In this document: positions 1-64,000 of the stretch, in pieces | How the letters are laid out: every line of letters starts with the position of its first letter | Position numbering within the stretch: the stretch's first letter is position 1 | Assembly (NCBI GenBank): GCA_011390165.1 | Contig: JAABSV010000013.1 | Location: 1 to 64,000, forward strand | DNA length: 64,000 nt | Direction: 5' to 3' | Origin: Desulfobulbaceae bacterium | Lineage (GTDB): Bacteria; Desulfobacterota; Desulfobulbia; Desulfobulbales; Desulfocapsaceae | Made by a program: the position numbers and the translations under genes | Notes under the pieces: generated by a model | What the model was told of the DNA's origin: nothing | The model's input: the letters and a program-made list of their open reading frames with translations, nothing else | Database searches by the model: none

Positions 1-77
1 GTCTTACCATGGTCAATATGCCCCACCGTGCCAACGTTGACGTGCGGCTTGGTCCTCTCAAATTTTTGCTTCGACAT
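1..77 (-). CDS. tuf: Elongation factor Tu, second copy (5' end only, cut by window start)
   Basis: The reverse complement opens with ATG at 75-77 and encodes the EF-Tu amino terminus up to the P-loop (GHIDHGKT). The rest lies beyond the window. EF-Tu is the cytoplasmic GTPase that brings aminoacyl-tRNA to the ribosome. All 77 visible bases are identical to the start of the complete tuf copy at 15796-16986, which suggests gene conversion between the two copies. It lies 23 bp downstream of fusA, the usual str-operon order rpsL-rpsG-fusA-tuf. An S10 ribosomal protein operon would normally follow outside the window (inference). Confidence 0.93.
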
Positions 78-100
78 GACGGTTCCTCGGTAATATGGAG

Positions 101-2179
101 TTATATCCCTCGTATTTTTTTTATAATCAACTCAGCCCGCGACTTGGGTACGACATCAAACTCATAAAACTGCATGGTAAAATTGGCCCGGCCCTGGGTT
201 GCGGAGCGGAGGGCAGTGCTGTAACCAAACATTTCGGCCAGGGGCACATGGGCTTTCAGAATCTGCAGTGTCCCCTCGGCGGCGACCCCGATCACCCTGC
301 CCCGTTTGCTGTTCAGATCGGCGATGACATCACCCAGGTAGTCTTCCGGAGTGATCACCTCCAGGTGCATCACCGGTTCGAGCAGCTTCGGCTCGGCCTC
401 GGCTGTCGCCCGCCGGATCGCCATTGCCCCGGCCACCCCGAAGGCCATCTCCGTGGAGTCCTCTTCGTGGTAGCTGCCGTCGACCAGGGTGATGCGCAGA
501 TCGGTCATCGGGTAGCCGACCAGCGGGCCGGAGTCGAGGCTGTCAACCACCCCGCGTTCTATGGCGCCAAGGAATTGAGCCGGGATCAGCTGCGGATCGA
601 CGGCACTGACAAAGTTCACCCCGCTTCCTCTCGGCAGCGGTTCGATATCGATCACTACATGCCCGAACTGCCCCTTGGCGCCGGTCTGCTGATCGAAGCG
701 TCCCTCGCCCCGTCCCCGCTGCTCGATGGTCTCCTTGTAGGCTACCTGCGGCTTGCCAACATTGGCCCCCACCTTGAACTCGTTGAGCAGGCGGTCGACA
801 ATGATCTCCAGATGGAGTTCGCCCATACCGGAGATGATCATCTGGCCGGTATCGGTGTTGCTGCTCACCCGAAACGAGGGATCTTCGAGGGCGATCTTGG
901 CCAGGGTGTCGGTGAGTTTCTTCTCTTCCGCCTTGCTCTTCGGCTCTATGGCCACCCCGATCACCGGGTCGGGGAAATCCATCTGTTCCAGGACAATATG
1001 GTCCCCTTTGGCACAGAGGGTGTCACCGGTGGTGGTGAACTTGAGGCCGACAATGGCACCGATGTCTCCCGCCTCGATGGTGCTGACCTCTTCCCGCTTG
1101 TTGGCGTGCATCTTCATCAGTTTGGCGATCTTTTCCTGCTTTTTCTTCAGCGGATTGTAGACCTTGTCGCCCACTGACAGCGTTCCCGAATAGATGCGAA
1201 TAAAAGCCAGGTTCTCGACAAAGGAGTCACTCATCAGCTTGAAGACAAGCCCGGCCAGTTTCTCTTTGGGATCGCTGCGACGGCACACAATCGCCCCATC
1301 AGCGTCCACCCCATCGACATCTTTGACGTCGATGGGCGAAGGCAGATAGCGGACCACGGCGTCAAGCAAAGGCTGTACCCCCTTGTTCTTGAACGCGCTG
1401 CCGCAGAGTACCGGAACCACCTCCAGAGAGAGTGTCGCCTTGCGGAGAGCCTGGTATATTTCGGTTGTCGATACCGCGGTATCGCTTAAATATTTTTCCA
1501 TGATCCCCTCATCGAAGTCGGCCAACTTCTCGAGGAGTATCATCCTTGCGGCCGTGAGTCTGTCTCTCTGTTCGGCAGGAACGTCCTGTTCCGTTATTTC
1601 CTGCCCGAGAGTTCGTTCATCAAAGAGGAGCATTTTCTCTTCGATGATATCGATGATGCCGGTGAACTCCGCCTCTTTGCCAACCGGCAGTTGAAGCGGC
1701 AGGGGCCGGGCCCCGAGTCGGTCAGTGATCATTGTCAGGCAACGATCGAAATTGGCGCCAACCCGGTCCATCTTGTTGATGAAGGCGATACGCGGGATCG
1801 AATACTTGTCCGCCTGCCGCCAGACGGTCTCCGACTGTGGTTCGACACCGCCGACCGCACAGAAAACCGCCACTACACCATCAAGTACCCGTAACGACCT
1901 CTCCACTTCGACGGTGAAATCAACGTGGCCGGGGGTATCGATGATATTTATTTTTTTCTCATGCCAGTAGCAGGTAGTAGCTGCCGAGGTGATGGTTATC
2001 CCCCGCTCCTGCTCCTGTTCCATCCAGTCCATGACCGCCGTACCGTCATGGACTTCACCAAGCTTGTAGGATCTGCCGGTATAGTAGAGTATCCGCTCGG
2101 TGGTGGTGGTCTTGCCGGCGTCAATATGGGCCATTATGCCAATATTGCGCACGTCTGACAATTTTATCGGGGCAGTCAT
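101..2179 (-). CDS. fusA: Elongation factor G
   Basis: This 692-residue translocase GTPase drives tRNA-mRNA movement on the ribosome. Visible G-domain motifs are the P-loop AHIDAGKT (residues 17-24), DTPGH (81-85) and NKMD (135-138), followed by the conserved EF-G carboxy-terminal domains. Length is typical of bacterial EF-G. The ATG at 2177-2179 has only a weak ribosome binding site. It follows rpsG by 75 bp and precedes a tuf copy by 23 bp, so it is the third gene of a str-type operon. Nothing suggests an EF-G2 paralogue. Confidence 0.98.
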
Positions 2180-2254
2180 ATTCGTATCCGAAACTGTTTT
2201 CTTTGCGTGATTGCCGGCCCCGATTCCGGCATTGTACCCCTTGCAGTTCTGTCT

Positions 2255-2728
2255 CTACCAGCGGTAATGGGCAAAGGCCTTGTTGGCTTCGGCCATCCGG
2301 TGGGTATCATCCCGTTTCTTGACTGCTGCACCGCGGTTGTTGAAGGCATCAATCAACTCAGCCGCCAGTTTATCCGACATGGTTTTGCCGGAACGGGACT
2401 TGGAGAAACTGATGATCCAGCGGATGGCGAGGGCATTTCGTCTGCTCTGGCGGACCTCCATCGGCACCTGGTAGGTGGCACCGCCAACACGCCTGGATTT
2501 CACCTCTACCCGGGGACGAACCTTCTCCATCGCCTCTTCGAAGACGGTCAAGGGATCGGAATCTTTGACTCGCTCCTGAACCAGGTCCATGGCATCATAG
2601 AAAATCCGCTGGGCAAGAGTTTTTTTGCCTCTCTCCATCAGACCATTGGTGAATTTGCTCACCAATACGCTGTTGAAGCGGGCATCGGGATCAATAATCC
2701 TCTTTTCAATAGTCCTTCTACGCGACAT
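2255..2728 (-). CDS. rpsG: 30S ribosomal protein S7
   Basis: This 157-residue protein is a clear S7, the 16S rRNA-binding protein that nucleates assembly of the 30S head. The amino terminus [10 protein letters not shown] and the length match the family. It lies between rpsL (28 bp upstream) and fusA (75 bp downstream) in the str operon. In Escherichia coli S7 represses this operon translationally; I did not identify the corresponding RNA site here. Confidence 0.98.
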
Positions 2729-2756
2729 AATATTTCCTCACACCAAGGAGACCCGA

Positions 2757-3128
2757 TCAGGACGGTTTCTTGGCACCATATTTTGAACGACCCTGACGCC
2801 GATTGGACACACCCAAGGTATCCAGGGTACCACGAATGATGTGGTAGCGCACACCGGGAAGATCCTTTACCCTGCCGCCGCGTATCATCACCACCGAATG
2901 CTCCTGCAGATTATGACCGATACCTGGGATGTAAGAAGTAACCTCTATCCCATTGGTCAAGCGAACCCTGGCAACCTTTCGCAGTGCCGAGTTTGGCTTT
3001 TTCGGGGTGGTGGTATAGACCCGAACACAGACGCCTCGTTTTTGCGGCGAACCCTTCAGTGCCGGGGTATTGGTCTTTTTCACGGACTTTTTCCGACCAT
3101 GTCGGACAAGCTGATTAATCGTTGGCAT
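2757..3128 (-). CDS. rpsL: 30S ribosomal protein S12
   Basis: This 123-residue S12 sits at the decoding centre of the 30S subunit. The conserved segment around [10 protein letters not shown] (residues 41-50) keeps the lysines at 43 and 44, and the VKDLPG loop near residue 90 is also standard, so the classic streptomycin-resistance positions appear wild type. It starts the str operon. It is separated from rpoC upstream by 132 bp in which I see no convincing terminator, so read-through from rpoBC is possible. Confidence 0.98.
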
Positions 3129-3260
3129 TACGTTTGCTGCTCCTGTTTGCAGACCTTGAAAATTACTGACAGTCCTGTAGCCGAGCTGGTGACCCGAATG
3201 TAAACACGAAAGTGAGGATATTTACCCCAGCGCCCATGCCCTGTCAAGGGAAAAAACAGG

Positions 3261-7337
<4,077 letters not shown>

Positions 7338-7487
7338 AAAATCACCTTTCCCTTATTGTAGAGGACTGCTACCTGGGCCAGCGCCCCGCGTCCACTGCGA
7401 CCTTCCCCACTTCTCCGCTGCCGGCACCCCGCTGCCCGCCCGGCTCGGCTAGGCGAGGTGGGGCAGGACGGCAAGAGGGCAACGGGC

Positions 7488-11567
<4,080 letters not shown>

Positions 11568-11640
11568 ATTTTTCCTCGGAATTGCCTATGTCGAAGGTCA
11601 AATTTTCAGGTAACTGCGTGCCAACGCGGTCCTGGTGGTC

Positions 11641-11794
11641 GTAATCTTTAACCGGTATGCAGCAAAAAAACCGCAGAGCCCGGACTGTACCCCTCTAGCA
11701 ATGCTCCAGGTTTGTTCAGGCAGGCCGCCGAGCAAGAGTTGGCTCATTGAGGGGGGCCTGACCGGGCAAAAAAGGGCTGCTGGTGAACGGGTAC
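11641..11794 (+). mobile_element. MITE-like element, copy A, between rplL and rpoB, with 8-bp target-site duplication
   Basis: This 154-bp non-coding element is bounded by GTAATCTTTAACCGG on the left and GGTGAACGGGTAC on the right, which are imperfect inverted ends. It is flanked by a perfect 8-bp direct repeat, TGGTGGTC, at 11633-11640 and 11795-11802. Internal blocks shared with the copy at 45053-45202 include ACCGGTATGCA, GTTCAGGCAGGC and GGCCTGACCGGGC. GTA-type ends and 8-bp duplications match what is known for IS66-family elements. There is no open reading frame, so it would need a transposase in trans. Strand is given in the direction reading ACCGGTATGCA first. It accounts for about a third of the rplL-rpoB gap. 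Confidence 0.82.
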
Positions 11795-11843
11795 TGGTGG
11801 TCAGCACAACCTGGAGGGTGCGTCGGCTGCGCGGCGCAGTCAC

Positions 11844-11887
11844 TGTCGGGTAGAATGGCTGGTGCGGCATCTGTACTCTGCCCGACA
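11844..11887 (-). promoter_or_regulatory. Long hairpin in the rplL-rpoB intergenic region
   Basis: The arms TGTCGGGTAGA (11844-11854) and TCTGCCCGACA (11877-11887) form an 11-bp stem with one wobble pair and a 22-base loop. On the minus strand it lies about 110 bases after rplL and 280 bases before rpoB. In Escherichia coli this spacer holds an attenuator and an RNase III site, so a similar role is plausible. There is no U-tract, so it is not a canonical intrinsic terminator. Confidence 0.45.
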
Positions 11888-11999
11888 CCTCGATCAGCTG
11901 CATCATCCATAAAGAACAACACGCCACGAAGCAGAGCCCGTAGCGTGTTGGTATCAAGCCGGAGTTGCCCAGTACGCGAACAACTTATTCAACTCTCAA

Positions 12000-12377
12000 C
12001 TATTTAATCTCAACGGCAGCTCCGACCGCTTCGATTTTCGCCTTGATGTCGGCTGCTTCTTCTTTGGTGACAGCCTCCTTCAGGGGGGTGGGTGCCGATT
12101 CGACCAGGGTCTTCGCCTCTTTCAGGCCAAGGCCGGTTACCGCCCGAACTTCCTTGATCACCTTGATCTTCTCGGCACCAACGCTGGCGAGAATGACATC
12201 AAATTCGGTCTGCTCCTCAACCGGTGCGGCGTCGGCCGGACCGGCAGCGGCGGCGGCAGCCACCGGTGCTGCGGCGGATACACCGAATTTCTCCTCGAAC
12301 TCCTTGATCAGTTCGGAGAGTTCAAGGACTGACATGTTTGAAATGAATTCAATAACGTCTTCTTTGCTTACGGACAT
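12000..12377 (-). CDS. rplL: 50S ribosomal protein L7/L12
   Basis: This 125-residue stalk protein recruits translational GTPases to the ribosome. It shows the standard arrangement: an amino-terminal dimerisation helix region, an Ala/Pro-rich hinge (around residues 35-55) and a conserved carboxy-terminal domain containing [13 protein letters not shown] and GLGLKEAK. It follows rplJ by 45 bp and belongs to the rplKAJL-rpoBC cluster. Confidence 0.98.
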
Positions 12378-12422
12378 GTTCTCACCTCGTGTAATGGATC
12401 TTTTAGCTGTGGATGCCGGCTG

Positions 12423-12950
12423 TTACTGTTCCGCCGCTTCTTTTTTTTCCTTAAGAGCCTGCAATGCGTAGACAAAAGTTCGTGGTACCCCGCTCAGTAC
12501 CCGTACCAGACCGGTGGGCACGCCCATCCAGGTCGAGAGCAGTTGACTGAGCAGAACCTCCTTGGAGGGGAGCTTGGAGAGGGCCACCAGCGCCTCTACC
12601 CCAATCCTTTCCCCATCAAGAGCTGCCGAGCGGATAATGAATTTGCCATGGTCATCGGCAAATTTGGTTACCGCCTTGGCAGGGGCAACCGGGTCGGCAT
12701 AGGCCATTACCACCGCCGTGGTACCGGTAAAATCGTCGGCCAGAACGGCGTTGCCGGTATCCGAGACAGCCCTTTTCAGGAGAGTATTCTTGGCAACGCG
12801 GATCTCGGAATCGATTCCCCGCAGTTCTACGCGGATCTTCTGAAATTCCGAAACCTTTAAACCACAATAATCAGCGACAACGGTCAGTTTCGAGCGATTG
12901 AACGAGTCGTTCAATTCGGCAACAACCGCCGCCTTATCATCACGATTCAA
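12423..12950 (-). CDS. rplJ: 50S ribosomal protein L10 (TTG start)
   Basis: L10 anchors the L7/L12 dimers to the ribosomal stalk. I place the start at a TTG at 12948-12950 because GGGAGGAG lies four bases upstream of it. The resulting 175-residue protein starts at NRDDKAAVVAELND, matching the family length. An upstream in-frame ATG at 13074-13076 would add 42 residues that do not resemble L10 and would overlap the leader RNA structure. The gene is preceded by a recognisable L10 leader and followed by rplL. A weak start codon would suit a translationally autoregulated gene. Confidence 0.93.
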   Translation of the reverse strand: MNRDDKAAVVAELNDSFNRSKLTVVADYCGLKVSEFQKIRVELRGIDSEIRVAKNTLLKRAVSDTGNAVLADDFTGTTAVVMAYADPVAPAKAVTKFADDHGKFIIRSAALDGERIGVEALVALSKLPSKEVLLSQLLSTWMGVPTGLVRVLSGVPRTFVYALQALKEKKEAAEQ

Positions 12951-13059
12951 GGCACTCCTCCCAGGGTAAAGTTGAACGGTTTTCGAATCAGCAGTGCCAG
13001 CTTCCACAAGGCAAAAAGTTCTTCCACCCTTTCCCCGGCCGCCAATGGCGTTCGGTATC

Positions 13060-13150
13060 CGGCAGATTCTTCTCATCTCGGCAGGTCGTGCGGTGCACGA
13101 TTAAACGCGGCTGGTACCTGCTGTCTTCGACTCTGTACCACCCGGCCCAT
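13060..13150 (-). promoter_or_regulatory. Ribosomal protein L10 leader RNA
   Basis: On the minus strand, upstream of rplJ, the RNA contains GACAGCAGGTACC (13113-13125) and, 27 bases later, CCTGCCGAG (13077-13085). Together they form the kink-turn helix that I recognise from bacterial L10 leaders. In the known system L10 (with L12) binds this RNA and represses rplJL translation. The 275-bp rplA-rplJ spacer holds no gene. Boundaries are approximate. An Rfam covariance search of this interval would settle it. Confidence 0.72.
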
Positions 13151-13226
13151 TTGGTCAGCCGGTGGTGGTGGACTCCATATCCTGCCCCTCCCGAAGGTCA
13201 CACCTTTTCGGCAGGGTCAGGTTGTG

Positions 13227-13931
13227 CTACTTGATCTGCACCCGTACCGCCAGGGGATCAAGTTTGACGCCTGGCCCCATGGTTGAAGAGATCACGATCG
13301 AGCGGAGATAGATTCCCTTGCTGGTCGACGGCTTCAGTTGGATAATCCGCTGCACGAAGGCGAGCAGATTCTCGGCTATCTTCTCCCTGCCAAAGGAGAC
13401 CTTACCGATTCCGGCATGAATAATCCCCCCCTTGTCGACCCGGAAATCCACCTTCCCGCCCTTGATGTCCCGGACTATGCCGGCGACATCCATGGTCACC
13501 GTGCCGAGTTTGGCGTTCGGCATGAGATTCCGCGGCCCGAGGATACGGCCGATCTTGCCGACGACGCCCATCATGTCGGGGGTGGCGACGGTCTTATCGA
13601 ACTCCAGCCACCCTTCCTTGATCTTCTCCACCAGATCGTCTCCACCGACATAGTCGGCTCCCGCTTCCAGGGCCTCTGCTTCTTTGGGCCCTTTGGCAAA
13701 AACCAGCACCCGGATAACCTTGCCGGTTCCGTGGGGCAGGGAAACCGAGGAGCGGATCATCTGATCGGCGTGGCGGGGATCTACCCCAAGGCGCATGGCA
13801 ACATCAAAATTCTCGTCGAATTTGGCAAAGGTCGATTTCAGGACCAAATCGATCCCGGCCTCCAACTCGTGGAGAACGGTGCGATCAATTCCTTTAAGAA
13901 TATTTTGGTAACTCTTTCCGTGTTTCGGCAT
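13227..13931 (-). CDS. rplA: 50S ribosomal protein L1
   Basis: This 234-residue protein forms the L1 stalk that helps release E-site tRNA. The family core segments [21 protein letters not shown] and TVTMDV are all visible, and the length is typical. It is 65 bp downstream of rplK, forming the usual L11-L1 pair. L1 autoregulates this operon in many bacteria; I did not resolve an operator. Confidence 0.98.
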
Positions 13932-13996
13932 GGCTGCCTCCTACTTGAGCAGGATCACATTCCTGTCAGCAGTAATGGATGTTGGGTCGTGCCTGT

Positions 13997-14422
13997 TCAG
14001 TCGATGATGGTTATCCCGGCACTCCGGGCGGTTCCTTCAACGATTCGCATGGCGCTGTTGATGTCGTAGGCGTTCAGGTCGGGCATTTTGATCTCGGCAA
14101 TCTCGCGGATCTTGTCGCGGCTGAGCTCAGCAACCCTCTCGATTTTCGGGTTACTCGAACCCTTCTGCAGTCCTGCCGCCTTGAGCAGCAGCACCGAGGC
14201 AGGCGGGGTCTTGGTGATATAGCTGAAGGAACGGTCCTGATAGACCGTAATCACCACCGGGACGATGGTATCACCCATCGATTGGGTCCGGGCGTTGAAG
14301 TTCTTGCAGAACTCCATGATGTTGACGCCATGCTGCCCGAGAGCCGGACCTACGGGAGGAGAGGGGTTCGCCTTCCCGGCTGGAATCTGCAGCTTGATAT
14401 ACGCCGTCTCTTTTTTGGCCAT
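13997..14422 (-). CDS. rplK: 50S ribosomal protein L11
   Basis: This 141-residue protein is L11, part of the GTPase-associated centre of the 50S subunit and the sensor domain for RelA. The proline-rich amino-terminal motif [21 protein letters not shown] is split by standard spacing, and the carboxy-terminal rRNA-binding domain ends with ARSAGI. It is positioned between nusG and rplA as in most bacteria. Confidence 0.98.
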
Positions 14423-14523
14423 TTTCTGTGCTCCACCTGACTTATTGTAAAGGATGCTGGCGGCGCCTGCCGGATTCTTCTCCGGATTGCTGGGGCTACC
14501 GTCTGGTTATCGCCTTGTTGTCA

Positions 14524-15057
14524 CTAGGAGTTTGTCACCTGTACAAACTCCAGTTCAACCGGGGTCTCCCGTCCGAAAATCGATACCATGACCCGGACAC
14601 GACCCTTTTCAGGAAAGACCTCATCAACCATCCCCTGAAAGTTGGCAAAGGGACCATCGACGATCCGTACCACCTCGCCAATCCCGAATACCACCTTCGG
14701 TCGCGGCCTTTCCGAGCCATCCTGGATCCGACCGATAATTTTCGCCGCCTCGACATCGGAAAGCGGCATCGGGTCGCGGTCATCACCGACGAAACCAACC
14801 ACCCGGGGCATATTGTTGTGGATGGTATGCCAGGTCTCGTCATTTAATTCCATGCTGACCAGCATATAGCCGGGGAAGAAGCGTCGCGAGGATGTTTTCC
14901 GCGATCCCTTGATCATCTCCACCACCTGTTCGGTGGGGACGAGAATCTCACCAAAGAGCTCTTCCTGCCCCTGTTTGCGGATTCTCTCTTCAAGGGTTGC
15001 CTTCACCTTGTCCTCAAAGCCGGAGTGGACCTGGAGTATGTACCATTGTCTTGCCAT
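14524..15057 (-). CDS. nusG: Transcription termination/antitermination factor NusG
   Basis: This 177-residue NusG binds RNA polymerase, suppresses pausing and couples transcription to translation or Rho. The NGN domain starts with RQWYILQVHSG, and a KOW motif (VRIVDGPFANFQG) lies near residue 125. It follows secE by 94 bp and precedes rplK, the nearly universal secE-nusG-rplK order. Confidence 0.98.
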   Translation of the reverse strand: MARQWYILQVHSGFEDKVKATLEERIRKQGQEELFGEILVPTEQVVEMIKGSRKTSSRRFFPGYMLVSMELNDETWHTIHNNMPRVVGFVGDDRDPMPLSDVEAAKIIGRIQDGSERPRPKVVFGIGEVVRIVDGPFANFQGMVDEVFPEKGRVRVMVSIFGRETPVELEFVQVTNS

Positions 15058-15151
15058 AGGATCGTACTGTAAAGGTTATGGTGAAGCCTGGAATCGTCGA
15101 CCGGGCAGACGGTGGTCTCGTTTTGGAATTACTGGGTGCTGAGCCAGTTTC

Positions 15152-15403
15152 TCAACGCAGAAAGGAGGAGATCAGCTTACCCAGCAGGAGGTCCACCGAG
15201 CCGAGATAGATCGATATGGCAACGGTCAAGGCGAGTACAATTCCGGTAAGCCCCAACGTCATCTTTTTGTCCGGCCAGACAATCTTGAGAAATTCTACTT
15301 TGACCTCGGCGAAAAATTTTTTGATCTGCGCCGGCGAATAGGGGGAAGGGGGGTCCGACTTGACAGTGGCGACACTTTTTTTCGGGGTCGTATTTCCAGC
15401 CAT
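15152..15403 (-). CDS. secE: Preprotein translocase subunit SecE
   Basis: This small inner-membrane protein (83 residues from ATG 15401-15403) clamps the SecY channel. It has a charged amino-terminal region, the conserved FFAEVKVEFLKIVWP segment and one carboxy-terminal membrane span. I prefer the ATG at 15403 because GAGGAG lies nine bases upstream; another ATG at 15412 would abut that purine stretch directly. It lies between tRNA-Trp and nusG, as in many Proteobacteria-like genomes. Confidence 0.95.
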   Translation of the reverse strand: MAGNTTPKKSVATVKSDPPSPYSPAQIKKFFAEVKVEFLKIVWPDKKMTLGLTGIVLALTVAISIYLGSVDLLLGKLISSFLR

Positions 15404-15489
15404 GATCCTCATCTCCTCGTCAAGTCAACCACACCGCATCCGGCAGGCTGGACAATCAAGTCAGAAGCCTGCACCGAAACGCCTTACAA

Positions 15490-15565
15490 TGGCAGGCCAG
15501 GAGGGACTCGAACCCCCAACTTCCGGATTTGGAGTCCGGCGCTCTACCATTAGAGCTACTGGCCT
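15490..15565 (-). tRNA. tRNA-Trp (CCA anticodon)
   Basis: A 76-base cloverleaf with acceptor stem AGGCCAG/CTGGCCT, anticodon loop CTCCAAA giving anticodon CCA, T-loop GTTCGAG, discriminator G and an encoded 3' CCA. It lies between rpmG and secE in a position where tRNA-Trp is often found. Confidence 0.97.
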
Positions 15566-15572
15566 GCAGTGG

Positions 15573-15722
15573 CTATTTCGTCTCTTTGTGCGGGGTATGC
15601 ACCTTGCAGAAGGCACAGTACTTGCTAAACTCAAGTTTATTCGGGGTGTTTTTCTTGTTTTTCGTCGTCGTATAGTTCCGACGTTTGCACGTCCCGCATG
15701 CAAGGGTCACGATGTCTCTCAT
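15573..15722 (-). CDS. rpmG: 50S ribosomal protein L33
   Basis: This 49-residue protein reads [20 protein letters not shown] at its start and ends HTPHKETK. Two CxxC pairs (CGTC and CAFC) mark the zinc-binding form of L33. The ATG is at 15720-15722, with AGGA seven bases upstream. It is located between tuf and tRNA-Trp, eight bases ahead of the tRNA, a common arrangement. A strong terminator separates it from tuf, so it may rely on read-through or its own promoter. Confidence 0.95.
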
Positions 15723-15736
15723 GGCACCATCCTATA

Positions 15737-15778
15737 GCAAAAAATTGCCCTGAATCCTGGAGCAGGCTTCAGGGCAAT
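15737..15778 (-). terminator. Intrinsic terminator after tuf
   Basis: On the minus strand, ATTGCCCTGAA (15768-15778) pairs perfectly with TTCAGGGCAAT (15744-15754) across a 13-base loop. A run of T residues follows at 15738-15744. It lies just past the tuf stop and should end or reduce the tRNA-tuf transcript before rpmG. Confidence 0.9.
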
Positions 15779-15795
15779 GTCAATATTGCCTGGAA

Positions 15796-16986
15796 CTAGG
15801 CAAAAATTTCACTGATAACGCCTGCTCCGACGGTGCGGCCACCCTCACGGATGGCAAAGCGCAGACCGACATCCATGGCAATGGGGGTGATGAGCTCAAC
15901 CGCAGCGCTGATATTGTCGCCCGGCATAACCATCTCCACACCCTCATCCAGGGTGACCACCCCGGTCACATCGGTGGTCCGGAAGTAGAACTGCGGCCGG
16001 TAACCATTAAAGAAGGGGGTGTGCCGACCACCCTCGTCCTTGCCGAGGATATAGCACTCGGAACGGAACTTGGTGTGCGGGGTGATCGACTTCGGCGCCG
16101 CCAGTACCTGCCCCCGCTCGATCTCCTCACGCTTGATGCCGCGCAGCAGGGCGCCGATGTTGTCACCCGCCTGTCCCTCATCGAGGAGCTTGCGAAACAT
16201 CTCCACCCCGGTGCAGGTGGTCTTCTGGGTCGTCCGTATACCAACTATCTCCACCTCGTCACCAACATGGACCACACCCCGCTCGATACGGCCGGTGGCC
16301 ACGGTGCCGCGGCCGGAGATGGAGAAGACATCCTCCACCGGCATCAGAAACGGCTTGTCGATCTCTCGCTTCGGCTCCGGAATATAGGTGTCGATCGCCT
16401 CCATCAAATCCCAGATGCACTTGGCATCGCCGACATCTTCGGGGTTCTCCAGCGCCTTCAGCGCCGAACCCTTGACGAAGGGGACATCGTCGCCGGGGAA
16501 CTCGTACTTGTCGAGCAGCTCACGCAGCTCCATCTCCACCAGCTCGATCAGCTCCTCGTCGTCGACCATGTCGCACTTGTTGAGGAAGACCACCATGGCC
16601 GGCACCCCGACCTGGCGGGCAAGAAGTATGTGCTCGCGGGTCTGCGGCATCGCCCCGTCGGTGGCGGCTACCACCAGAATCGCGCCATCCATCTGGGCGG
16701 CACCGGTGATCATGTTCTTGATGTAGTCGGCATGGCCCGGGCAGTCAACGTGCGCGTAGTGGCGTTTTACGGTCTCGTACTCGACGTGGGCGGTGGCTAT
16801 GGTGATCCCCCGCTCCTTTTCTTCCGGTGCCTTGTCGATCTCGCTGAAATCGGTGAATTTGGCCTGGCCCTTCAGGGACAGCACGCGGGTGATCGCCGCG
16901 GTCAGCGTGGTCTTACCATGGTCAATATGCCCCACCGTGCCAACGTTGACGTGCGGCTTGGTCCTCTCAAATTTTTGCTTCGACAT
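15796..16986 (-). CDS. tuf: Elongation factor Tu
   Basis: This complete 396-residue EF-Tu has the P-loop GHIDHGKT (residues 19-26), DCPGH near residue 80, NKCD near residue 135 and the standard beta-barrel domains 2 and 3. It delivers aminoacyl-tRNA to the ribosome. It lies 52 bp after tRNA-Thr(GGT) in a four-tRNA-tuf arrangement like the tufB locus of Escherichia coli, and its first 77 bases equal those of the copy at the window start. A strong promoter ahead of the tRNA cluster probably drives it. Confidence 0.99.
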
Positions 16987-17038
16987 TTTCCTGTCTCCTC
17001 AGGCCATAGTGTTTTTTCAGTATACAGCTGGTGTTCCC

Positions 17039-17114
<76 letters not shown>

Positions 17115-17143
17115 TTCCTGACACCACACAACCAGGATTCCGC

Positions 17144-17219
<76 letters not shown>

Positions 17220-17252
17220 TCGGGCTATATCATCTACAAAGCGCGAAAAGTA

Positions 17253-17337
17253 TGGTGGAGGGGGGAGGATTCGAACCTCCGAAGGCTGAGCCGACAGATT
17301 TACAGTCTGTTCCCTTTGGCCGCTCGGGAACCCCTCC
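17253..17337 (-). tRNA. tRNA-Tyr (GTA anticodon)
   Basis: An 85-base class II tRNA with acceptor GGAGGGG/CCCCTCC, anticodon loop CTGTAAA, a long variable arm, discriminator A and encoded CCA. It is second in the tRNA-tuf cluster. Confidence 0.97.
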
Positions 17338-17404
17338 AAGGGATAGTCTGAATAAGACTGACCTCTTTATACTCTTCCACTCTCTTTGTAAAGTACAATC
17401 TGGA

Positions 17405-17479
17405 TGGAGCTGGCGATAGGACTTGAACCCACAACAGCCTCATTACAAGTGAGGAGCTCTACCATTGAGCTACGCCAGC
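17405..17479 (-). tRNA. tRNA-Thr (TGT anticodon)
   Basis: A 75-base cloverleaf with acceptor GCTGGCG/CGCCAGC, anticodon loop CTTGTAA, T-loop GTTCAAG and encoded CCA. It is the first gene of the cluster, starting about 15 bases after the predicted promoter. Confidence 0.97.
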
Positions 17480-17493
17480 TCACAAGACGGGAG

Positions 17494-17522
17494 AATATAC
17501 TCACTTTTTTTTTTTACTTCAA
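17494..17522 (-). promoter_or_regulatory. Sigma-70-type promoter of the tRNA-tuf operon
   Basis: On the minus strand TTGAAG (17517-17522) is followed after exactly 17 bases by TATATT (17494-17499). The spacer contains an 11-base A-tract. The first tRNA begins 14 bases past the -10 element, the spacing expected for a stable-RNA promoter. Confidence 0.8.
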
Positions 17523-17635
17523 TACCTATTTTGAATCAGTACCGCTTTTTGCCACCTGCCAGCGGCCCGCCTTCCACCTCTCTCTTCTGGCAGCAACCTG
17601 CTGGTGGTTGTACCAGGCCACTTGCTTTCGATAGA

Positions 17636-17673
17636 CCCAAAAAAACAGGCCGGGTCCCTTGCGACCCGGCCTG
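17636..17673 (-). terminator. Intrinsic terminator after qmoC
   Basis: On the minus strand CAGGCCGGGTC (17663-17673) pairs with GACCCGGCCTG (17646-17656) around a six-base loop, followed by seven T residues. It ends the qmo operon about 50 bases after qmoC and insulates it from the tRNA-tuf promoter region. Confidence 0.93.
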
Positions 17674-17722
17674 GACTGCTCACTCTGCAAAGAGGCTCTA
17701 GCTGACTCGATCAGCAGTACGC

Positions 17723-18910
17723 TCACCCCCTGGCATAGACACTTGTCCGGTATTTTTCAAAGGTGTAGGCGGTAGTCCGAAAGATCATATGCGCCAGTTT
17801 GGTGTAGGGCAGGTACAAAAAGAGCATCATCACCGCCACCAGGTGGAAGAAGTAGACGATGTAGCCGATAAAGGGCATTCCCGCCCAGCGAAGCAGTTCG
17901 GCACCAAGCCCGGTTACCCCGACGGCGGCAATCTCCCAGATCAGGAACCAGTCGTAAAAGGTCGCCTGGGTATTCAGATCCTGCTCTGCCTTCTTGCGGT
18001 TGCTCCAGAGGACGCCGATCCCGAAGAGGAGGGCTATGGCCGACACGTTGGCGAGAATCTTAAACGGGTCGGTCAGGGGAAGTGGACCATGCAGCGAGGG
18101 CCAGATCAGACCGAGAATGTCGTTTTTTAACAGCGACCAGCAGGTAACGATGAAGAGGCCGATGAAGGCCAGCATCAAGGGAAGATGGCCGCGAACCCGA
18201 TCGATATGGGTGGTGCACTCACGGAAGCGGGAGTGCTTGACAATCTCCACCAGTGACGGCCAGAGAAAGTCGCTGAAAAACTGACCCACCGAGGGCCGGT
18301 ATTGGCTGTTCAGTCCCGCCTCTTCACTCATCTTTTGCCACATTTTGCGGATCCCCATGAAGGCCGAGAAAAGGGCCAGACCGAGGGACGGTAACATGAT
18401 CAGGACGATGAAGAAGATGTTCTTGGCGTACCATTTGAAATCCCAGCTGCCGAAAAACTGCTGGTAGCCATGGCTGGCAAACTGCTCTTTGGTCGGGATG
18501 TGCATCGCCCCGGAGAGCAGCCACATCACAAAGATCACCACCACCGGAATGCCGATCAGGATCGGCAGCCCTTTGGCCGACGAGGCCAGTTTGGCCAACG
18601 GCTTCGGCCAACCGTAAAAGGTATAGGCATATGACCTGATTGCCCCCAGCACATCACCGGGTTTGGCGCCGCGTGGGCATTTGGTGGTGCAGTCGCCACA
18701 CTGGTGGCAGAGAAAAACATCCGGATCGGTGAGCAACTTCTCTTTCATCCCCCACTGTGACCAGATCATCTCTTTTCGGGGAAAGGGTTTTCCGTCCTTG
18801 GACAGGGGACAGGCGACCGAACAGGTGGCGCATTGATAACATTTTTTCAATGTATCACCCCCGGCCTCCTTCAAGGTTCTGATAAACTCTAAATCGGGTT
18901 GTACGTTCAT
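17723..18910 (-). CDS. qmoC: Quinone-interacting membrane-bound oxidoreductase, subunit QmoC
   Basis: This 395-residue protein fuses a heterodisulfide-reductase C-like ferredoxin domain to a membrane cytochrome-type domain. Two 4Fe-4S motifs are visible: Cys24/27/30/34 and Cys68/71/74/78. Several hydrophobic spans follow from about residue 114. In sulfate reducers QmoABC is proposed to pass electrons from menaquinol to APS reductase. It lies downstream of qmoB, separated by a 105-bp spacer with a very stable hairpin. Family assignment is firm; the electron route is established for the family, not shown here. Confidence 0.95.
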   Translation of the reverse strand: MNVQPDLEFIRTLKEAGGDTLKKCYQCATCSVACPLSKDGKPFPRKEMIWSQWGMKEKLLTDPDVFLCHQCGDCTTKCPRGAKPGDVLGAIRSYAYTFYGWPKPLAKLASSAKGLPILIGIPVVVIFVMWLLSGAMHIPTKEQFASHGYQQFFGSWDFKWYAKNIFFIVLIMLPSLGLALFSAFMGIRKMWQKMSEEAGLNSQYRPSVGQFFSDFLWPSLVEIVKHSRFRECTTHIDRVRGHLPLMLAFIGLFIVTCWSLLKNDILGLIWPSLHGPLPLTDPFKILANVSAIALLFGIGVLWSNRKKAEQDLNTQATFYDWFLIWEIAAVGVTGLGAELLRWAGMPFIGYIVYFFHLVAVMMLFLYLPYTKLAHMIFRTTAYTFEKYRTSVYARG

Positions 18911-18971
18911 AGCTTCCTCCAGCTCTCTTGATCAGTGACCCGCATCACTCTTCCACATTCCTGTCAGCTTC

Positions 18972-19014
18972 CCGTACCGCTTCCCAGCGACATTGCCGCC
19001 GGGAAGCGGTACGG
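18972..19014 (-). promoter_or_regulatory. Stable intercistronic hairpin between qmoB and qmoC
   Basis: CCGTACCGCTTCCC (18972-18985) and GGGAAGCGGTACGG (19001-19014) form a perfect 14-bp stem with a 15-base loop, beginning one base after the qmoB stop codon. There is no T-run after it on the minus strand, so it looks like an RNA-stabilising or processing hairpin rather than a terminator. It could set different levels of the soluble QmoAB and membrane QmoC subunits (inference). Confidence 0.7.
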
Positions 19015-19015
19015 T

Positions 19016-21277
19016 TTAGAAGCCTTTGAACGGATTTGGTCCCATTTCAACTATCTGCTCGACAAAATCATTGAGCAGTTGGGGTATCTTGTCATAATCA
19101 GTAATCGCCACCTGCTCGGCGGCGCAACGCTCTGATTCGAGTCCCAGGGAGGAGAGGGTTTCACCGATATTTTCCATGCGCTTATTGGCAATTTCCGACC
19201 CCTTGACAAAGTGGCACTGGTAGTTGTCACCGTAGGTGCAGCCAAGGAGCATCGCCCCATCCATACCGGCGGAGAGGGCATCACGGATCCAGGCCATGTT
19301 CACTGAGCCGAGGCAGCGCACTGGAATGAAGCGGATCATGTGGTTGATCCCCAGCCCCTTCATACCGGCCATGTCGATGGCCGGGTAGGCGTCGTTCTCG
19401 CAGACAAAGACCACAACCCGTAGCCGCTCATCGTCATCTTCGGGTACCTCCACCGCCTTGACCATTGAGCCGATCAGATCGATGTTGTAATCCTTGAAGC
19501 CGATTATCCTCTCCGGGCAGGCCCCCATACAGGTCCCGCAACGGCGGCAGCGGGTGGGGTTGGGCAGAGGGGTCCCCTTTTCATCATCGTCGAGGGCACC
19601 GAACGGGCACTCCTCGGTGCACCGCTTGCACTGGGTGCAGCGCTGCATGAAAAATTCCGGGTAAGTGGCGTCGCCGGAACGGGGGTGGACGGATACTCCG
19701 CGATCAACCGACTCGATGCACTGGATGGCCTTCAGGGCGGCACCGGTGGCGTCGTCAACCGCCTCTTCCATGCTCTCTGCCTTGCGTACCCCGCCGCAGG
19801 CGTAGACGCCGGTCCTGCGGGTTTCGTAGGGGAAGCAGATGAAGTGGGAATCGGCATAGCCATCAAACAGGCCGAGGTCGCTGAAGGTCGGCCCCTGGCG
19901 GTAGGCGAGGTTGATGGAATATTCGTGCAGGGTGGTCGGTTCCATACCGGCCGCCAGAACCACCATCTCTACATCGAGGTCAAGGTTCTCGCCCAGCAGG
20001 GTATCCTCGACAGCGACCCGCAGGCCACCGCCATTTTCGCTCACCCCGGTCACCGATCCCTTGGTAAGGAAGATGCCATCCTGGCTCTGGGCATTTTTGT
20101 AGAACAGTTCCATATGCCCGGGTGTACGCATGTGCTGGTAGATGATAAAGGCCTTGCCATCGGCATTGTCGGCGCAGACATACTGGGCCTGCTTCAGGGC
20201 AACCATGGAGGTGACCGAGTTACAGTAGGGGAAATCCTTGTCGTTCTCCTTGCCACCGGGGCTCTGGATGAAGGCCACGCTGGCCGGGACCCGCCCCTCC
20301 TTGGCCAGCTTTTCAAACTCGGCGTTGGTCACCACATTTTTTATCTGCCCATAGCCAAGATGGCTGAAGGCGCTGACATCGGCGGGGGTCCAGCCGGTGG
20401 CCAGAACTACCGCCCCGACCTTGGTGGCCTCTGGATTGAGTTCAGTATACTTCTTCAACCCGGTGTTGGGGTTTGCCTTCTCACCTTTCTCAATTTTTTC
20501 CTGATCCTCAACCGTCACCTTGGCCGGGGCATCCCATTCACTCTTGCTGCCGGCAGCCTTCAGGCTCACCCCGAAGTCGCCGGGGGAACCCGATATCCGG
20601 GCAACCTCGGTGGCGGTCTTGACGGTGATCCGGCTGTTTCCCTCCACCTCGGCGATGAGCGCGTTGATAGGGTTCTCTTCCAGGTCGGTCCAGGGCGCCC
20701 GGGTGGGAAAACTTTTCCGCCATCCCAAGGCTTTACCGCCAATTTTCTCCTCTTTTTCCACCAGCAGGACATCATAACCGGCCGCTGCCGCCTCTTTGGC
20801 AGCGGTCAACCCGGCCAGGCCACCGCCCATCACCAGAATGGTCCGGGTGAGCACCTCCAGGTGAAAGGGCTCGGGGAGGGCGGTTTTTTTCGCCCGGGTA
20901 CAGGCCATCCGCAGATAGTCGGAGGCGGTCTCCTGGAGAAATTCGGCAGCCGAGCTGTTTGGTTCCTCCCCCTCGGCCGGCTTCACCTCGGCCCACACCA
21001 CCTGCTCTCGCAGGTTAGCGCGGACGGTGATTTTGTCCTGGCCAAAATCAAACTCCCGGGTCATCACCCGCGGCGAACAGGCACCGACCACCACCGTGTT
21101 CACCCCACCGGCGACATCGGCCTCAATAAAGGCCCGACCATCCTTGCCGCAGAGACAGTCGTGGGTTTTGCACTCCATCGACATCTCGCCACTGACCACC
21201 TCACTGAGGGCCTCAAGATCGAGTGCGTCACCAATGCCACAACCGGCGCAAATATAGGCACAGTATTTTTTATCCAT
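19016..21277 (-). CDS. qmoB: Quinone-interacting membrane-bound oxidoreductase, subunit QmoB
   Basis: This 753-residue flavo-iron-sulfur protein resembles heterodisulfide reductase HdrA fused to an MvhD-like carboxy-terminal domain. The FAD-binding motif VMGGGLAGLTAAKEA is visible in the first third. Two ferredoxin-type motifs, CTQCKRCTEECP and CRRCGTCMGACP, lie in the last third before the MvhD-like part. It pairs with QmoA in the cytoplasmic module of the complex. It starts 6 bp after qmoA, indicating co-transcription. Confidence 0.95.
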   Translation of the reverse strand: MDKKYCAYICAGCGIGDALDLEALSEVVSGEMSMECKTHDCLCGKDGRAFIEADVAGGVNTVVVGACSPRVMTREFDFGQDKITVRANLREQVVWAEVKPAEGEEPNSSAAEFLQETASDYLRMACTRAKKTALPEPFHLEVLTRTILVMGGGLAGLTAAKEAAAAGYDVLLVEKEEKIGGKALGWRKSFPTRAPWTDLEENPINALIAEVEGNSRITVKTATEVARISGSPGDFGVSLKAAGSKSEWDAPAKVTVEDQEKIEKGEKANPNTGLKKYTELNPEATKVGAVVLATGWTPADVSAFSHLGYGQIKNVVTNAEFEKLAKEGRVPASVAFIQSPGGKENDKDFPYCNSVTSMVALKQAQYVCADNADGKAFIIYQHMRTPGHMELFYKNAQSQDGIFLTKGSVTGVSENGGGLRVAVEDTLLGENLDLDVEMVVLAAGMEPTTLHEYSINLAYRQGPTFSDLGLFDGYADSHFICFPYETRRTGVYACGGVRKAESMEEAVDDATGAALKAIQCIESVDRGVSVHPRSGDATYPEFFMQRCTQCKRCTEECPFGALDDDEKGTPLPNPTRCRRCGTCMGACPERIIGFKDYNIDLIGSMVKAVEVPEDDDERLRVVVFVCENDAYPAIDMAGMKGLGINHMIRFIPVRCLGSVNMAWIRDALSAGMDGAMLLGCTYGDNYQCHFVKGSEIANKRMENIGETLSSLGLESERCAAEQVAITDYDKIPQLLNDFVEQIVEMGPNPFKGF

Positions 21278-21283
21278 TGATCA

Positions 21284-22543
21284 TTACCTCCTGGAAAGCT
21301 GAATTGCCTTTAAGGCAGCTGCGGTGGACGATTGGGTGCAGGTGACGACATCGGCGGGTTTTTTGGCACAACCGGCGGCAATCATTCCTCTGGCCGCATC
21401 GGAAATGACAAATCCGCTGGGATCCATCTCCAGGGCGACCGGGGCACCTTGCAGAGCAAAGGAGGGCTGCATGCCGGTGGCGAGCACCGCCATATCCACT
21501 TTCTGGCTGATCTTTTCCGCGGTCAGGGCATTTTCCGCAATCACCGTAACCCCGCCGTCTGCTTCGATGGTCATATCGGCAACCTTCCCTTTGATGAAGG
21601 TGGCCTTGGCGTCTGACATCCAGCTTTCGCGGAATTTCTCGTACTTCCCAGGGGTGCGCAGATCTATGTAGAAGACATAGATCTGCGCCTCGGGGTACTG
21701 CTCCCGGATATAGCTCATCTGCTTGAAGGTAGCCATACAGCAAACATGTGAGCAGTATTCGAGATGGTTCTCGTCACGGGAACCGGCGCATTGGACAAAG
21801 GCGATCGACTCAATCGCCTTGCCGTCACCAGGTCGATGGATCTTGCCGCCGGTGGGGCCATTGGGGGCAGCCATCCGTTCGAGCATCATATTGGTGATGA
21901 TCGCCTTGCTCTGGCCAAATTTCAGGCTCTCCATTCTGGTTGCATCGTAGGGAACCCAACCGGTCGCCCAGACGATGGAGGAAACGTGGACGGTAAAGGT
22001 TTCCGGCTTCATTTCCAGATCGACCGCGTCGTACTTGCAAGCTGCCTTCACCGCCTCGGCGCCGGCACTGGTCAGAGCACCCTTATCGATCACGTACCGC
22101 CTGGGAAAGGCCATTTCATGCGGCAAATAGGCGGCCTTGCAGCTGTTCATACCAAAATTGAACTCGTTGGCAATCTCGTCTGGACAGGCGGCGGCACAGT
22201 CGCCACAGGCGGTGCAGTTGCTGTTCACGTAACGGGGGGATGTTTCCAGGGTCACCTCATAGTTCCCCGGTCCACCGCTTACCGCCTTCACCGTGGTCAT
22301 GGTGTAGGTGCGGATCCGGCGGTTGTCACGAATGCGGCGAAAATTGATTTCCAGGCCGCAACTCGGCGGACAAAGTTTGGGGAAGTACTGGTTCAACTGC
22401 GCTACCCGCCCGCCGAAGCTGGGTCCCTTCTCGACCAGAAACACGTCGTTACCGACTTCAGCGGTCTCCAGTGCAGCAGTCAAACCACTGATGCCCCCGC
22501 CTACGACCAATACCGCACCAGTGGTGCCTTGCTCATCAGTCAT
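21284..22543 (-). CDS. qmoA: Quinone-interacting membrane-bound oxidoreductase, subunit QmoA
   Basis: This HdrA-like flavoprotein of 419 residues opens with TGAVLVVGGGISGLTAALE, a dinucleotide-binding fold, and holds a cysteine cluster CTACGDCAAACP. I set the start at ATG 22541-22543 because GGAGG precedes it at good spacing; the in-frame extension to 22705 is not family-like. QmoA binds FAD and takes part in electron transfer to AprBA. It is the first gene of qmoABC and lies 307 bp after aprA, separated by a bidirectional terminator. Confidence 0.95.
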   Translation of the reverse strand: MTDEQGTTGAVLVVGGGISGLTAALETAEVGNDVFLVEKGPSFGGRVAQLNQYFPKLCPPSCGLEINFRRIRDNRRIRTYTMTTVKAVSGGPGNYEVTLETSPRYVNSNCTACGDCAAACPDEIANEFNFGMNSCKAAYLPHEMAFPRRYVIDKGALTSAGAEAVKAACKYDAVDLEMKPETFTVHVSSIVWATGWVPYDATRMESLKFGQSKAIITNMMLERMAAPNGPTGGKIHRPGDGKAIESIAFVQCAGSRDENHLEYCSHVCCMATFKQMSYIREQYPEAQIYVFYIDLRTPGKYEKFRESWMSDAKATFIKGKVADMTIEADGGVTVIAENALTAEKISQKVDMAVLATGMQPSFALQGAPVALEMDPSGFVISDAARGMIAAGCAKKPADVVTCTQSSTAAALKAIQLSRR

Positions 22544-22675
22544 ACCTAACCTCCATAGTTGCTCGTAAAAATATTGAATACTGGACAGTGGACCTGTAGT
22601 GATCGGATAGCCGGATAGCCAGTGCCGGCCGGGGCGGACCCCGGGGGATAAGTTCTTTTCATAAAGCGTAGTTTT

Positions 22676-22754
22676 TAGCGTATGTCGACAAGAGTTGCAA
22701 GGCACACGAGCCTCTTTTTGCTCTTTTCCTCGCAGCTGTTGTCACCATACGCTA
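22676..22754. promoter_or_regulatory. 16-bp imperfect inverted repeat upstream of qmoA
   Basis: TAGCGTATGTCGACAA (22676-22691) and TTGTCACCATACGCTA (22739-22754) are inverted copies matching at 14 of 16 positions, separated by 47 bases. They lie between the aprA terminator and the qmoA start, 133-211 bases upstream of the start codon. A two-site operator or a cruciform/leader structure for qmoABC is possible; no known regulator motif was recognised. Confidence 0.5.
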
Positions 22755-22785
22755 CCCGCCACACCTCTTGAGAGACCCCGATACG

Positions 22786-22825
22786 AAAAAAATCTCCAGG
22801 AGTGACAACTCCTGGAGATTTTTTT
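22786..22825 (-). terminator. Bidirectional intrinsic terminator after aprA
   Basis: AAAAAAATCTCCAGGAG (22786-22802) and CTCCTGGAGATTTTTTT (22809-22825) are perfect complements around a six-base loop, with A/T tracts on both sides. It lies 25 bases after the aprA stop codon. It should end most aprBA transcripts, so qmoABC probably has its own promoter. Confidence 0.95.
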
Positions 22826-22850
22826 TACTCAAGCAACGATCTCAAGCGAT

Positions 22851-24869
22851 TTACAGCCAGGGCTCGGTCTCGATGATGTTGTGGCATTCCACCTTCTCGC
22901 ACTTCCACTCCTGGCTCTCAGGGTTGAAGGTGGAGTTGACGAAGCACTTCCAGTTTTCGTCATCACAGGTCGGAAAGTCTGAGCGGTAGTAGAAGCCCGG
23001 GTAACGGGATTCCTTACGGAACTCAATGTGGCGGATGTGGGTCTCGACACACCAGATCCGGTGGTAGTTCTCCCAGCAGCGGAGAAGTTCATGGAGGTCG
23101 CCGGCAGCCATCTTCTCGGCATCTTCGCGGAGAAGCTTGAGAAGATCGAGGCAGATGTTGAGCAACTTGCCGGAGGTCATGTAGTAGGTGGCAACCCCAC
23201 CGCCATACTCATCGGTGGCCTTCATCAGGCGCATCATCAAACCGGCCGGCTTGCAGTAGTTGGGGTTGACATCGGCGGCGGTAGAGGCGCCAACGAACTC
23301 GTGGTAGCGGCGTACCGGGGCGTAGATCTCGTCAGCAATCTCCTGCGCGGTCTGCTTCAACTCCGGTTTGAAACCGGCGTTGTCACGACACCACTTCACC
23401 ATCTGCTTGGCACAGATCCGCCCCTCGGCATGGGAACCGGAGGAGAACTTATGCCCGGAGGCGCCAACGCCGTCACCGGCGGTGAAGAGACCATCGACGG
23501 TGGTCATCCGGTTGTAGCCCCACTTGTACTTATGGGAACGCGACTCGTTCTTGACATCGGGTACCCAGGCCTCATCCGGACCGGAGGTCCAGATCCCGCA
23601 GCAACCGGAGTGCGAGCCGAGCATGTAGGGTTCGGTGGGCATGATCTCCGAGCCGATCTTCTCGGGCTCGACGTTCATACCGGCCCAGAGACCGGCCTGA
23701 CCGACAGACATGTCAAGAAAGTCTTCCCAGGCCTCAGACTCGAGGTGTTTCCAGAACTTCTTCAAGGACTTTTCGTCCATTCCGGCCTTCTTCCGGTCAT
23801 CCAGGAAGGCGTTCAGGGCAACATCGGTGGCCATGTAGATCGGGCCACGACCGGCACGCAGCTCATTGATCATGAGATGGTTGCGCAGACAGGTCGGGGT
23901 GACCGGGGAGGCGCCGTAAGGCATGAATTTTTCCAGTTCGTCCTTGACGGAATCGCTGTTCGCGTAGAATTCGCCAAGACCATTGGACACCTTCGCTTTG
24001 AAGAGCAGGAACCAGGCACCGACCGGTCCGTAGCCATCCTTGAAACGGGCGGGGGTGAAGCGGTTTTCCATCATGGTCAGGGTGGCGCCGACCTGGGCAC
24101 ACATGGTGTAGGTGGAACCGGCATTCCATACCGGGTACCAGGCACGACCCTTGCCCTCACCAGTGGAGCGCGGACGGAAGATATTTACCGCCCCGCCGCA
24201 GGCCACAACAGCGGTTTTGCACTTGATGACGAACACCTTGTTCTCACGGGTGGAGAAACCGGCGGCACCGGCAATCTGGTTCGGCTTGTTCTTGTCGAGG
24301 AGCAGCTTGACAATGAACACCCGCTCAAGGATGTTCTCGGCACCAAGGGCAGTAGCGGCCGGCTCGGCGACGATGCACTTGTAGGACTCGCCGTTGATCA
24401 TGATCTGCCACTTGCCGGTACGAACCGGAACACCACCCTCACGCAGGGTGGGGGCTGGCTTGGCACCGTCAAGGTTCTCGCCGTCCTTGTCTTTCTTCCA
24501 GATCGGCAGGCCCCACTCCTCAAAGAGCTTGACCGACTCATCGACATGGCGGCCGAGGTCATAGATCAGGTCTTCGCGCACAACGCCCATCAGGTCGTTG
24601 CGGACCATCTTGACATAGCTCTCGATGGGGTTATCGCCGATGTAGGTGTTGATCGCCGAGAGGCCCTGGGCAACGGCACCGGAACGCTCAAGGGAGGCCT
24701 TGTCGACCATCAGGATCTTCAATCCTTCCGGGGCCCACTTCTTGATCTCGAAGGCGGCACCGCAGGCAGCCATACCGCCGCCGACGATAAGAACATCAAC
24801 CTCTTTTTCGACAACCTCAGGATTCACTATGGCCTTCAGTTCACCTTTGGGTTTGTTTGGTAATGCCAT
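22851..24869 (-). CDS. aprA: Adenylylsulfate (APS) reductase, alpha subunit
   Basis: This 672-residue flavoprotein reduces adenosine 5'-phosphosulfate to sulfite and AMP in the cytoplasm, a key step of dissimilatory sulfate reduction. The FAD motif VDVLIVGGGMAACGAAFE lies near residue 25, and the family's tryptophan- and cysteine-rich carboxy terminus is intact. I chose ATG 24867-24869 because AAGGAG lies eight bases upstream; a TTG two codons earlier is less likely. It is 52 bp after aprB. The same enzyme can run in reverse in sulfur oxidisers, but the Qmo context favours reduction or disproportionation. Confidence 0.98.
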   Translation of the reverse strand: MALPNKPKGELKAIVNPEVVEKEVDVLIVGGGMAACGAAFEIKKWAPEGLKILMVDKASLERSGAVAQGLSAINTYIGDNPIESYVKMVRNDLMGVVREDLIYDLGRHVDESVKLFEEWGLPIWKKDKDGENLDGAKPAPTLREGGVPVRTGKWQIMINGESYKCIVAEPAATALGAENILERVFIVKLLLDKNKPNQIAGAAGFSTRENKVFVIKCKTAVVACGGAVNIFRPRSTGEGKGRAWYPVWNAGSTYTMCAQVGATLTMMENRFTPARFKDGYGPVGAWFLLFKAKVSNGLGEFYANSDSVKDELEKFMPYGASPVTPTCLRNHLMINELRAGRGPIYMATDVALNAFLDDRKKAGMDEKSLKKFWKHLESEAWEDFLDMSVGQAGLWAGMNVEPEKIGSEIMPTEPYMLGSHSGCCGIWTSGPDEAWVPDVKNESRSHKYKWGYNRMTTVDGLFTAGDGVGASGHKFSSGSHAEGRICAKQMVKWCRDNAGFKPELKQTAQEIADEIYAPVRRYHEFVGASTAADVNPNYCKPAGLMMRLMKATDEYGGGVATYYMTSGKLLNICLDLLKLLREDAEKMAAGDLHELLRCWENYHRIWCVETHIRHIEFRKESRYPGFYYRSDFPTCDDENWKCFVNSTFNPESQEWKCEKVECHNIIETEPWL

Positions 24870-24921
24870 ATTCAAATCTCCTTAATCATGAAAGATTTTT
24901 AAATTATCGAGACCAGCCCGG

Positions 24922-25338
24922 TTATTTGGGGGTGGGAAGATCCGCTTCGAGAAGCAGACATTCGTCATCAAGACTGGCACCCCGCTGACCGGAATAGGCA
25001 TTGGCAGCACCTTCAGCCGTTGTGCGAATGGGGAATTTGAACCGCTTCATGTTGCCGTTACGGAACTTGACGGTCCACATGATGGAGTCGGAAGAACGCA
25101 TCGGGTGAACCTGACCGCCCATCGGTACGAAGTCGTCGTAGCCGCGGACGAAGATGGCGCCCTGCGGGCAGATCTTCACACAGGAGTAGCACTCCCAGCA
25201 GGCATCCGGCTCCTGATTGTACGCCTTCATCTCCTCAACGTTCAAAACCATCAGATCGTTGGGGCAGATGTACATGCATGCAGTTTTGTCACCGCCTTTG
25301 CAGCCATCACACTTGGAAGGATCTACATAACTTGGCAT
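24922..25338 (-). CDS. aprB: Adenylylsulfate (APS) reductase, beta subunit
   Basis: This 138-residue iron-sulfur subunit feeds electrons to AprA. Two 4Fe-4S motifs are present: Cys10/13/21/25 with the family-typical insertion between the second and third cysteines, and Cys47/50/53/57. A strong ribosome binding site (AGGAGGT) precedes the ATG by seven bases. It opens the aprBA unit. The 273-bp space to ftsK upstream should contain the promoter, but I could not pick one confidently. Sulfate adenylyltransferase (sat), often adjacent, is absent here. Confidence 0.98.
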   Translation of the reverse strand: MPSYVDPSKCDGCKGGDKTACMYICPNDLMVLNVEEMKAYNQEPDACWECYSCVKICPQGAIFVRGYDDFVPMGGQVHPMRSSDSIMWTVKFRNGNMKRFKFPIRTTAEGAANAYSGQRGASLDDECLLLEADLPTPK

Positions 25339-25611
25339 TCAACTACCTCCTCAGTTTTGCATTAACCGTTGTGACCCCGTTTTTGCCAAGGCCAGCTTAA
25401 AACTATTCTGTCCAAAAAAATCTTGACCACCCGGAAGATTTCCACCCCGGGTTTCCAAGCAATAACTTGTGATAAACTGCCGTACAGCCCTCTTTGCCTG
25501 CGCCATCCGGGCCAGCGGCAATGAATCGCCGCTCATTTTCTCAACAATTTCTTATATAGGGTCGCCTGATAAATGTCAAGAAAATTCCTCTCCCGAAAGA
25601 GGTTGCACAGC

Positions 25612-27738
25612 TCAATCATTGCGCACAATTACCTCGCGAGGTTTGGCCCCGTCGGCAGGTCCCACCACCCCTTCCCGTTCCATTTTTTCAATCATTCTCG
25701 CCGCCCGATTGTAGCCCACCCGCAAGCGTCTCTGCACCATGGAAATGGAGGCGTGGCCAACCTCGTTGACCAGCGCTACCGCCTCATCGTATCGCTCGTC
25801 GAGCTCATCGCCATCATCGCTACCGTCAGGGACTTCCTCCTTTTCCATCTCCTCGAGAACTGCCTCGTCGTAGGCCGAACCGCCCTGATTTTTCCAGAAG
25901 GCGACGATATCGGAGGTCTCTTTCTCCGAGATATAGGCCCCGTGGATCCGCTGCAGGCTGGAGGAGCCGGGGGCGAGCAGCAGCATGTCGCCGGCTCCCA
26001 GCAGATGTTCGGCACCACTGGCGTCGAGGATGGTCCGGGAATCGATCTTCGAGGAGACCTTGAAGGAGATTCTGGTTGGAAAATTGGCCTTGATCAGACC
26101 GGTGAGGACATCCACCGAAGGGCGCTGAGTGGCAAGGATGAGGTGGATGCCGGCCGCCCGGGCCATCTGCGCCAGACGGGCGATGGAGGCCTCGACATCC
26201 TTGCTGGCCACCATCATCAGATCAGCCAACTCGTCTACAATCACCACGATAAAGGGAAGTTTTTCCGAATTGGTCTCATTGTAGGAGGCAAAGCTCTTCA
26301 CCCGCGCCTCTTCCAGCCGGCGATAGCGTCGCTCCATCTCCCGCACCGCCCAGTTGAGGGCCCGGGAGGCCAGTTTCGGGTCGACCACCACCGGGTGGAG
26401 GAGGTGGGGGATGCCCTCGTAGCCGGACAACTCGATGCGCTTCGGGTCGATGAGCAGAAAGCGCACCTCCTCCGGGGTGGCGTTGTAGAGAATCGAGGCG
26501 ATGATGGTGTTGATACCGACACTCTTGCCGGCACCGGTGGCCCCGGCGATCAGCAGGTGTGGCATCTTGGCGAGGTTGGCCATCGCCAGGTTGCCGACCA
26601 CGTCGAGCCCCAGGGCGATGGCCAGTTTGTCCTGATTGGCCCGGTACTTTTCCGTGGCGATCAGTTCCCTGATATGGACAATTTGCCGCACCTCGTTGGG
26701 GATTTCGATCCCCAGGGCGGCCTTGCCCGGCACCGACCCCACCACCCGGACCGACTGGGCCTTCAGGCCGAGGGCCAGATCATCGGCAAGGCCGGCGATC
26801 TTGTTAATCTTCACCCCCGGTGCCGGGGCATACTCGTAGGTGGTCACCACCGGCCCGGGGGAGATGCCGACCACCTTGCCGGAGACCCCGAAATTGCGCA
26901 ACTTCTGTTCCAGCTGCTTGGAGACCTTGTAGAAAACCTCCTTGTCGAGGGGCGTCTCAACATGATTCCCCCGATCGAGCAGCGACAGCGGTGGCAGTCG
27001 CCACTCGCCACTGGCCAGTGGCCGGGTGGCAAACTCCTCATCTCTCTCCTTGGCCGCCTTGACCACTGTCGGTTCCTTGAGCAGTGGCACGGTCGGACTC
27101 TGCGGCAGGAGTTGATCAACTACAGGCCCTTTCTCCAACTGCTCGGTCGACCGCCCGACCCGGGAAGAGACCCGGCCGGAGTTACCCGCCGCCGGCCGTC
27201 GCCAGGGAAGGCCGAGCGTCAGCTGGCGCAGCCATCGCCCCAGCTGGCAAAGAAGCAGGTACGGGGAGAAGCGGATGGAGAGCATCATTGAGACAAGAAA
27301 GAGGAGAAGAAGCACCAAAACCGTCCCACCGTGGCCAACCACCCCGGCCAGCAGAGAAAAGGCGGTTTTGCCGAGAAAACCGCCGGCATCCAGCAGACCA
27401 GGGTCCCTGATGGCCAGGGAGGAGAGGAGGCCGCAGAAGGAGATGATCGCCCCGGTAACCCCGGCGGTGACCTGTGGCAGGCGGTTTCCCCCCATCGCCG
27501 GGCCGAAAAAGAAGAGCGAGGAGAGGAGAATCAAGACAGGAAGGAGATAGGCCCCCCAGCCGGTAAAGTCCACCAGCGCCCTGGCGATCAGGGTGCCGAC
27601 CTGACCAGACCAGTTGGCCTCCGGGGCGATGTGCCGGGAGAGGAGACTGAGAAAAAGAAAGAGGGCGAGAAAGATGCCGAGAATGGCAAGTAGTTCCTGC
27701 CCGAAACCGGGCCTGTGGGTATCTGCTTTTTGTGCCAT
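25612..27738 (-). CDS. ftsK: DNA translocase FtsK
   Basis: This 708-residue septal DNA pump has hydrophobic spans in the first 170 residues, a short linker, and the RecA-like motor. The Walker A motif GATGAGKSVGIN and the IVDELADLMM Walker B region are intact. The carboxy terminus carries the winged-helix gamma domain (ASISMVQRRLRVGYNRAARMI). It coordinates chromosome segregation with division. The linker is short compared with Escherichia coli FtsK, resembling SpoIIIE-length proteins. It lies 239 bp downstream of nusB. Confidence 0.97.
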   Translation of the reverse strand: MAQKADTHRPGFGQELLAILGIFLALFLFLSLLSRHIAPEANWSGQVGTLIARALVDFTGWGAYLLPVLILLSSLFFFGPAMGGNRLPQVTAGVTGAIISFCGLLSSLAIRDPGLLDAGGFLGKTAFSLLAGVVGHGGTVLVLLLLFLVSMMLSIRFSPYLLLCQLGRWLRQLTLGLPWRRPAAGNSGRVSSRVGRSTEQLEKGPVVDQLLPQSPTVPLLKEPTVVKAAKERDEEFATRPLASGEWRLPPLSLLDRGNHVETPLDKEVFYKVSKQLEQKLRNFGVSGKVVGISPGPVVTTYEYAPAPGVKINKIAGLADDLALGLKAQSVRVVGSVPGKAALGIEIPNEVRQIVHIRELIATEKYRANQDKLAIALGLDVVGNLAMANLAKMPHLLIAGATGAGKSVGINTIIASILYNATPEEVRFLLIDPKRIELSGYEGIPHLLHPVVVDPKLASRALNWAVREMERRYRRLEEARVKSFASYNETNSEKLPFIVVIVDELADLMMVASKDVEASIARLAQMARAAGIHLILATQRPSVDVLTGLIKANFPTRISFKVSSKIDSRTILDASGAEHLLGAGDMLLLAPGSSSLQRIHGAYISEKETSDIVAFWKNQGGSAYDEAVLEEMEKEEVPDGSDDGDELDERYDEAVALVNEVGHASISMVQRRLRVGYNRAARMIEKMEREGVVGPADGAKPREVIVRND

Positions 27739-27977
27739 GCTGCCGGAGTCGCTCCTTCTGGAAGCTGTTGTGCTGGTCTACTCTGCCGCCGATTTTCCCG
27801 GCCCGGGGTGGTGGGTGGCTGACCTGCCGGTTGCCACCGCAACTGCCCCCCTCCTAAGGAAGGGCTGTGGAAGGGGAGAAGCCGTGGCCGGGCACATGGC
27901 GGCACTGTCGGGCAAGATGTACCAGGAAACGGCTGGCAATGCAAGGAACTGGAAGGGAGGGGCGGGGGAAGGCGGGG

Positions 27978-28415
27978 TCAGGAGGAGGCCAGTTCTCCCC
28001 GGATGGCATCGAGAATCCCGTTGACGAAGCGGGGCGACTCCTCGCCGCCGAAACGCTTGGCCAACTCCACCGCCTCGTTGATCGCCACCTGCGCCGGAAC
28101 CTCGGGGTTGGCCAGCATCTCCCACACCGCAATCCGGAGAAGATTTCGGTCGGTGGCGGCAATCCGCACCAGTCGCCAGTTGGTGGCCGCCTCGCTGATC
28201 AGCCGGTCGATCCGTTCAAGGTCGTCCACCACCCCGTGGAGCAGCTGCAGCGCGTAACCGCGGGCCTTTGCCTGCACCTGGAAGAGGGCGCAGAAGAGGG
28301 AGAAGCGCTCTGCCAGGTCATAACCGAAGGGCTGTCCCGGCAGGATGGTGAAATCCTCCTGATAGAGGAACTGCAGGGCAGCCTCTCGGGAACTCCGTCG
28401 AACCCCGACCGTCAT
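27978..28415 (-). CDS. nusB: Transcription antitermination protein NusB
   Basis: This 145-residue all-helical protein binds NusE (S10) and boxA RNA in ribosomal RNA antitermination. The amino terminus RRSSREAALQFLYQ and the carboxy-terminal NEAVELAKRFGGEESPRFVNGILD are diagnostic. It follows ribH by 145 bp, the common ribH-nusB linkage. Confidence 0.97.
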   Translation of the reverse strand: MTVGVRRSSREAALQFLYQEDFTILPGQPFGYDLAERFSLFCALFQVQAKARGYALQLLHGVVDDLERIDRLISEAATNWRLVRIAATDRNLLRIAVWEMLANPEVPAQVAINEAVELAKRFGGEESPRFVNGILDAIRGELASS

Positions 28416-28560
28416 AGGCTACCACCCGGAAGTTGAACCGCAACTTTTTTTCCGATTGTCGCCTGACCCTGCCGCCTTATCTGCTCGCCGAGAACACGGC
28501 CGGCAGCGGTTATTCCGTCGGCCAACCTGCCCACCCACTGCCCGGCCCAGCCACCGGCGG

Positions 28561-29028
28561 TCAAGGAAGCGACTCGATGAGGTTGGCCATCTCGATTGCC
28601 GCCATCGCCACCTCAGCCCCCTTGTTGCCGGCCTTGGTACCGCTGCGCTCGATCGCCTGTTCGATGGTCTCGGTGGTCAGAACCCCGAAAAGCACCGGCA
28701 CACCTGTCTCCAGGCCAGCCTGCGCGCTCCCCTTGGAGACCTCGTTGACCACCACCTCGAAATGGGGGGTGGCACCGCGGATCACCACGCCGAGGACGAT
28801 GACCGCATGGTATTTGTGGGAGGCGGCCAGTTTCTTTGCCAAGAGGGGTATTTCAAAGGCCCCTGGCACTCGAACCACATCGATATCATCAGCGGCGGCT
28901 CCGGAACGGTTAAGGGTGTCGAGAGCCCCTTCCAGCAGCTTTTCACTGAGAAAGGAGTTGAATCGAGCCACCACAATGGCAAAACGTTTGCCGTCGGCCT
29001 GCAGTTTCCCTTCAAAATAGCGTGCCAT
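28561..29028 (-). CDS. ribH: 6,7-dimethyl-8-ribityllumazine synthase
   Basis: This 155-residue enzyme condenses dihydroxybutanone phosphate with the ribityl pyrimidine to give lumazine, the penultimate step of riboflavin synthesis. Visible family segments are [26 protein letters not shown] and [16 protein letters not shown] with the catalytic histidine region. It lies 42 bp after ribBA on the same strand. Confidence 0.98.
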
Positions 29029-29070
29029 AATCCTGCCTCACAGTGTTTGTACGCTCTCCAGCGGCCGCCG

Positions 29071-30282
29071 TTAGTCTTCCACAGCTATAAGGTGGCCCAT
29101 CCGGTCACGCTTGCACATCAGATAGTTTTTGTTCTCTTTACTGGCCGCCATTTCCAGAGGGAAACGCTCCACCACCTCGATACCGTATCCTTCGAGACCG
29201 ACAATTTTCTTCGGGTTGTTGGTGAGAATGGCCATTTTGCTCACCCCGAGGTCACGGAGGATCTGCGCGCCGATCCCGTAATCACGAAGATCACTCTTAA
29301 AGCCAAGCCGGTGGTTGGCCTCGACGGTATCGACCCCCTCCTCATCCTGCAGGCAATAGGCCTTCAACTTGTTGACCAGGCCTATCCCCCGCCCCTCCTG
29401 GCGCATGTAGAGGACGATGCCGGCCCCTTCCTGGTCGATCATCTGCATTGCCGCCCGCAGTTGCAGACCACAGTCACAGCGAGAGGAACCGAACACATCA
29501 CCGGTCAGGCATTCGGAGTGGACCCGCACCAGCACCCTCTCGACCCTGCTGATATCCCCCTTGACCAGGGCCAGGTGTTCGAGGCGGTCCACCGAGTTGG
29601 AGTAGACCACCACCCGGAATTCACCGGCATGCTCGGTGGGCATGCGGGCCTCCGCCTCACGCTGGACGAGGGTGTCCTGGCGGAGGCGATAAGCGACCAG
29701 GTCGGCAATGGTGGCGATTTTCAGCCCGTGTTCGGCGGCAAATTTCTCCAGATCAGCCATCCGGGCCATGGTCCCGTCGTCGTTCATGATCTCGCAGATC
29801 ACCCCGGCCGGGATCAGCCCCGCCAGACGGGAGAGATCCACCGAACCCTCGGTTTGGCCGGCCCGAACCAGCACCCCGCCATCCCGGGCCCGGAGAGGAA
29901 AGACATGCCCGGGGCTGACCAGGTCGGCCGCCCGGCTGGCCGGATCGACCGCCACCTGAATGGTTCTCGCCCGGTCGGCGGCGGAGATACCGGTGGAAAC
30001 GCCGGTACGGGCCTCGATGCTCACCGTAAAACCGGTGCCATAGGGCGAGGTGTTGTTGCTGACCATCATCGGCAGGCCGAGCCGGTCGGTCTGCTCGCCG
30101 GAGAGGGTCAGGCAGATCAGCCCCCGGCCATACCTGGCCATGAAATTGATGGCGGCCGCATCCACCTTTTCCGCGGCGATGTAGAGATCGCCCTCGTTCT
30201 CCCGGTCCTCGTCGTCGACCAGAATCACCATTCGGCCGGCCCTGATATCGTCAATAACCTCTTCTATCGAACTCACTGCCAT
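29071..30282 (-). CDS. ribBA: Bifunctional dihydroxybutanone-phosphate synthase / GTP cyclohydrolase II
   Basis: This 403-residue fusion makes both precursors of riboflavin. The amino-terminal RibB half shows DDEDRENEGDL near residue 25 and YGRGLICL. The carboxy-terminal RibA half shows the zinc site CLTGDVFGSSRCDCG and RQEGRGIGL. A purine-rich ribosome binding site precedes the ATG. It lies 55 bp after ribE and 42 bp before ribH. No ribD is found in the window, so the deaminase/reductase must be elsewhere. Confidence 0.98.
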   Translation of the reverse strand: MAVSSIEEVIDDIRAGRMVILVDDEDRENEGDLYIAAEKVDAAAINFMARYGRGLICLTLSGEQTDRLGLPMMVSNNTSPYGTGFTVSIEARTGVSTGISAADRARTIQVAVDPASRAADLVSPGHVFPLRARDGGVLVRAGQTEGSVDLSRLAGLIPAGVICEIMNDDGTMARMADLEKFAAEHGLKIATIADLVAYRLRQDTLVQREAEARMPTEHAGEFRVVVYSNSVDRLEHLALVKGDISRVERVLVRVHSECLTGDVFGSSRCDCGLQLRAAMQMIDQEGAGIVLYMRQEGRGIGLVNKLKAYCLQDEEGVDTVEANHRLGFKSDLRDYGIGAQILRDLGVSKMAILTNNPKKIVGLEGYGIEVVERFPLEMAASKENKNYLMCKRDRMGHLIAVED

Positions 30283-30337
30283 GATCTTCCCTTCCTCCCG
30301 CCCCAGCAGTTCTCTGCCCCGCTCCCCGCCCGCCGTC

Positions 30338-30997
30338 TCACAGGTAGCCGTGGCTGGCCAAAAAGCCGAAATCGACCCCTTCCCTTTTCACCCTTTCGTC
30401 ACCTGCAAGCCTTGGCGAAAGGAGTTTTTCAATGTACTTGCCAACGATGTCCACCTCGATATTCACCACATCGCCACTCTGTCGGGTAGAGAGGGTAGTG
30501 GCTGCCAGGCTGTGGGGAATAATCGACACGGTGAACCGATCCCCGGCAACACTGTTGACAGTAAGGCTGACCCCGTCCACGGCCACCGACCCCTTTTCGA
30601 TCAGGTACCGGCCATACCGTTCCGGCAGGGTGAAGGTGAAGAGGGTATAGCCCCCCTGCTCCTGACGGGTCACCACGGTCGCCAGGCAGTCAATGTGGCC
30701 GGTGACAATGTGGCCTCCCAGCCGGTCGGTGGGGAGGAGAGCCCGTTCCAGGTTAACCACCGCGCCGCTCCCCAGCCGACCCAGTTTGGTCCGCCCGAGG
30801 GTCTCCGGGGAGAGATCGGCCTGGAAGGTGCGGCCATGAATCCGGTAGGCGGTGAGACAGACGCCGTCCACGGCGATGGACTCCCCCTCCCGAGGGTCGT
30901 CGAGGGCGAAACCGGCCTCGATCTCCAGAACCGCCCCGCCACCGGCAGAGCGCCTTGCCACCACCCTCCCCCGGCCGGCAACTATTCCCGTGAACAT
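30338..30997 (-). CDS. ribE: Riboflavin synthase (alpha chain type)
   Basis: This 219-residue enzyme dismutates two lumazines into riboflavin. It starts MFTGIVAGRG at ATG 30995-30997 and contains the two internally repeated lumazine-binding domains; GHIVTGHID marks the second-half boundary. An in-frame extension upstream would enter the preceding TPR gene and is not family-like. Only 16 bases separate it from that gene, suggesting co-transcription. Confidence 0.96.
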   Translation of the reverse strand: MFTGIVAGRGRVVARRSAGGGAVLEIEAGFALDDPREGESIAVDGVCLTAYRIHGRTFQADLSPETLGRTKLGRLGSGAVVNLERALLPTDRLGGHIVTGHIDCLATVVTRQEQGGYTLFTFTLPERYGRYLIEKGSVAVDGVSLTVNSVAGDRFTVSIIPHSLAATTLSTRQSGDVVNIEVDIVGKYIEKLLSPRLAGDERVKREGVDFGFLASHGYL

Positions 30998-31013
30998 CGC
31001 TGCCGCTCCCGAT

Positions 31014-31616
31014 TCAAACTTTTGCCAGCACTTCCTCGGCCCGCTCCGCAAATCTGGTCGCGGAGACAGTATGGCCGAAGTTCCGGTGCAGGGAGGCGAT
31101 GGTCTGCAGGGCATCGGCGGCCTTTTCCCTGTCGCCGGCGGCAAGATAGATGTCGGCCATCTTCTCAAGAACGGCCACCGAGCCCTGAGGGTCACGGTTG
31201 TCCTGGTAGATATCGAGCATCTCGAGACAGTGGGCAAGGGCCCCCCGGCTGTCGGCCAGCCCCAGACAGACCTCAACCAGTCGGTCGGAAACGGCCAGCA
31301 CACTCATCCGGTCATTGGCCCGGTCACAGATCTCAAGGGCCCGGCGATAGTGGTTGCCGGCCTTTTCATACTCGTCGCGAGCCAGACAGAGGTGGCCAAG
31401 CTGGTTGTGGGCGTTGGCAATCCCGGCCTGATCACCACGCTCGTCAAAGGCGAGCAGGGCGTTGTGCAGGGCCACCGCCGCCGCTCCGTGTTCCCCTTTT
31501 TCCAGGGCCTGCTTCCCCTCCTCGTACTCTTTCTGGGCCGGGGAAGGCGGTGCGGCAACCGGGGTGCTCTCGTCGATGGGTTTGATCCCGGTCAGCGGCT
31601 GTATGGATGAACTCAT
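31014..31616 (-). CDS. TPR-repeat protein in the riboflavin cluster
   Basis: This 200-residue protein has a disordered Pro/Ala-rich start and then about four tetratricopeptide-like helical pairs (for example YEKAGNHYRRALEICDRA and REKAADALQTIASLHRNFG). I set the start at ATG 31614-31616, preceded by AAGGAG; it overlaps the previous stop as ATGA, so translation is probably coupled. TPR proteins are scaffolds, and no enzymatic motif is seen. Its role with riboflavin genes is unknown. Confidence 0.8.
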   Translation of the reverse strand: MSSSIQPLTGIKPIDESTPVAAPPSPAQKEYEEGKQALEKGEHGAAAVALHNALLAFDERGDQAGIANAHNQLGHLCLARDEYEKAGNHYRRALEICDRANDRMSVLAVSDRLVEVCLGLADSRGALAHCLEMLDIYQDNRDPQGSVAVLEKMADIYLAAGDREKAADALQTIASLHRNFGHTVSATRFAERAEEVLAKV

Positions 31617-32743
31617 GCTCTCTCTCCTTGGGCTATGGCCTGCAGGGCGGCGGCTGCCGCCACCGCCACGGTCGTGCTCTCCATCCGGCCGGCTGAGCAC
31701 CAGGTAAATCGGCTCGAATCGGCGCGTAGCTCCTCCAGCCGGGTCTGCACCTCACCGGCTTTGATCCGTCCCATCAGCCGGACCGCCTGACCGCGAACCT
31801 GTGCCTCCGGGTGGTCCAGAAAATGGAAGAGCTGATAAAAGGGGGTATCTCGCACCAGGTCGGGGCGTAAATCGGCGATTTCGGCCAGGGCCCAGAGGGT
31901 CTGGTTTCGGGTCGAAGGTTCACCAAGGTAACGGATGAGGTGGCGGGTGAACGCCCCGAAGATGTCACTTCGCATGGCCACGACAAAGCCGATGGTCTCC
32001 ACCATCCCCCAGGGGGTAGCCGCCGAATCGGCACAGGCCTCAAAGAGACGGTGGATCAGCTCCGAAACAGGTCCCGGTTCCCGGGTCGAGGTTCGCGAGG
32101 TAACCCTGCCGATCAGCCAGGCCAGTCGCCAGCGCTCGGCCTCGTCCGGCGTATAGAGCAGCCGTTGGAGCAAGCGGAGGGTCTTCCGGTCATCAAAGCA
32201 GAGGGCAACCAAGGTATCGACATCCTCTTTGGCCACCAGTTCCGCCACCAGTCTTTTGTTGGCCTTCTGTCGCTGTCGTCCGACCTCCGGCAGCGGCTCG
32301 AGGTGAACCGGCATGGTGGCAGGGGCCTCGGGGCCTTGCCGCCGGGAATCTCGTTTTTCCCGGATACGCCGGGCCAGCTCCCGGGCATCGGTGTGTAGCC
32401 TGACGAAATAAAGCACGCCGCGAACCGCCCGCCCATCGAGGTTCCTGGTCGCCACCACCTGGTGGCTGGTTTCGTCGTAATTTTCCACCCGGCCGGTGAG
32501 ATAGTCATCTTCCGGCATCAGCTCCCAGGCAAAATCGGCGTTGTCGTCACAGGCATAGACCAAGGTTTCGACGATTGCCGAGCCAATGTTGTGGCCAGTG
32601 GCATCGCAGGTGTAGACGGCGCCACAGCCGCACCGGCCCACCGGAAACTCGTTCATCCGGCGGAGGGGGGCATGGCTGGTACGGCCAACCTTCTGGCCAC
32701 AGAACGGGCACCATGGCCACACTTTGATCAGTTCTTTCGGCAT
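31613..32743 (-). CDS. HEAT-repeat protein with amino-terminal zinc-ribbon-like domain (DVU0298-like)
   Basis: This 376-residue protein begins with CPFCG and GRCGCGAVYTCD motifs, probably a zinc site, followed by a small domain and a carboxy-terminal half of HEAT-like helical repeats. I recall similar proteins in sulfate reducers annotated as the DVU0298 family, from memory and not verified. I start it at ATG 32741-32743 because that places the CPFC motif near the amino terminus; the ribosome binding site is weak. It overlaps the downstream TPR gene by four bases. No biochemical function is known to me. Confidence 0.75.
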   Translation of the reverse strand: MPKELIKVWPWCPFCGQKVGRTSHAPLRRMNEFPVGRCGCGAVYTCDATGHNIGSAIVETLVYACDDNADFAWELMPEDDYLTGRVENYDETSHQVVATRNLDGRAVRGVLYFVRLHTDARELARRIREKRDSRRQGPEAPATMPVHLEPLPEVGRQRQKANKRLVAELVAKEDVDTLVALCFDDRKTLRLLQRLLYTPDEAERWRLAWLIGRVTSRTSTREPGPVSELIHRLFEACADSAATPWGMVETIGFVVAMRSDIFGAFTRHLIRYLGEPSTRNQTLWALAEIADLRPDLVRDTPFYQLFHFLDHPEAQVRGQAVRLMGRIKAGEVQTRLEELRADSSRFTWCSAGRMESTTVAVAAAAALQAIAQGERA

Positions 32744-32771
32744 CTGTTCCGTCTCGTTACCGAGCCGCCAT

Positions 32772-33425
32772 TTACCCCTGCGGCGCCAGTTTTTCGCGGA
32801 GCCGGAGAGCAAACCGGGGGTCAACGGAATAGCCCAGTTCACGGGCTTTTTCTTGATGTCTGGCGGCCTCCTGGTACCTGCCGCTGAAATAGAGGGCCAC
32901 GGCCATGTTATTATGGCCAAGGGGTGAGTCAGGGTCGAGTTCCAAACCCTTGCCGGCGGCCAGCAGGGCGCGGTCGTCTTCCCCCTTCATGGTAAGGACG
33001 GCGGTGAGGTTCATCCAGGCACTGGCCAGCTGCGGGTTATGGCGCAGGGCTTTTTCGTAGGCGGCAATGGCCTGGTCAAATTCGTTGCGCTGCTGCCAGA
33101 TAAGGCCAAGGTTGGCATGGGCCTGAGCGCTTTCCGGGTGGACGGCAATGGCACGTTCGTTCAGCTTCTGCGCCTTATCCAGGTCTCCCTGGCCAAAATG
33201 GATGGCGCCAAGGTTGATCATGCTCTCGCTGCTCAGATCATCGATCTCTATCGCCCTCTCCAGGGCTGCCACCGCCTCGGCCATCCGTCCGGCCTTCATA
33301 TAGACCAGACCCAGGTGATGGAAGGCCATCACTGAGTTGGGGTGTTCCTGGCACTTCTTTTCCAGTTCTGCCAGTACCTGCACCAAATCTTCCTGCAACT
33401 GTTCTTCCTGCAACTGTTCCGCCAT
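32772..33425 (-). CDS. TPR-repeat protein
   Basis: This 217-residue protein is almost entirely tetratricopeptide repeats (about five), with consensus pieces such as GLVYMKAGRMAEAVAALERA and GLIWQQRNEFDQAIAAYEKA. There is no signal peptide and it ends LREKLAPQG. The start has a tandem EEQLQEDL-type repeat. It lies 28 bases upstream of the HEAT-repeat gene, so the two TPR proteins flank it. A scaffold role is inferred from fold only. Confidence 0.85.
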   Translation of the reverse strand: MAEQLQEEQLQEDLVQVLAELEKKCQEHPNSVMAFHHLGLVYMKAGRMAEAVAALERAIEIDDLSSESMINLGAIHFGQGDLDKAQKLNERAIAVHPESAQAHANLGLIWQQRNEFDQAIAAYEKALRHNPQLASAWMNLTAVLTMKGEDDRALLAAGKGLELDPDSPLGHNNMAVALYFSGRYQEAARHQEKARELGYSVDPRFALRLREKLAPQG

Positions 33426-33608
33426 GAGTCCCCTCTTGATCGATATTCTGCGCGAAGCCGGACTTCAGCAGACACCTGTGCCTCTCCGGCCCTCTCCGTA
33501 AAAGCCGGCATAACCGCACTGTCCTTCTGACCCGGAAAAAAGCGCCTCTACTATAGACACCCTGTGGGTACTTGCAAGAAGAAAATGGCCTGCCGGCCGC
33601 TGTCGCCA

Positions 33609-34580
33609 CTAGTCAACCAGCTGCTCGGAACAGGAGAGGGCCAGTTCTTGGCGCTGCTCGGCAAGAATGCGTCTGGCGAGCACCACATCCCGGCCGATCT
33701 GGGCAGCCAACTCTTCAGGACCGCTGAATTTCTCCTCTCCACGGAGAAACTTGAGCAGGTTGACGGTGATTGGTTTGCCGTAGATGTTTTCGTTAAAATC
33801 AAATATATGGGTCTCAGCAACCAGTTCCACTTCACCAAAGGTGGGATTGTAGCCGATATTCAGGACGCCACCGTAACAGCGCCCCTCACAGATCACCTGG
33901 GTAACGTACACCCCGTGTCGGGGCACCAGGTCCTCACGGTTGAAACGAAGATTGGCGGTGGGGTAGCCGACCACCGGCCCACCACGCTGCTTGCCCACCT
34001 GAACTGTGCCGCGCAACTGGTAGCTGCGGCCAAGCAACCGGCCGGCCTCGGCCATCCGCCCCCCGCGGACCAGTTCTCTGATCCGGGTGGAACTGGCCAG
34101 TTGGCCGTCGATATAGCAGGCCTCGACCACGGTAACCGGGAAACCGAACTGCCTCCCCTGCCGTCGCAGGAACTCGATATTGCCGACCCGGCCCCGGCCA
34201 AAGGCGTAGTCGTAGCCCACCACCAGCTCGCTGACCGCCAGTTTGCCCACCAGTATATCGGCGACAAAGCTGTCGGCGGTGGTGGCGGCAAACTCCAGGG
34301 TAAAGGGGATGATCACCAGCACATCGATCCCGGCAGCGGCAATCAGCTCCACCTTTCGGTCACAGGTGGAAATAAGCTTTATCCCCTCCGGCAGCAGGAC
34401 CTGGAGGGGGTGAGGATCAAAGGTGATGGCAATGGCGGTCCCCCCCCGGGAGCGGGCCTTGGTCACCACGGTCTTAAAGAGTTGCTGGTGGCCGCAGTGC
34501 ACTCCGTCAAAGTTGCCGATGGTGACACAAGGGTTGCGGTGGAACTGGTCGATCTCGGCGATGTCGGTGTATATTTTCAT
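33609..34580 (-). CDS. ribF: Bifunctional riboflavin kinase / FAD synthetase
   Basis: This 323-residue enzyme converts riboflavin to FMN and then FAD. The amino-terminal adenylyltransferase shows GNFDGVHCGHQQL, and the carboxy-terminal kinase shows GYPTANL. I chose ATG 34578-34580; a GTG three codons earlier is also possible. It is the furthest upstream gene of the minus-strand riboflavin neighbourhood. I saw no FMN riboswitch in the sequence before it. Confidence 0.96.
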   Translation of the reverse strand: MKIYTDIAEIDQFHRNPCVTIGNFDGVHCGHQQLFKTVVTKARSRGGTAIAITFDPHPLQVLLPEGIKLISTCDRKVELIAAAGIDVLVIIPFTLEFAATTADSFVADILVGKLAVSELVVGYDYAFGRGRVGNIEFLRRQGRQFGFPVTVVEACYIDGQLASSTRIRELVRGGRMAEAGRLLGRSYQLRGTVQVGKQRGGPVVGYPTANLRFNREDLVPRHGVYVTQVICEGRCYGGVLNIGYNPTFGEVELVAETHIFDFNENIYGKPITVNLLKFLRGEEKFSGPEELAAQIGRDVVLARRILAEQRQELALSCSEQLVD

Positions 34581-34666
34581 CGATAGCACTACCTGGAGGA
34601 TAAATTATTTGTTATTTTAAGCTCATATCAATTTTTTTCCGCCACTGTTGAAAGCGACACGTCCCT

Positions 34667-34803
34667 GGAGTTGTTCACCGGTGTGCAGCAAAAGGGTACA
34701 GAACCCGGATCGGTAACCGTTCCCAACCGTTCCTTCTTGCCAAAACTCTTTTTGGCTGCGGCCAAGCAGGAGCACTCCCTCTCTGGCCGCGGCCCAACAG
34801 TAC
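34667..34803 (+). repeat. Decayed MITE-like repeat, copy D
   Basis: The left part (GTTCACCGGTGTGCAGCAAAA, split over 34673-34693, then GAACCCGGAT) matches the start of the element at 41035-41193. The right half has diverged, although it ends near AACAGTAC as the others end near AACGGTTAC. No flanking duplication is visible. It occupies much of the 318-bp gap between ribF and tRNA-Leu, and the remainder holds the tRNA promoter. Confidence 0.55.
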
Positions 34804-34860
34804 CACTATAGATATAATCTGGCTAGTTTTGATCTGGTGGTCAGATTTCCTGAAAAAGTC

Positions 34861-34889
34861 TTGACAAAGATCGACCCAGGGAGCATATT
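34861..34889 (+). promoter_or_regulatory. Promoter of tRNA-Leu
   Basis: TTGACA (34861-34866) is a perfect -35 box, followed after exactly 17 bases by CATATT (34884-34889). The mature tRNA begins nine bases after the -10 element. Confidence 0.8.
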
Positions 34890-34898
34890 CAGCGCGTT

Positions 34899-34985
34899 GC
34901 CGAAGTGGCGGAATTGGTAGACGCGCTAGGTTCAGGGTCTAGTGAGGGTATCCTTGTGCGAGTTCGAGTCTCGCCTTCGGCACCA
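34899..34985 (+). tRNA. tRNA-Leu (CAG anticodon)
   Basis: An 87-base class II tRNA with acceptor GCCGAAG/CTTCGGC, anticodon loop TTCAGGG, a long variable arm, T-loop GTTCGAG, discriminator A and an encoded CCA. Confidence 0.97.
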
Positions 34986-35090
34986 CCCCAGCAGTACACA
35001 TAGCAGAGTACTCAAGATTATAGAAGAAATAGCCGTAAACAATCCCTACTCAACCTGAACACCAATTCAGGTGCTCAACCCTAAGTAGCC

Positions 35091-35124
35091 AACCCGCAGA
35101 CCTCTCAAGGTCGGCGGGTTTTTT
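35091..35124 (+). terminator. Intrinsic terminator downstream of tRNA-Leu
   Basis: AACCCGC (from 35091) pairs with GCGGGTT (ending 35120), with an inner GACC/GGTC stem, followed by six T residues. It lies about 105 bases past the tRNA and probably ends its transcript. Confidence 0.88.
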
Positions 35125-35370
35125 GTTGCCCAGCGTACTGCATATCTGCATGCCTCGCTGTCACGTTCAGTCCAGTGGCGGGAAGCCCCACACCTCCTTG
35201 TCCGCAACATCCATAAAGTCTCACATAAAACCACCTTGAAAAAAGGTATTTACAGCCAATGTCTGCGTTGAAGGAAAACAATTTGCCCTCGGGATATGAA
35301 CTTTATGCCTGCGGCAATTTTTTCCCTTCGCCTTGATTTGGAACGAAAATTCGAATTTTTCATGGCAACA

Positions 35371-35480
35371 GTAACGTACTTGTTCACCGATATGCAGCAA
35401 AAGGCTGCATCAAAAAAGACTGTACCCGTTGATCAAGTGCTCCCAGTGCAGCCAAAGCTGTGGCCCAGGAGCGGATTTCT
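35371..35480 (+). repeat. Decayed MITE-like repeat, copy E, upstream of pckG
   Basis: The segment begins GTAACGTACTTGTTCACC and continues ATATGCAGCAAAAGGCTGC, resembling the left end of the elements at 41035 and 34667. Similarity fades after about 100 bases. About 140 bases upstream, at 35234-35252, the string CCTTGAAAAAAGGTATTT is also shared with sequence next to copy B. No right terminus or target duplication is visible. Boundaries are approximate. Confidence 0.45.
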
Positions 35481-35509
35481 TGACCGTCATCTTCAACTCT
35501 CGGCAAAAC

Positions 35510-35538
35510 TTGACGTGACGAAGAAAAGTTCCTATCAT
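35510..35538 (+). promoter_or_regulatory. Predicted promoter of pckG
   Basis: TTGACG (35510-35515), a 17-base spacer and TATCAT (35533-35538) form a good sigma-70-type promoter. It is about 140 bases upstream of the chosen start codon. If used, transcription would begin near 35545, before an alternative ATG at 35573 as well, so it does not by itself decide the start. Confidence 0.6.
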
Positions 35539-35680
35539 AAATAAGTTTTACGAAACACTTCAAACTCCTGCAATGTTGGAGCTCTCAGAAAACCTGGCAG
35601 CCACAGGAGCGGCACAATCATTTTCTCTGACAGGCCAGCCGCCAGAACCGGTCGGGCTGTCACTATCCAAGGAGCCTGGA

Positions 35681-37633
35681 ATGCTTGAACTGAGAAAAGG
35701 TGAAGAAATCCTCTTAACTGTCGGTGGCATACAAACCCTTGACGAGGCCAGGAAGGTCTTCTCGAACCACCTACCGGCCAGCGAGCAGAAAAAGCTCGCC
35801 ACCATCACCACCAGTGATGCTCTGGTCAAGATTGCCAACTCAATTGTCATGTGCCGGCCGGAGGCGGTCTATGTCAACACCGGCTCGGAAGAGGATATCC
35901 AGTGGATTCGCAACTATTCCCTACAGCGGGGTGAGGAGCGCAGGCTGGCCAAGGATGGACACACCATCCATTTCGACCTTCCCCAGGACCAGGCCAGACT
36001 GGTCAACCAGACCTTTTACATCATCAACGAGGGGGAGAAGATGAGTTCCCTGGCGAAATCGGTCCTCCGCCGGGATGCCCTCGACTACGTCCGGCAGTTC
36101 ATGCCGGGGATCATGGCCGGGATGACCATGATCATCGGTTTCTACAGCCGTGGTCCGGTGGGCGCCGAGGCGTCGGTCCCGGCCATTGAAATCTCTTCCT
36201 CCGGCTACGTTCTCCACTCGGCGGAACTCCTCTACCGCAACTGCTATGCTGACTTTGATGCCGAAGTGGTACGGGCCGGGCTCTTCTTCACCAACCTCCA
36301 TGCCCAGGGCGACAACACCCCGGAAGATGTACCCAACGCGCGGATCTTCATGGACCGGAGCTGGATGACCACCTTCGCCACCTTCTGCACCTATGCCGGC
36401 AACACCCTGCTGCTGAAGAAGGGGAACCACCGCTTCAGCGTCGACTACGCCACCTACTGGAAACCTGAAGAGCAGCTCTCTGAACATATGTTCATCACCG
36501 GCCTGACCGGCCCCGGCGGTCGCAAGACCTTCTTTGCCGGGGCAGCTCCTTCCGGCTGCGGCAAGACCACCACCGCCATGGTCGGCACCGACTTCATCGG
36601 CGACGATCTCGCCCAATTCTGGATCGACGGCGCTGGGGTGTTGCGGGCCATCAACCCGGAAAAAGGGATCTTCGGGATTGTTGAGGATGTCAACCGAGAG
36701 GGCGACCCTTACCTGATGGACTGTCTGCGCGGTGATGGCACCGAAGTAATCTGGTCGAACGTGCTGATCAAGGATGGGGTGCCCTACTGGGTCGGCAACG
36801 GCGAGAAAGCCCCAAGCGACGGGGTGAATTTTCAGGGCCCCTGGCACCAGGGAAAACTCGACGCTAACGGCAAGCCGGTACCGATGTCGCACAAGAATTC
36901 CCGCTGCACCCTGCTGGCCTCGGCGATCGCCAACCACGCCACAGAACTGGCTGAGGATCCGGCCGGGGTACCCATCAAGGTGATCACCTATTCCGGCCGC
37001 GACGCCGACACCATGCCACCGGTGTGGGTGGCGAGAAACGCCGACGAGGGTGTGGCCATCGGGGCCTCCATTGTTTCCAAGGCCACGGCCACCGAGGTGG
37101 GGGCCACCGGCGTCAACCGCCAGCCCTGGGCCAATGCCCCCTTCATCCCCGGGGCACTGGCCGACTACATGCATGCCCAGTTCACCTTCTTCAATTCAAA
37201 CAAGTTCTCGGCCGCCACCCGACCGATCATGGCCGGACTCAACTATTTTCTCACTCATGGCAACCGCGGCGGCCAGGGCAACGGCCTGCTCGGCGAGAAA
37301 AAGGATGTCAAGGTCTGGCTGGGCTGGCTGGAACTATTCGCCAATGGCGATGTCGAAGGGATCAGCACCCCCATCGGCTATCTGCCCAAGTACGAGGATC
37401 TCGTCGGCCTCTTTGCCGGAATTGCCAAAAACTACTCCAGGGAACTGTACGATATGCAGTTTGCCCTCTACATCGACCTGATCGTCGCCCGTCTCGATCT
37501 GCAGCGGGCGGCCTACGGCAAGGAGGTGGATGTACCGCCCACCCTCTACACGGTATACGAACGGCAAAAAAGCGAACTGCTGGCCCTGAAGGCATCCTGG
37601 GGCGCGGTGGTCAGCATGGACAAACTGCGCTGA
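35681..37633 (+). CDS. pckG: Phosphoenolpyruvate carboxykinase (GTP)
   Basis: This enzyme interconverts oxaloacetate and phosphoenolpyruvate using GTP, linking the citrate cycle arm to gluconeogenesis. The P-loop-like kinase motif AAPSGCGKTTTAMVG and the GDDLAQFWID metal-binding segment near the middle are intact. I place the start at ATG 35681 because AAGGAG lies six bases upstream (650 residues). An in-frame ATG at 35573 would add 36 residues but has no ribosome binding site. It appears monocistronic. Confidence 0.92.
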   Translation: MLELRKGEEILLTVGGIQTLDEARKVFSNHLPASEQKKLATITTSDALVKIANSIVMCRPEAVYVNTGSEEDIQWIRNYSLQRGEERRLAKDGHTIHFDLPQDQARLVNQTFYIINEGEKMSSLAKSVLRRDALDYVRQFMPGIMAGMTMIIGFYSRGPVGAEASVPAIEISSSGYVLHSAELLYRNCYADFDAEVVRAGLFFTNLHAQGDNTPEDVPNARIFMDRSWMTTFATFCTYAGNTLLLKKGNHRFSVDYATYWKPEEQLSEHMFITGLTGPGGRKTFFAGAAPSGCGKTTTAMVGTDFIGDDLAQFWIDGAGVLRAINPEKGIFGIVEDVNREGDPYLMDCLRGDGTEVIWSNVLIKDGVPYWVGNGEKAPSDGVNFQGPWHQGKLDANGKPVPMSHKNSRCTLLASAIANHATELAEDPAGVPIKVITYSGRDADTMPPVWVARNADEGVAIGASIVSKATATEVGATGVNRQPWANAPFIPGALADYMHAQFTFFNSNKFSAATRPIMAGLNYFLTHGNRGGQGNGLLGEKKDVKVWLGWLELFANGDVEGISTPIGYLPKYEDLVGLFAGIAKNYSRELYDMQFALYIDLIVARLDLQRAAYGKEVDVPPTLYTVYERQKSELLALKASWGAVVSMDKLR

Positions 37634-37693
37634 TGCGGCTCCGCCCTTCCGCCGTTTGACTCGACTTCCCTGATTCGGCTCTTGTTTTAGCAC

Positions 37694-37724
37694 CTTCCGG
37701 CGCAGCTCTCCCCTGCGCCGGAAG
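37694..37724 (+). terminator. Strong hairpin, probable terminator after pckG
   Basis: CTTCCGGCGCAG (37694-37705) and CTGCGCCGGAAG (37713-37724) form a perfect 12-bp stem with a seven-base loop, 61 bases past pckG. It is followed only by ATTTCC, so the U-tract is weak. The rest of the 478-bp gap to hflK (37634-38111) contains no gene or confident promoter that I can see. Confidence 0.6.
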
Positions 37725-38111
37725 ATTTCCTCCCGGCATATAGCCATTCCCCCCTACCCCACTCCTTCCACCTGACCGGCAGTATCGGCCAGCCACCAAC
37801 GATGGATTTCGTGCCCCACAGGGGACCGGCACAGACCTTCTTATCCTGCACTGCCGGTTTTTCGCGCCGGCCACTTCCTGACCACCCACAACCTCCACCG
37901 GCAGGGGGCGACAGCGACAACGGTGGTCAGCGCCACCGACAAATCGGATGAGCGCGGGACGATTCAGATTGCAATCGGTTCGACGAATTATTACCCTTAT
38001 GCGCTACTTGGCTGAACAAACTTTTCGCCAACCCTTGTAACCGTCTGCCCAGCAGCCGGAAAGGCCACGCAGGGGGGATTGACCGACCCTTACCATTTCA
38101 GGAGACCCTTC

Positions 38112-39239
38112 ATGACCAATCAGGACCAGCAACCACCCTGGGGGAAGAAACACAAGCCCCAGACCCCGGAAGAAATTATCGCCCAACTGATCAACAAGCT
38201 CCAGGATTTTTTCTCCGACAGAAAGAAACCACCGCCGGGCGGAGATTCGGGCACTCCTGCCCCCCCCTCTTCACCGTTTGCCGGGATTGCCAAGCTTTTG
38301 GCGGTCATTCTCCTGGTCGTAGTCCTCCAGGGGGTTTACTCCTCCTTCTTTAAAATCGCTCCCGGTGAAGTGGGGGTAATCCTCCGCCTGGGCCAGTTTT
38401 CCCGAACCACACCCTCCGGACTGCACTTCAAAATCCCCTACATCGACAAGCTCTACAAGGTGGATGTGGAAAATATCCGCAAGGAGGAGTTCGGCTTCCG
38501 CAGTCGCACACCTGGTCAACAGGCGGTCGTAGAGCGTCGGGGTTACGACATGGAATCGCTGATGCTCACCGCCGACAAGAATGTCATCAACGTCGCCTGG
38601 ATTGTCCAGTACAAGGTTGGTGATCCCTACTCCTTTTTGTTCAAGGTCGCCGATGTACGCCAGGCAATCCGCGACATCTCCGAGAGTGTCACCAGGCGGG
38701 TGGTCGGCAACATGGACTTTGATTACGTCCTGAGCAACCGCGACCTGCTCGCCGCCTCGGTCAAAGATGAGATGCAGACGCAACTCGACCTCTTTTTCCC
38801 GGCCGGAGCCAGTGGTGTCTTTATCGGCACCGTCCAGTTTCAGGACATCAACCCACCCGACCAGGTCAAACCGGCCTTCAACGAAGTCAACGAGGCCGAC
38901 CAGGATATGAAACGGCTGGTCAACGAAGCGCAGGAGATCTACAACCGGGTAATCCCCAAGGCTGACGGTGACGCCAAGAAAATCGTCGAAGAGGCCTACG
39001 GCTACCAGGCGGAACGAATCAACGACGCCGAGGGTGAGAGCCAGCGTTTCCGGGATATTCTCAGTGAATACCAGAATGCCCCGGATGTCACCCGCACCCG
39101 GATGTATCTGGAGACCATGAAAAATATCCTCCCCGGGGTCCAGCAGGTGTATGTCATCGATCAGGACCAGCAGTCACCCCTGCCGCTCCTTAACCTGACC
39201 ACGGCCAAAATGTTGCCGACACCCGGCCAGCAAAATTAG
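38112..39239 (+). CDS. hflK: HflK, SPFH-domain regulator of FtsH
   Basis: This 375-residue inner-membrane protein forms, with HflC, the large periplasmic cage that modulates the FtsH protease. It has a proline/lysine-rich cytoplasmic start, one membrane span near residue 60 and a long SPFH/band-7 domain ending in a coiled coil. I start at ATG 38112 because AGGAG lies seven bases upstream; another ATG at 38079 lacks one. hflC follows 24 bases later. Confidence 0.95.
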   Translation: MTNQDQQPPWGKKHKPQTPEEIIAQLINKLQDFFSDRKKPPPGGDSGTPAPPSSPFAGIAKLLAVILLVVVLQGVYSSFFKIAPGEVGVILRLGQFSRTTPSGLHFKIPYIDKLYKVDVENIRKEEFGFRSRTPGQQAVVERRGYDMESLMLTADKNVINVAWIVQYKVGDPYSFLFKVADVRQAIRDISESVTRRVVGNMDFDYVLSNRDLLAASVKDEMQTQLDLFFPAGASGVFIGTVQFQDINPPDQVKPAFNEVNEADQDMKRLVNEAQEIYNRVIPKADGDAKKIVEEAYGYQAERINDAEGESQRFRDILSEYQNAPDVTRTRMYLETMKNILPGVQQVYVIDQDQQSPLPLLNLTTAKMLPTPGQQN

Positions 39240-39263
39240 ACTGCCAGCCAAAGGAAAAAGATA

Positions 39264-40205
39264 ATGAAACAGATTGCCCAATTTTTGCTCGTCGGTCTTG
39301 TCCTCCTGGTCGGCGTAATCATTTACGACGGCTTTTTCATCCTCGAAGAGGGGAAACAGGTGGTCATCACCCAGTTCGGTGCCCCGGTCGGTGACCCGGT
39401 CGTCAAGGCCGGCATCCACTTCAAGATGCCCTTTATCCAGCACACTCAGGTCTTCGAAAAAAAGGTGCTGATCTGGGACGGTGATCCGAACCAGATCCCC
39501 ACCAACGACAAGACCTACGTCTACCTCGATGCCACAGCCCGCTGGCGGATCGTCGACGCCCTGCGATTTCTCCAGGCGGTGAACAACGAAACGAGGGCGC
39601 AGTCCCTGCTCAGCGACATCATCAACGGTACCATCCGTGACATGGTCAACAAGAACGACCTCACTGAAATCATCCGCAGTTCCGACTGGTCCATCGCCAC
39701 CATGTCGGAAACCACTCCCCGCGCCAGTATCGGCACCAAGCCGGTAAACGGGCGCGACGAGATCACTCGCCAGGTCACGCAGATCGCCGCCAAGGTCACC
39801 CCCCAGTACGGAATTGAACTGATCGACGTCATGTTCAAGCGGGTCAACTACATTGATTCGGTGCGTCTGCGGGTCTACGACCGGATGATCTCCGAGCGGA
39901 AACGGATCGCCGCCGAAAAGCGGTCAATGGGTGAAGGGGAGAAGGCGGAGATACTCGGGACTGTGGAACGTCGTTTGAAGGAGATCATCTCCGAAGCCAA
40001 CCGCGAGGCGGTGACCATCAAGGGGAAGGCCGATGCCGAGGCAACCCGGATATACGGCGAGGCCTACTCCCTCGACCCCGATTTTTTTGCCTTCCTCAAG
40101 ACCCTGGAAAGCTATCAGGACATCGTCGGCGGCAACACCTCACTGGTGCTCTCCTCCAACTCTGATGTCTACCGCTATCTGAAATCGGTGGAGGGACGGA
40201 ACTAG
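39264..40205 (+). CDS. hflC: HflC, SPFH-domain partner of HflK
   Basis: This 313-residue protein has an amino-terminal membrane span (LLVGLVLLVGVIIYDGF) and a band-7/SPFH domain with the family segment SERKRIAAEKRSMGEGEKAE. AAGGA precedes the ATG. Its stop codon shares bases with the stop codon of the convergent gene at 40202-40891. Confidence 0.96.
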   Translation: MKQIAQFLLVGLVLLVGVIIYDGFFILEEGKQVVITQFGAPVGDPVVKAGIHFKMPFIQHTQVFEKKVLIWDGDPNQIPTNDKTYVYLDATARWRIVDALRFLQAVNNETRAQSLLSDIINGTIRDMVNKNDLTEIIRSSDWSIATMSETTPRASIGTKPVNGRDEITRQVTQIAAKVTPQYGIELIDVMFKRVNYIDSVRLRVYDRMISERKRIAAEKRSMGEGEKAEILGTVERRLKEIISEANREAVTIKGKADAEATRIYGEAYSLDPDFFAFLKTLESYQDIVGGNTSLVLSSNSDVYRYLKSVEGRN

Positions 40206-40891
40206 GGCCGCCGCACCTGCCTCCGGTCCAGCCCCTGGCTGGTGCCGGGGTAGGTGGGGAGTTGGTCGGCGGTAAAGACAATCCGCCCTTTGGCCTGGAG
40301 GAGCTCGGCAAAACGGGCCAGCGACTCTTCGTCGATCTCCTCGCTGCCAAGTTGACTGAATCGGCAGTTGCATTTGCTCAACTGTCCGTCGCACCAGGGA
40401 CAGATCTCCAGGCTGCAGCCAAGGAGATGCTCTTCCCCCGCCACCACCCCGCAGACCGGGCAGCGGCCCGGCAAGGCTTCCGCCCCGGCCGGCACAGGCG
40501 GCAGCAGTGCCGCCATCAAAGGACAGGCCGCCAGGTAGGCGGCCTGATCGGCAAAGCCAAAATAGGTGAGCAGTTCCTCGTCCAGTTCCGTCCGGTAGGG
40601 GGCGAGGAAGACCACCGCATCCACCGAAACAGCGTACAAAAAGGCTCTGGAGTTGGTTACCACCACCAGCAGATGCACCCCCTGCTGCCGGGCCAGTTCA
40701 GCCACCCCGGTCACCGCCTCTTCACAGGCATCGGGCAAAGTGCTATAGTGCTCGTGGAGCAGCCCGAGAAGCAGAGGGTTGTCCCGGTAGATGTGGGCCA
40801 GCTGACGAGCCACAGGCTGGTCTTCCTCGGGTACTCCATAACGGATAAACAACTCAATTTCGGCCAGCATCCCTTCCTTGGCAGTTCCCAT
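40202..40891 (-). CDS. Uncharacterised protein with carboxy-terminal zinc-ribbon cysteines
   Basis: I do not recognise this family. From ATG 40889-40891 (GGGAG and AGAGG upstream) it encodes 229 residues. The first 130 are a mixed alpha/beta region with a hydrophobic strand (LLVVVTNSRAFLYAV). Then come Cys144/147, Cys159, Cys164/167 and Cys174/176, arranged like one or two zinc ribbons (CPVCG and CPWCDG). There is no signal peptide. It is convergent with hflC, with the two stop codons overlapping, and lies downstream of polA on the same strand. Function unknown. Confidence 0.7.
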   Translation of the reverse strand: MGTAKEGMLAEIELFIRYGVPEEDQPVARQLAHIYRDNPLLLGLLHEHYSTLPDACEEAVTGVAELARQQGVHLLVVVTNSRAFLYAVSVDAVVFLAPYRTELDEELLTYFGFADQAAYLAACPLMAALLPPVPAGAEALPGRCPVCGVVAGEEHLLGCSLEICPWCDGQLSKCNCRFSQLGSEEIDEESLARFAELLQAKGRIVFTADQLPTYPGTSQGLDRRQVRRP

Positions 40892-40996
40892 CCTCTTTCG
40901 CTCCCGAACGTAAAACTTTTTTTCCCTCCCCTGCTTTTTTCCAGAGAGGCTTCCACCCTGCCGACGTCCCCCGGCACATGCCGGCCGGTTCATTGA

Positions 40997-41034
40997 AGGC
41001 TGCCTTGAAAAAAAGGTATTTTTCAAGGCAGCCT
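40997..41034. repeat. Perfect 16-bp hairpin adjoining MITE-like copy B
   Basis: AGGCTGCCTTGAAAAA (40997-41012) and TTTTTCAAGGCAGCCT (41019-41034) are perfect complements around the loop AAGGTA. It abuts the left end of the repeat copy at 41035. The core CCTTGAAAAAAGGTATTT recurs at 35234-35252 near copy E. It could act as an RNA 3'-end structure for polA, but the T-tract is internal rather than trailing. Confidence 0.7.
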
Positions 41035-41193
41035 GAAATCGTTCACCGGTATGCAGCAAACAGCTGCAGAACCCGGATCTGCAGCCGTTCAGCCAGTGCT
41101 CCGGTTAGTTCAGGCAGGCCACCAAACTACAGGGGGCAACACGGAGTGGTGGCCTGGCCGGGCGCAAATGGGGGTGCTGGTGAACGGCTGTAC
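41035..41193 (+). mobile_element. MITE-like element, copy B, between polA and the zinc-ribbon gene
   Basis: About 159 bp. The left end reads GAAATCGTTCACCGG and the right end GGTGCTGGTGAACGGCTGTAC, matching the termini of copies A and C. Shared internal blocks include TATGCAGCA, GCCGTTCAGCCAGTGCTCC and GTTCAGGCAGGCC. The right side carries a tandem GGCTGTAC duplication. No matching target-site duplication is visible, so the ends have been altered. It fills most of the 313-bp gap before polA's stop codon. Confidence 0.7.
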
Positions 41194-41204
41194 GGCTGTA
41201 CGGC

Positions 41205-43886
41205 TCATTTGGCCAGATTTCTCCCCACCGTGCAATTGACCCGTAGCGGGACCACCAGATCGATCACCCCTTCCATTGCCGGCCGGAGCAGGGCAATGGT
41301 CCGTTCGACCTCCATTTCCGGCAGTTCGAACACCAGTTCGTCATGAATCTGCAGGAGCATCCTGGCCGCCAGTCGCTCCTCACGCAAGACCTGTCGACAG
41401 GAGATCATCGCCAACTTGATGATATCGGCGGCAGTCCCCTGGATCGGCGTGTTGATCGCCATCCGCTCAGCCAGTTCCCGCTGGGTTCGATTCTTGGCAT
41501 CGATATCGGGGACGCTGCGGCGGCGGTGAAGGAGAGTGGTGACGTAGCCATCCCGCCGGGCCTGTTCGACAATATCAGCCATAAACTGCTGCACCCCGGT
41601 ATAGAGACGGAAGTAGCGGTCTATGAAGCGCTGCGCTTCGGAGCGACTGATATCCAGCTGGCCGGCCAGGCCGTAGGCACTCATCCCGTAGACAATGCCG
41701 AAGTTGATCGATTTTGCCACCCGCCGCATTTCCGGGGTAACCAGCATCGGGTCTACCCCGAAAATCTCGGCGGCGGTCCGGGCATGCACATCTTCCTCGG
41801 CCCGAAAAGCGGCAATCAGGGCCTGATCGGCAGAGTAGTGGGCCATCACCCGCAGGTCAATCTGCGAATAGTCGGCCGAGAGAAAGACCAGCCCTTCGGC
41901 AGGGACAAAGGCGGCCCTGATTCGTCCTCCCTCCTCGGTCCTGATCGGTATGTTCTGCAGATTGGGATCGCTGGACGAGAGGCGGCCGGTGGCGGTGACT
42001 GCCTGGTTGTAGGAGGTATGGACTCGGCCAGTGGCGGGGTCCTGCATCTGGCCGAGCTTCTCCACGTAGGTGGAGAGGAGTTTGGCAAAGCTGCGATAGC
42101 GCAGGACCAGAGCCGGCAACGGGTGTTTTGCCGCCAGTTTTTCCAGGACCCGCACATCCGTCGAGTAGCCGGTTTTGGTCTTCCGGCCATGGGGCAGAGA
42201 GAGTTCAGCAAAGAGAATATGGCCGAGCTGCCGGGTGGACTGGATATTGAAAGGGTGGCCGACCAGGGCATAAATCTCTTTTTCCAACTCGCCCAGGCTG
42301 GCGGTGAACTCACTGGCAAGCTGGCCCAGCACCTCGGTATCGATACAGATTCCGGCCAATTCCATCTCGGCGAGAATGGTGACAATGGGCATTTCCACCT
42401 GATAAAACAGCTCCGCCACTCCCATTTCTGCCAACTTCGGGGCAAACTCCTGCCAGAGCAGCAGGGCCCCGTAGACATCCTCGCAGCTGTACGGTCCGGC
42501 CCTGTCGAGGGGTACGGAGGCAAAACACCCCTCCCGCTGGTCCTCCCCGACCACTTCGGCAAAGCTGGTCAGGCGCAGACCACGCTCCAGACAGAGGGCG
42601 TCCAGGCTCAGCGAGCGGCCGCCGCTTCCGATCAAATAGGCGGCAAGCATGGTGTCGGCCAGTTGTCCGGCCGGTTCCACCCCCCACTGCTGGCGGAGGA
42701 CGGTGAGATCGTATTTCAAATTATGGCCGACCATGGTCAGGGTGGGGGAGAGGAGCACGGGGCAAAGAGCAGCAGCAACCAGCTCCTCGGCCAGCTGTCC
42801 GGCCAGCAGTTTGCCCTCACTGTCGACATGGGCGAAAGGGATGTACCAGGCCCGCTCCAGGCCGGCACAGAGGGATATCCCCACCAGACGGGCGTGCCGG
42901 GCGTTGAGCGAGGTGGTTTCGGTATCAATGGCGACCGTTTCGACATCCTTCAGGGCGGCCACCACCTCGGCCAGTCCTGCTTCATCGACCACGGTAACAA
43001 AACCCGCGTCCGGTACGGCCCTGGCGCTCTCCGGGGCCACTGACAGGCTGTTGAGCAGACTGTTGAACTCAAGTTCCCGGTAAAGCCGCCCCAGTTCTTC
43101 GACATCCCCGTCGGGAAGGGCATAGCTTGCCAGTTGGCCGGGGATGGTAACGTCCTTTTTCAAGCTGATCAGCTGCCGGGAAAGAAAGGCCATATCCCGG
43201 TTTTCCACCAGCCGTTGGACCATCTTCGACGGTTTCATCTGCTCAATGGCGGCGTAGAGGCTCTCCAGATCGGGGTACTCGGCAATCAGCTTGCCAGCCG
43301 TTTTCAGCCCAATCCCGGGGACCCCGGGAACGTTGTCGGAACTGTCACCGATGAGGGCCATGAGATCGAGAAGACGCTCCGGGCCGACCCCGTATTTGGC
43401 CAGCACGGCCGGCGGATCCATCATCTTGTTCTGCATCGGATCCCACATCGTTACCTGAGCGTCGACCAGTTGCAGCAGGTCCTTGTCTCCGGAGATGAGA
43501 ACCAGCGGGTGCCCCAGAGAAGAGAAGTGGTGGACGGCTGAGGCCAGGATATCGTCGGCCTCGACCCCCTCCTGTTCGAGAAGCAGAATCCCCGCTGCCC
43601 GGACAAATCGTTTGATGTAGGGGATCTGGACGCTGAGATCAGCCGGCATGGGTGGCCGGTTGGCCTTGTACTGGTCATAGAGATCGTGGCGGAAGACCGG
43701 GCCCCGGCTGTCAAAGGCGATGGCCAGAAATTGGGGGCTCTTTTCCCGGAGAAGCCGGTTGGTCATGTTGACAAAACCCAGCACGGCGTGGGTGGGCAGC
43801 CCCTGGCTGTTGCTCAGGGGGGTGATGGCATGGTAGGCCCGGTAGATATAGGCACTCCCGTCAACGAGATAGATAGTCTCCGGCAT
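41205..43886 (-). CDS. polA: DNA polymerase I
   Basis: This 893-residue repair polymerase shows all three domains. The 5'-nuclease domain is at the amino terminus (YLVDGSAYIYRAYHA). The 3'-5' exonuclease domain has the metal-binding DTETTSLN, so proofreading looks intact. The polymerase domain has FGIVYGMSAYGLA and HDELVFELP. I start at ATG 43884-43886 with GGAG upstream; the longer in-frame extension is not family-like. It stands alone between hpf and a MITE-like copy. Confidence 0.97.
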   Translation of the reverse strand: MPETIYLVDGSAYIYRAYHAITPLSNSQGLPTHAVLGFVNMTNRLLREKSPQFLAIAFDSRGPVFRHDLYDQYKANRPPMPADLSVQIPYIKRFVRAAGILLLEQEGVEADDILASAVHHFSSLGHPLVLISGDKDLLQLVDAQVTMWDPMQNKMMDPPAVLAKYGVGPERLLDLMALIGDSSDNVPGVPGIGLKTAGKLIAEYPDLESLYAAIEQMKPSKMVQRLVENRDMAFLSRQLISLKKDVTIPGQLASYALPDGDVEELGRLYRELEFNSLLNSLSVAPESARAVPDAGFVTVVDEAGLAEVVAALKDVETVAIDTETTSLNARHARLVGISLCAGLERAWYIPFAHVDSEGKLLAGQLAEELVAAALCPVLLSPTLTMVGHNLKYDLTVLRQQWGVEPAGQLADTMLAAYLIGSGGRSLSLDALCLERGLRLTSFAEVVGEDQREGCFASVPLDRAGPYSCEDVYGALLLWQEFAPKLAEMGVAELFYQVEMPIVTILAEMELAGICIDTEVLGQLASEFTASLGELEKEIYALVGHPFNIQSTRQLGHILFAELSLPHGRKTKTGYSTDVRVLEKLAAKHPLPALVLRYRSFAKLLSTYVEKLGQMQDPATGRVHTSYNQAVTATGRLSSSDPNLQNIPIRTEEGGRIRAAFVPAEGLVFLSADYSQIDLRVMAHYSADQALIAAFRAEEDVHARTAAEIFGVDPMLVTPEMRRVAKSINFGIVYGMSAYGLAGQLDISRSEAQRFIDRYFRLYTGVQQFMADIVEQARRDGYVTTLLHRRRSVPDIDAKNRTQRELAERMAINTPIQGTAADIIKLAMISCRQVLREERLAARMLLQIHDELVFELPEMEVERTIALLRPAMEGVIDLVVPLRVNCTVGRNLAK

Positions 43887-44168
43887 TTTCGGTACACTCC
43901 GGCAAATGGTCCTCCCTTTGGCAGGCCCGCACCGGCCTGCCTTGGGGGAAGTTCCAGGGAAGCGCCAGTATAGCCGCTTTCTCAATCTTTGTACCCAGGA
44001 ATCGGCGGCGGAAAAATCGGATACGACCGATGGAACAGGCGAAAGACAAGAGGATTAAAGGGACAAGGCAAGCGGCAGAAAAGAAGGCGGGAGAGAAGGG
44101 GAGCAGGAGATGGGGGGAACCCCGGCTGAAGGCCGGGATTCCTCTGGGGCGGGTGGACAAAGGTGTGA

Positions 44169-44702
44169 TCAGCCTGCGGCCCGTACCCAGGAGGCCTGTG
44201 GCCCGTTCTCACCGATTGTTTCACCGAAAACCACACTGTCACCCTCGGTGAGATCATCGATGTTGAGATTTTTCAGGGCATTTTCATGGAAATAGATATC
44301 CCGCTGGTCGGCGGAGGTAATAAAGCCATACGATTCGTGCGGTGAGAGCTTGCGAATCACCCCGCTCCCGTCCGGTTGATCGCCGACCATGGGGCTCTTT
44401 TTCGACTTCCTCTTTTTGCGCTGAATCTCTTTCAACTGCAGGGCCAGAACGTCGAACGACTCCGTCAGGGCGGCCCGCACCGTTTCGGCACTGCGGCTGA
44501 CCACCACTGTATCGTTAGGTACTGTCGCAACCAGCTTGATCTCGAACCCGCCCTCCTTGTATTGGGCAGTTGCTTCAATGCTGACGCGTAAATGGAGGAC
44601 AAAATTGGCGTAGTGACGAATCAATTTTTCCTGCTCTTCAACTATCTTCGTCTGCCAGCTTTTACGCATCTCAACATTTCGGGCTTCGATCTTCAGTTCC
44701 AT
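44169..44702 (-). CDS. HPF/RaiA ribosome-associated domain fused to a cold-shock-like domain
   Basis: This 177-residue protein joins two domains. Residues 1-95 resemble the S30AE fold of hibernation-promoting factor (start MELKIEARNVEM, then ATVPNDTVVVS). Residues 113-176 resemble a cold-shock nucleic-acid-binding domain (GVIRKLS, YGFITSAD, DIYFHENAL). A lysine/arginine-rich linker (KEIQRKKRKSKK) joins them. The ATG 44700-44702 has GGAGG upstream. A role in ribosome inactivation or stress is inferred. After the stop, 44120-44145 folds into a small GC hairpin without a T-run, and the 282-bp gap to polA holds nothing else clear. Confidence 0.82.
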   Translation of the reverse strand: MELKIEARNVEMRKSWQTKIVEEQEKLIRHYANFVLHLRVSIEATAQYKEGGFEIKLVATVPNDTVVVSRSAETVRAALTESFDVLALQLKEIQRKKRKSKKSPMVGDQPDGSGVIRKLSPHESYGFITSADQRDIYFHENALKNLNIDDLTEGDSVVFGETIGENGPQASWVRAAG

Positions 44703-45052
44703 ATGGTTCCTCCGTATCTGTTTCCAACAGCGGACACCCCGCCATTCACCGTATGCACAACCTGGTGTGCATCCCACGCAGAAAGATCCGTCAACCTGAT
44801 CGGCTACAGGCTACACCGGCATCGACGGTCACCTGCCTGCTTTCATTATATGCCCCTCACTCGGGGAATCAAGACTGCGGAGGATTTTCCGAGGGCATTC
44901 CAGGGAGATCAGACATTTTCCTCTCCCCCCTCGCCGAGAACTCTGGTCAATGCCGGAGTTTTCCGGTAAACTGTATGGCCTTTACTGCGTACAGCGTTGC
45001 CGACACCGACCGGCCGCCGCACCCCCCGCGGCAAATCATGGTTCAATTCGTC

Positions 45053-45202
45053 GTAACCGTTTACCAGCACCCCTTTTCGCCCGGTCAGGCCACCTGACCG
45101 GGCGAACTCCAGTTCGGCAGCCTGCCTGAACGAACCTGGAGTACTGGCTGAACGGCTACAGTCCGGGTATTTCGTTTTTGTTGCATACCGGTACACGGTT
45201 AC
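45053..45202 (-). mobile_element. MITE-like element, copy C, with perfect 8-bp target-site duplication
   Basis: This 150-bp element has perfect 8-bp terminal inverted repeats GTAACCGT (45053-45060) and ACGGTTAC (45195-45202). They extend imperfectly inward to ACC(A/G)G. It is flanked by identical AATTCGTC at 45045-45052 and 45203-45210. Internally CGCCCGGTCAGG (45078-45089) and CCTGACCGGGCG (45093-45104) form a perfect 12-bp hairpin. It has no reading frame. The GTAA ends and 8-bp duplications point to IS66-family mobilisation (known family traits; assignment inferred). It lies in the 606-bp gap between the HPF gene and hemH; the rest of that gap shows no gene. Confidence 0.88.
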
Positions 45203-45308
45203 AATTCGTCAACCATCCCTTTTTTATGAAAATGGTTGCCTTGCGGCTGACGCTGGGAGCAGAACAGGACAAAGCAGGACAACGTTGAACGATGGGGGAC
45301 AGCGACCG

Positions 45309-46283
45309 ATGAACAAACAGCGTACAACAGAAAAGGCGGAGAAGGGGGTGATCCTCTGCAACATGGGGGGGCCCGACACCCTGACTGATGTCCGGCCGTT
45401 TCTGTTCAATCTCTTTTCCGATCGGGAGATCATCCAGCTCGGCCCCCCCTTCATGCAGAAATTCCTCGCCTGGCTGATTGCCCGGCGGCGAGCCCCGAAG
45501 AGCAGGGCGATTTATGCCCAAATCGGCGGCGGTTCTCCGTTGAAGGGGCTCACCCTGGCCCAGGCAACCGCTTTGGAAAAGTCCCTTGGCAACGATGGCC
45601 GCTACCGGGTGACCATGGCGATGCGCTACTGGCCCCCGTATGCCGAGGAGGCGGTGGCCGAACTTCTCGCTGCCGGGGTGGAAGAGGTGACTCTGCTCAG
45701 CCTCTACCCCCACTACTCGAAAGCAACCACTGGTTCCTCCTTCAAGGCGGTGGAGGAGTGGCTGCGGCGGCTGGCACCGACCCTCCCCTGCCGCAGGATT
45801 GCCGCCTGGCCGACACAGCCGAGCTATGTCCGGGCCGTAGCCGCCAACATCATTGAAGGGATCGAGCGCTTTGCCGCCGCCAAGGTGGCCGTTGTCTACA
45901 GTGCCCACAGTCTGCCGGTCTCCTTTGTCCAGGCAGGTGACCCCTATGTCGAGCACCTTCGGCAGACCATTGCCGCCATTGAGGTTCACACCGGCCACCC
46001 CGGCCGGCTCTGTTACCAGAGTCGCAGCGGTCCGGTGGAATGGCTCTCTCCGTCAACCCAGGACATGCTTGCCGTACTGGCCAAAGAGGGGTGCCGGAAC
46101 ATCCTGATGGTACCGATCAGCTTTGTCTCGGACCATATCGAGACCCTCTACGAGATAGCGATCCAGTATCGGCAAGAGGCGGCCGATCTGGGCATCCGTC
46201 TGGAACCATGCCGTTCGCTGAACAGCCAACCACTCTTTATCCAGGCCCTGCGGGAACTGGTGCTGACCGGCGCGGCGTCCTGA
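45309..46283 (+). CDS. hemH: Ferrochelatase
   Basis: This 324-residue protein matches class I ferrochelatases, which insert iron into a porphyrin. Visible segments include the amino-terminal VILCNMGGPDT, YSAHSLP with the catalytic histidine, and VPISFVSDHIETL with the conserved glutamate. I start at ATG 45309; an in-frame TTG at 45285 is less likely. Many sulfate reducers make haem by the siroheme route, so the substrate may be protoporphyrin or coproporphyrin. No other haem gene is nearby. Confidence 0.92.
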   Translation: MNKQRTTEKAEKGVILCNMGGPDTLTDVRPFLFNLFSDREIIQLGPPFMQKFLAWLIARRRAPKSRAIYAQIGGGSPLKGLTLAQATALEKSLGNDGRYRVTMAMRYWPPYAEEAVAELLAAGVEEVTLLSLYPHYSKATTGSSFKAVEEWLRRLAPTLPCRRIAAWPTQPSYVRAVAANIIEGIERFAAAKVAVVYSAHSLPVSFVQAGDPYVEHLRQTIAAIEVHTGHPGRLCYQSRSGPVEWLSPSTQDMLAVLAKEGCRNILMVPISFVSDHIETLYEIAIQYRQEAADLGIRLEPCRSLNSQPLFIQALRELVLTGAAS

Positions 46284-46304
46284 GGCAGAAGAGGCCAGCC
46301 GCCG

Positions 46305-47426
46305 TTACTCACCGGCGAGGGTGTTCTGGAATCGGCGCATCCGCACGTTCATCAGAATCCCCAGAGCAAAGATGGTGGTGAGCAGCGAGGAGCCGCCATA
46401 GGAAAAGAGCGGCAAAGGGATACCCACCACCGGCAGCAGCCCCATCACCATAAAAAGATTGATCACCGCCTGCCAGAAGATCAGTGCCACCACCCCAAAG
46501 GCAAGGAGCACACCGAAACGGTCGCGGGCAAACATCGCCACATACAGCCCCCAGAGGAGGAGAAGGAAGTAGGCACCAAGAAAGAAGAGACTGCCGACAA
46601 ACCCCCACTCTTCCGCCCACACCGAGAAGGCGAAGTCAGTGTGGCGCTCGGGCAGAAAATGGAGGTGGCCCTGGGTGCCCTCCATGTATCCCTTGCCAAC
46701 CTTTCCGCCACTCCCCACCGCAATCTTCGACTGGAGAACCTGGTAGCCATGTCCCATGGGGTCCTTCTCTGGGTTGAGAAAGGTCTGGATCCGCTGTTTC
46801 TGGTAGGGTTTGAGCAGTTTTTCCCAGGCAAAGGCGGCCAGCCCTACCCCAAGGCTTCCCAAGATCAGATAGGTGGAAGGGCGCAGGCGGACAAAGATCG
46901 TCATCGAGACAAAGATAATACCCAGCATCAGGGCAGTGCCGAGGTCAGGCTGAATGAGAATGAGGAGAAAGGGGATGGCGGTGAGCAGTATCGGCACGAA
47001 CAGATCCTTGATCCCATAGCCGTCGACAAGCTCCTTGCGGGAGTAATAACTGGCCAGGGCAATCACCAGGGCCAGTTTCGCCGGTTCGGAGGGTTGGAGT
47101 TTAAACAGGCCGAGATTGATCCACCGCTGGGCCCCACCGGCCCGGTCACCGGCCAGCAGGGCGAAAAGAAGCATGGCAACGACTACCCCGTAGATAAAAT
47201 AGTTCCAGGAAAGGAGTTTCTGGTAGTCCAGACAGAGAACAAAGACAAAGAGGGTAAAACCCATCAGAAAAAAATACCCTTGGCGGAGATAGGGGGCAGC
47301 CTCCCCACCCTTCAGGGGGAAGGAGGCACTGTAGAGGTTGAAAAAGGCCATGGCACAGACAAGAAAAATCAGCAGCAGCAAAATCATGTCGAAGTGCTCA
47401 AAAAATCTGCGGTCTATTCTGATCAT
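46305..47426 (-). CDS. rodA: Rod-shape-determining protein RodA (SEDS glycosyltransferase)
   Basis: This 373-residue polytopic membrane protein is a SEDS-family peptidoglycan polymerase working with PBP2. About ten hydrophobic spans are visible, together with the family signature near the end (FMVMGLLPVVGIPLPLFSYGG) and KIAVGSGG in the extracellular loop. I start at ATG 47424-47426, twenty bases after the mrdA stop. It closes the mreBCD-mrdA-rodA operon and converges with hemH. Confidence 0.96.
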   Translation of the reverse strand: MIRIDRRFFEHFDMILLLLIFLVCAMAFFNLYSASFPLKGGEAAPYLRQGYFFLMGFTLFVFVLCLDYQKLLSWNYFIYGVVVAMLLFALLAGDRAGGAQRWINLGLFKLQPSEPAKLALVIALASYYSRKELVDGYGIKDLFVPILLTAIPFLLILIQPDLGTALMLGIIFVSMTIFVRLRPSTYLILGSLGVGLAAFAWEKLLKPYQKQRIQTFLNPEKDPMGHGYQVLQSKIAVGSGGKVGKGYMEGTQGHLHFLPERHTDFAFSVWAEEWGFVGSLFFLGAYFLLLLWGLYVAMFARDRFGVLLAFGVVALIFWQAVINLFMVMGLLPVVGIPLPLFSYGGSSLLTTIFALGILMNVRMRRFQNTLAGE

Positions 47427-47445
47427 CAGCTTTTTCCCCACCGGT

Positions 47446-49335
47446 TCATAGCCCTTTTTCCTCTTTCTGGTCAGCCGGGTCCAGCCGGCCGGAAAAATAT
47501 TGGTTGAGTACCGCTCTGGCAACGGGGCCAGCCCCGGAGCCGCCGTGCAGGCCGTGCTCGACGAGAACGGTAACCGCTATCTCGGGGTTGTCGGCGGGCG
47601 CAAAACAGGTGAACCAGGCGTGGTCGCGGAACTGGTAGGGAATATCATCCTCCTTGAGGTGACGGTACTGGGCCAGTTTCACCACCTGGGCGGTCCCGGT
47701 TTTGCCGGCGATCCGCAGCCCCTCGATGGCTACCCGGCGGGCAGTGCCGCGTCGGCCTTGGACGACATCCTCCATCCCCTGTCGAATGGCCTTGAAGTAG
47801 CGGTCCAGTCCGGTTATCTCGCTGACCACTTCAGGTTGAAAGTTCTCCACCAGTTTTCCTTCCGGATCAACCACCTGTTCGACAATCTGGGGGCGGAAGA
47901 CCTTGCCGCCATTGGCCAGGGTGGCGGTCATCACACAGACCTGGAGAGGGCTGGTGAGGTTGAAGCCCTGTCCGATGGCCACCGACAGGGTCTCGCCATC
48001 CTGCCATTTGCTGTTCCGATTCTGCTGTTTCCATTTTTTGGTCGGGGCAAGCCCCGATTTTTCGTACTCGATCTCGACCCCAGTATGTTTGCCGAGGCCA
48101 AGTTTACCGGCATATTCAGCCAGGGCATCGACCCCGACCCGCTGGCCCACCTGGTAAAAGTAGACATCGCAGGACTCGGAGATGGCCTTGTTCAGGTTGA
48201 CCGGGCCGTGCCCTCCCCGCTTCCAGCAGCGGTAGGTCCGGTTCCCGAAACGATAGTACCCCGGGCAGTAGAAAACCGTTTCCTCGTCAATCGCCCCCTT
48301 ATCAAGACCGGTGAGGGCGGTGACCATCTTGTACACCGAACCGGGCGGATACGAGGCCTGGGCCACTTTGTTGATCAGGGGGTGGCGCGGATTGTCGAGC
48401 ATTGCCTTCCAGTTGTCGGTGGAGATCCCGCCGATGAAATCCTGGATATGGATCGCCGGGGCGGAGGCCGCCACCAGCAGCCTGCCGGTGTTCACCTCCA
48501 TGGCCACCACCGCACCGGCCTTCTCTGCGGCCGCCATATGGCTTTCGGCAATCTGCTGGAGGTCGACATCCAGGGTCAGCCGAAGTTCCCGGCCTGGGAG
48601 CGGTTCCACCGATTTAAGCAGTTTCTGCTCAAAGCCCTTGACATCGACCTCCGAGTAGCGGCGCCCCTTTTCCCCGCGAAGATCAGCCTCCCGCAGCTTC
48701 TCCAGCCCCATTTTGCCGATGATATCGCCGCCCCGGTAGACCTCTTCATCCACTCGTTCCAACTCATCGCGGGAGATCGAGCCGAGATAGCCGATGACGT
48801 TGGCCGCCAGATCCTCGTAGTGGTACACCCGGACCGGCTGCACCTCGGTGCGGATTCCGGAAAACTCCTGGTTGTGGTTTTCGAGGTAGGCGAGCGTACG
48901 CCAGTCGATATCTTCTTTCAACCGGATCGGCAGATACTTCGGTGCCCCGGCGGCCTCGCGGACCTTCTCCCAGAGAAGGGCCTCTTCCATGCCGAGAACG
49001 GGGGCCAACCGCTTGAGTACACCTCCGAGATCGTAGGAATCCTCTTGAACCAGCACCACATTGAAGGAGGGCCGGTTGGTGACAATTTCCCGCCCTTGCC
49101 GGTCGAGAATGTGCCCTCTGGGCGGGGCCACTTGCATGATTCTCACCCGATTGCCGTAGGCCCGCCGTTCGTACTCATCACCGTGGGTGATCTGCAGCGA
49201 CCAGAGACGGAAAAGGATCAGGGCAAAAAAGAAAAGAACCAGGGCAACGGCAGCAACGAGACGTCTTTTCAGAATATCAAGAACACTGTCATCGCGTTCC
49301 TCGATCTCTTCGATGGTTTTAAAGGCAGGTTTCAT
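47446..49335 (-). CDS. mrdA: Penicillin-binding protein 2 (elongation transpeptidase)
   Basis: This 629-residue class B PBP crosslinks peptidoglycan during rod elongation. It has one amino-terminal membrane span (ALVLFFFALILFRLW), a PBP dimerisation/pedestal domain and the transpeptidase domain with active-site SVYK (in YPPGSVYKMVTAL), SCD and KTG (AGKTGTAQV) motifs. It sits between mreD and rodA, the conserved partner of the SEDS protein. Confidence 0.97.
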   Translation of the reverse strand: MKPAFKTIEEIEERDDSVLDILKRRLVAAVALVLFFFALILFRLWSLQITHGDEYERRAYGNRVRIMQVAPPRGHILDRQGREIVTNRPSFNVVLVQEDSYDLGGVLKRLAPVLGMEEALLWEKVREAAGAPKYLPIRLKEDIDWRTLAYLENHNQEFSGIRTEVQPVRVYHYEDLAANVIGYLGSISRDELERVDEEVYRGGDIIGKMGLEKLREADLRGEKGRRYSEVDVKGFEQKLLKSVEPLPGRELRLTLDVDLQQIAESHMAAAEKAGAVVAMEVNTGRLLVAASAPAIHIQDFIGGISTDNWKAMLDNPRHPLINKVAQASYPPGSVYKMVTALTGLDKGAIDEETVFYCPGYYRFGNRTYRCWKRGGHGPVNLNKAISESCDVYFYQVGQRVGVDALAEYAGKLGLGKHTGVEIEYEKSGLAPTKKWKQQNRNSKWQDGETLSVAIGQGFNLTSPLQVCVMTATLANGGKVFRPQIVEQVVDPEGKLVENFQPEVVSEITGLDRYFKAIRQGMEDVVQGRRGTARRVAIEGLRIAGKTGTAQVVKLAQYRHLKEDDIPYQFRDHAWFTCFAPADNPEIAVTVLVEHGLHGGSGAGPVARAVLNQYFSGRLDPADQKEEKGL

Positions 49336-49359
49336 ACTTTTGCAGGGTCTTTCCCAGGT

Positions 49360-49893
49360 TCAGTTCACCTTGACACTCCGCCGGCGGTGGCTCTTTGCCT
49401 TCGCTCGGCGCTGGCGGAGATTCTCGAGCAGACGATTGAAGAGGACAAAAAGAGGAATCGCCACCACCACCATCAGCACCGTCCGCTGCAATGTCTGGCC
49501 CCAGGACCACTCTGGCAAGGCATCCGGCATGGCCAGGGAGTACACGAAATAAAAACAGATCTGCACCAGAAAATAGCTCACCCCCACTAGAGGGATCTGG
49601 TAGGTCGACTCGCGGATGCGGCTTTTGCCAGCCAGTGCCTTCAGGGTGGCAAAGGTTAGCAGACTGAGCAGAGGATAGAAGCCGAGATGGATGGCCGCCA
49701 CCACATCCATCACCCAGCCAAGAGAGAAAACCAGCATGATTCCCGGAATCCAGGGAAAGCGATAGGCGATGAAGGCAACCAGGATAAAGAGAAAATCAGG
49801 GCGACCCAGCCACTGCGGCAGGACGGGAAGAAGGGTGGTCTGAACAACGATGAACCCGATGCCAATACTCCAGAAAACGAAGGCCGGCAACAT
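49360..49893 (-). CDS. mreD: Rod-shape-determining protein MreD
   Basis: This 177-residue hydrophobic protein has about five membrane spans and a basic carboxy terminus (RRAKAKSHRRRSVKVN). Assignment rests on hydrophobicity, length and position between mreC and mrdA, because MreD is poorly conserved. It starts four bases after the mreC stop. Confidence 0.9.
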   Translation of the reverse strand: MLPAFVFWSIGIGFIVVQTTLLPVLPQWLGRPDFLFILVAFIAYRFPWIPGIMLVFSLGWVMDVVAAIHLGFYPLLSLLTFATLKALAGKSRIRESTYQIPLVGVSYFLVQICFYFVYSLAMPDALPEWSWGQTLQRTVLMVVVAIPLFVLFNRLLENLRQRRAKAKSHRRRSVKVN

Positions 49894-49897
49894 CTGC

Positions 49898-50776
49898 CTA
49901 TCTCTCCCGCTCCATGTTCATCGAGTCAATGATTTTCCGGCGGTCAGTGGGATCGATCAGCACCACTTCCAGTTTCTGGAAATCGACGTGGGGCTCCACT
50001 TCAATCTCTTGAAACATTCCCCGCTGTTTTCGCTGGACCCTGATCACCCTGCCCAGGGGGATGCCAGCCGGAAAAACCCCGCCAAGCCCAGCAGTGACGA
50101 TATGGTCACCAACCGCCACGTCGGCGTTCTTCAGGACATACTGGAGAACATACCCCTTTTCCCCGGCACCTTTCAAGATGCCACGGATACGGTTTTTCTG
50201 GATCATGGCGTCAATGGCACTGCTCGGGGCGTTGGCCAGCAGCACCTTGGCGTAATTTTCGCTGGTGTGGATGATCTGCCCCACCGCGCCTCCCGGGGCC
50301 AGCACCACCATGCCGGCCAGCACGTCATCTTTTCGGCCGCGGTCGACGACAATGGTCTGGTACCAGTAGGCCGGTTCCTTGCCGACCACCCTGGCCGCGA
50401 GGGGTTCGAAGGGGAGATTTTCCTTGAAGGCGAGGAGTTCCTCGAGATGGAGGTAGGTGCTGTACCCTTCCCGGTACTTGCCCAGTTCACCGAGGTACTT
50501 GGCCACCTGGGCCTGGAGACGTTTGTTCTCGGCGCGGACGCTGAGCAGCGCCAGATAGTCGTTCTTGACGGTGGTCACCGTCCCCATCACCTGAGTCACC
50601 ACGCTCTGGAACGGTCCGATGAAATCAAGGGTGAGTTGGTGCGGGGTGCCGAAACGCCCCCCCAGCATCGGCGCGAAGATCAACAGCCCAACGACGAGCA
50701 GCACTCCAACGAGGAGGAGCACCCTGATCGTGGCAAAAACCGATCGTCCCTGTATCGCTTGGCTTTTCTTTCTCAC
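49898..50776 (-). CDS. mreC: Rod-shape-determining protein MreC (GTG start)
   Basis: This 292-residue membrane-anchored protein activates PBP2-RodA in the periplasm. It has an amino-terminal membrane helix (VLLLVGVLLVVGLLIFAP), a coiled-coil stretch near residues 65-110 and the double beta-barrel domain (RVVGKEPAYWYQTIVVDRG). The start is a GTG at 50774-50776 with GGAG six bases upstream. It follows mreB by 85 bp. Confidence 0.96.
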   Translation of the reverse strand: MRKKSQAIQGRSVFATIRVLLLVGVLLVVGLLIFAPMLGGRFGTPHQLTLDFIGPFQSVVTQVMGTVTTVKNDYLALLSVRAENKRLQAQVAKYLGELGKYREGYSTYLHLEELLAFKENLPFEPLAARVVGKEPAYWYQTIVVDRGRKDDVLAGMVVLAPGGAVGQIIHTSENYAKVLLANAPSSAIDAMIQKNRIRGILKGAGEKGYVLQYVLKNADVAVGDHIVTAGLGGVFPAGIPLGRVIRVQRKQRGMFQEIEVEPHVDFQKLEVVLIDPTDRRKIIDSMNMERER

Positions 50777-50861
50777 AAGTCACTCCAGCAGAGGACTGAA
50801 CAGCGACCACCACCGGCAAAGCTGGCCGCGGGCAGTGGCAGTCAGGCAACCGACCGGCGGA

Positions 50862-52049
<1,188 letters not shown>

Positions 52050-52106
52050 TCATTTTCGAAGGCAACAACTATGCTTGCCGATCATAAAAGAATCGCCCGT
52101 TTTCTG

Positions 52107-52135
52107 TTGACAGAGAAAAAAATGCCTGGTAAAGA
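52107..52135 (+). promoter_or_regulatory. Predicted promoter upstream of tRNA-Ala
   Basis: TTGACA (52107-52112), a 17-base spacer with an A-tract and TAAAGA (52130-52135) form a plausible sigma-70 promoter. The tRNA starts about 95 bases later, so a leader would be processed off. A closer promoter cannot be excluded. Confidence 0.5.
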
Positions 52136-52230
52136 TACCCCCAGTTTTCCGGCCGGTACGCGCGTTGTCGATGTGCCGATGAGCCAGAACATACCGAAGT
52201 TGCCGAAGTTATCGTTTACAGGACGGTAGA

Positions 52231-52306
52231 GGGGCTATAGCTCAGCTGGGAGAGCGCTTGACTGGCAGTCAAGAGGTCGTCGGTTCGATCCCGACTAGCT
52301 CCACCA
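52231..52306 (+). tRNA. tRNA-Ala (GGC anticodon)
   Basis: A 76-base cloverleaf with acceptor GGGGCTA/TAGCTCC containing the G3-U70 wobble that identifies alanine tRNA. The anticodon loop is CTGGCAG, the T-loop is GTTCGAT, and the CCA is encoded. It marks the left edge of the accessory stretch that follows. Confidence 0.97.
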
Positions 52307-52317
52307 ATAAAATTAAG

Positions 52318-52349
52318 GGGTTACGGTCAACTGGCTGTAGCCCTTTTTT
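52318..52349 (+). terminator. Intrinsic terminator after tRNA-Ala
   Basis: GGGTTACGGTC (52318-52328) pairs with GGCTGTAGCCC (52333-52343), including wobble pairs, around a four-base loop. Six T residues follow. It starts 12 bases past the tRNA. Confidence 0.82.
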
Positions 52350-52365
52350 GTTTGGCGGCGATTTT

Positions 52366-52415
52366 GTCCCGCTCCTGTCCCGCTCCTGTCCCGCTCCTGT
52401 CCCGCTCCTGTCCCG
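52366..52415 (+). repeat. 11-bp tandem repeat (minisatellite)
   Basis: Four exact copies of GTCCCGCTCCT run from 52366 to 52409, followed by a partial fifth. Two looser copies (GTCCCGCTTCT, GTCCTGCTACT) lie at about 52440-52461. It is non-coding as far as I can tell. Copy number may vary between strains. Confidence 0.9.
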
Positions 52416-52461
52416 TTGTTGTTATCTCAAGGAACTCTTGTCCCGCTTCTGTCCTGCTACT

Positions 52462-53821
52462 AACCTGGAAGTGATTCAGCTCAACACGTCAATGACGGGT
52501 AAGATACCTGGTCCCGGTCTATTGCACCGCCACTTGGGTGTGCATGTTTGTGGCGCTTACCGTGGTGAGATTGACAGTGTGTGTTGGTAACCGACCTAAT
52601 GCCTAATGGGGACATTGCCGCTACTCGGTGCCGGAGAGCATAAGATGTGCTTGTTTGCTTCGATGGCGAGGTAGATTTCGATACGGTTGTGTCCCCCTCT
52701 CACTGTTTGGTCGTCTTTTTTGGCGAGCAAAATACTGCCTTCATTTTCCTCCAATCTTGACCGCTCAACCTGGTATTTGATCAAGTGTGGGAAACTCTGT
52801 TTTACCTCCTGAAATGCGGGGAGGTAGCGGGCGCATCAGCGATCCCCCCCCATTGGCCGATTGCCGGTATGCCATGGCACCTGGGTTTCATCAAGGTTAT
52901 AATTCGAAATTTTATTTTTTTGAGTGTCAGGTATGGGCGACAGTGCAACCTGTACCTTCTTGGTCTGCTGCTGACAGTCACCAGAAGCTTGTTACGTGCC
53001 GCGCTTGCAATCAAATATCGAGGCCAATAGCTCAACAACCTTCGAGCGGGATCAATCATAGGTGTTAGCACCAATGATTAGTACTTTCTCTCGCTTGTAC
53101 TGGTGAATCGAGAGAAAAAGTTGACAGCTAGAACAACAAGGGTCAATAAAAACTTTCGCCAGTTATTTCGAGAGTTCTTCAGCAAATCATTCGTGGCACT
53201 CATTCTGAAGGTCAAATTTTCATTCGTAACAATCTCCCGGTAATAATTGTTGCCCTTAAAAGTCAGGGTAAAAATGGCGGAGAAACGTATCAGAGGGGAG
53301 AACCCTCTCGGCTTACGTATGCCGTTCTTGTTCAAAACGGTACCGATTTGGAATCCATTAACAAACGAAATGATTCTGCCCTGCAGCCGTTTTTGTTTCT
53401 TGCCGTTCCCAGTATTGTTTGGTAATATCATTCCAACCCTTCATTCTTGATATTGTTGATCTTTTTTTCAAAGTCAATATGCTAGGGAGCGAAGATTTTT
53501 CACTTTTTATTTTATTATTTCAATTAGTTATTCTTATTTTTTGCAACTCCATTTACAACCCGGAATGTTGAGTTAAAAAAATCCTGGCGACGACTGAGAC
53601 ATGTGTCTGAGTATCCTCTATGTGATGCTTGATATAGGTTGGAAAGGGGTTGCTGTGAGAGAAGAGGTCCGTCGGCTGTTACCTTGACAATGTTAGGTGA
53701 AGAGGTCGGATACACTAGGAGCAAAACTAAATAAACATTATCGTTCAAGTAGCAGCGTTTTATGCCTAATTTTTATTATTATACCGATAAAGTATATTAG
53801 CATATCTTACATGGGGCTCAA
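52462..53821. other. Intergenic stretch without recognisable genes, becoming AT-rich
   Basis: About 1.36 kb. Base composition shifts from about average to clearly AT-rich after roughly 53050. Short reading frames of 60-117 codons exist (for example 53078-53431 on the minus strand), but none has a convincing ribosome binding site or recognisable family. A run of eight C residues lies near 52845. It may be decayed mobile or transferred DNA next to tRNA-Ala, but I found no transposase fragment that I can name and no copy of the tRNA 3' end. Confidence 0.6.
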
Positions 53822-54844
53822 ATGAAAAAAATTATTTTCCAACTCATTTATTACAGCGGATTATGGCTTATATTCCGATACATTAATCGGCACAAGGCAC
53901 TAATACTTATGTATCACGGTGTTACGCATAATGATCTCGGAATCTGGACCCGAGTGCCTCTCGAGCAATTCGAGCTTCAGATGTCGTATTTAGAGAAGAA
54001 CTATCAAGCCCAATCATTAGATGAATTGGTCAATCAGCTTAAAGAAAACAAGTTGCCCTCCGGCTCTGTAGCTGTGACATTTGACGACGGGTATGAAAAT
54101 AATGCCAGCCTAGCTTTTCCGGTACTCCAAAGACACCATATTCCAGCGACGATATTTATAACAACCGGTTTTGTCGAGCGAGACGAATTGTATAACGGAT
54201 TTATTTGGACAGATTTTATTTATATTTTATTAAATGGTTGCAACTTGTCATCGCTGGACCTCTCGGACCAAGGTTTGGGCAAGTTTAATCTGGGCACCCA
54301 TGAACAAGTGATTGCGGCTAATGTTCAAATTTGTGCGCATCTCAAGTGCTGCCCTGACTCGGAAAAACAAAACATAATTAAGGCAATAAAGGAGCGAACT
54401 GGTGGCACTATTCGCGCCGAAGATAGAGAGTCTTTTGCGCCTATGTCTTGGGAACAGGTATGCAACATACAAAAGAATAAGCTTGGGTCAATAGGCGCTC
54501 ATACGGTTCAACATCCAATTCTCAGCAGGCTCGACCTCCATGAAGCCGAACAAGAAATAGTCCAGTCCAAATTGATGCTCCAGCAAAAACTGAATTCACC
54601 TATTAATGCGTTTGCTTACCCAAACGGCTGCCCGCAAGATATCAGTAATGAAATAGTTCGAATAGTATCAGATAACTTTACATATGCGTTATCAACCGAC
54701 CCAGGATTCAATGATAAAGACATAAATCTCTTTGCGCTACGTCGTTTGGGGATTGGTAACGATATGCCCTTGTGGCATTTTAAGTTGCATTTGTCAGGGA
54801 TAATTATTTTCCTGAAAAGGATGGCAAGCTATGCAAGTCTTTAA
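53822..54844 (+). CDS. Polysaccharide deacetylase family protein
   Basis: This 340-residue protein carries a NodB-type deacetylase domain. TFDDG is at residues 86-90, with a histidine motif HTVQHP further on, matching the metal-binding set. An amino-terminal hydrophobic stretch may anchor it. It probably removes acetyl groups from a surface or envelope glycan; the substrate is unknown. The gene is much richer in A and T than its neighbours and uses codons rare in the rest of the window, suggesting transfer. It stands alone between non-coding DNA and a pseudogene. Confidence 0.85.
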   Translation: MKKIIFQLIYYSGLWLIFRYINRHKALILMYHGVTHNDLGIWTRVPLEQFELQMSYLEKNYQAQSLDELVNQLKENKLPSGSVAVTFDDGYENNASLAFPVLQRHHIPATIFITTGFVERDELYNGFIWTDFIYILLNGCNLSSLDLSDQGLGKFNLGTHEQVIAANVQICAHLKCCPDSEKQNIIKAIKERTGGTIRAEDRESFAPMSWEQVCNIQKNKLGSIGAHTVQHPILSRLDLHEAEQEIVQSKLMLQQKLNSPINAFAYPNGCPQDISNEIVRIVSDNFTYALSTDPGFNDKDINLFALRRLGIGNDMPLWHFKLHLSGIIIFLKRMASYASL

Positions 54845-54971
54845 AAACGAATTGTTACGATCATTGCAAACCATTAATAATTTTTCGAGATATTTTACTG
54901 AATATTAAATGTAGTTTCTTGGTGTTACGTCGACCCTCGGGACCGGATGAGGGTCTTGTTTTATCGTTTTA

Positions 54972-55409
54972 TGAGTGGAACGGATGGGGCGGGTGCGGCG
55001 TCACTCTCGACCGGAGCAGCCGGTGCCGGGGAGATGTCTGCCGGCCCAGAGCAAACGCCGGTTTCCCTGTGGCCAGGACCTGGGGCGCTGGCCGGAGCCG
55101 CGGCTGGAGCCAACTCCTACTCCATGGTCTTCAGGAGGGAGAGAAAGGAGGCGTCGTCCTGACGGTTGATCAGGGCCTCCTCCGCCCCCTGGTTGGTCAG
55201 GCGAAAATTTTTCTTCGCACTCCGGTAAATATCGCCAATAACTGTCCGTTCAATTCCCTGATCATCCTTGCCGCCCCAGAAACGCTGCAGGCGATGGACA
55301 AGGTAGGCGGTCTCCGCCTCGCTGGGCGGTGACAGGGTAATCCGTTCTGCCAGGTCTACGACAAAATCACAGATTGCCAGTCGGTCGAAATTATCCAGGG
55401 TGTGGCCAT
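54972..55409 (-). pseudogene. Truncated duplicate of the damX-like gene
   Basis: This segment is a near copy of about 58622-59196 from the intact gene downstream. On the minus strand it still reads DNFDRLAICDF, AERITLSP and IERTVIGDIYRSA. Compared with the source it lacks both gene ends and has a 122-bp deletion corresponding to 58696-58817, precisely between two GCCGGC hexamers. That deletion removes the membrane helix and shifts the frame. A carboxy-terminal SPOR part and the Walker region are absent. It is a non-functional remnant of a segmental duplication. Confidence 0.88.
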
Positions 55410-55546
55410 GCACTGACTACCGCCATTCTCGCTTGACCATCGGTGGGGTCACTTTTGGACGCTGCAGGGGGGGCAATATTCAATGCTGATTGATAGGTAT
55501 GCATTAACCCTCGACGCATCGGGGTATATTTTATGTCTACCGCCCG

Positions 55547-55789
55547 GTGCGAAAAGTGATCGGTTGTGCTGGTTGGAGCTTTGTAGGTACAGTTGTTCTT
55601 TTAGAACCTCCTGAAGAAGGGATAAAGAATAACGATCTGGTTCGGATTTTGGTTGCGATACTTCTGCCGCCGCTCGGTGTTTTTCTACAGGTGGGAATCG
55701 GGGAAGCTTTCTGGCTGAATATCCTTTTGACTCTATTGGTGTATATCCCTGGTATCGTGCATGCCGTTTGGATTATCGCCAAGCGGTGA
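55547..55789 (+). CDS. Pmp3/YqaE-type small membrane protein (start uncertain)
   Basis: The last 53 codons read LVRILVAILLPPLGVFLQVG, then GEAFWLNILLTLLVYIPGIV and HAVWII, two membrane helices typical of the UPF0057/Pmp3 family. Most family members begin just before this block, but here there is no ATG at that place: the codon is AAG (55628-55630) after a GAAGG sequence. A GTG at 55547 would add 27 residues. The start codon may be lost, or an unusual start is used. Role unknown; relatives are linked to membrane potential and salt stress. Confidence 0.65.
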   Translation: MRKVIGCAGWSFVGTVVLLEPPEEGIKNNDLVRILVAILLPPLGVFLQVGIGEAFWLNILLTLLVYIPGIVHAVWIIAKR

Positions 55790-55889
55790 AGCCGATATTT
55801 GCCGTAAAAAGAATCTCCGGTTCAAAGATATCAGCTTTGAAAAGACGTTGGCGGTCAGCTTGTTCAAATTTTAATAAGATGAGGGTTTC

Positions 55890-56957
55890 ATGCGATTATT
55901 TAACTGCAGTCATTGCGGTCAACGGCTGTACTTTGAAAACGTTCTATGCGAGCGCTGCGACGCAACGCTCGGCTTCCTGGCCGATCGGCTTCAGCTGAGT
56001 TCACTTGAGGCGGCCCGTGAGGCGGGTTTCTGGCGTCCTCGCGGCGAAGAGGCGAAATACCGCATGTGCGCCAACTATGAGCAACACGCGGTGTGTAACT
56101 GGATGGTGCCCAGCGAAGATGATCACCCTTTCTGTGTTGCCTGCCGACTCAATGCCACCATTCCGGATCTTGGTGTGGAAGGCAATATCGACCTGTGGCG
56201 CACCCTTGAGACGGAGAAGCACCGCCTGGTCTATTCTCTCCTGCGGCTCGACCTGCCGGTGGTGCCGCGCAGCCAGAATCCGGCTACGCTTGCTTTCGAC
56301 TTTCTGGCCGATAGCGAATCTCCCTTCAATGAGCGTGGCAAGGTCTTCACCGGCCATGCCGAGGGTCTGATTACCATCAATGTCAAGGAAGCCGACCCTG
56401 TCGAGCGGGAGCGCATGCGGGGTCAACTGGACGAACCGTACCGCACGTTGCTCGGCCACTTCCGCCACGAGTCGGGACACTACTACTGGGATCAGTTGAT
56501 TCGGGAGACCTCTTGGCTCGAAGAATGCCGCAGCCTCTTCGGCGACGACTCCGTGGACTACGGTGCCGCGCTCGAGCACCATTATCAGCACGGTGCGTCG
56601 ACTGGCTGGCAGGAAAATTTCATCAGCAGCTACGCAACCATGCATCCGTGGGAAGACTGGGCTGAAACCTGGGCCCATTACCTGCACATGGTCGATACCC
56701 TAGAAACCGCCTGGCAGTTCGGCATCGGCATCCACCCCAAGGCCGGCGATGACGGCCGGGAAAAAGTACGGCATTATTTCGACCCTTACCGCGAAGCAAG
56801 CATCGACACATTGATCGGGCAATGGTTGCCACTTACCTTTGCGCTCAACAGTCTCAACCGCAGCATGGGCCACGAGCATGCATATCCGTTCGTTGTGTCA
56901 CCGAAAGTCATCAAAAAGATCGGCTTCGTGCATCGCGTCATACGCAATGCGTCTTGA
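55890..56957 (+). CDS. Putative zinc-binding metallopeptidase (COG4307-like)
   Basis: This 355-residue protein begins with a zinc ribbon (Cys6/Cys9, Cys20/Cys23), has further cysteines at 60 and 69, and carries an HExxH-type motif, HESGH at residues 193-197, within GHFRHESGHYYW. I recognise this architecture as the uncharacterised zinc-ribbon plus putative metallopeptidase family. No signal peptide, so it is cytoplasmic. ATG 55890 has a GAGGG stretch close upstream. It precedes the broken nitrilase and lies in the accessory stretch. Substrate unknown. Confidence 0.8.
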   Translation: MRLFNCSHCGQRLYFENVLCERCDATLGFLADRLQLSSLEAAREAGFWRPRGEEAKYRMCANYEQHAVCNWMVPSEDDHPFCVACRLNATIPDLGVEGNIDLWRTLETEKHRLVYSLLRLDLPVVPRSQNPATLAFDFLADSESPFNERGKVFTGHAEGLITINVKEADPVERERMRGQLDEPYRTLLGHFRHESGHYYWDQLIRETSWLEECRSLFGDDSVDYGAALEHHYQHGASTGWQENFISSYATMHPWEDWAETWAHYLHMVDTLETAWQFGIGIHPKAGDDGREKVRHYFDPYREASIDTLIGQWLPLTFALNSLNRSMGHEHAYPFVVSPKVIKKIGFVHRVIRNAS

Positions 56958-57140
56958 AGCCGACGGTTAAGGGGTAATTAAGCCAGTGAGCATCGCGGCT
57001 CGAGCCAGATTTTTTGAATCGAATACGGTTATTCTTGGCGATCAGCAATTTGAGGCCAGAAATAGCATTAACGGTACTGGCTCCCATCCGGTCGTACCTG
57101 ACTCATGGCAAACACTGAGTGATCGACTTCTGTCACCGAC

Positions 57141-57976
57141 ATGCTTTTAGCGCAGAAAACTCTGCCATCTTGGACGGCAGTGATCGGCCTAAGGGCTGAA
57201 GGTATCGAAATGGTTCAGGCATTGTTACGCCTTGAGGTGGATGTGTATTCATTCAGTAATCAGAAAAAAAGCAAGCTGATCGGCCGAACCCAGTCCATCG
57301 CCAGAATCGGTGTTGTGCAGTGGCAAATGCGCCGTTTCCTCTCCTTTGACGACTTCTTGCAGCAGGTTGAATTCTTCGTCGACACCGTCAGCGATTACCA
57401 GTCGGATATCGTCCTGTTCCCCGAACTGTTCAACGCCCCGCTCATCCACACCTCTGAAGACCGTAATCCGGCAATGGCCATGCGGGAGCTCGCCGAACAT
57501 ACCGAGGCGCTGCGTCAGGCCATGGTCGAGATGGCCCTTGGCTATACAATATCAATATTATTACCGGCAGTGTGCCGGAGCTTCGGGATGATGGGAAACT
57601 GTACAACGTCAGCTACCTTTGCCGGCGGGATGGAACCTGGGACTATCAGTCAAAGCTGCATATCACCCCAGACGAGGATCAACACTGGGGCTTTGCCGGC
57701 GGCAACGATCTGAAGGTGTTCGATACCGATATCGGCAAAATCGGCATCCTGATCTGTTATGATGTCGAATTTCCTGAACTTGCCCGCCTGCAGGTGGAGA
57801 AAGGGATGAAGATTCTTTTTGTCCCTTACTGGACCGACACCAAGACCGGTTATCTCAGAGTGCGCCGCTGCGCCCAGGCACGGGCCATTGAAAATGAATG
57901 TTTTGTCGCCATTTCCGGGAGCGTCGGCAATATCCCGAAGGTGGAGACCATGGGGATCCAGGATGATGATTCTTGA
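57141..57976 (+). pseudogene. Carbon-nitrogen hydrolase (nitrilase superfamily), frameshifted and truncated
   Basis: Two overlapping frames together encode most of a nitrilase-fold hydrolase. The first covers SIARIGVVQWQM and the catalytic glutamate region VLFPELF. The second covers KLH with the catalytic lysine and ILICYDVEFPE with the catalytic cysteine. The frame breaks at about 57546, where one base appears missing between GY and NINIITG. The carboxy terminus stops early at 57976, about 70 bases before the end of the damX-like gene. It resembles the hydrolase half of GNAT/nitrilase fusions. The gene is probably dead unless a sequencing error explains the shift. Confidence 0.78.
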
Positions 57977-58046
57977 GCCTCCCAGGCCCCAAAAAAAAAA
58001 GCTGGCTCATGGGCCGCCGAGCAAACAGCGCCGCCATCATGCCACC

Positions 58047-59693
58047 TTACCGGCGAATTTTGGCAACCGCCCCCTTGACTGATATGGCGTAGGGCTTGTG
58101 GCCGTGCAGAAAGGGGGGGAGGCTACCAAGGGCAGTGCGGGCAGCCGCCATGGTCGGGTACTCGCCGTAGAAGACCAGCAGGTTCTTTGGCCGATCTCCC
58201 TTGACAAAAATGAACAGATTGTCCAACTCCCGGCGGGACTCCTCTTCGGCCAGGATGGCCTTGAGGTTTGTTTCGGCTTCAGGTGAGGTCAGTACCATCA
58301 ACTGCACCGTGTACAGGTGGTCCTTTTCGCCACTCTCCCAGACTGTACCGGCCAGCAGGCGCTCCTGAAAAAGCTGTTCGGCAGACAAGGGTTGTACGCC
58401 GGTACTTTTCTCCACTTCTCTTCTCGCCTGAAGATGGATGCTGCCTCGGCGGCTGGGCGCCTCCCGCTCCGGCCTTTTTTTCATATTTTTGGCAGGGTAC
58501 AGAGCAACCGGTTCCACCGGGGAGGGGGGGGACGTGGCAACCCCCTCCGGTGGCGATGGGGTAACGGCCGCCGGCACCTCGCTGGCTGCAGTTTCATCCA
58601 CTTCCTGCTCACCAATTGGATTGAGTGGAACGGGTGGGGCGGATGCGGTGGCACTCTCGTCCGGAGTGGCCGGTGCCGGGGAGATGTCGGCCGGCGCCGC
58701 AACCGGCGGTGGCGGCGCCGGCAGGGAGGTCTCCGCCGGTCCAACCACCTCCGGCCTTTCTCCGGCCATAAAGAGAAAAAGCAGTGCTGCGACGGCGGTA
58801 ACCGCCAGCCCGCCGGCCCAGAGCAAACGCCGGTTTCCCTGTGGCCAAGACTTGGGGCGCGGGGCGCGAGCCGGAGCAGCGGGTGGGGCCAACTCCTGCT
58901 CCATGGTCTTCAACAGGGTGAGAAAGGAGGCGTCGTCCTGACGGTTGATCAGGGCCTCCTCCGCCGCCTGGTTGGTCAGACGAAAATTCCCCTGCGCACT
59001 TCGGTAAATATCACCAATAACCGTCCGTTCAATTCCCTGATCATCCTGGCCACCCCAGAAACGCTGCAGGCAATGAACAAGGTAGGCGGCGGTCTCCGCC
59101 TCGCTGAGCGGTGACAGGGTAATCCGTTCTGCCTGGTCGACGGCAAAATCACAGATTGCCAGCCGGTCGAAATTGTCCAGAAAGGTGTGGCGGCCGGCAA
59201 AGACCAGGTGCATCCGTACCCCTTCGGCAGCGAGTCGGTCAAGCATCCGCCGCACCCGTTCCAGGGTGGCCAGATAGATCACTTCCGCCTGGTCAAAGAT
59301 CAGCACCAGACCGAGACCCTCCTGACGCATCCGGGAGACAATTTCGGCAATAACCACCTCCAACTGCCCCCCGGGACGGAATCTGCCAGGATCCAGACCA
59401 AGACGGACGGCAGCCAGCCGGACCACCTCTTCAAAAGACTCGACCATCCCGCCAAAAAGGACGGAAACAGTCCGGGCCGGCAGATTTTCGTGGAACATCC
59501 TGGCCAGAGTGGAGGTGCCGCTCCCCTCGGCCCCGGTCACCACCAGCAGCGGTACCCCTGTCGCCACCGCTTCCCGCAGCCGCTGCAGCACCTCACCCCG
59601 GCCGGCCCCGGAATAGAAATTCCCCTGCTCAAACTGCTCCTGGAACGGCCAATTGTGTAGGCTATCGGTCTGCTGTAGCATTTTCGTGATCAT
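58047..59693 (-). CDS. DamX-like protein: degenerate AAA domain, membrane helix, SPOR domain
   Basis: From ATG 59691-59693 this is a 548-residue protein; ATG 59681 is an alternative. Residues 25-265 resemble the ExeA/DamX AAA module, but the Walker A reads GAEGSGTST (54-62), with threonine in place of the essential lysine. The Walker B region is LVLIFDQAE. A membrane helix spans about 290-310, followed by a proline-rich periplasmic linker. A carboxy-terminal SPOR domain (YTVQLMVLTS, LVFYGEYPTMAAA) probably binds denuded septal peptidoglycan. A division-related role is inferred. Part of it is duplicated at 54972-55409. Confidence 0.8.
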   Translation of the reverse strand: MITKMLQQTDSLHNWPFQEQFEQGNFYSGAGRGEVLQRLREAVATGVPLLVVTGAEGSGTSTLARMFHENLPARTVSVLFGGMVESFEEVVRLAAVRLGLDPGRFRPGGQLEVVIAEIVSRMRQEGLGLVLIFDQAEVIYLATLERVRRMLDRLAAEGVRMHLVFAGRHTFLDNFDRLAICDFAVDQAERITLSPLSEAETAAYLVHCLQRFWGGQDDQGIERTVIGDIYRSAQGNFRLTNQAAEEALINRQDDASFLTLLKTMEQELAPPAAPARAPRPKSWPQGNRRLLWAGGLAVTAVAALLFLFMAGERPEVVGPAETSLPAPPPPVAAPADISPAPATPDESATASAPPVPLNPIGEQEVDETAASEVPAAVTPSPPEGVATSPPSPVEPVALYPAKNMKKRPEREAPSRRGSIHLQARREVEKSTGVQPLSAEQLFQERLLAGTVWESGEKDHLYTVQLMVLTSPEAETNLKAILAEEESRRELDNLFIFVKGDRPKNLLVFYGEYPTMAAARTALGSLPPFLHGHKPYAISVKGAVAKIRR

Positions 59694-59893
59694 CCCGGAT
59701 GGTTTGTCTGATTCGGTCAGGCTATGATACCCTACTTCGACAGAGAAAAAAAACCAAATTACCTGCCACAACAGTTGCCCTTGCCGAACCAATCGCATAG
59801 AGTGGATTTTCGCCACCACCGTCGGTCGGAACCACCACCGGGAGAAGGCGGGGCACGAGCAGAAAGGCTTTTTCGAACCGGCCGCGGGTGAGG

Positions 59894-60595
59894 ATGATGT
59901 CGATTTGTATTCTGGATGAGCGGATCATCTTTCCCCACCCCGATTTCGCCGAGGAGAACGGGCTGCTCGCCATCGGCGGCGACCTCCGGCCAGAGAGGCT
60001 GCTGGCGGCCTATCGCCAGGGCATCTTTCCCTGGTCCGGGCCCGACGATCCCCTGCTCTGGTGGTTTATCAGCCCGCGACTGGTCCTCTTCCCGGAAGAG
60101 TTCACCATCCCCGGGCGGCTGGCCAGATACCGTCGGGGCAGCAGTCTCAACTGCAGTTGTGACCGGGCCTTCGCCGAGGTTATCAACCACTGTGCCAGGG
60201 TGCGGCTGGAGCGGGGCGAGAGCACCTGGATCTCGGCGGAACTGGCCGCCTCCTTCACTCGTCTGCACAGGCTCGGCTATGCCCATTCGGTGGAGTGCTG
60301 GCAGAACGGGGAACTGGTCGGCGGTCTCTACGGCCTCGCCCTCGGGAAGGTGTTCTTCGGCGAATCGATGTTTTCCCGAACCAGAGGGGCCTCGCAGTTT
60401 GCCCTGATCCATCTGGTTGACACTGTGCTGAGAAAGGACTTCCGCCTGATCGATTGCCAGATGACGACCAGCCACCTTCTCCGTTTCGGGGCCCGGGAAA
60501 TCAGCGGCAAAGCGTTCCGGAGCCTGCTTCACCACAATATCACCAACCTCAACCCACAGGAAAGCTGGCAGCATGAAGAGCCCCGCCACCACTGA
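59894..60595 (+). CDS. aat: Leucyl/phenylalanyl-tRNA--protein transferase
   Basis: This enzyme adds leucine or phenylalanine to amino-terminal Arg/Lys of proteins, marking them for ClpS-ClpAP. The conserved segments FPHPDFAEENGLLAIGGDL, YRQGIFPW, GGLYGLALGKVFFGESMFS and DCQMTTSHL are present. I use ATG 59894 (233 residues); ATG 59897 or GTG 59888 are also possible. It is divergent from the damX-like gene. The downstream gene starts inside its last 23 bases. Confidence 0.95.
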   Translation: MMSICILDERIIFPHPDFAEENGLLAIGGDLRPERLLAAYRQGIFPWSGPDDPLLWWFISPRLVLFPEEFTIPGRLARYRRGSSLNCSCDRAFAEVINHCARVRLERGESTWISAELAASFTRLHRLGYAHSVECWQNGELVGGLYGLALGKVFFGESMFSRTRGASQFALIHLVDTVLRKDFRLIDCQMTTSHLLRFGAREISGKAFRSLLHHNITNLNPQESWQHEEPRHH

Positions 60596-61127
60596 ACATT
60601 GTCCCCTCTGCAGCGACCACAGCCTGACGGATAGCAACTGCGCCGACAGTCTCTGTCCAGCCTGCCGGCACACCATCACCCTTCTCCGCAAGAGGCCGGC
60701 AGGGCTGGCCGAAATCTGTCGGTTGGCCGGCATCTCCCTGCCCGGGATAGAAACCGGCCAGCAGCCGGAACAGGAACTGCCCGATGTCCTCGACGCCGTC
60801 CGCTACCGGACCAGCGACCGGGAGCGAAACACCTGGTATGTCTCGGTGAGCGAACTGGAAGGGCAACCGGTGGAGATCTTTGCCTCCACCGCCTTTGACC
60901 GGGACCAGCATCTGCAATCGAGAATCTCCAACCTGACCACCATCACCCGGCTGATCTCACTGATCCTCAGACACATTTTCATGGGCGAACGGCTGACCCT
61001 GGAAAAAACCCTGACCCAGTTGCGCCGCAGTTCTCGGCAGACCAACGATCTCCCCGATATGCTCGGCAACGTCCTGGCCAATTACAGCCGGCAACCGGCA
61101 ATGGAGCGGGACGGCGGAGAAAGGTAG
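60573..61127 (+). CDS. Zinc-ribbon protein resembling the carboxy-terminal domain of B12-dependent ribonucleotide reductase
   Basis: This 184-residue protein begins with CPLC and CPAC pairs (about residues 10-31). Its remainder, with YVSVSELEGQPVEIFASTAF and ITRLISLILRH, resembles the small domain found at the end of adenosylcobalamin-dependent ribonucleotide reductases. That match is by eye and tentative. It has no reductase catalytic residues. AGGA lies upstream of the ATG inside aat, and the two genes overlap by 23 bases, so translation is likely coupled. Function unknown. Confidence 0.6.
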   Translation: MKSPATTEHCPLCSDHSLTDSNCADSLCPACRHTITLLRKRPAGLAEICRLAGISLPGIETGQQPEQELPDVLDAVRYRTSDRERNTWYVSVSELEGQPVEIFASTAFDRDQHLQSRISNLTTITRLISLILRHIFMGERLTLEKTLTQLRRSSRQTNDLPDMLGNVLANYSRQPAMERDGGER

Positions 61128-61140
61128 AGAAAAACAGGTC

Positions 61141-63243
61141 TCAGCAGTCTAAAGAGAACTCGTAGGGGATCCCGGAACGGTCAAAATGGCGGAGCACCTT
61201 CTGCAAGGCGTGCAGATTGGGAACGGCGAAAACCAACTCCCAGGCGGGATGGAGAGTGGAGTAGCTGGAAAGCATTTCCAGATGCTGCATCTCCATTTCG
61301 GCCGGGGCATCGGCCAACAGTGCCATGATATCGGCTCTCGCCGCCCGCAAGACATGGAGGATCTGTTTTTTGCGGACATGGGTATCGCGGAGCTGCCAGG
61401 AGATGTCCACGGCGTCTTCCCGGTCCAGGGTCAGCTCGCGAAAGCGATCACAGTTCTTGTGGTGCACGGAGAGCCCTTTCTGGGTAAGGACGGCGCAGTT
61501 GTCCTTGGCGGTGGGATTCGGCTTGCAGCAGGAAGAGAGCTTCACCGACACCGGGTCGAGGGTGGTCAACTCAATCTTGTTGAAGGCACCGGTGGGGGTA
61601 ACCAGGGGTGAGACCCCGCCGAAGAGAACCTCGACGATGCTCACCATCACCTCCTTCAGACGGAGTCGCCCTTCCCCCAGACGGATGTAGAGTTCATCGG
61701 CGTGGGAAATGTTGTAGCGGGCCAGCAGTTTCGGCGCACCCGCCTCCATCACCTCGAAGGGGATACCATACCGGCGCATCTCCTGGCGGACCAGTGACAT
61801 TCCCACCTCCCTGGTCACCTTCCGGCGCCGGATCCGGAAGCCCTTCGCCAACTCCCCCCGGGAGCGGGGGGTCCGGCAGAGGGCAAGCATCTCCTGCTCG
61901 AAGCGGATCGGCTGGTCGGCCCGGATAATCCGTACCATATCGCCGTCCTTGAGGATGTGGGCGGCCGGGACTCGCCTGTTGCGGATCATTGCGCCAAGAC
62001 ATGTTTGGCCAATCTCGGTATGGACCCGAAAGGCAAAATCGAGGACGTTGGAGTTGACCGGCAGACAGACCAGATCGCCCTGGGGGGTGTAGGTGTAGAT
62101 CTCCTTGATGCCGCTGGCGGCAATCACATCCCGGTAGGAGACCGATTCGTCCGACCCGAGGACGTCAAACATTTCCTGGATCTCCTTGACAAAATTCCCC
62201 TGCTTGCCGGTTTTCGAATTCCAGTTCCGAAAGAGCCCCCGCTGCGCCTGCCGCTCCATCTCGGCGGTACGGATCTTGAAGAGAAATTTCTGTCCATCGA
62301 TGATCACCCGCGAGTGGAGCCCCTGGTAACCGGTGGGTTTCGGGTTGGCGATGAAATCACGAATGGTCCGGGGGATGGGGCGGAAGGTCTGGTTGACCAG
62401 GCCGAGGATGGCATAGCAGGACTGGACATCACTGGCAATGACCAGGATTTCCATGGGGGTGTCGATCCGCTGCACCAGAATCCGGCTGGCGAAATCGTAA
62501 TAGGCCCAGAGATGCTTGGTCCGGACGGTAAACAGACAGTCGAGATTGTGGCGACGAGTGATAGCCTCGACCTCGGCGACAATTTTTTGGCCGATGGGAG
62601 ATTTTTGCAGCTGTCTGATATGGTTATTTATTTTCGCCCCCTGCTTCGGGTATTTGTAGAGCAGGGCCAGATTGTACATCTCCCGCTTCATATTGAAGAG
62701 GCCGAAAACCGTGGCCAGTGGCGCGTAGATATCGATGGTCTCGTCGGCGATCCGCTGCCGTTTGGCCATGGGCATCGCCCGCAGGGTACGGAGATTGTGG
62801 AGACGGTCGGCCAGTTTCACCAGCATCACCTCCGGGCGGAGGGAGGCACCGGTGAAAATCTTCCGATGGGTGTTGCGGCTGTTGGTCTGCTTGTCGCCCG
62901 AGACGTGGGTTACCTTGGTACAACCCTCAACGATGGCCTGCACGTAGGTGCCGAATTTTCTCCCCACCAGTTCGGCGGTCACCTCGGCAACATCCTCGAC
63001 GGTATCGTGGAGGAGAGCAGCGGCAAGGATCTCCGGGTGGGTTATGTCCATCTCCTCGGCAAGAATCTTTGCCACCGAGCAGGGGTGAAGAATATAGGCG
63101 TCACCGGAGCGCCGCCACTGGTCGCTATGCGCCTCGACGGCAAAGTCGAGCGCCTCCCAGAACACCTCTTCTCCAGCTATTTCGGCGATCAGGGCCCGCA
63201 TCTGGTTGCGGTACAGCTCCAGGTCAAAGGGAATCCGACGCAT
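61141..63243 (-). CDS. RelA/SpoT-family protein with intact hydrolase and degenerate synthetase site
   Basis: This 700-residue protein has the long RSH layout. The HD hydrolase carries HDTVED at residues 79-84 and LADRLHNLRTL. The synthetase-like domain retains GYQGLH, then come a TGS domain (IYTYTPQGDLVCLP) and a helical/ACT-type carboxy terminus with SSCCKP. The family synthetase motif ExQIRT reads LFKIRT here, losing the catalytic glutamate, and the FDxxxDxxAxR segment is also changed. It is therefore probably a (p)ppGpp hydrolase, or a regulator, rather than a synthetase (inference). A canonical RSH may be elsewhere in the genome. Confidence 0.85.
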   Translation of the reverse strand: MRRIPFDLELYRNQMRALIAEIAGEEVFWEALDFAVEAHSDQWRRSGDAYILHPCSVAKILAEEMDITHPEILAAALLHDTVEDVAEVTAELVGRKFGTYVQAIVEGCTKVTHVSGDKQTNSRNTHRKIFTGASLRPEVMLVKLADRLHNLRTLRAMPMAKRQRIADETIDIYAPLATVFGLFNMKREMYNLALLYKYPKQGAKINNHIRQLQKSPIGQKIVAEVEAITRRHNLDCLFTVRTKHLWAYYDFASRILVQRIDTPMEILVIASDVQSCYAILGLVNQTFRPIPRTIRDFIANPKPTGYQGLHSRVIIDGQKFLFKIRTAEMERQAQRGLFRNWNSKTGKQGNFVKEIQEMFDVLGSDESVSYRDVIAASGIKEIYTYTPQGDLVCLPVNSNVLDFAFRVHTEIGQTCLGAMIRNRRVPAAHILKDGDMVRIIRADQPIRFEQEMLALCRTPRSRGELAKGFRIRRRKVTREVGMSLVRQEMRRYGIPFEVMEAGAPKLLARYNISHADELYIRLGEGRLRLKEVMVSIVEVLFGGVSPLVTPTGAFNKIELTTLDPVSVKLSSCCKPNPTAKDNCAVLTQKGLSVHHKNCDRFRELTLDREDAVDISWQLRDTHVRKKQILHVLRAARADIMALLADAPAEMEMQHLEMLSSYSTLHPAWELVFAVPNLHALQKVLRHFDRSGIPYEFSLDC

Positions 63244-63441
63244 GCTCTCCTATATATTTTTCTATCCGCCCCAACTGGACAGACCCCACAAGAGTCTTAC
63301 TGTTAGCCCGGCGAACTCAATATCCGCCCCCGCCATCGCCATAGTCCGCAAGCAGACGCCATTATGTCAGGCCGCACCGCAAAAACCGCAGAACGCCCAG
63401 CATACCAACATTCCACAGCCGGAGAAAAGAAAAAATACCGC

Positions 63442-64000
63442 ATGTATAAAAAAAGAACTCCTCCCAACCGCTCCACCCGCCATCTCGTCCGTAAGCACCT
63501 GACCAGCCAGCAATTCGCCCCCGAAGGAGCAGAAAAAACAGTGCTCCTCCACCTCTATCGGGCAAAGAGTCCGCAAATCCTGGCCGAGTTGTACGCCGCG
63601 CTGGCCAGCGAAGAACTGCGCAAAAAAAGCGTCCAGAATGCTCTTGAGCTCCTGGTCCAGGAAAATCTGGTCAGCAGGGACGGGCGCAGACGCTTCAGCC
63701 TCCATCCCGAGGCCCATCTTGGCGAAGGGGTGCTGAGCCAGAACCCGAGAGGATTTGGTTTCGTCAAGCTGGCGAGCCAGGCTGCCGGCCGGAGCCTGCC
63801 GGGCAAAGATGTGTTCATTCCGAAGGCCCTGATCGGCGAAGCGAGACACGGTGACCGGGTCCTCATCCGGATCATCCGCACCGGCAGTGACGGACGCAGC
63901 GAGGGGGTAGTGGTCGCCCTCCTCTCCCGGGGGGCAGATACCATCGCCGGTATCTACAGTGAGCGACAGGGGGAAGGGCTGGTTTATCCCGATGACCCCC
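63442..64000 (+). CDS. rnr: Ribonuclease R, amino-terminal part (runs off window end)
   Basis: The open frame from ATG 63442 continues past the window for at least 186 residues. It starts MYKKRTPPNRSTRHL. It then shows a winged-helix region and a cold-shock-type domain with RGFGFVKLAS, GKDVFIPKALIGEARHGDRVL, characteristic of RNase R. The enzyme is a 3'-5' exoribonuclease that degrades structured RNA. The catalytic RNB domain lies outside. It is divergent from the RSH gene across a 198-bp spacer. Confidence 0.88.
   Translation, partial: MYKKRTPPNRSTRHLVRKHLTSQQFAPEGAEKTVLLHLYRAKSPQILAELYAALASEELRKKSVQNALELLVQENLVSRDGRRRFSLHPEAHLGEGVLSQNPRGFGFVKLASQAAGRSLPGKDVFIPKALIGEARHGDRVLIRIIRTGSDGRSEGVVVALLSRGADTIAGIYSERQGEGLVYPDDP

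Follow-up and report, generated by a model that had tools for sequence, protein, structure and literature searches.

Bacterial MITEs, miniature transposable elements, are usually seen as leftovers of one local insertion sequence, keeping little beyond its ends. The Correia and ERIC elements are palindromic and about 100-150 bp long, and their hosts and end sequences differ from those of the family described here. Both are MITEs with folded transcripts that RNases cleave, a likeness in folding to the present family, but a three-ended layout and an order-wide strand asymmetry are not described for them in the available sections of a 2024 review of prokaryotic MITEs (PMC10969869). According to the same sections, QMITE elements have duplications of 7-9 bp, a stable predicted transcript fold and reported small RNAs, and differ in their ends of 23-29 bp and in being described there for one species (PMC10969869). 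The Chunjie MITE of Geobacter uraniireducens is likewise short and non-coding (178-235 bp), with inverted ends, direct repeats and tens of copies; it was reported for one genome, whereas the present family occurs in many genera, the comparison being by description only (PMC10969869, available part). A text search of the review gave no occurrence of IS66 (PMC10969869).

Within the IS66 family, the available text on the active element ISDge4 of Deinococcus geothermalis (ISBst12 group) gives the TIR GTAACTGCTCAGCA and an 8-bp repeat (PMC12898284). These GTAA-type ends and the duplication size resemble those of the element studied here, one end of which is GTAACTGTTCAGCA. ISDge4 and its group carry a transposase gene and have two ends only, whereas the MITE has three ends and no such gene (PMC12898284, part of the text). 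Further IS66 elements with 8-bp repeats are found in the portion of a table at hand from PMC3281130. Among the literature matches listed, we found neither a MITE linked to IS66 nor a repeat of this sort in Desulfobulbales, with subscription journals mostly outside the coverage, and the available text of the genome paper of Desulfurivibrio alkaliphilus (PMC5016858) contains no word starting with 'transpos' and one 'repeat', which refers to CRISPR. MITEs are thus a known kind of element, and the present variant is new as far as the literature searched can tell.

The window, that is the whole 64-kb stretch of DNA that was analysed, contains three copies of the element, designated A, B and C (Table 1). 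Copy C had been described in a sequence-only reading as a MITE with perfect 8-bp inverted ends, a perfect 8-bp target-site duplication, an internal perfect 12-bp hairpin and no coding capacity. The termini were found as described (GTAACCGT at 45053-45060 and ACGGTTAC at 45195-45202), and the inversion extends further, to 13 bp with one mismatch. The duplication AATTCGTC is indeed perfect on both sides of the element; the probability that 8 bp agree perfectly by chance at a given position is about 1.5e-5. The longest mechanical reading frame wholly within the element has 33 aa, consistent with a non-coding element. The hairpin is present and perfect, but its arms are 14 bp rather than 12 bp (45076-45089 and 45093-45106), and it is no family trait, since none of the other 29 aligned copies, checked by eye, shows it. 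This private palindrome sits where other copies have a diverged loop, and looks as if one arm had been copied locally onto its partner.

Table 1. Copies of the element in the 64-kb window and the parts of copy C (positions are those of the window).
Feature	Positions	Strand	Basis or remark
Copy A, 154 bp, locus L015	11641..11794	-	Perfect 8-bp duplication at 11633-11640 and 11795-11802 (GACCACCA in element direction)
Copy B, locus L022	41035..41191	-	Ends decayed, no duplication detected
Copy C, whole element, 150 bp, long form (end 1 to end 3)	45053..45202	+	BLAST and alignment
Copy C, left 8-bp target-site duplication, AATTCGTC	45045..45052	.	Letters read
Copy C, right 8-bp target-site duplication, AATTCGTC	45203..45210	.	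Letters read
Copy C, end 1, GTAACCGTTTACC	45053..45065	+	Alignment
Copy C, palindromic core, end 1 to end 2	45053..45159	-	Structure model R2
Copy C, end 2, internal inverted end, GTAGCCGTTCAGC on minus strand	45147..45159	-	Alignment and R2; terminus in few copies elsewhere
Copy C, end 3, GTAACCGTGTACC on minus strand	45190..45202	-	Alignment
Copy C, perfect 14-bp hairpin, 3-nt loop, private to this copy	45076..45106	.	Alignment

The element inserts with an 8-bp target duplication. Of 878 end pairs in loci chosen for a match to the element or to a candidate transposase, 108 (100 distinct, some loci overlapping) were flanked by a perfect 8-bp duplication, where about 0.013 would be expected. 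At least 40 candidate copies were found in the window genome by BLAST (40 of 101 candidates scored); the 42 match rows include a few that are pieces or the reverse strand of one copy, and rows other than copy C itself and its reverse strand were 71-88% identical to it over the matched part. Among the best 30 of these own-genome copies, eight have a perfect duplication in register, two more have one at a one-base shift (one of the two falling in an A-tract) and five have 7/8 in register. With the shift counted, perfect duplications flank 10 of the 30 and are not universal among copies. The Desulfurivibrio alkaliphilus genome gave 14 perfect duplications and six of 7/8 among 30 copies examined of 40 scored, and in other genomes 61 of 103 pattern matches, some of them at contig ends, had a duplication of 7-8/8. 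A 288-bp stretch at L129:6235-6522, with the ends GTAACCGTTCACC and GTAAGCGTTCAGC and the perfect 8-bp duplication CACCGGAT, is perhaps another MITE kind.

Sites lacking the element were found in relatives. The D. alkaliphilus copy L253 (duplication 7/8) is absent from the corresponding position in G049, give or take a few bases, with flanks 84% identical; the target letters themselves have diverged in the relatives. G128 and G040 also lack the element at this place. In G135 (L343, L339) a related element lies near the L253 site, with the ends GTAAGCGATCACAGG / GTAAGTAATCACGGG and the perfect 8-bp duplication GTTCAGCG, read by eye. For copy C, 12 of 14 genus genomes have both flanking genes on the same contig, and the sequence that separates the two genes gives no match to the element; this intergenic stretch is not alignable in these relatives.

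The identification as a MITE is upheld by these data. The 61 duplication-supported copies measure 107-232 bp, well within the 500 bp that bounds such elements; the ends are inverted (12/13 bp complementary between ends 1 and 3 of copy C) and of the GTAA type across the alignments, the duplication length is constant at 8 bp, and the element is non-coding and multicopy, with empty sites in relatives at L253 and at the copy C locus. The sequence-only reading had named copies without duplications, at positions conserved across species, as the pattern to be expected of an RNA gene or regulatory element. The result favours a transposon: duplications are common, L253 is missing in relatives and the copy C locus is empty there. 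An RNA gene or regulatory element conserved at fixed positions was rejected, as the copy C locus (one locus) is not common to the relatives and pairing is not kept among 16 own-genome cores. REP/BIME sequences are palindromic repeats without target duplication; this identity was rejected on account of the 8-bp target duplications.

Within the Desulfobulbales, an order of sulfur-metabolising bacteria, the element has a wide distribution. The family consensus matched 8 of 37 genomes, and a sequence model built from 30 copies found matches in 138 of the 242 genomes sampled from the order, representing 48 of 68 genera, with 12 candidates scored per genome; both counts include the window genome. 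A structure model of the core was applied across the phylum under strict filtering, scoring 9 candidates in each genome, and matched 16 of 395 genomes. Five of these belong outside the order; one locus of each was read, with a perfect duplication in two (L230 of G566 and L241 of G347), 7/8 in one (L237 of G578) and none in two. A pattern scan of named genomes revealed at least 101 matching stretches; the titles among the matches listed (80) were Desulfobulbaceae, Desulfobulbus, Desulfocapsa, Desulforhopalus, Desulfurivibrio, Desulfobia, Desulfobacterales or broader (Deltaproteobacteria, Pseudomonadota). The complete genome of D. alkaliphilus AHT2 contains at least 40 copies, as all 40 scored of 287 candidates matched. 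The exact pattern of the element had no matches in viral contigs. Many G128 contigs start or stop in near-identical partial element matches, so that recent expansion seems to disrupt the assembly there.

The alignments revealed a ~108-bp palindromic core flanked by ends 1 and 2, with end 3 lying 43-51 bp beyond. Well-preserved copies mostly have end 1, the inverted internal end 2 at ~107 bp and end 3 at ~150 bp, and end 2 was recognised in 86 of 97 duplication-supported elements, those of 140 bp or less being excluded from the 86. End 3 is the usual right terminus and end 2 is used rarely, because perfect duplications mostly flank pairs spaced 150-199 bp apart (80 of 100 distinct pairs; 85 of 108 before removal of repeats). 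Short forms stopping at end 2 were found with a perfect duplication at L099 (107 bp), L271 (108 bp) and L121 (124 bp, with an insert) and with a duplication of 7/8 at L130. One end pair with a perfect duplication is only 61 bp apart (L059). At L068:239-345 the core has the ends GTAAATATTCGGC, which are those of a different IS66 subfamily (L051, L303, L381); the core therefore seems able to swap ends.

An IS66-type transposase had been proposed as the likely mover, and the comparison with full-length elements supports this proposal. The MITE combines the 8-bp duplication with ends starting GTAA, the combination taken to mark the IS66 type. A survey of 30 IS66 loci yielded elements of 1.6-1.73 kb with perfect 8-bp duplications in G005, G158, G045, G188, G147, G133, G168 and G129, one of which was read and has a single large transposase frame, and an element of 2414 bp with a perfect 8-bp duplication in G028; the remainder were partial or without clear ends. 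In G219, 2411-bp IS66 elements with perfect 8-bp duplications and other ends (GTAAGCGGTAATT, GTAAGCGACCAAT) occupy six loci, and G158 has 2371-bp IS66 elements, again with perfect 8-bp duplications. Three of the nine IS66 13-mers compared, GTAACTATTCAGC, GTAACTATCCAGC and GTAACTGTTCAGG, occur unchanged as MITE ends, a correspondence seen across genomes; the other six were not found among MITE ends. In the window's own genus, G005 has a 2440-bp element with a DruA-domain gene, an IS66 gene and the ends GTAACCGTTCAGCGGG and GTAATCGTTCACCGGT, for which no duplication was found. GTAATCGTTCACCGGT is identical over 16 bp to end 3 of the family consensus, and it is also end 3 of single copies, such as the own copy L025, L035, L043 and copies of G003. 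Since duplication size, GTAA-type ends and 13-mer identities agree with the IS66 elements of the order, we infer with good support that an IS66-family transposase, acting in trans, is the best candidate mobiliser. A full IS66 element carrying GTAACCGTTYACC at both ends was not found among the loci fetched from the order.

The agreement has gaps, and these bear on whether the repeat is moved by a non-IS66 agent, such as an unrelated transposase with the same 8-bp duplication size. The MITE ends seen most often, GTAACCGTTCACC, GTAAGCGTTCACC and GTAACTGTTCAGC, are not among the nine IS66 13-mers. No PF03050 match was obtained in G026, G029, G066, G088, G347 and G578, though all six match the element models; they are 91-99% complete, and draft assemblies lose multicopy IS. 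Both points would fit a non-IS66 agent, but such an agent leaves unexplained the identity of three 13-bp ends, and of the duplication size, with those of IS66 elements in the order, as well as the match to the published ISBst12-group ends (PMC12898284, available text). We regard it as very improbable. As to the window genome, the search for an intact IS66 transposase gene returned pieces only, one with a GTAACTGTTCAGC end ~250 bp off, and the element itself looks decayed there.

The IS66 loci searched differ from the MITE in lacking its palindromic core, save for one 57-base match in L179 (277-333, both strands). A DruA-domain gene (PF14236, Druantia family) lies beside the IS66 transposase gene at L164:2236-4675, L175:1240-3653, L377:1146-3516, L378:2407-4777, L051:355-2993 and L381:3191-5680, and both genes were confirmed in L366, a sister copy of the G158 elements. 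The elements at L164, L175, L377 and L378 resemble the MITE in their GTAA-type ends, and those at L175, L377 and L378 also in their perfect 8-bp duplications; they are larger (2.37-2.44 kb), carry two genes and showed no palindromic core. DruA-type proteins may have originated as parts of transposons; IS66 is unmentioned among the literature matches listed for these proteins.

The 108-bp core is an imperfect palindrome, and its minus strand forms a long conserved stem-loop, as covariation and the counts of G-U and A-C pairs show. In four of four cores the minus strand folded far better than the plus strand. For copy C as a whole the strands differ little (plus -68.8, minus -74.0 kcal/mol) because of the private hairpin, while its core scored 75.8 bits (E 2.7e-18) on the minus strand and 36.2 bits on the plus strand against structure model R2, which was trained on 48 sequences with copy C among them. 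Those 48 cores (alignment A2) were hand-picked from 156 core calls, 74 of them <88% identical to each other and some made in both orientations. Excluded were misoriented cores, copies carrying inserts, cores that were truncated or wrongly called, and the majority of own-genome copies; L001, L008 and L030 were kept and L013 was added. RNAalifold predicted 41 pairs for these cores, 31 with double changes, and gave -55.2 for the minus strand vs -18.6 for the plus strand. The plus-strand consensus fold is weak, and alignment A1, in plus orientation, folds poorly.

Pairing was found in 93.8% of 1963 cells of the 48 cores vs 81.1% in shuffles, exceeding all 500 shuffles and all six slid controls, with the qualification that the cells are not independent because the copies are related. 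Covariation was 0.411, compared with 0.180 for shuffled and at most 0.090 for slid alignments. The minus strand was the more stable in 48/48 cores with both RNA and DNA parameters, with a mean difference of 16 kcal/mol; in a control in which the wobble strand was randomised this held for 28/48, with a mean of 1.4 kcal/mol. The minus-strand cells contain 271 G-U pairs, 27 A-C pairs and 94 other mismatches, and a tandem U-G/G-U is near-invariant, being kept in 45-46 of the 48 cores. Because the A2 structure came from the minus strand and so favours it, the pairs were recounted from a strand-neutral arm alignment of the 48 cores, which gave 246 G-U, 55 A-C and 238 other, with G-U leading in 45 and tied in 3. 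Other mismatches are thus not uncommon in either count, a point against the fold. A broader strand-neutral count over 109 distinct cores gave 554 G-U, 148 A-C and 576 other (G-U leading in 100, A-C in 5). The third arm has no conserved fold; here the plus strand was more stable in 34/48 and the minus strand in 14/48.

A micro-repeat, CG[AG]AGTCT-N(0-12)-CGCTTA[CT]CT, was observed 38 times in 1.88 Mb of loci, 28 times near the MITE motif by a loose test and 10 times not. It sits in the MITE cores of L081, L083, L098, L101, L108, L115, L132, L137, L147 and L150 and occurs elsewhere, e.g. at L107:3361-, L145:2296+, L221:2133- and L240:553-, with tandem stacks in L134 and L135. G/A near its start tends to accompany C/T near its end. 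A shortened form of the pattern had 0 matches in the window.

Covariation and the use of G-U pairs are typical of RNA, and MITE-derived small RNAs have been described (PMC10969869, available sections). Both would suit a mobile small-RNA gene, in which an own or neighbouring promoter drives transcription of the minus strand into an RNA acting in trans for the host or the element. However, at Rfam gathering scores the window gave 7 tRNAs only, leaving the element unmatched, and there was no match in 6 loci with copies; a known RNA family was rejected on this ground. The window-genome copies moreover lose pairing freely, and the copy C locus is not common to relatives. Taken together, this makes a mobile small-RNA gene improbable.

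The times at which the fold is kept were examined from single changes relative to the consensus. In 16 window-genome cores these were 22 G-U, 17 A-C and 37 other, i.e. without bias. In 30 D. alkaliphilus copies they were 24 G-U, 1 A-C and 13 other (9, 1 and 9 as distinct changes, so that the test rests on 10 distinct transitions). A G-U bias thus marks the changes in the D. alkaliphilus copies, whereas new changes in the window genome, whose copies are more diverged, lack it; for this reason the fold seems to be selected while copies are active, through their spread, and not site by site.

Near genes, the strong-folding strand is avoided as the sense strand (60 vs 25, p 0.0002). This count joins 45 vs 17 from a set of 97 elements with a duplication of at least 7/8 (reading frames called crudely) with 15 vs 8 from D. 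alkaliphilus, which alone is not significant. The orientation bias argues against a role in flanking mRNAs, and it is also what would be expected if the element were an ordinary imperfect-palindrome MITE whose asymmetry is a by-product of selection against strong mRNA-sense hairpins. The weak-folding strand would then be mostly the transcribed one, mismatches weakening it would appear as G-U on the other strand, and double changes would arise by copying of arm onto arm. Copy C, with its new perfect 14-bp palindrome in the core, resembles such arm copying, and A-C pairs are rarer than other mismatches when compared with an estimated plain transition/transversion expectation. However, a by-product of this kind does not explain the excess of G-U over other mismatches (271 vs 94), a margin that is small in the strand-neutral count (246 vs 238), nor the near-invariant tandem U-G/G-U (45 and 46 of 48). 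In D. alkaliphilus, moreover, the orientation bias is not significant, yet the single changes stand at 24 vs 1. We therefore consider a mere by-product unlikely, while taking it seriously as an alternative. Insertion biased by replication strand was rejected, as no replichore bias was seen in D. alkaliphilus (19 vs 20; 40 copies, one near a skew change omitted, with GC skew from 20 sampled stretches). A lagging-strand route is accordingly not favoured.

We consider it probable that the element is a MITE moved in trans by IS66-family transposases, with alternative right ends and with a folded single strand of the core aiding its spread. An IS66-family transposase supplied in trans would move the element; insertion duplicates 8 bp of the target, and these duplications show that the right terminus is end 3 and, on rare occasions, end 2 within the element. 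The core's minus strand, folded into the long stem-loop as RNA or single-stranded DNA, would take part in the spread. We lean towards RNA rather than single-stranded DNA, because G-U pairs are frequent and the tandem U-G/G-U is kept in nearly all cores. A more specific proposal, which we advance tentatively, is that an old non-autonomous IS66 lineage, present in much of the order and in scattered genomes of the phylum, keeps its strand-specific, wobble-paired core since the folded RNA or single-stranded DNA is needed for transposition.

The mechanisms of IS66 elements are called insufficiently characterized in the available text of PMC12898284. The family described here retains a 108-bp core over many genera, has ends that represent more than one IS66 kind and bears strong signs that one folded strand is under selection. 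Should mobility depend on the fold, a direct test of how IS66 elements move opens. If the tentative proposal is true, a DDE-type transposon would rely on a folded RNA or single-stranded DNA form, which would be new for the type, and would have a choice of two right ends.
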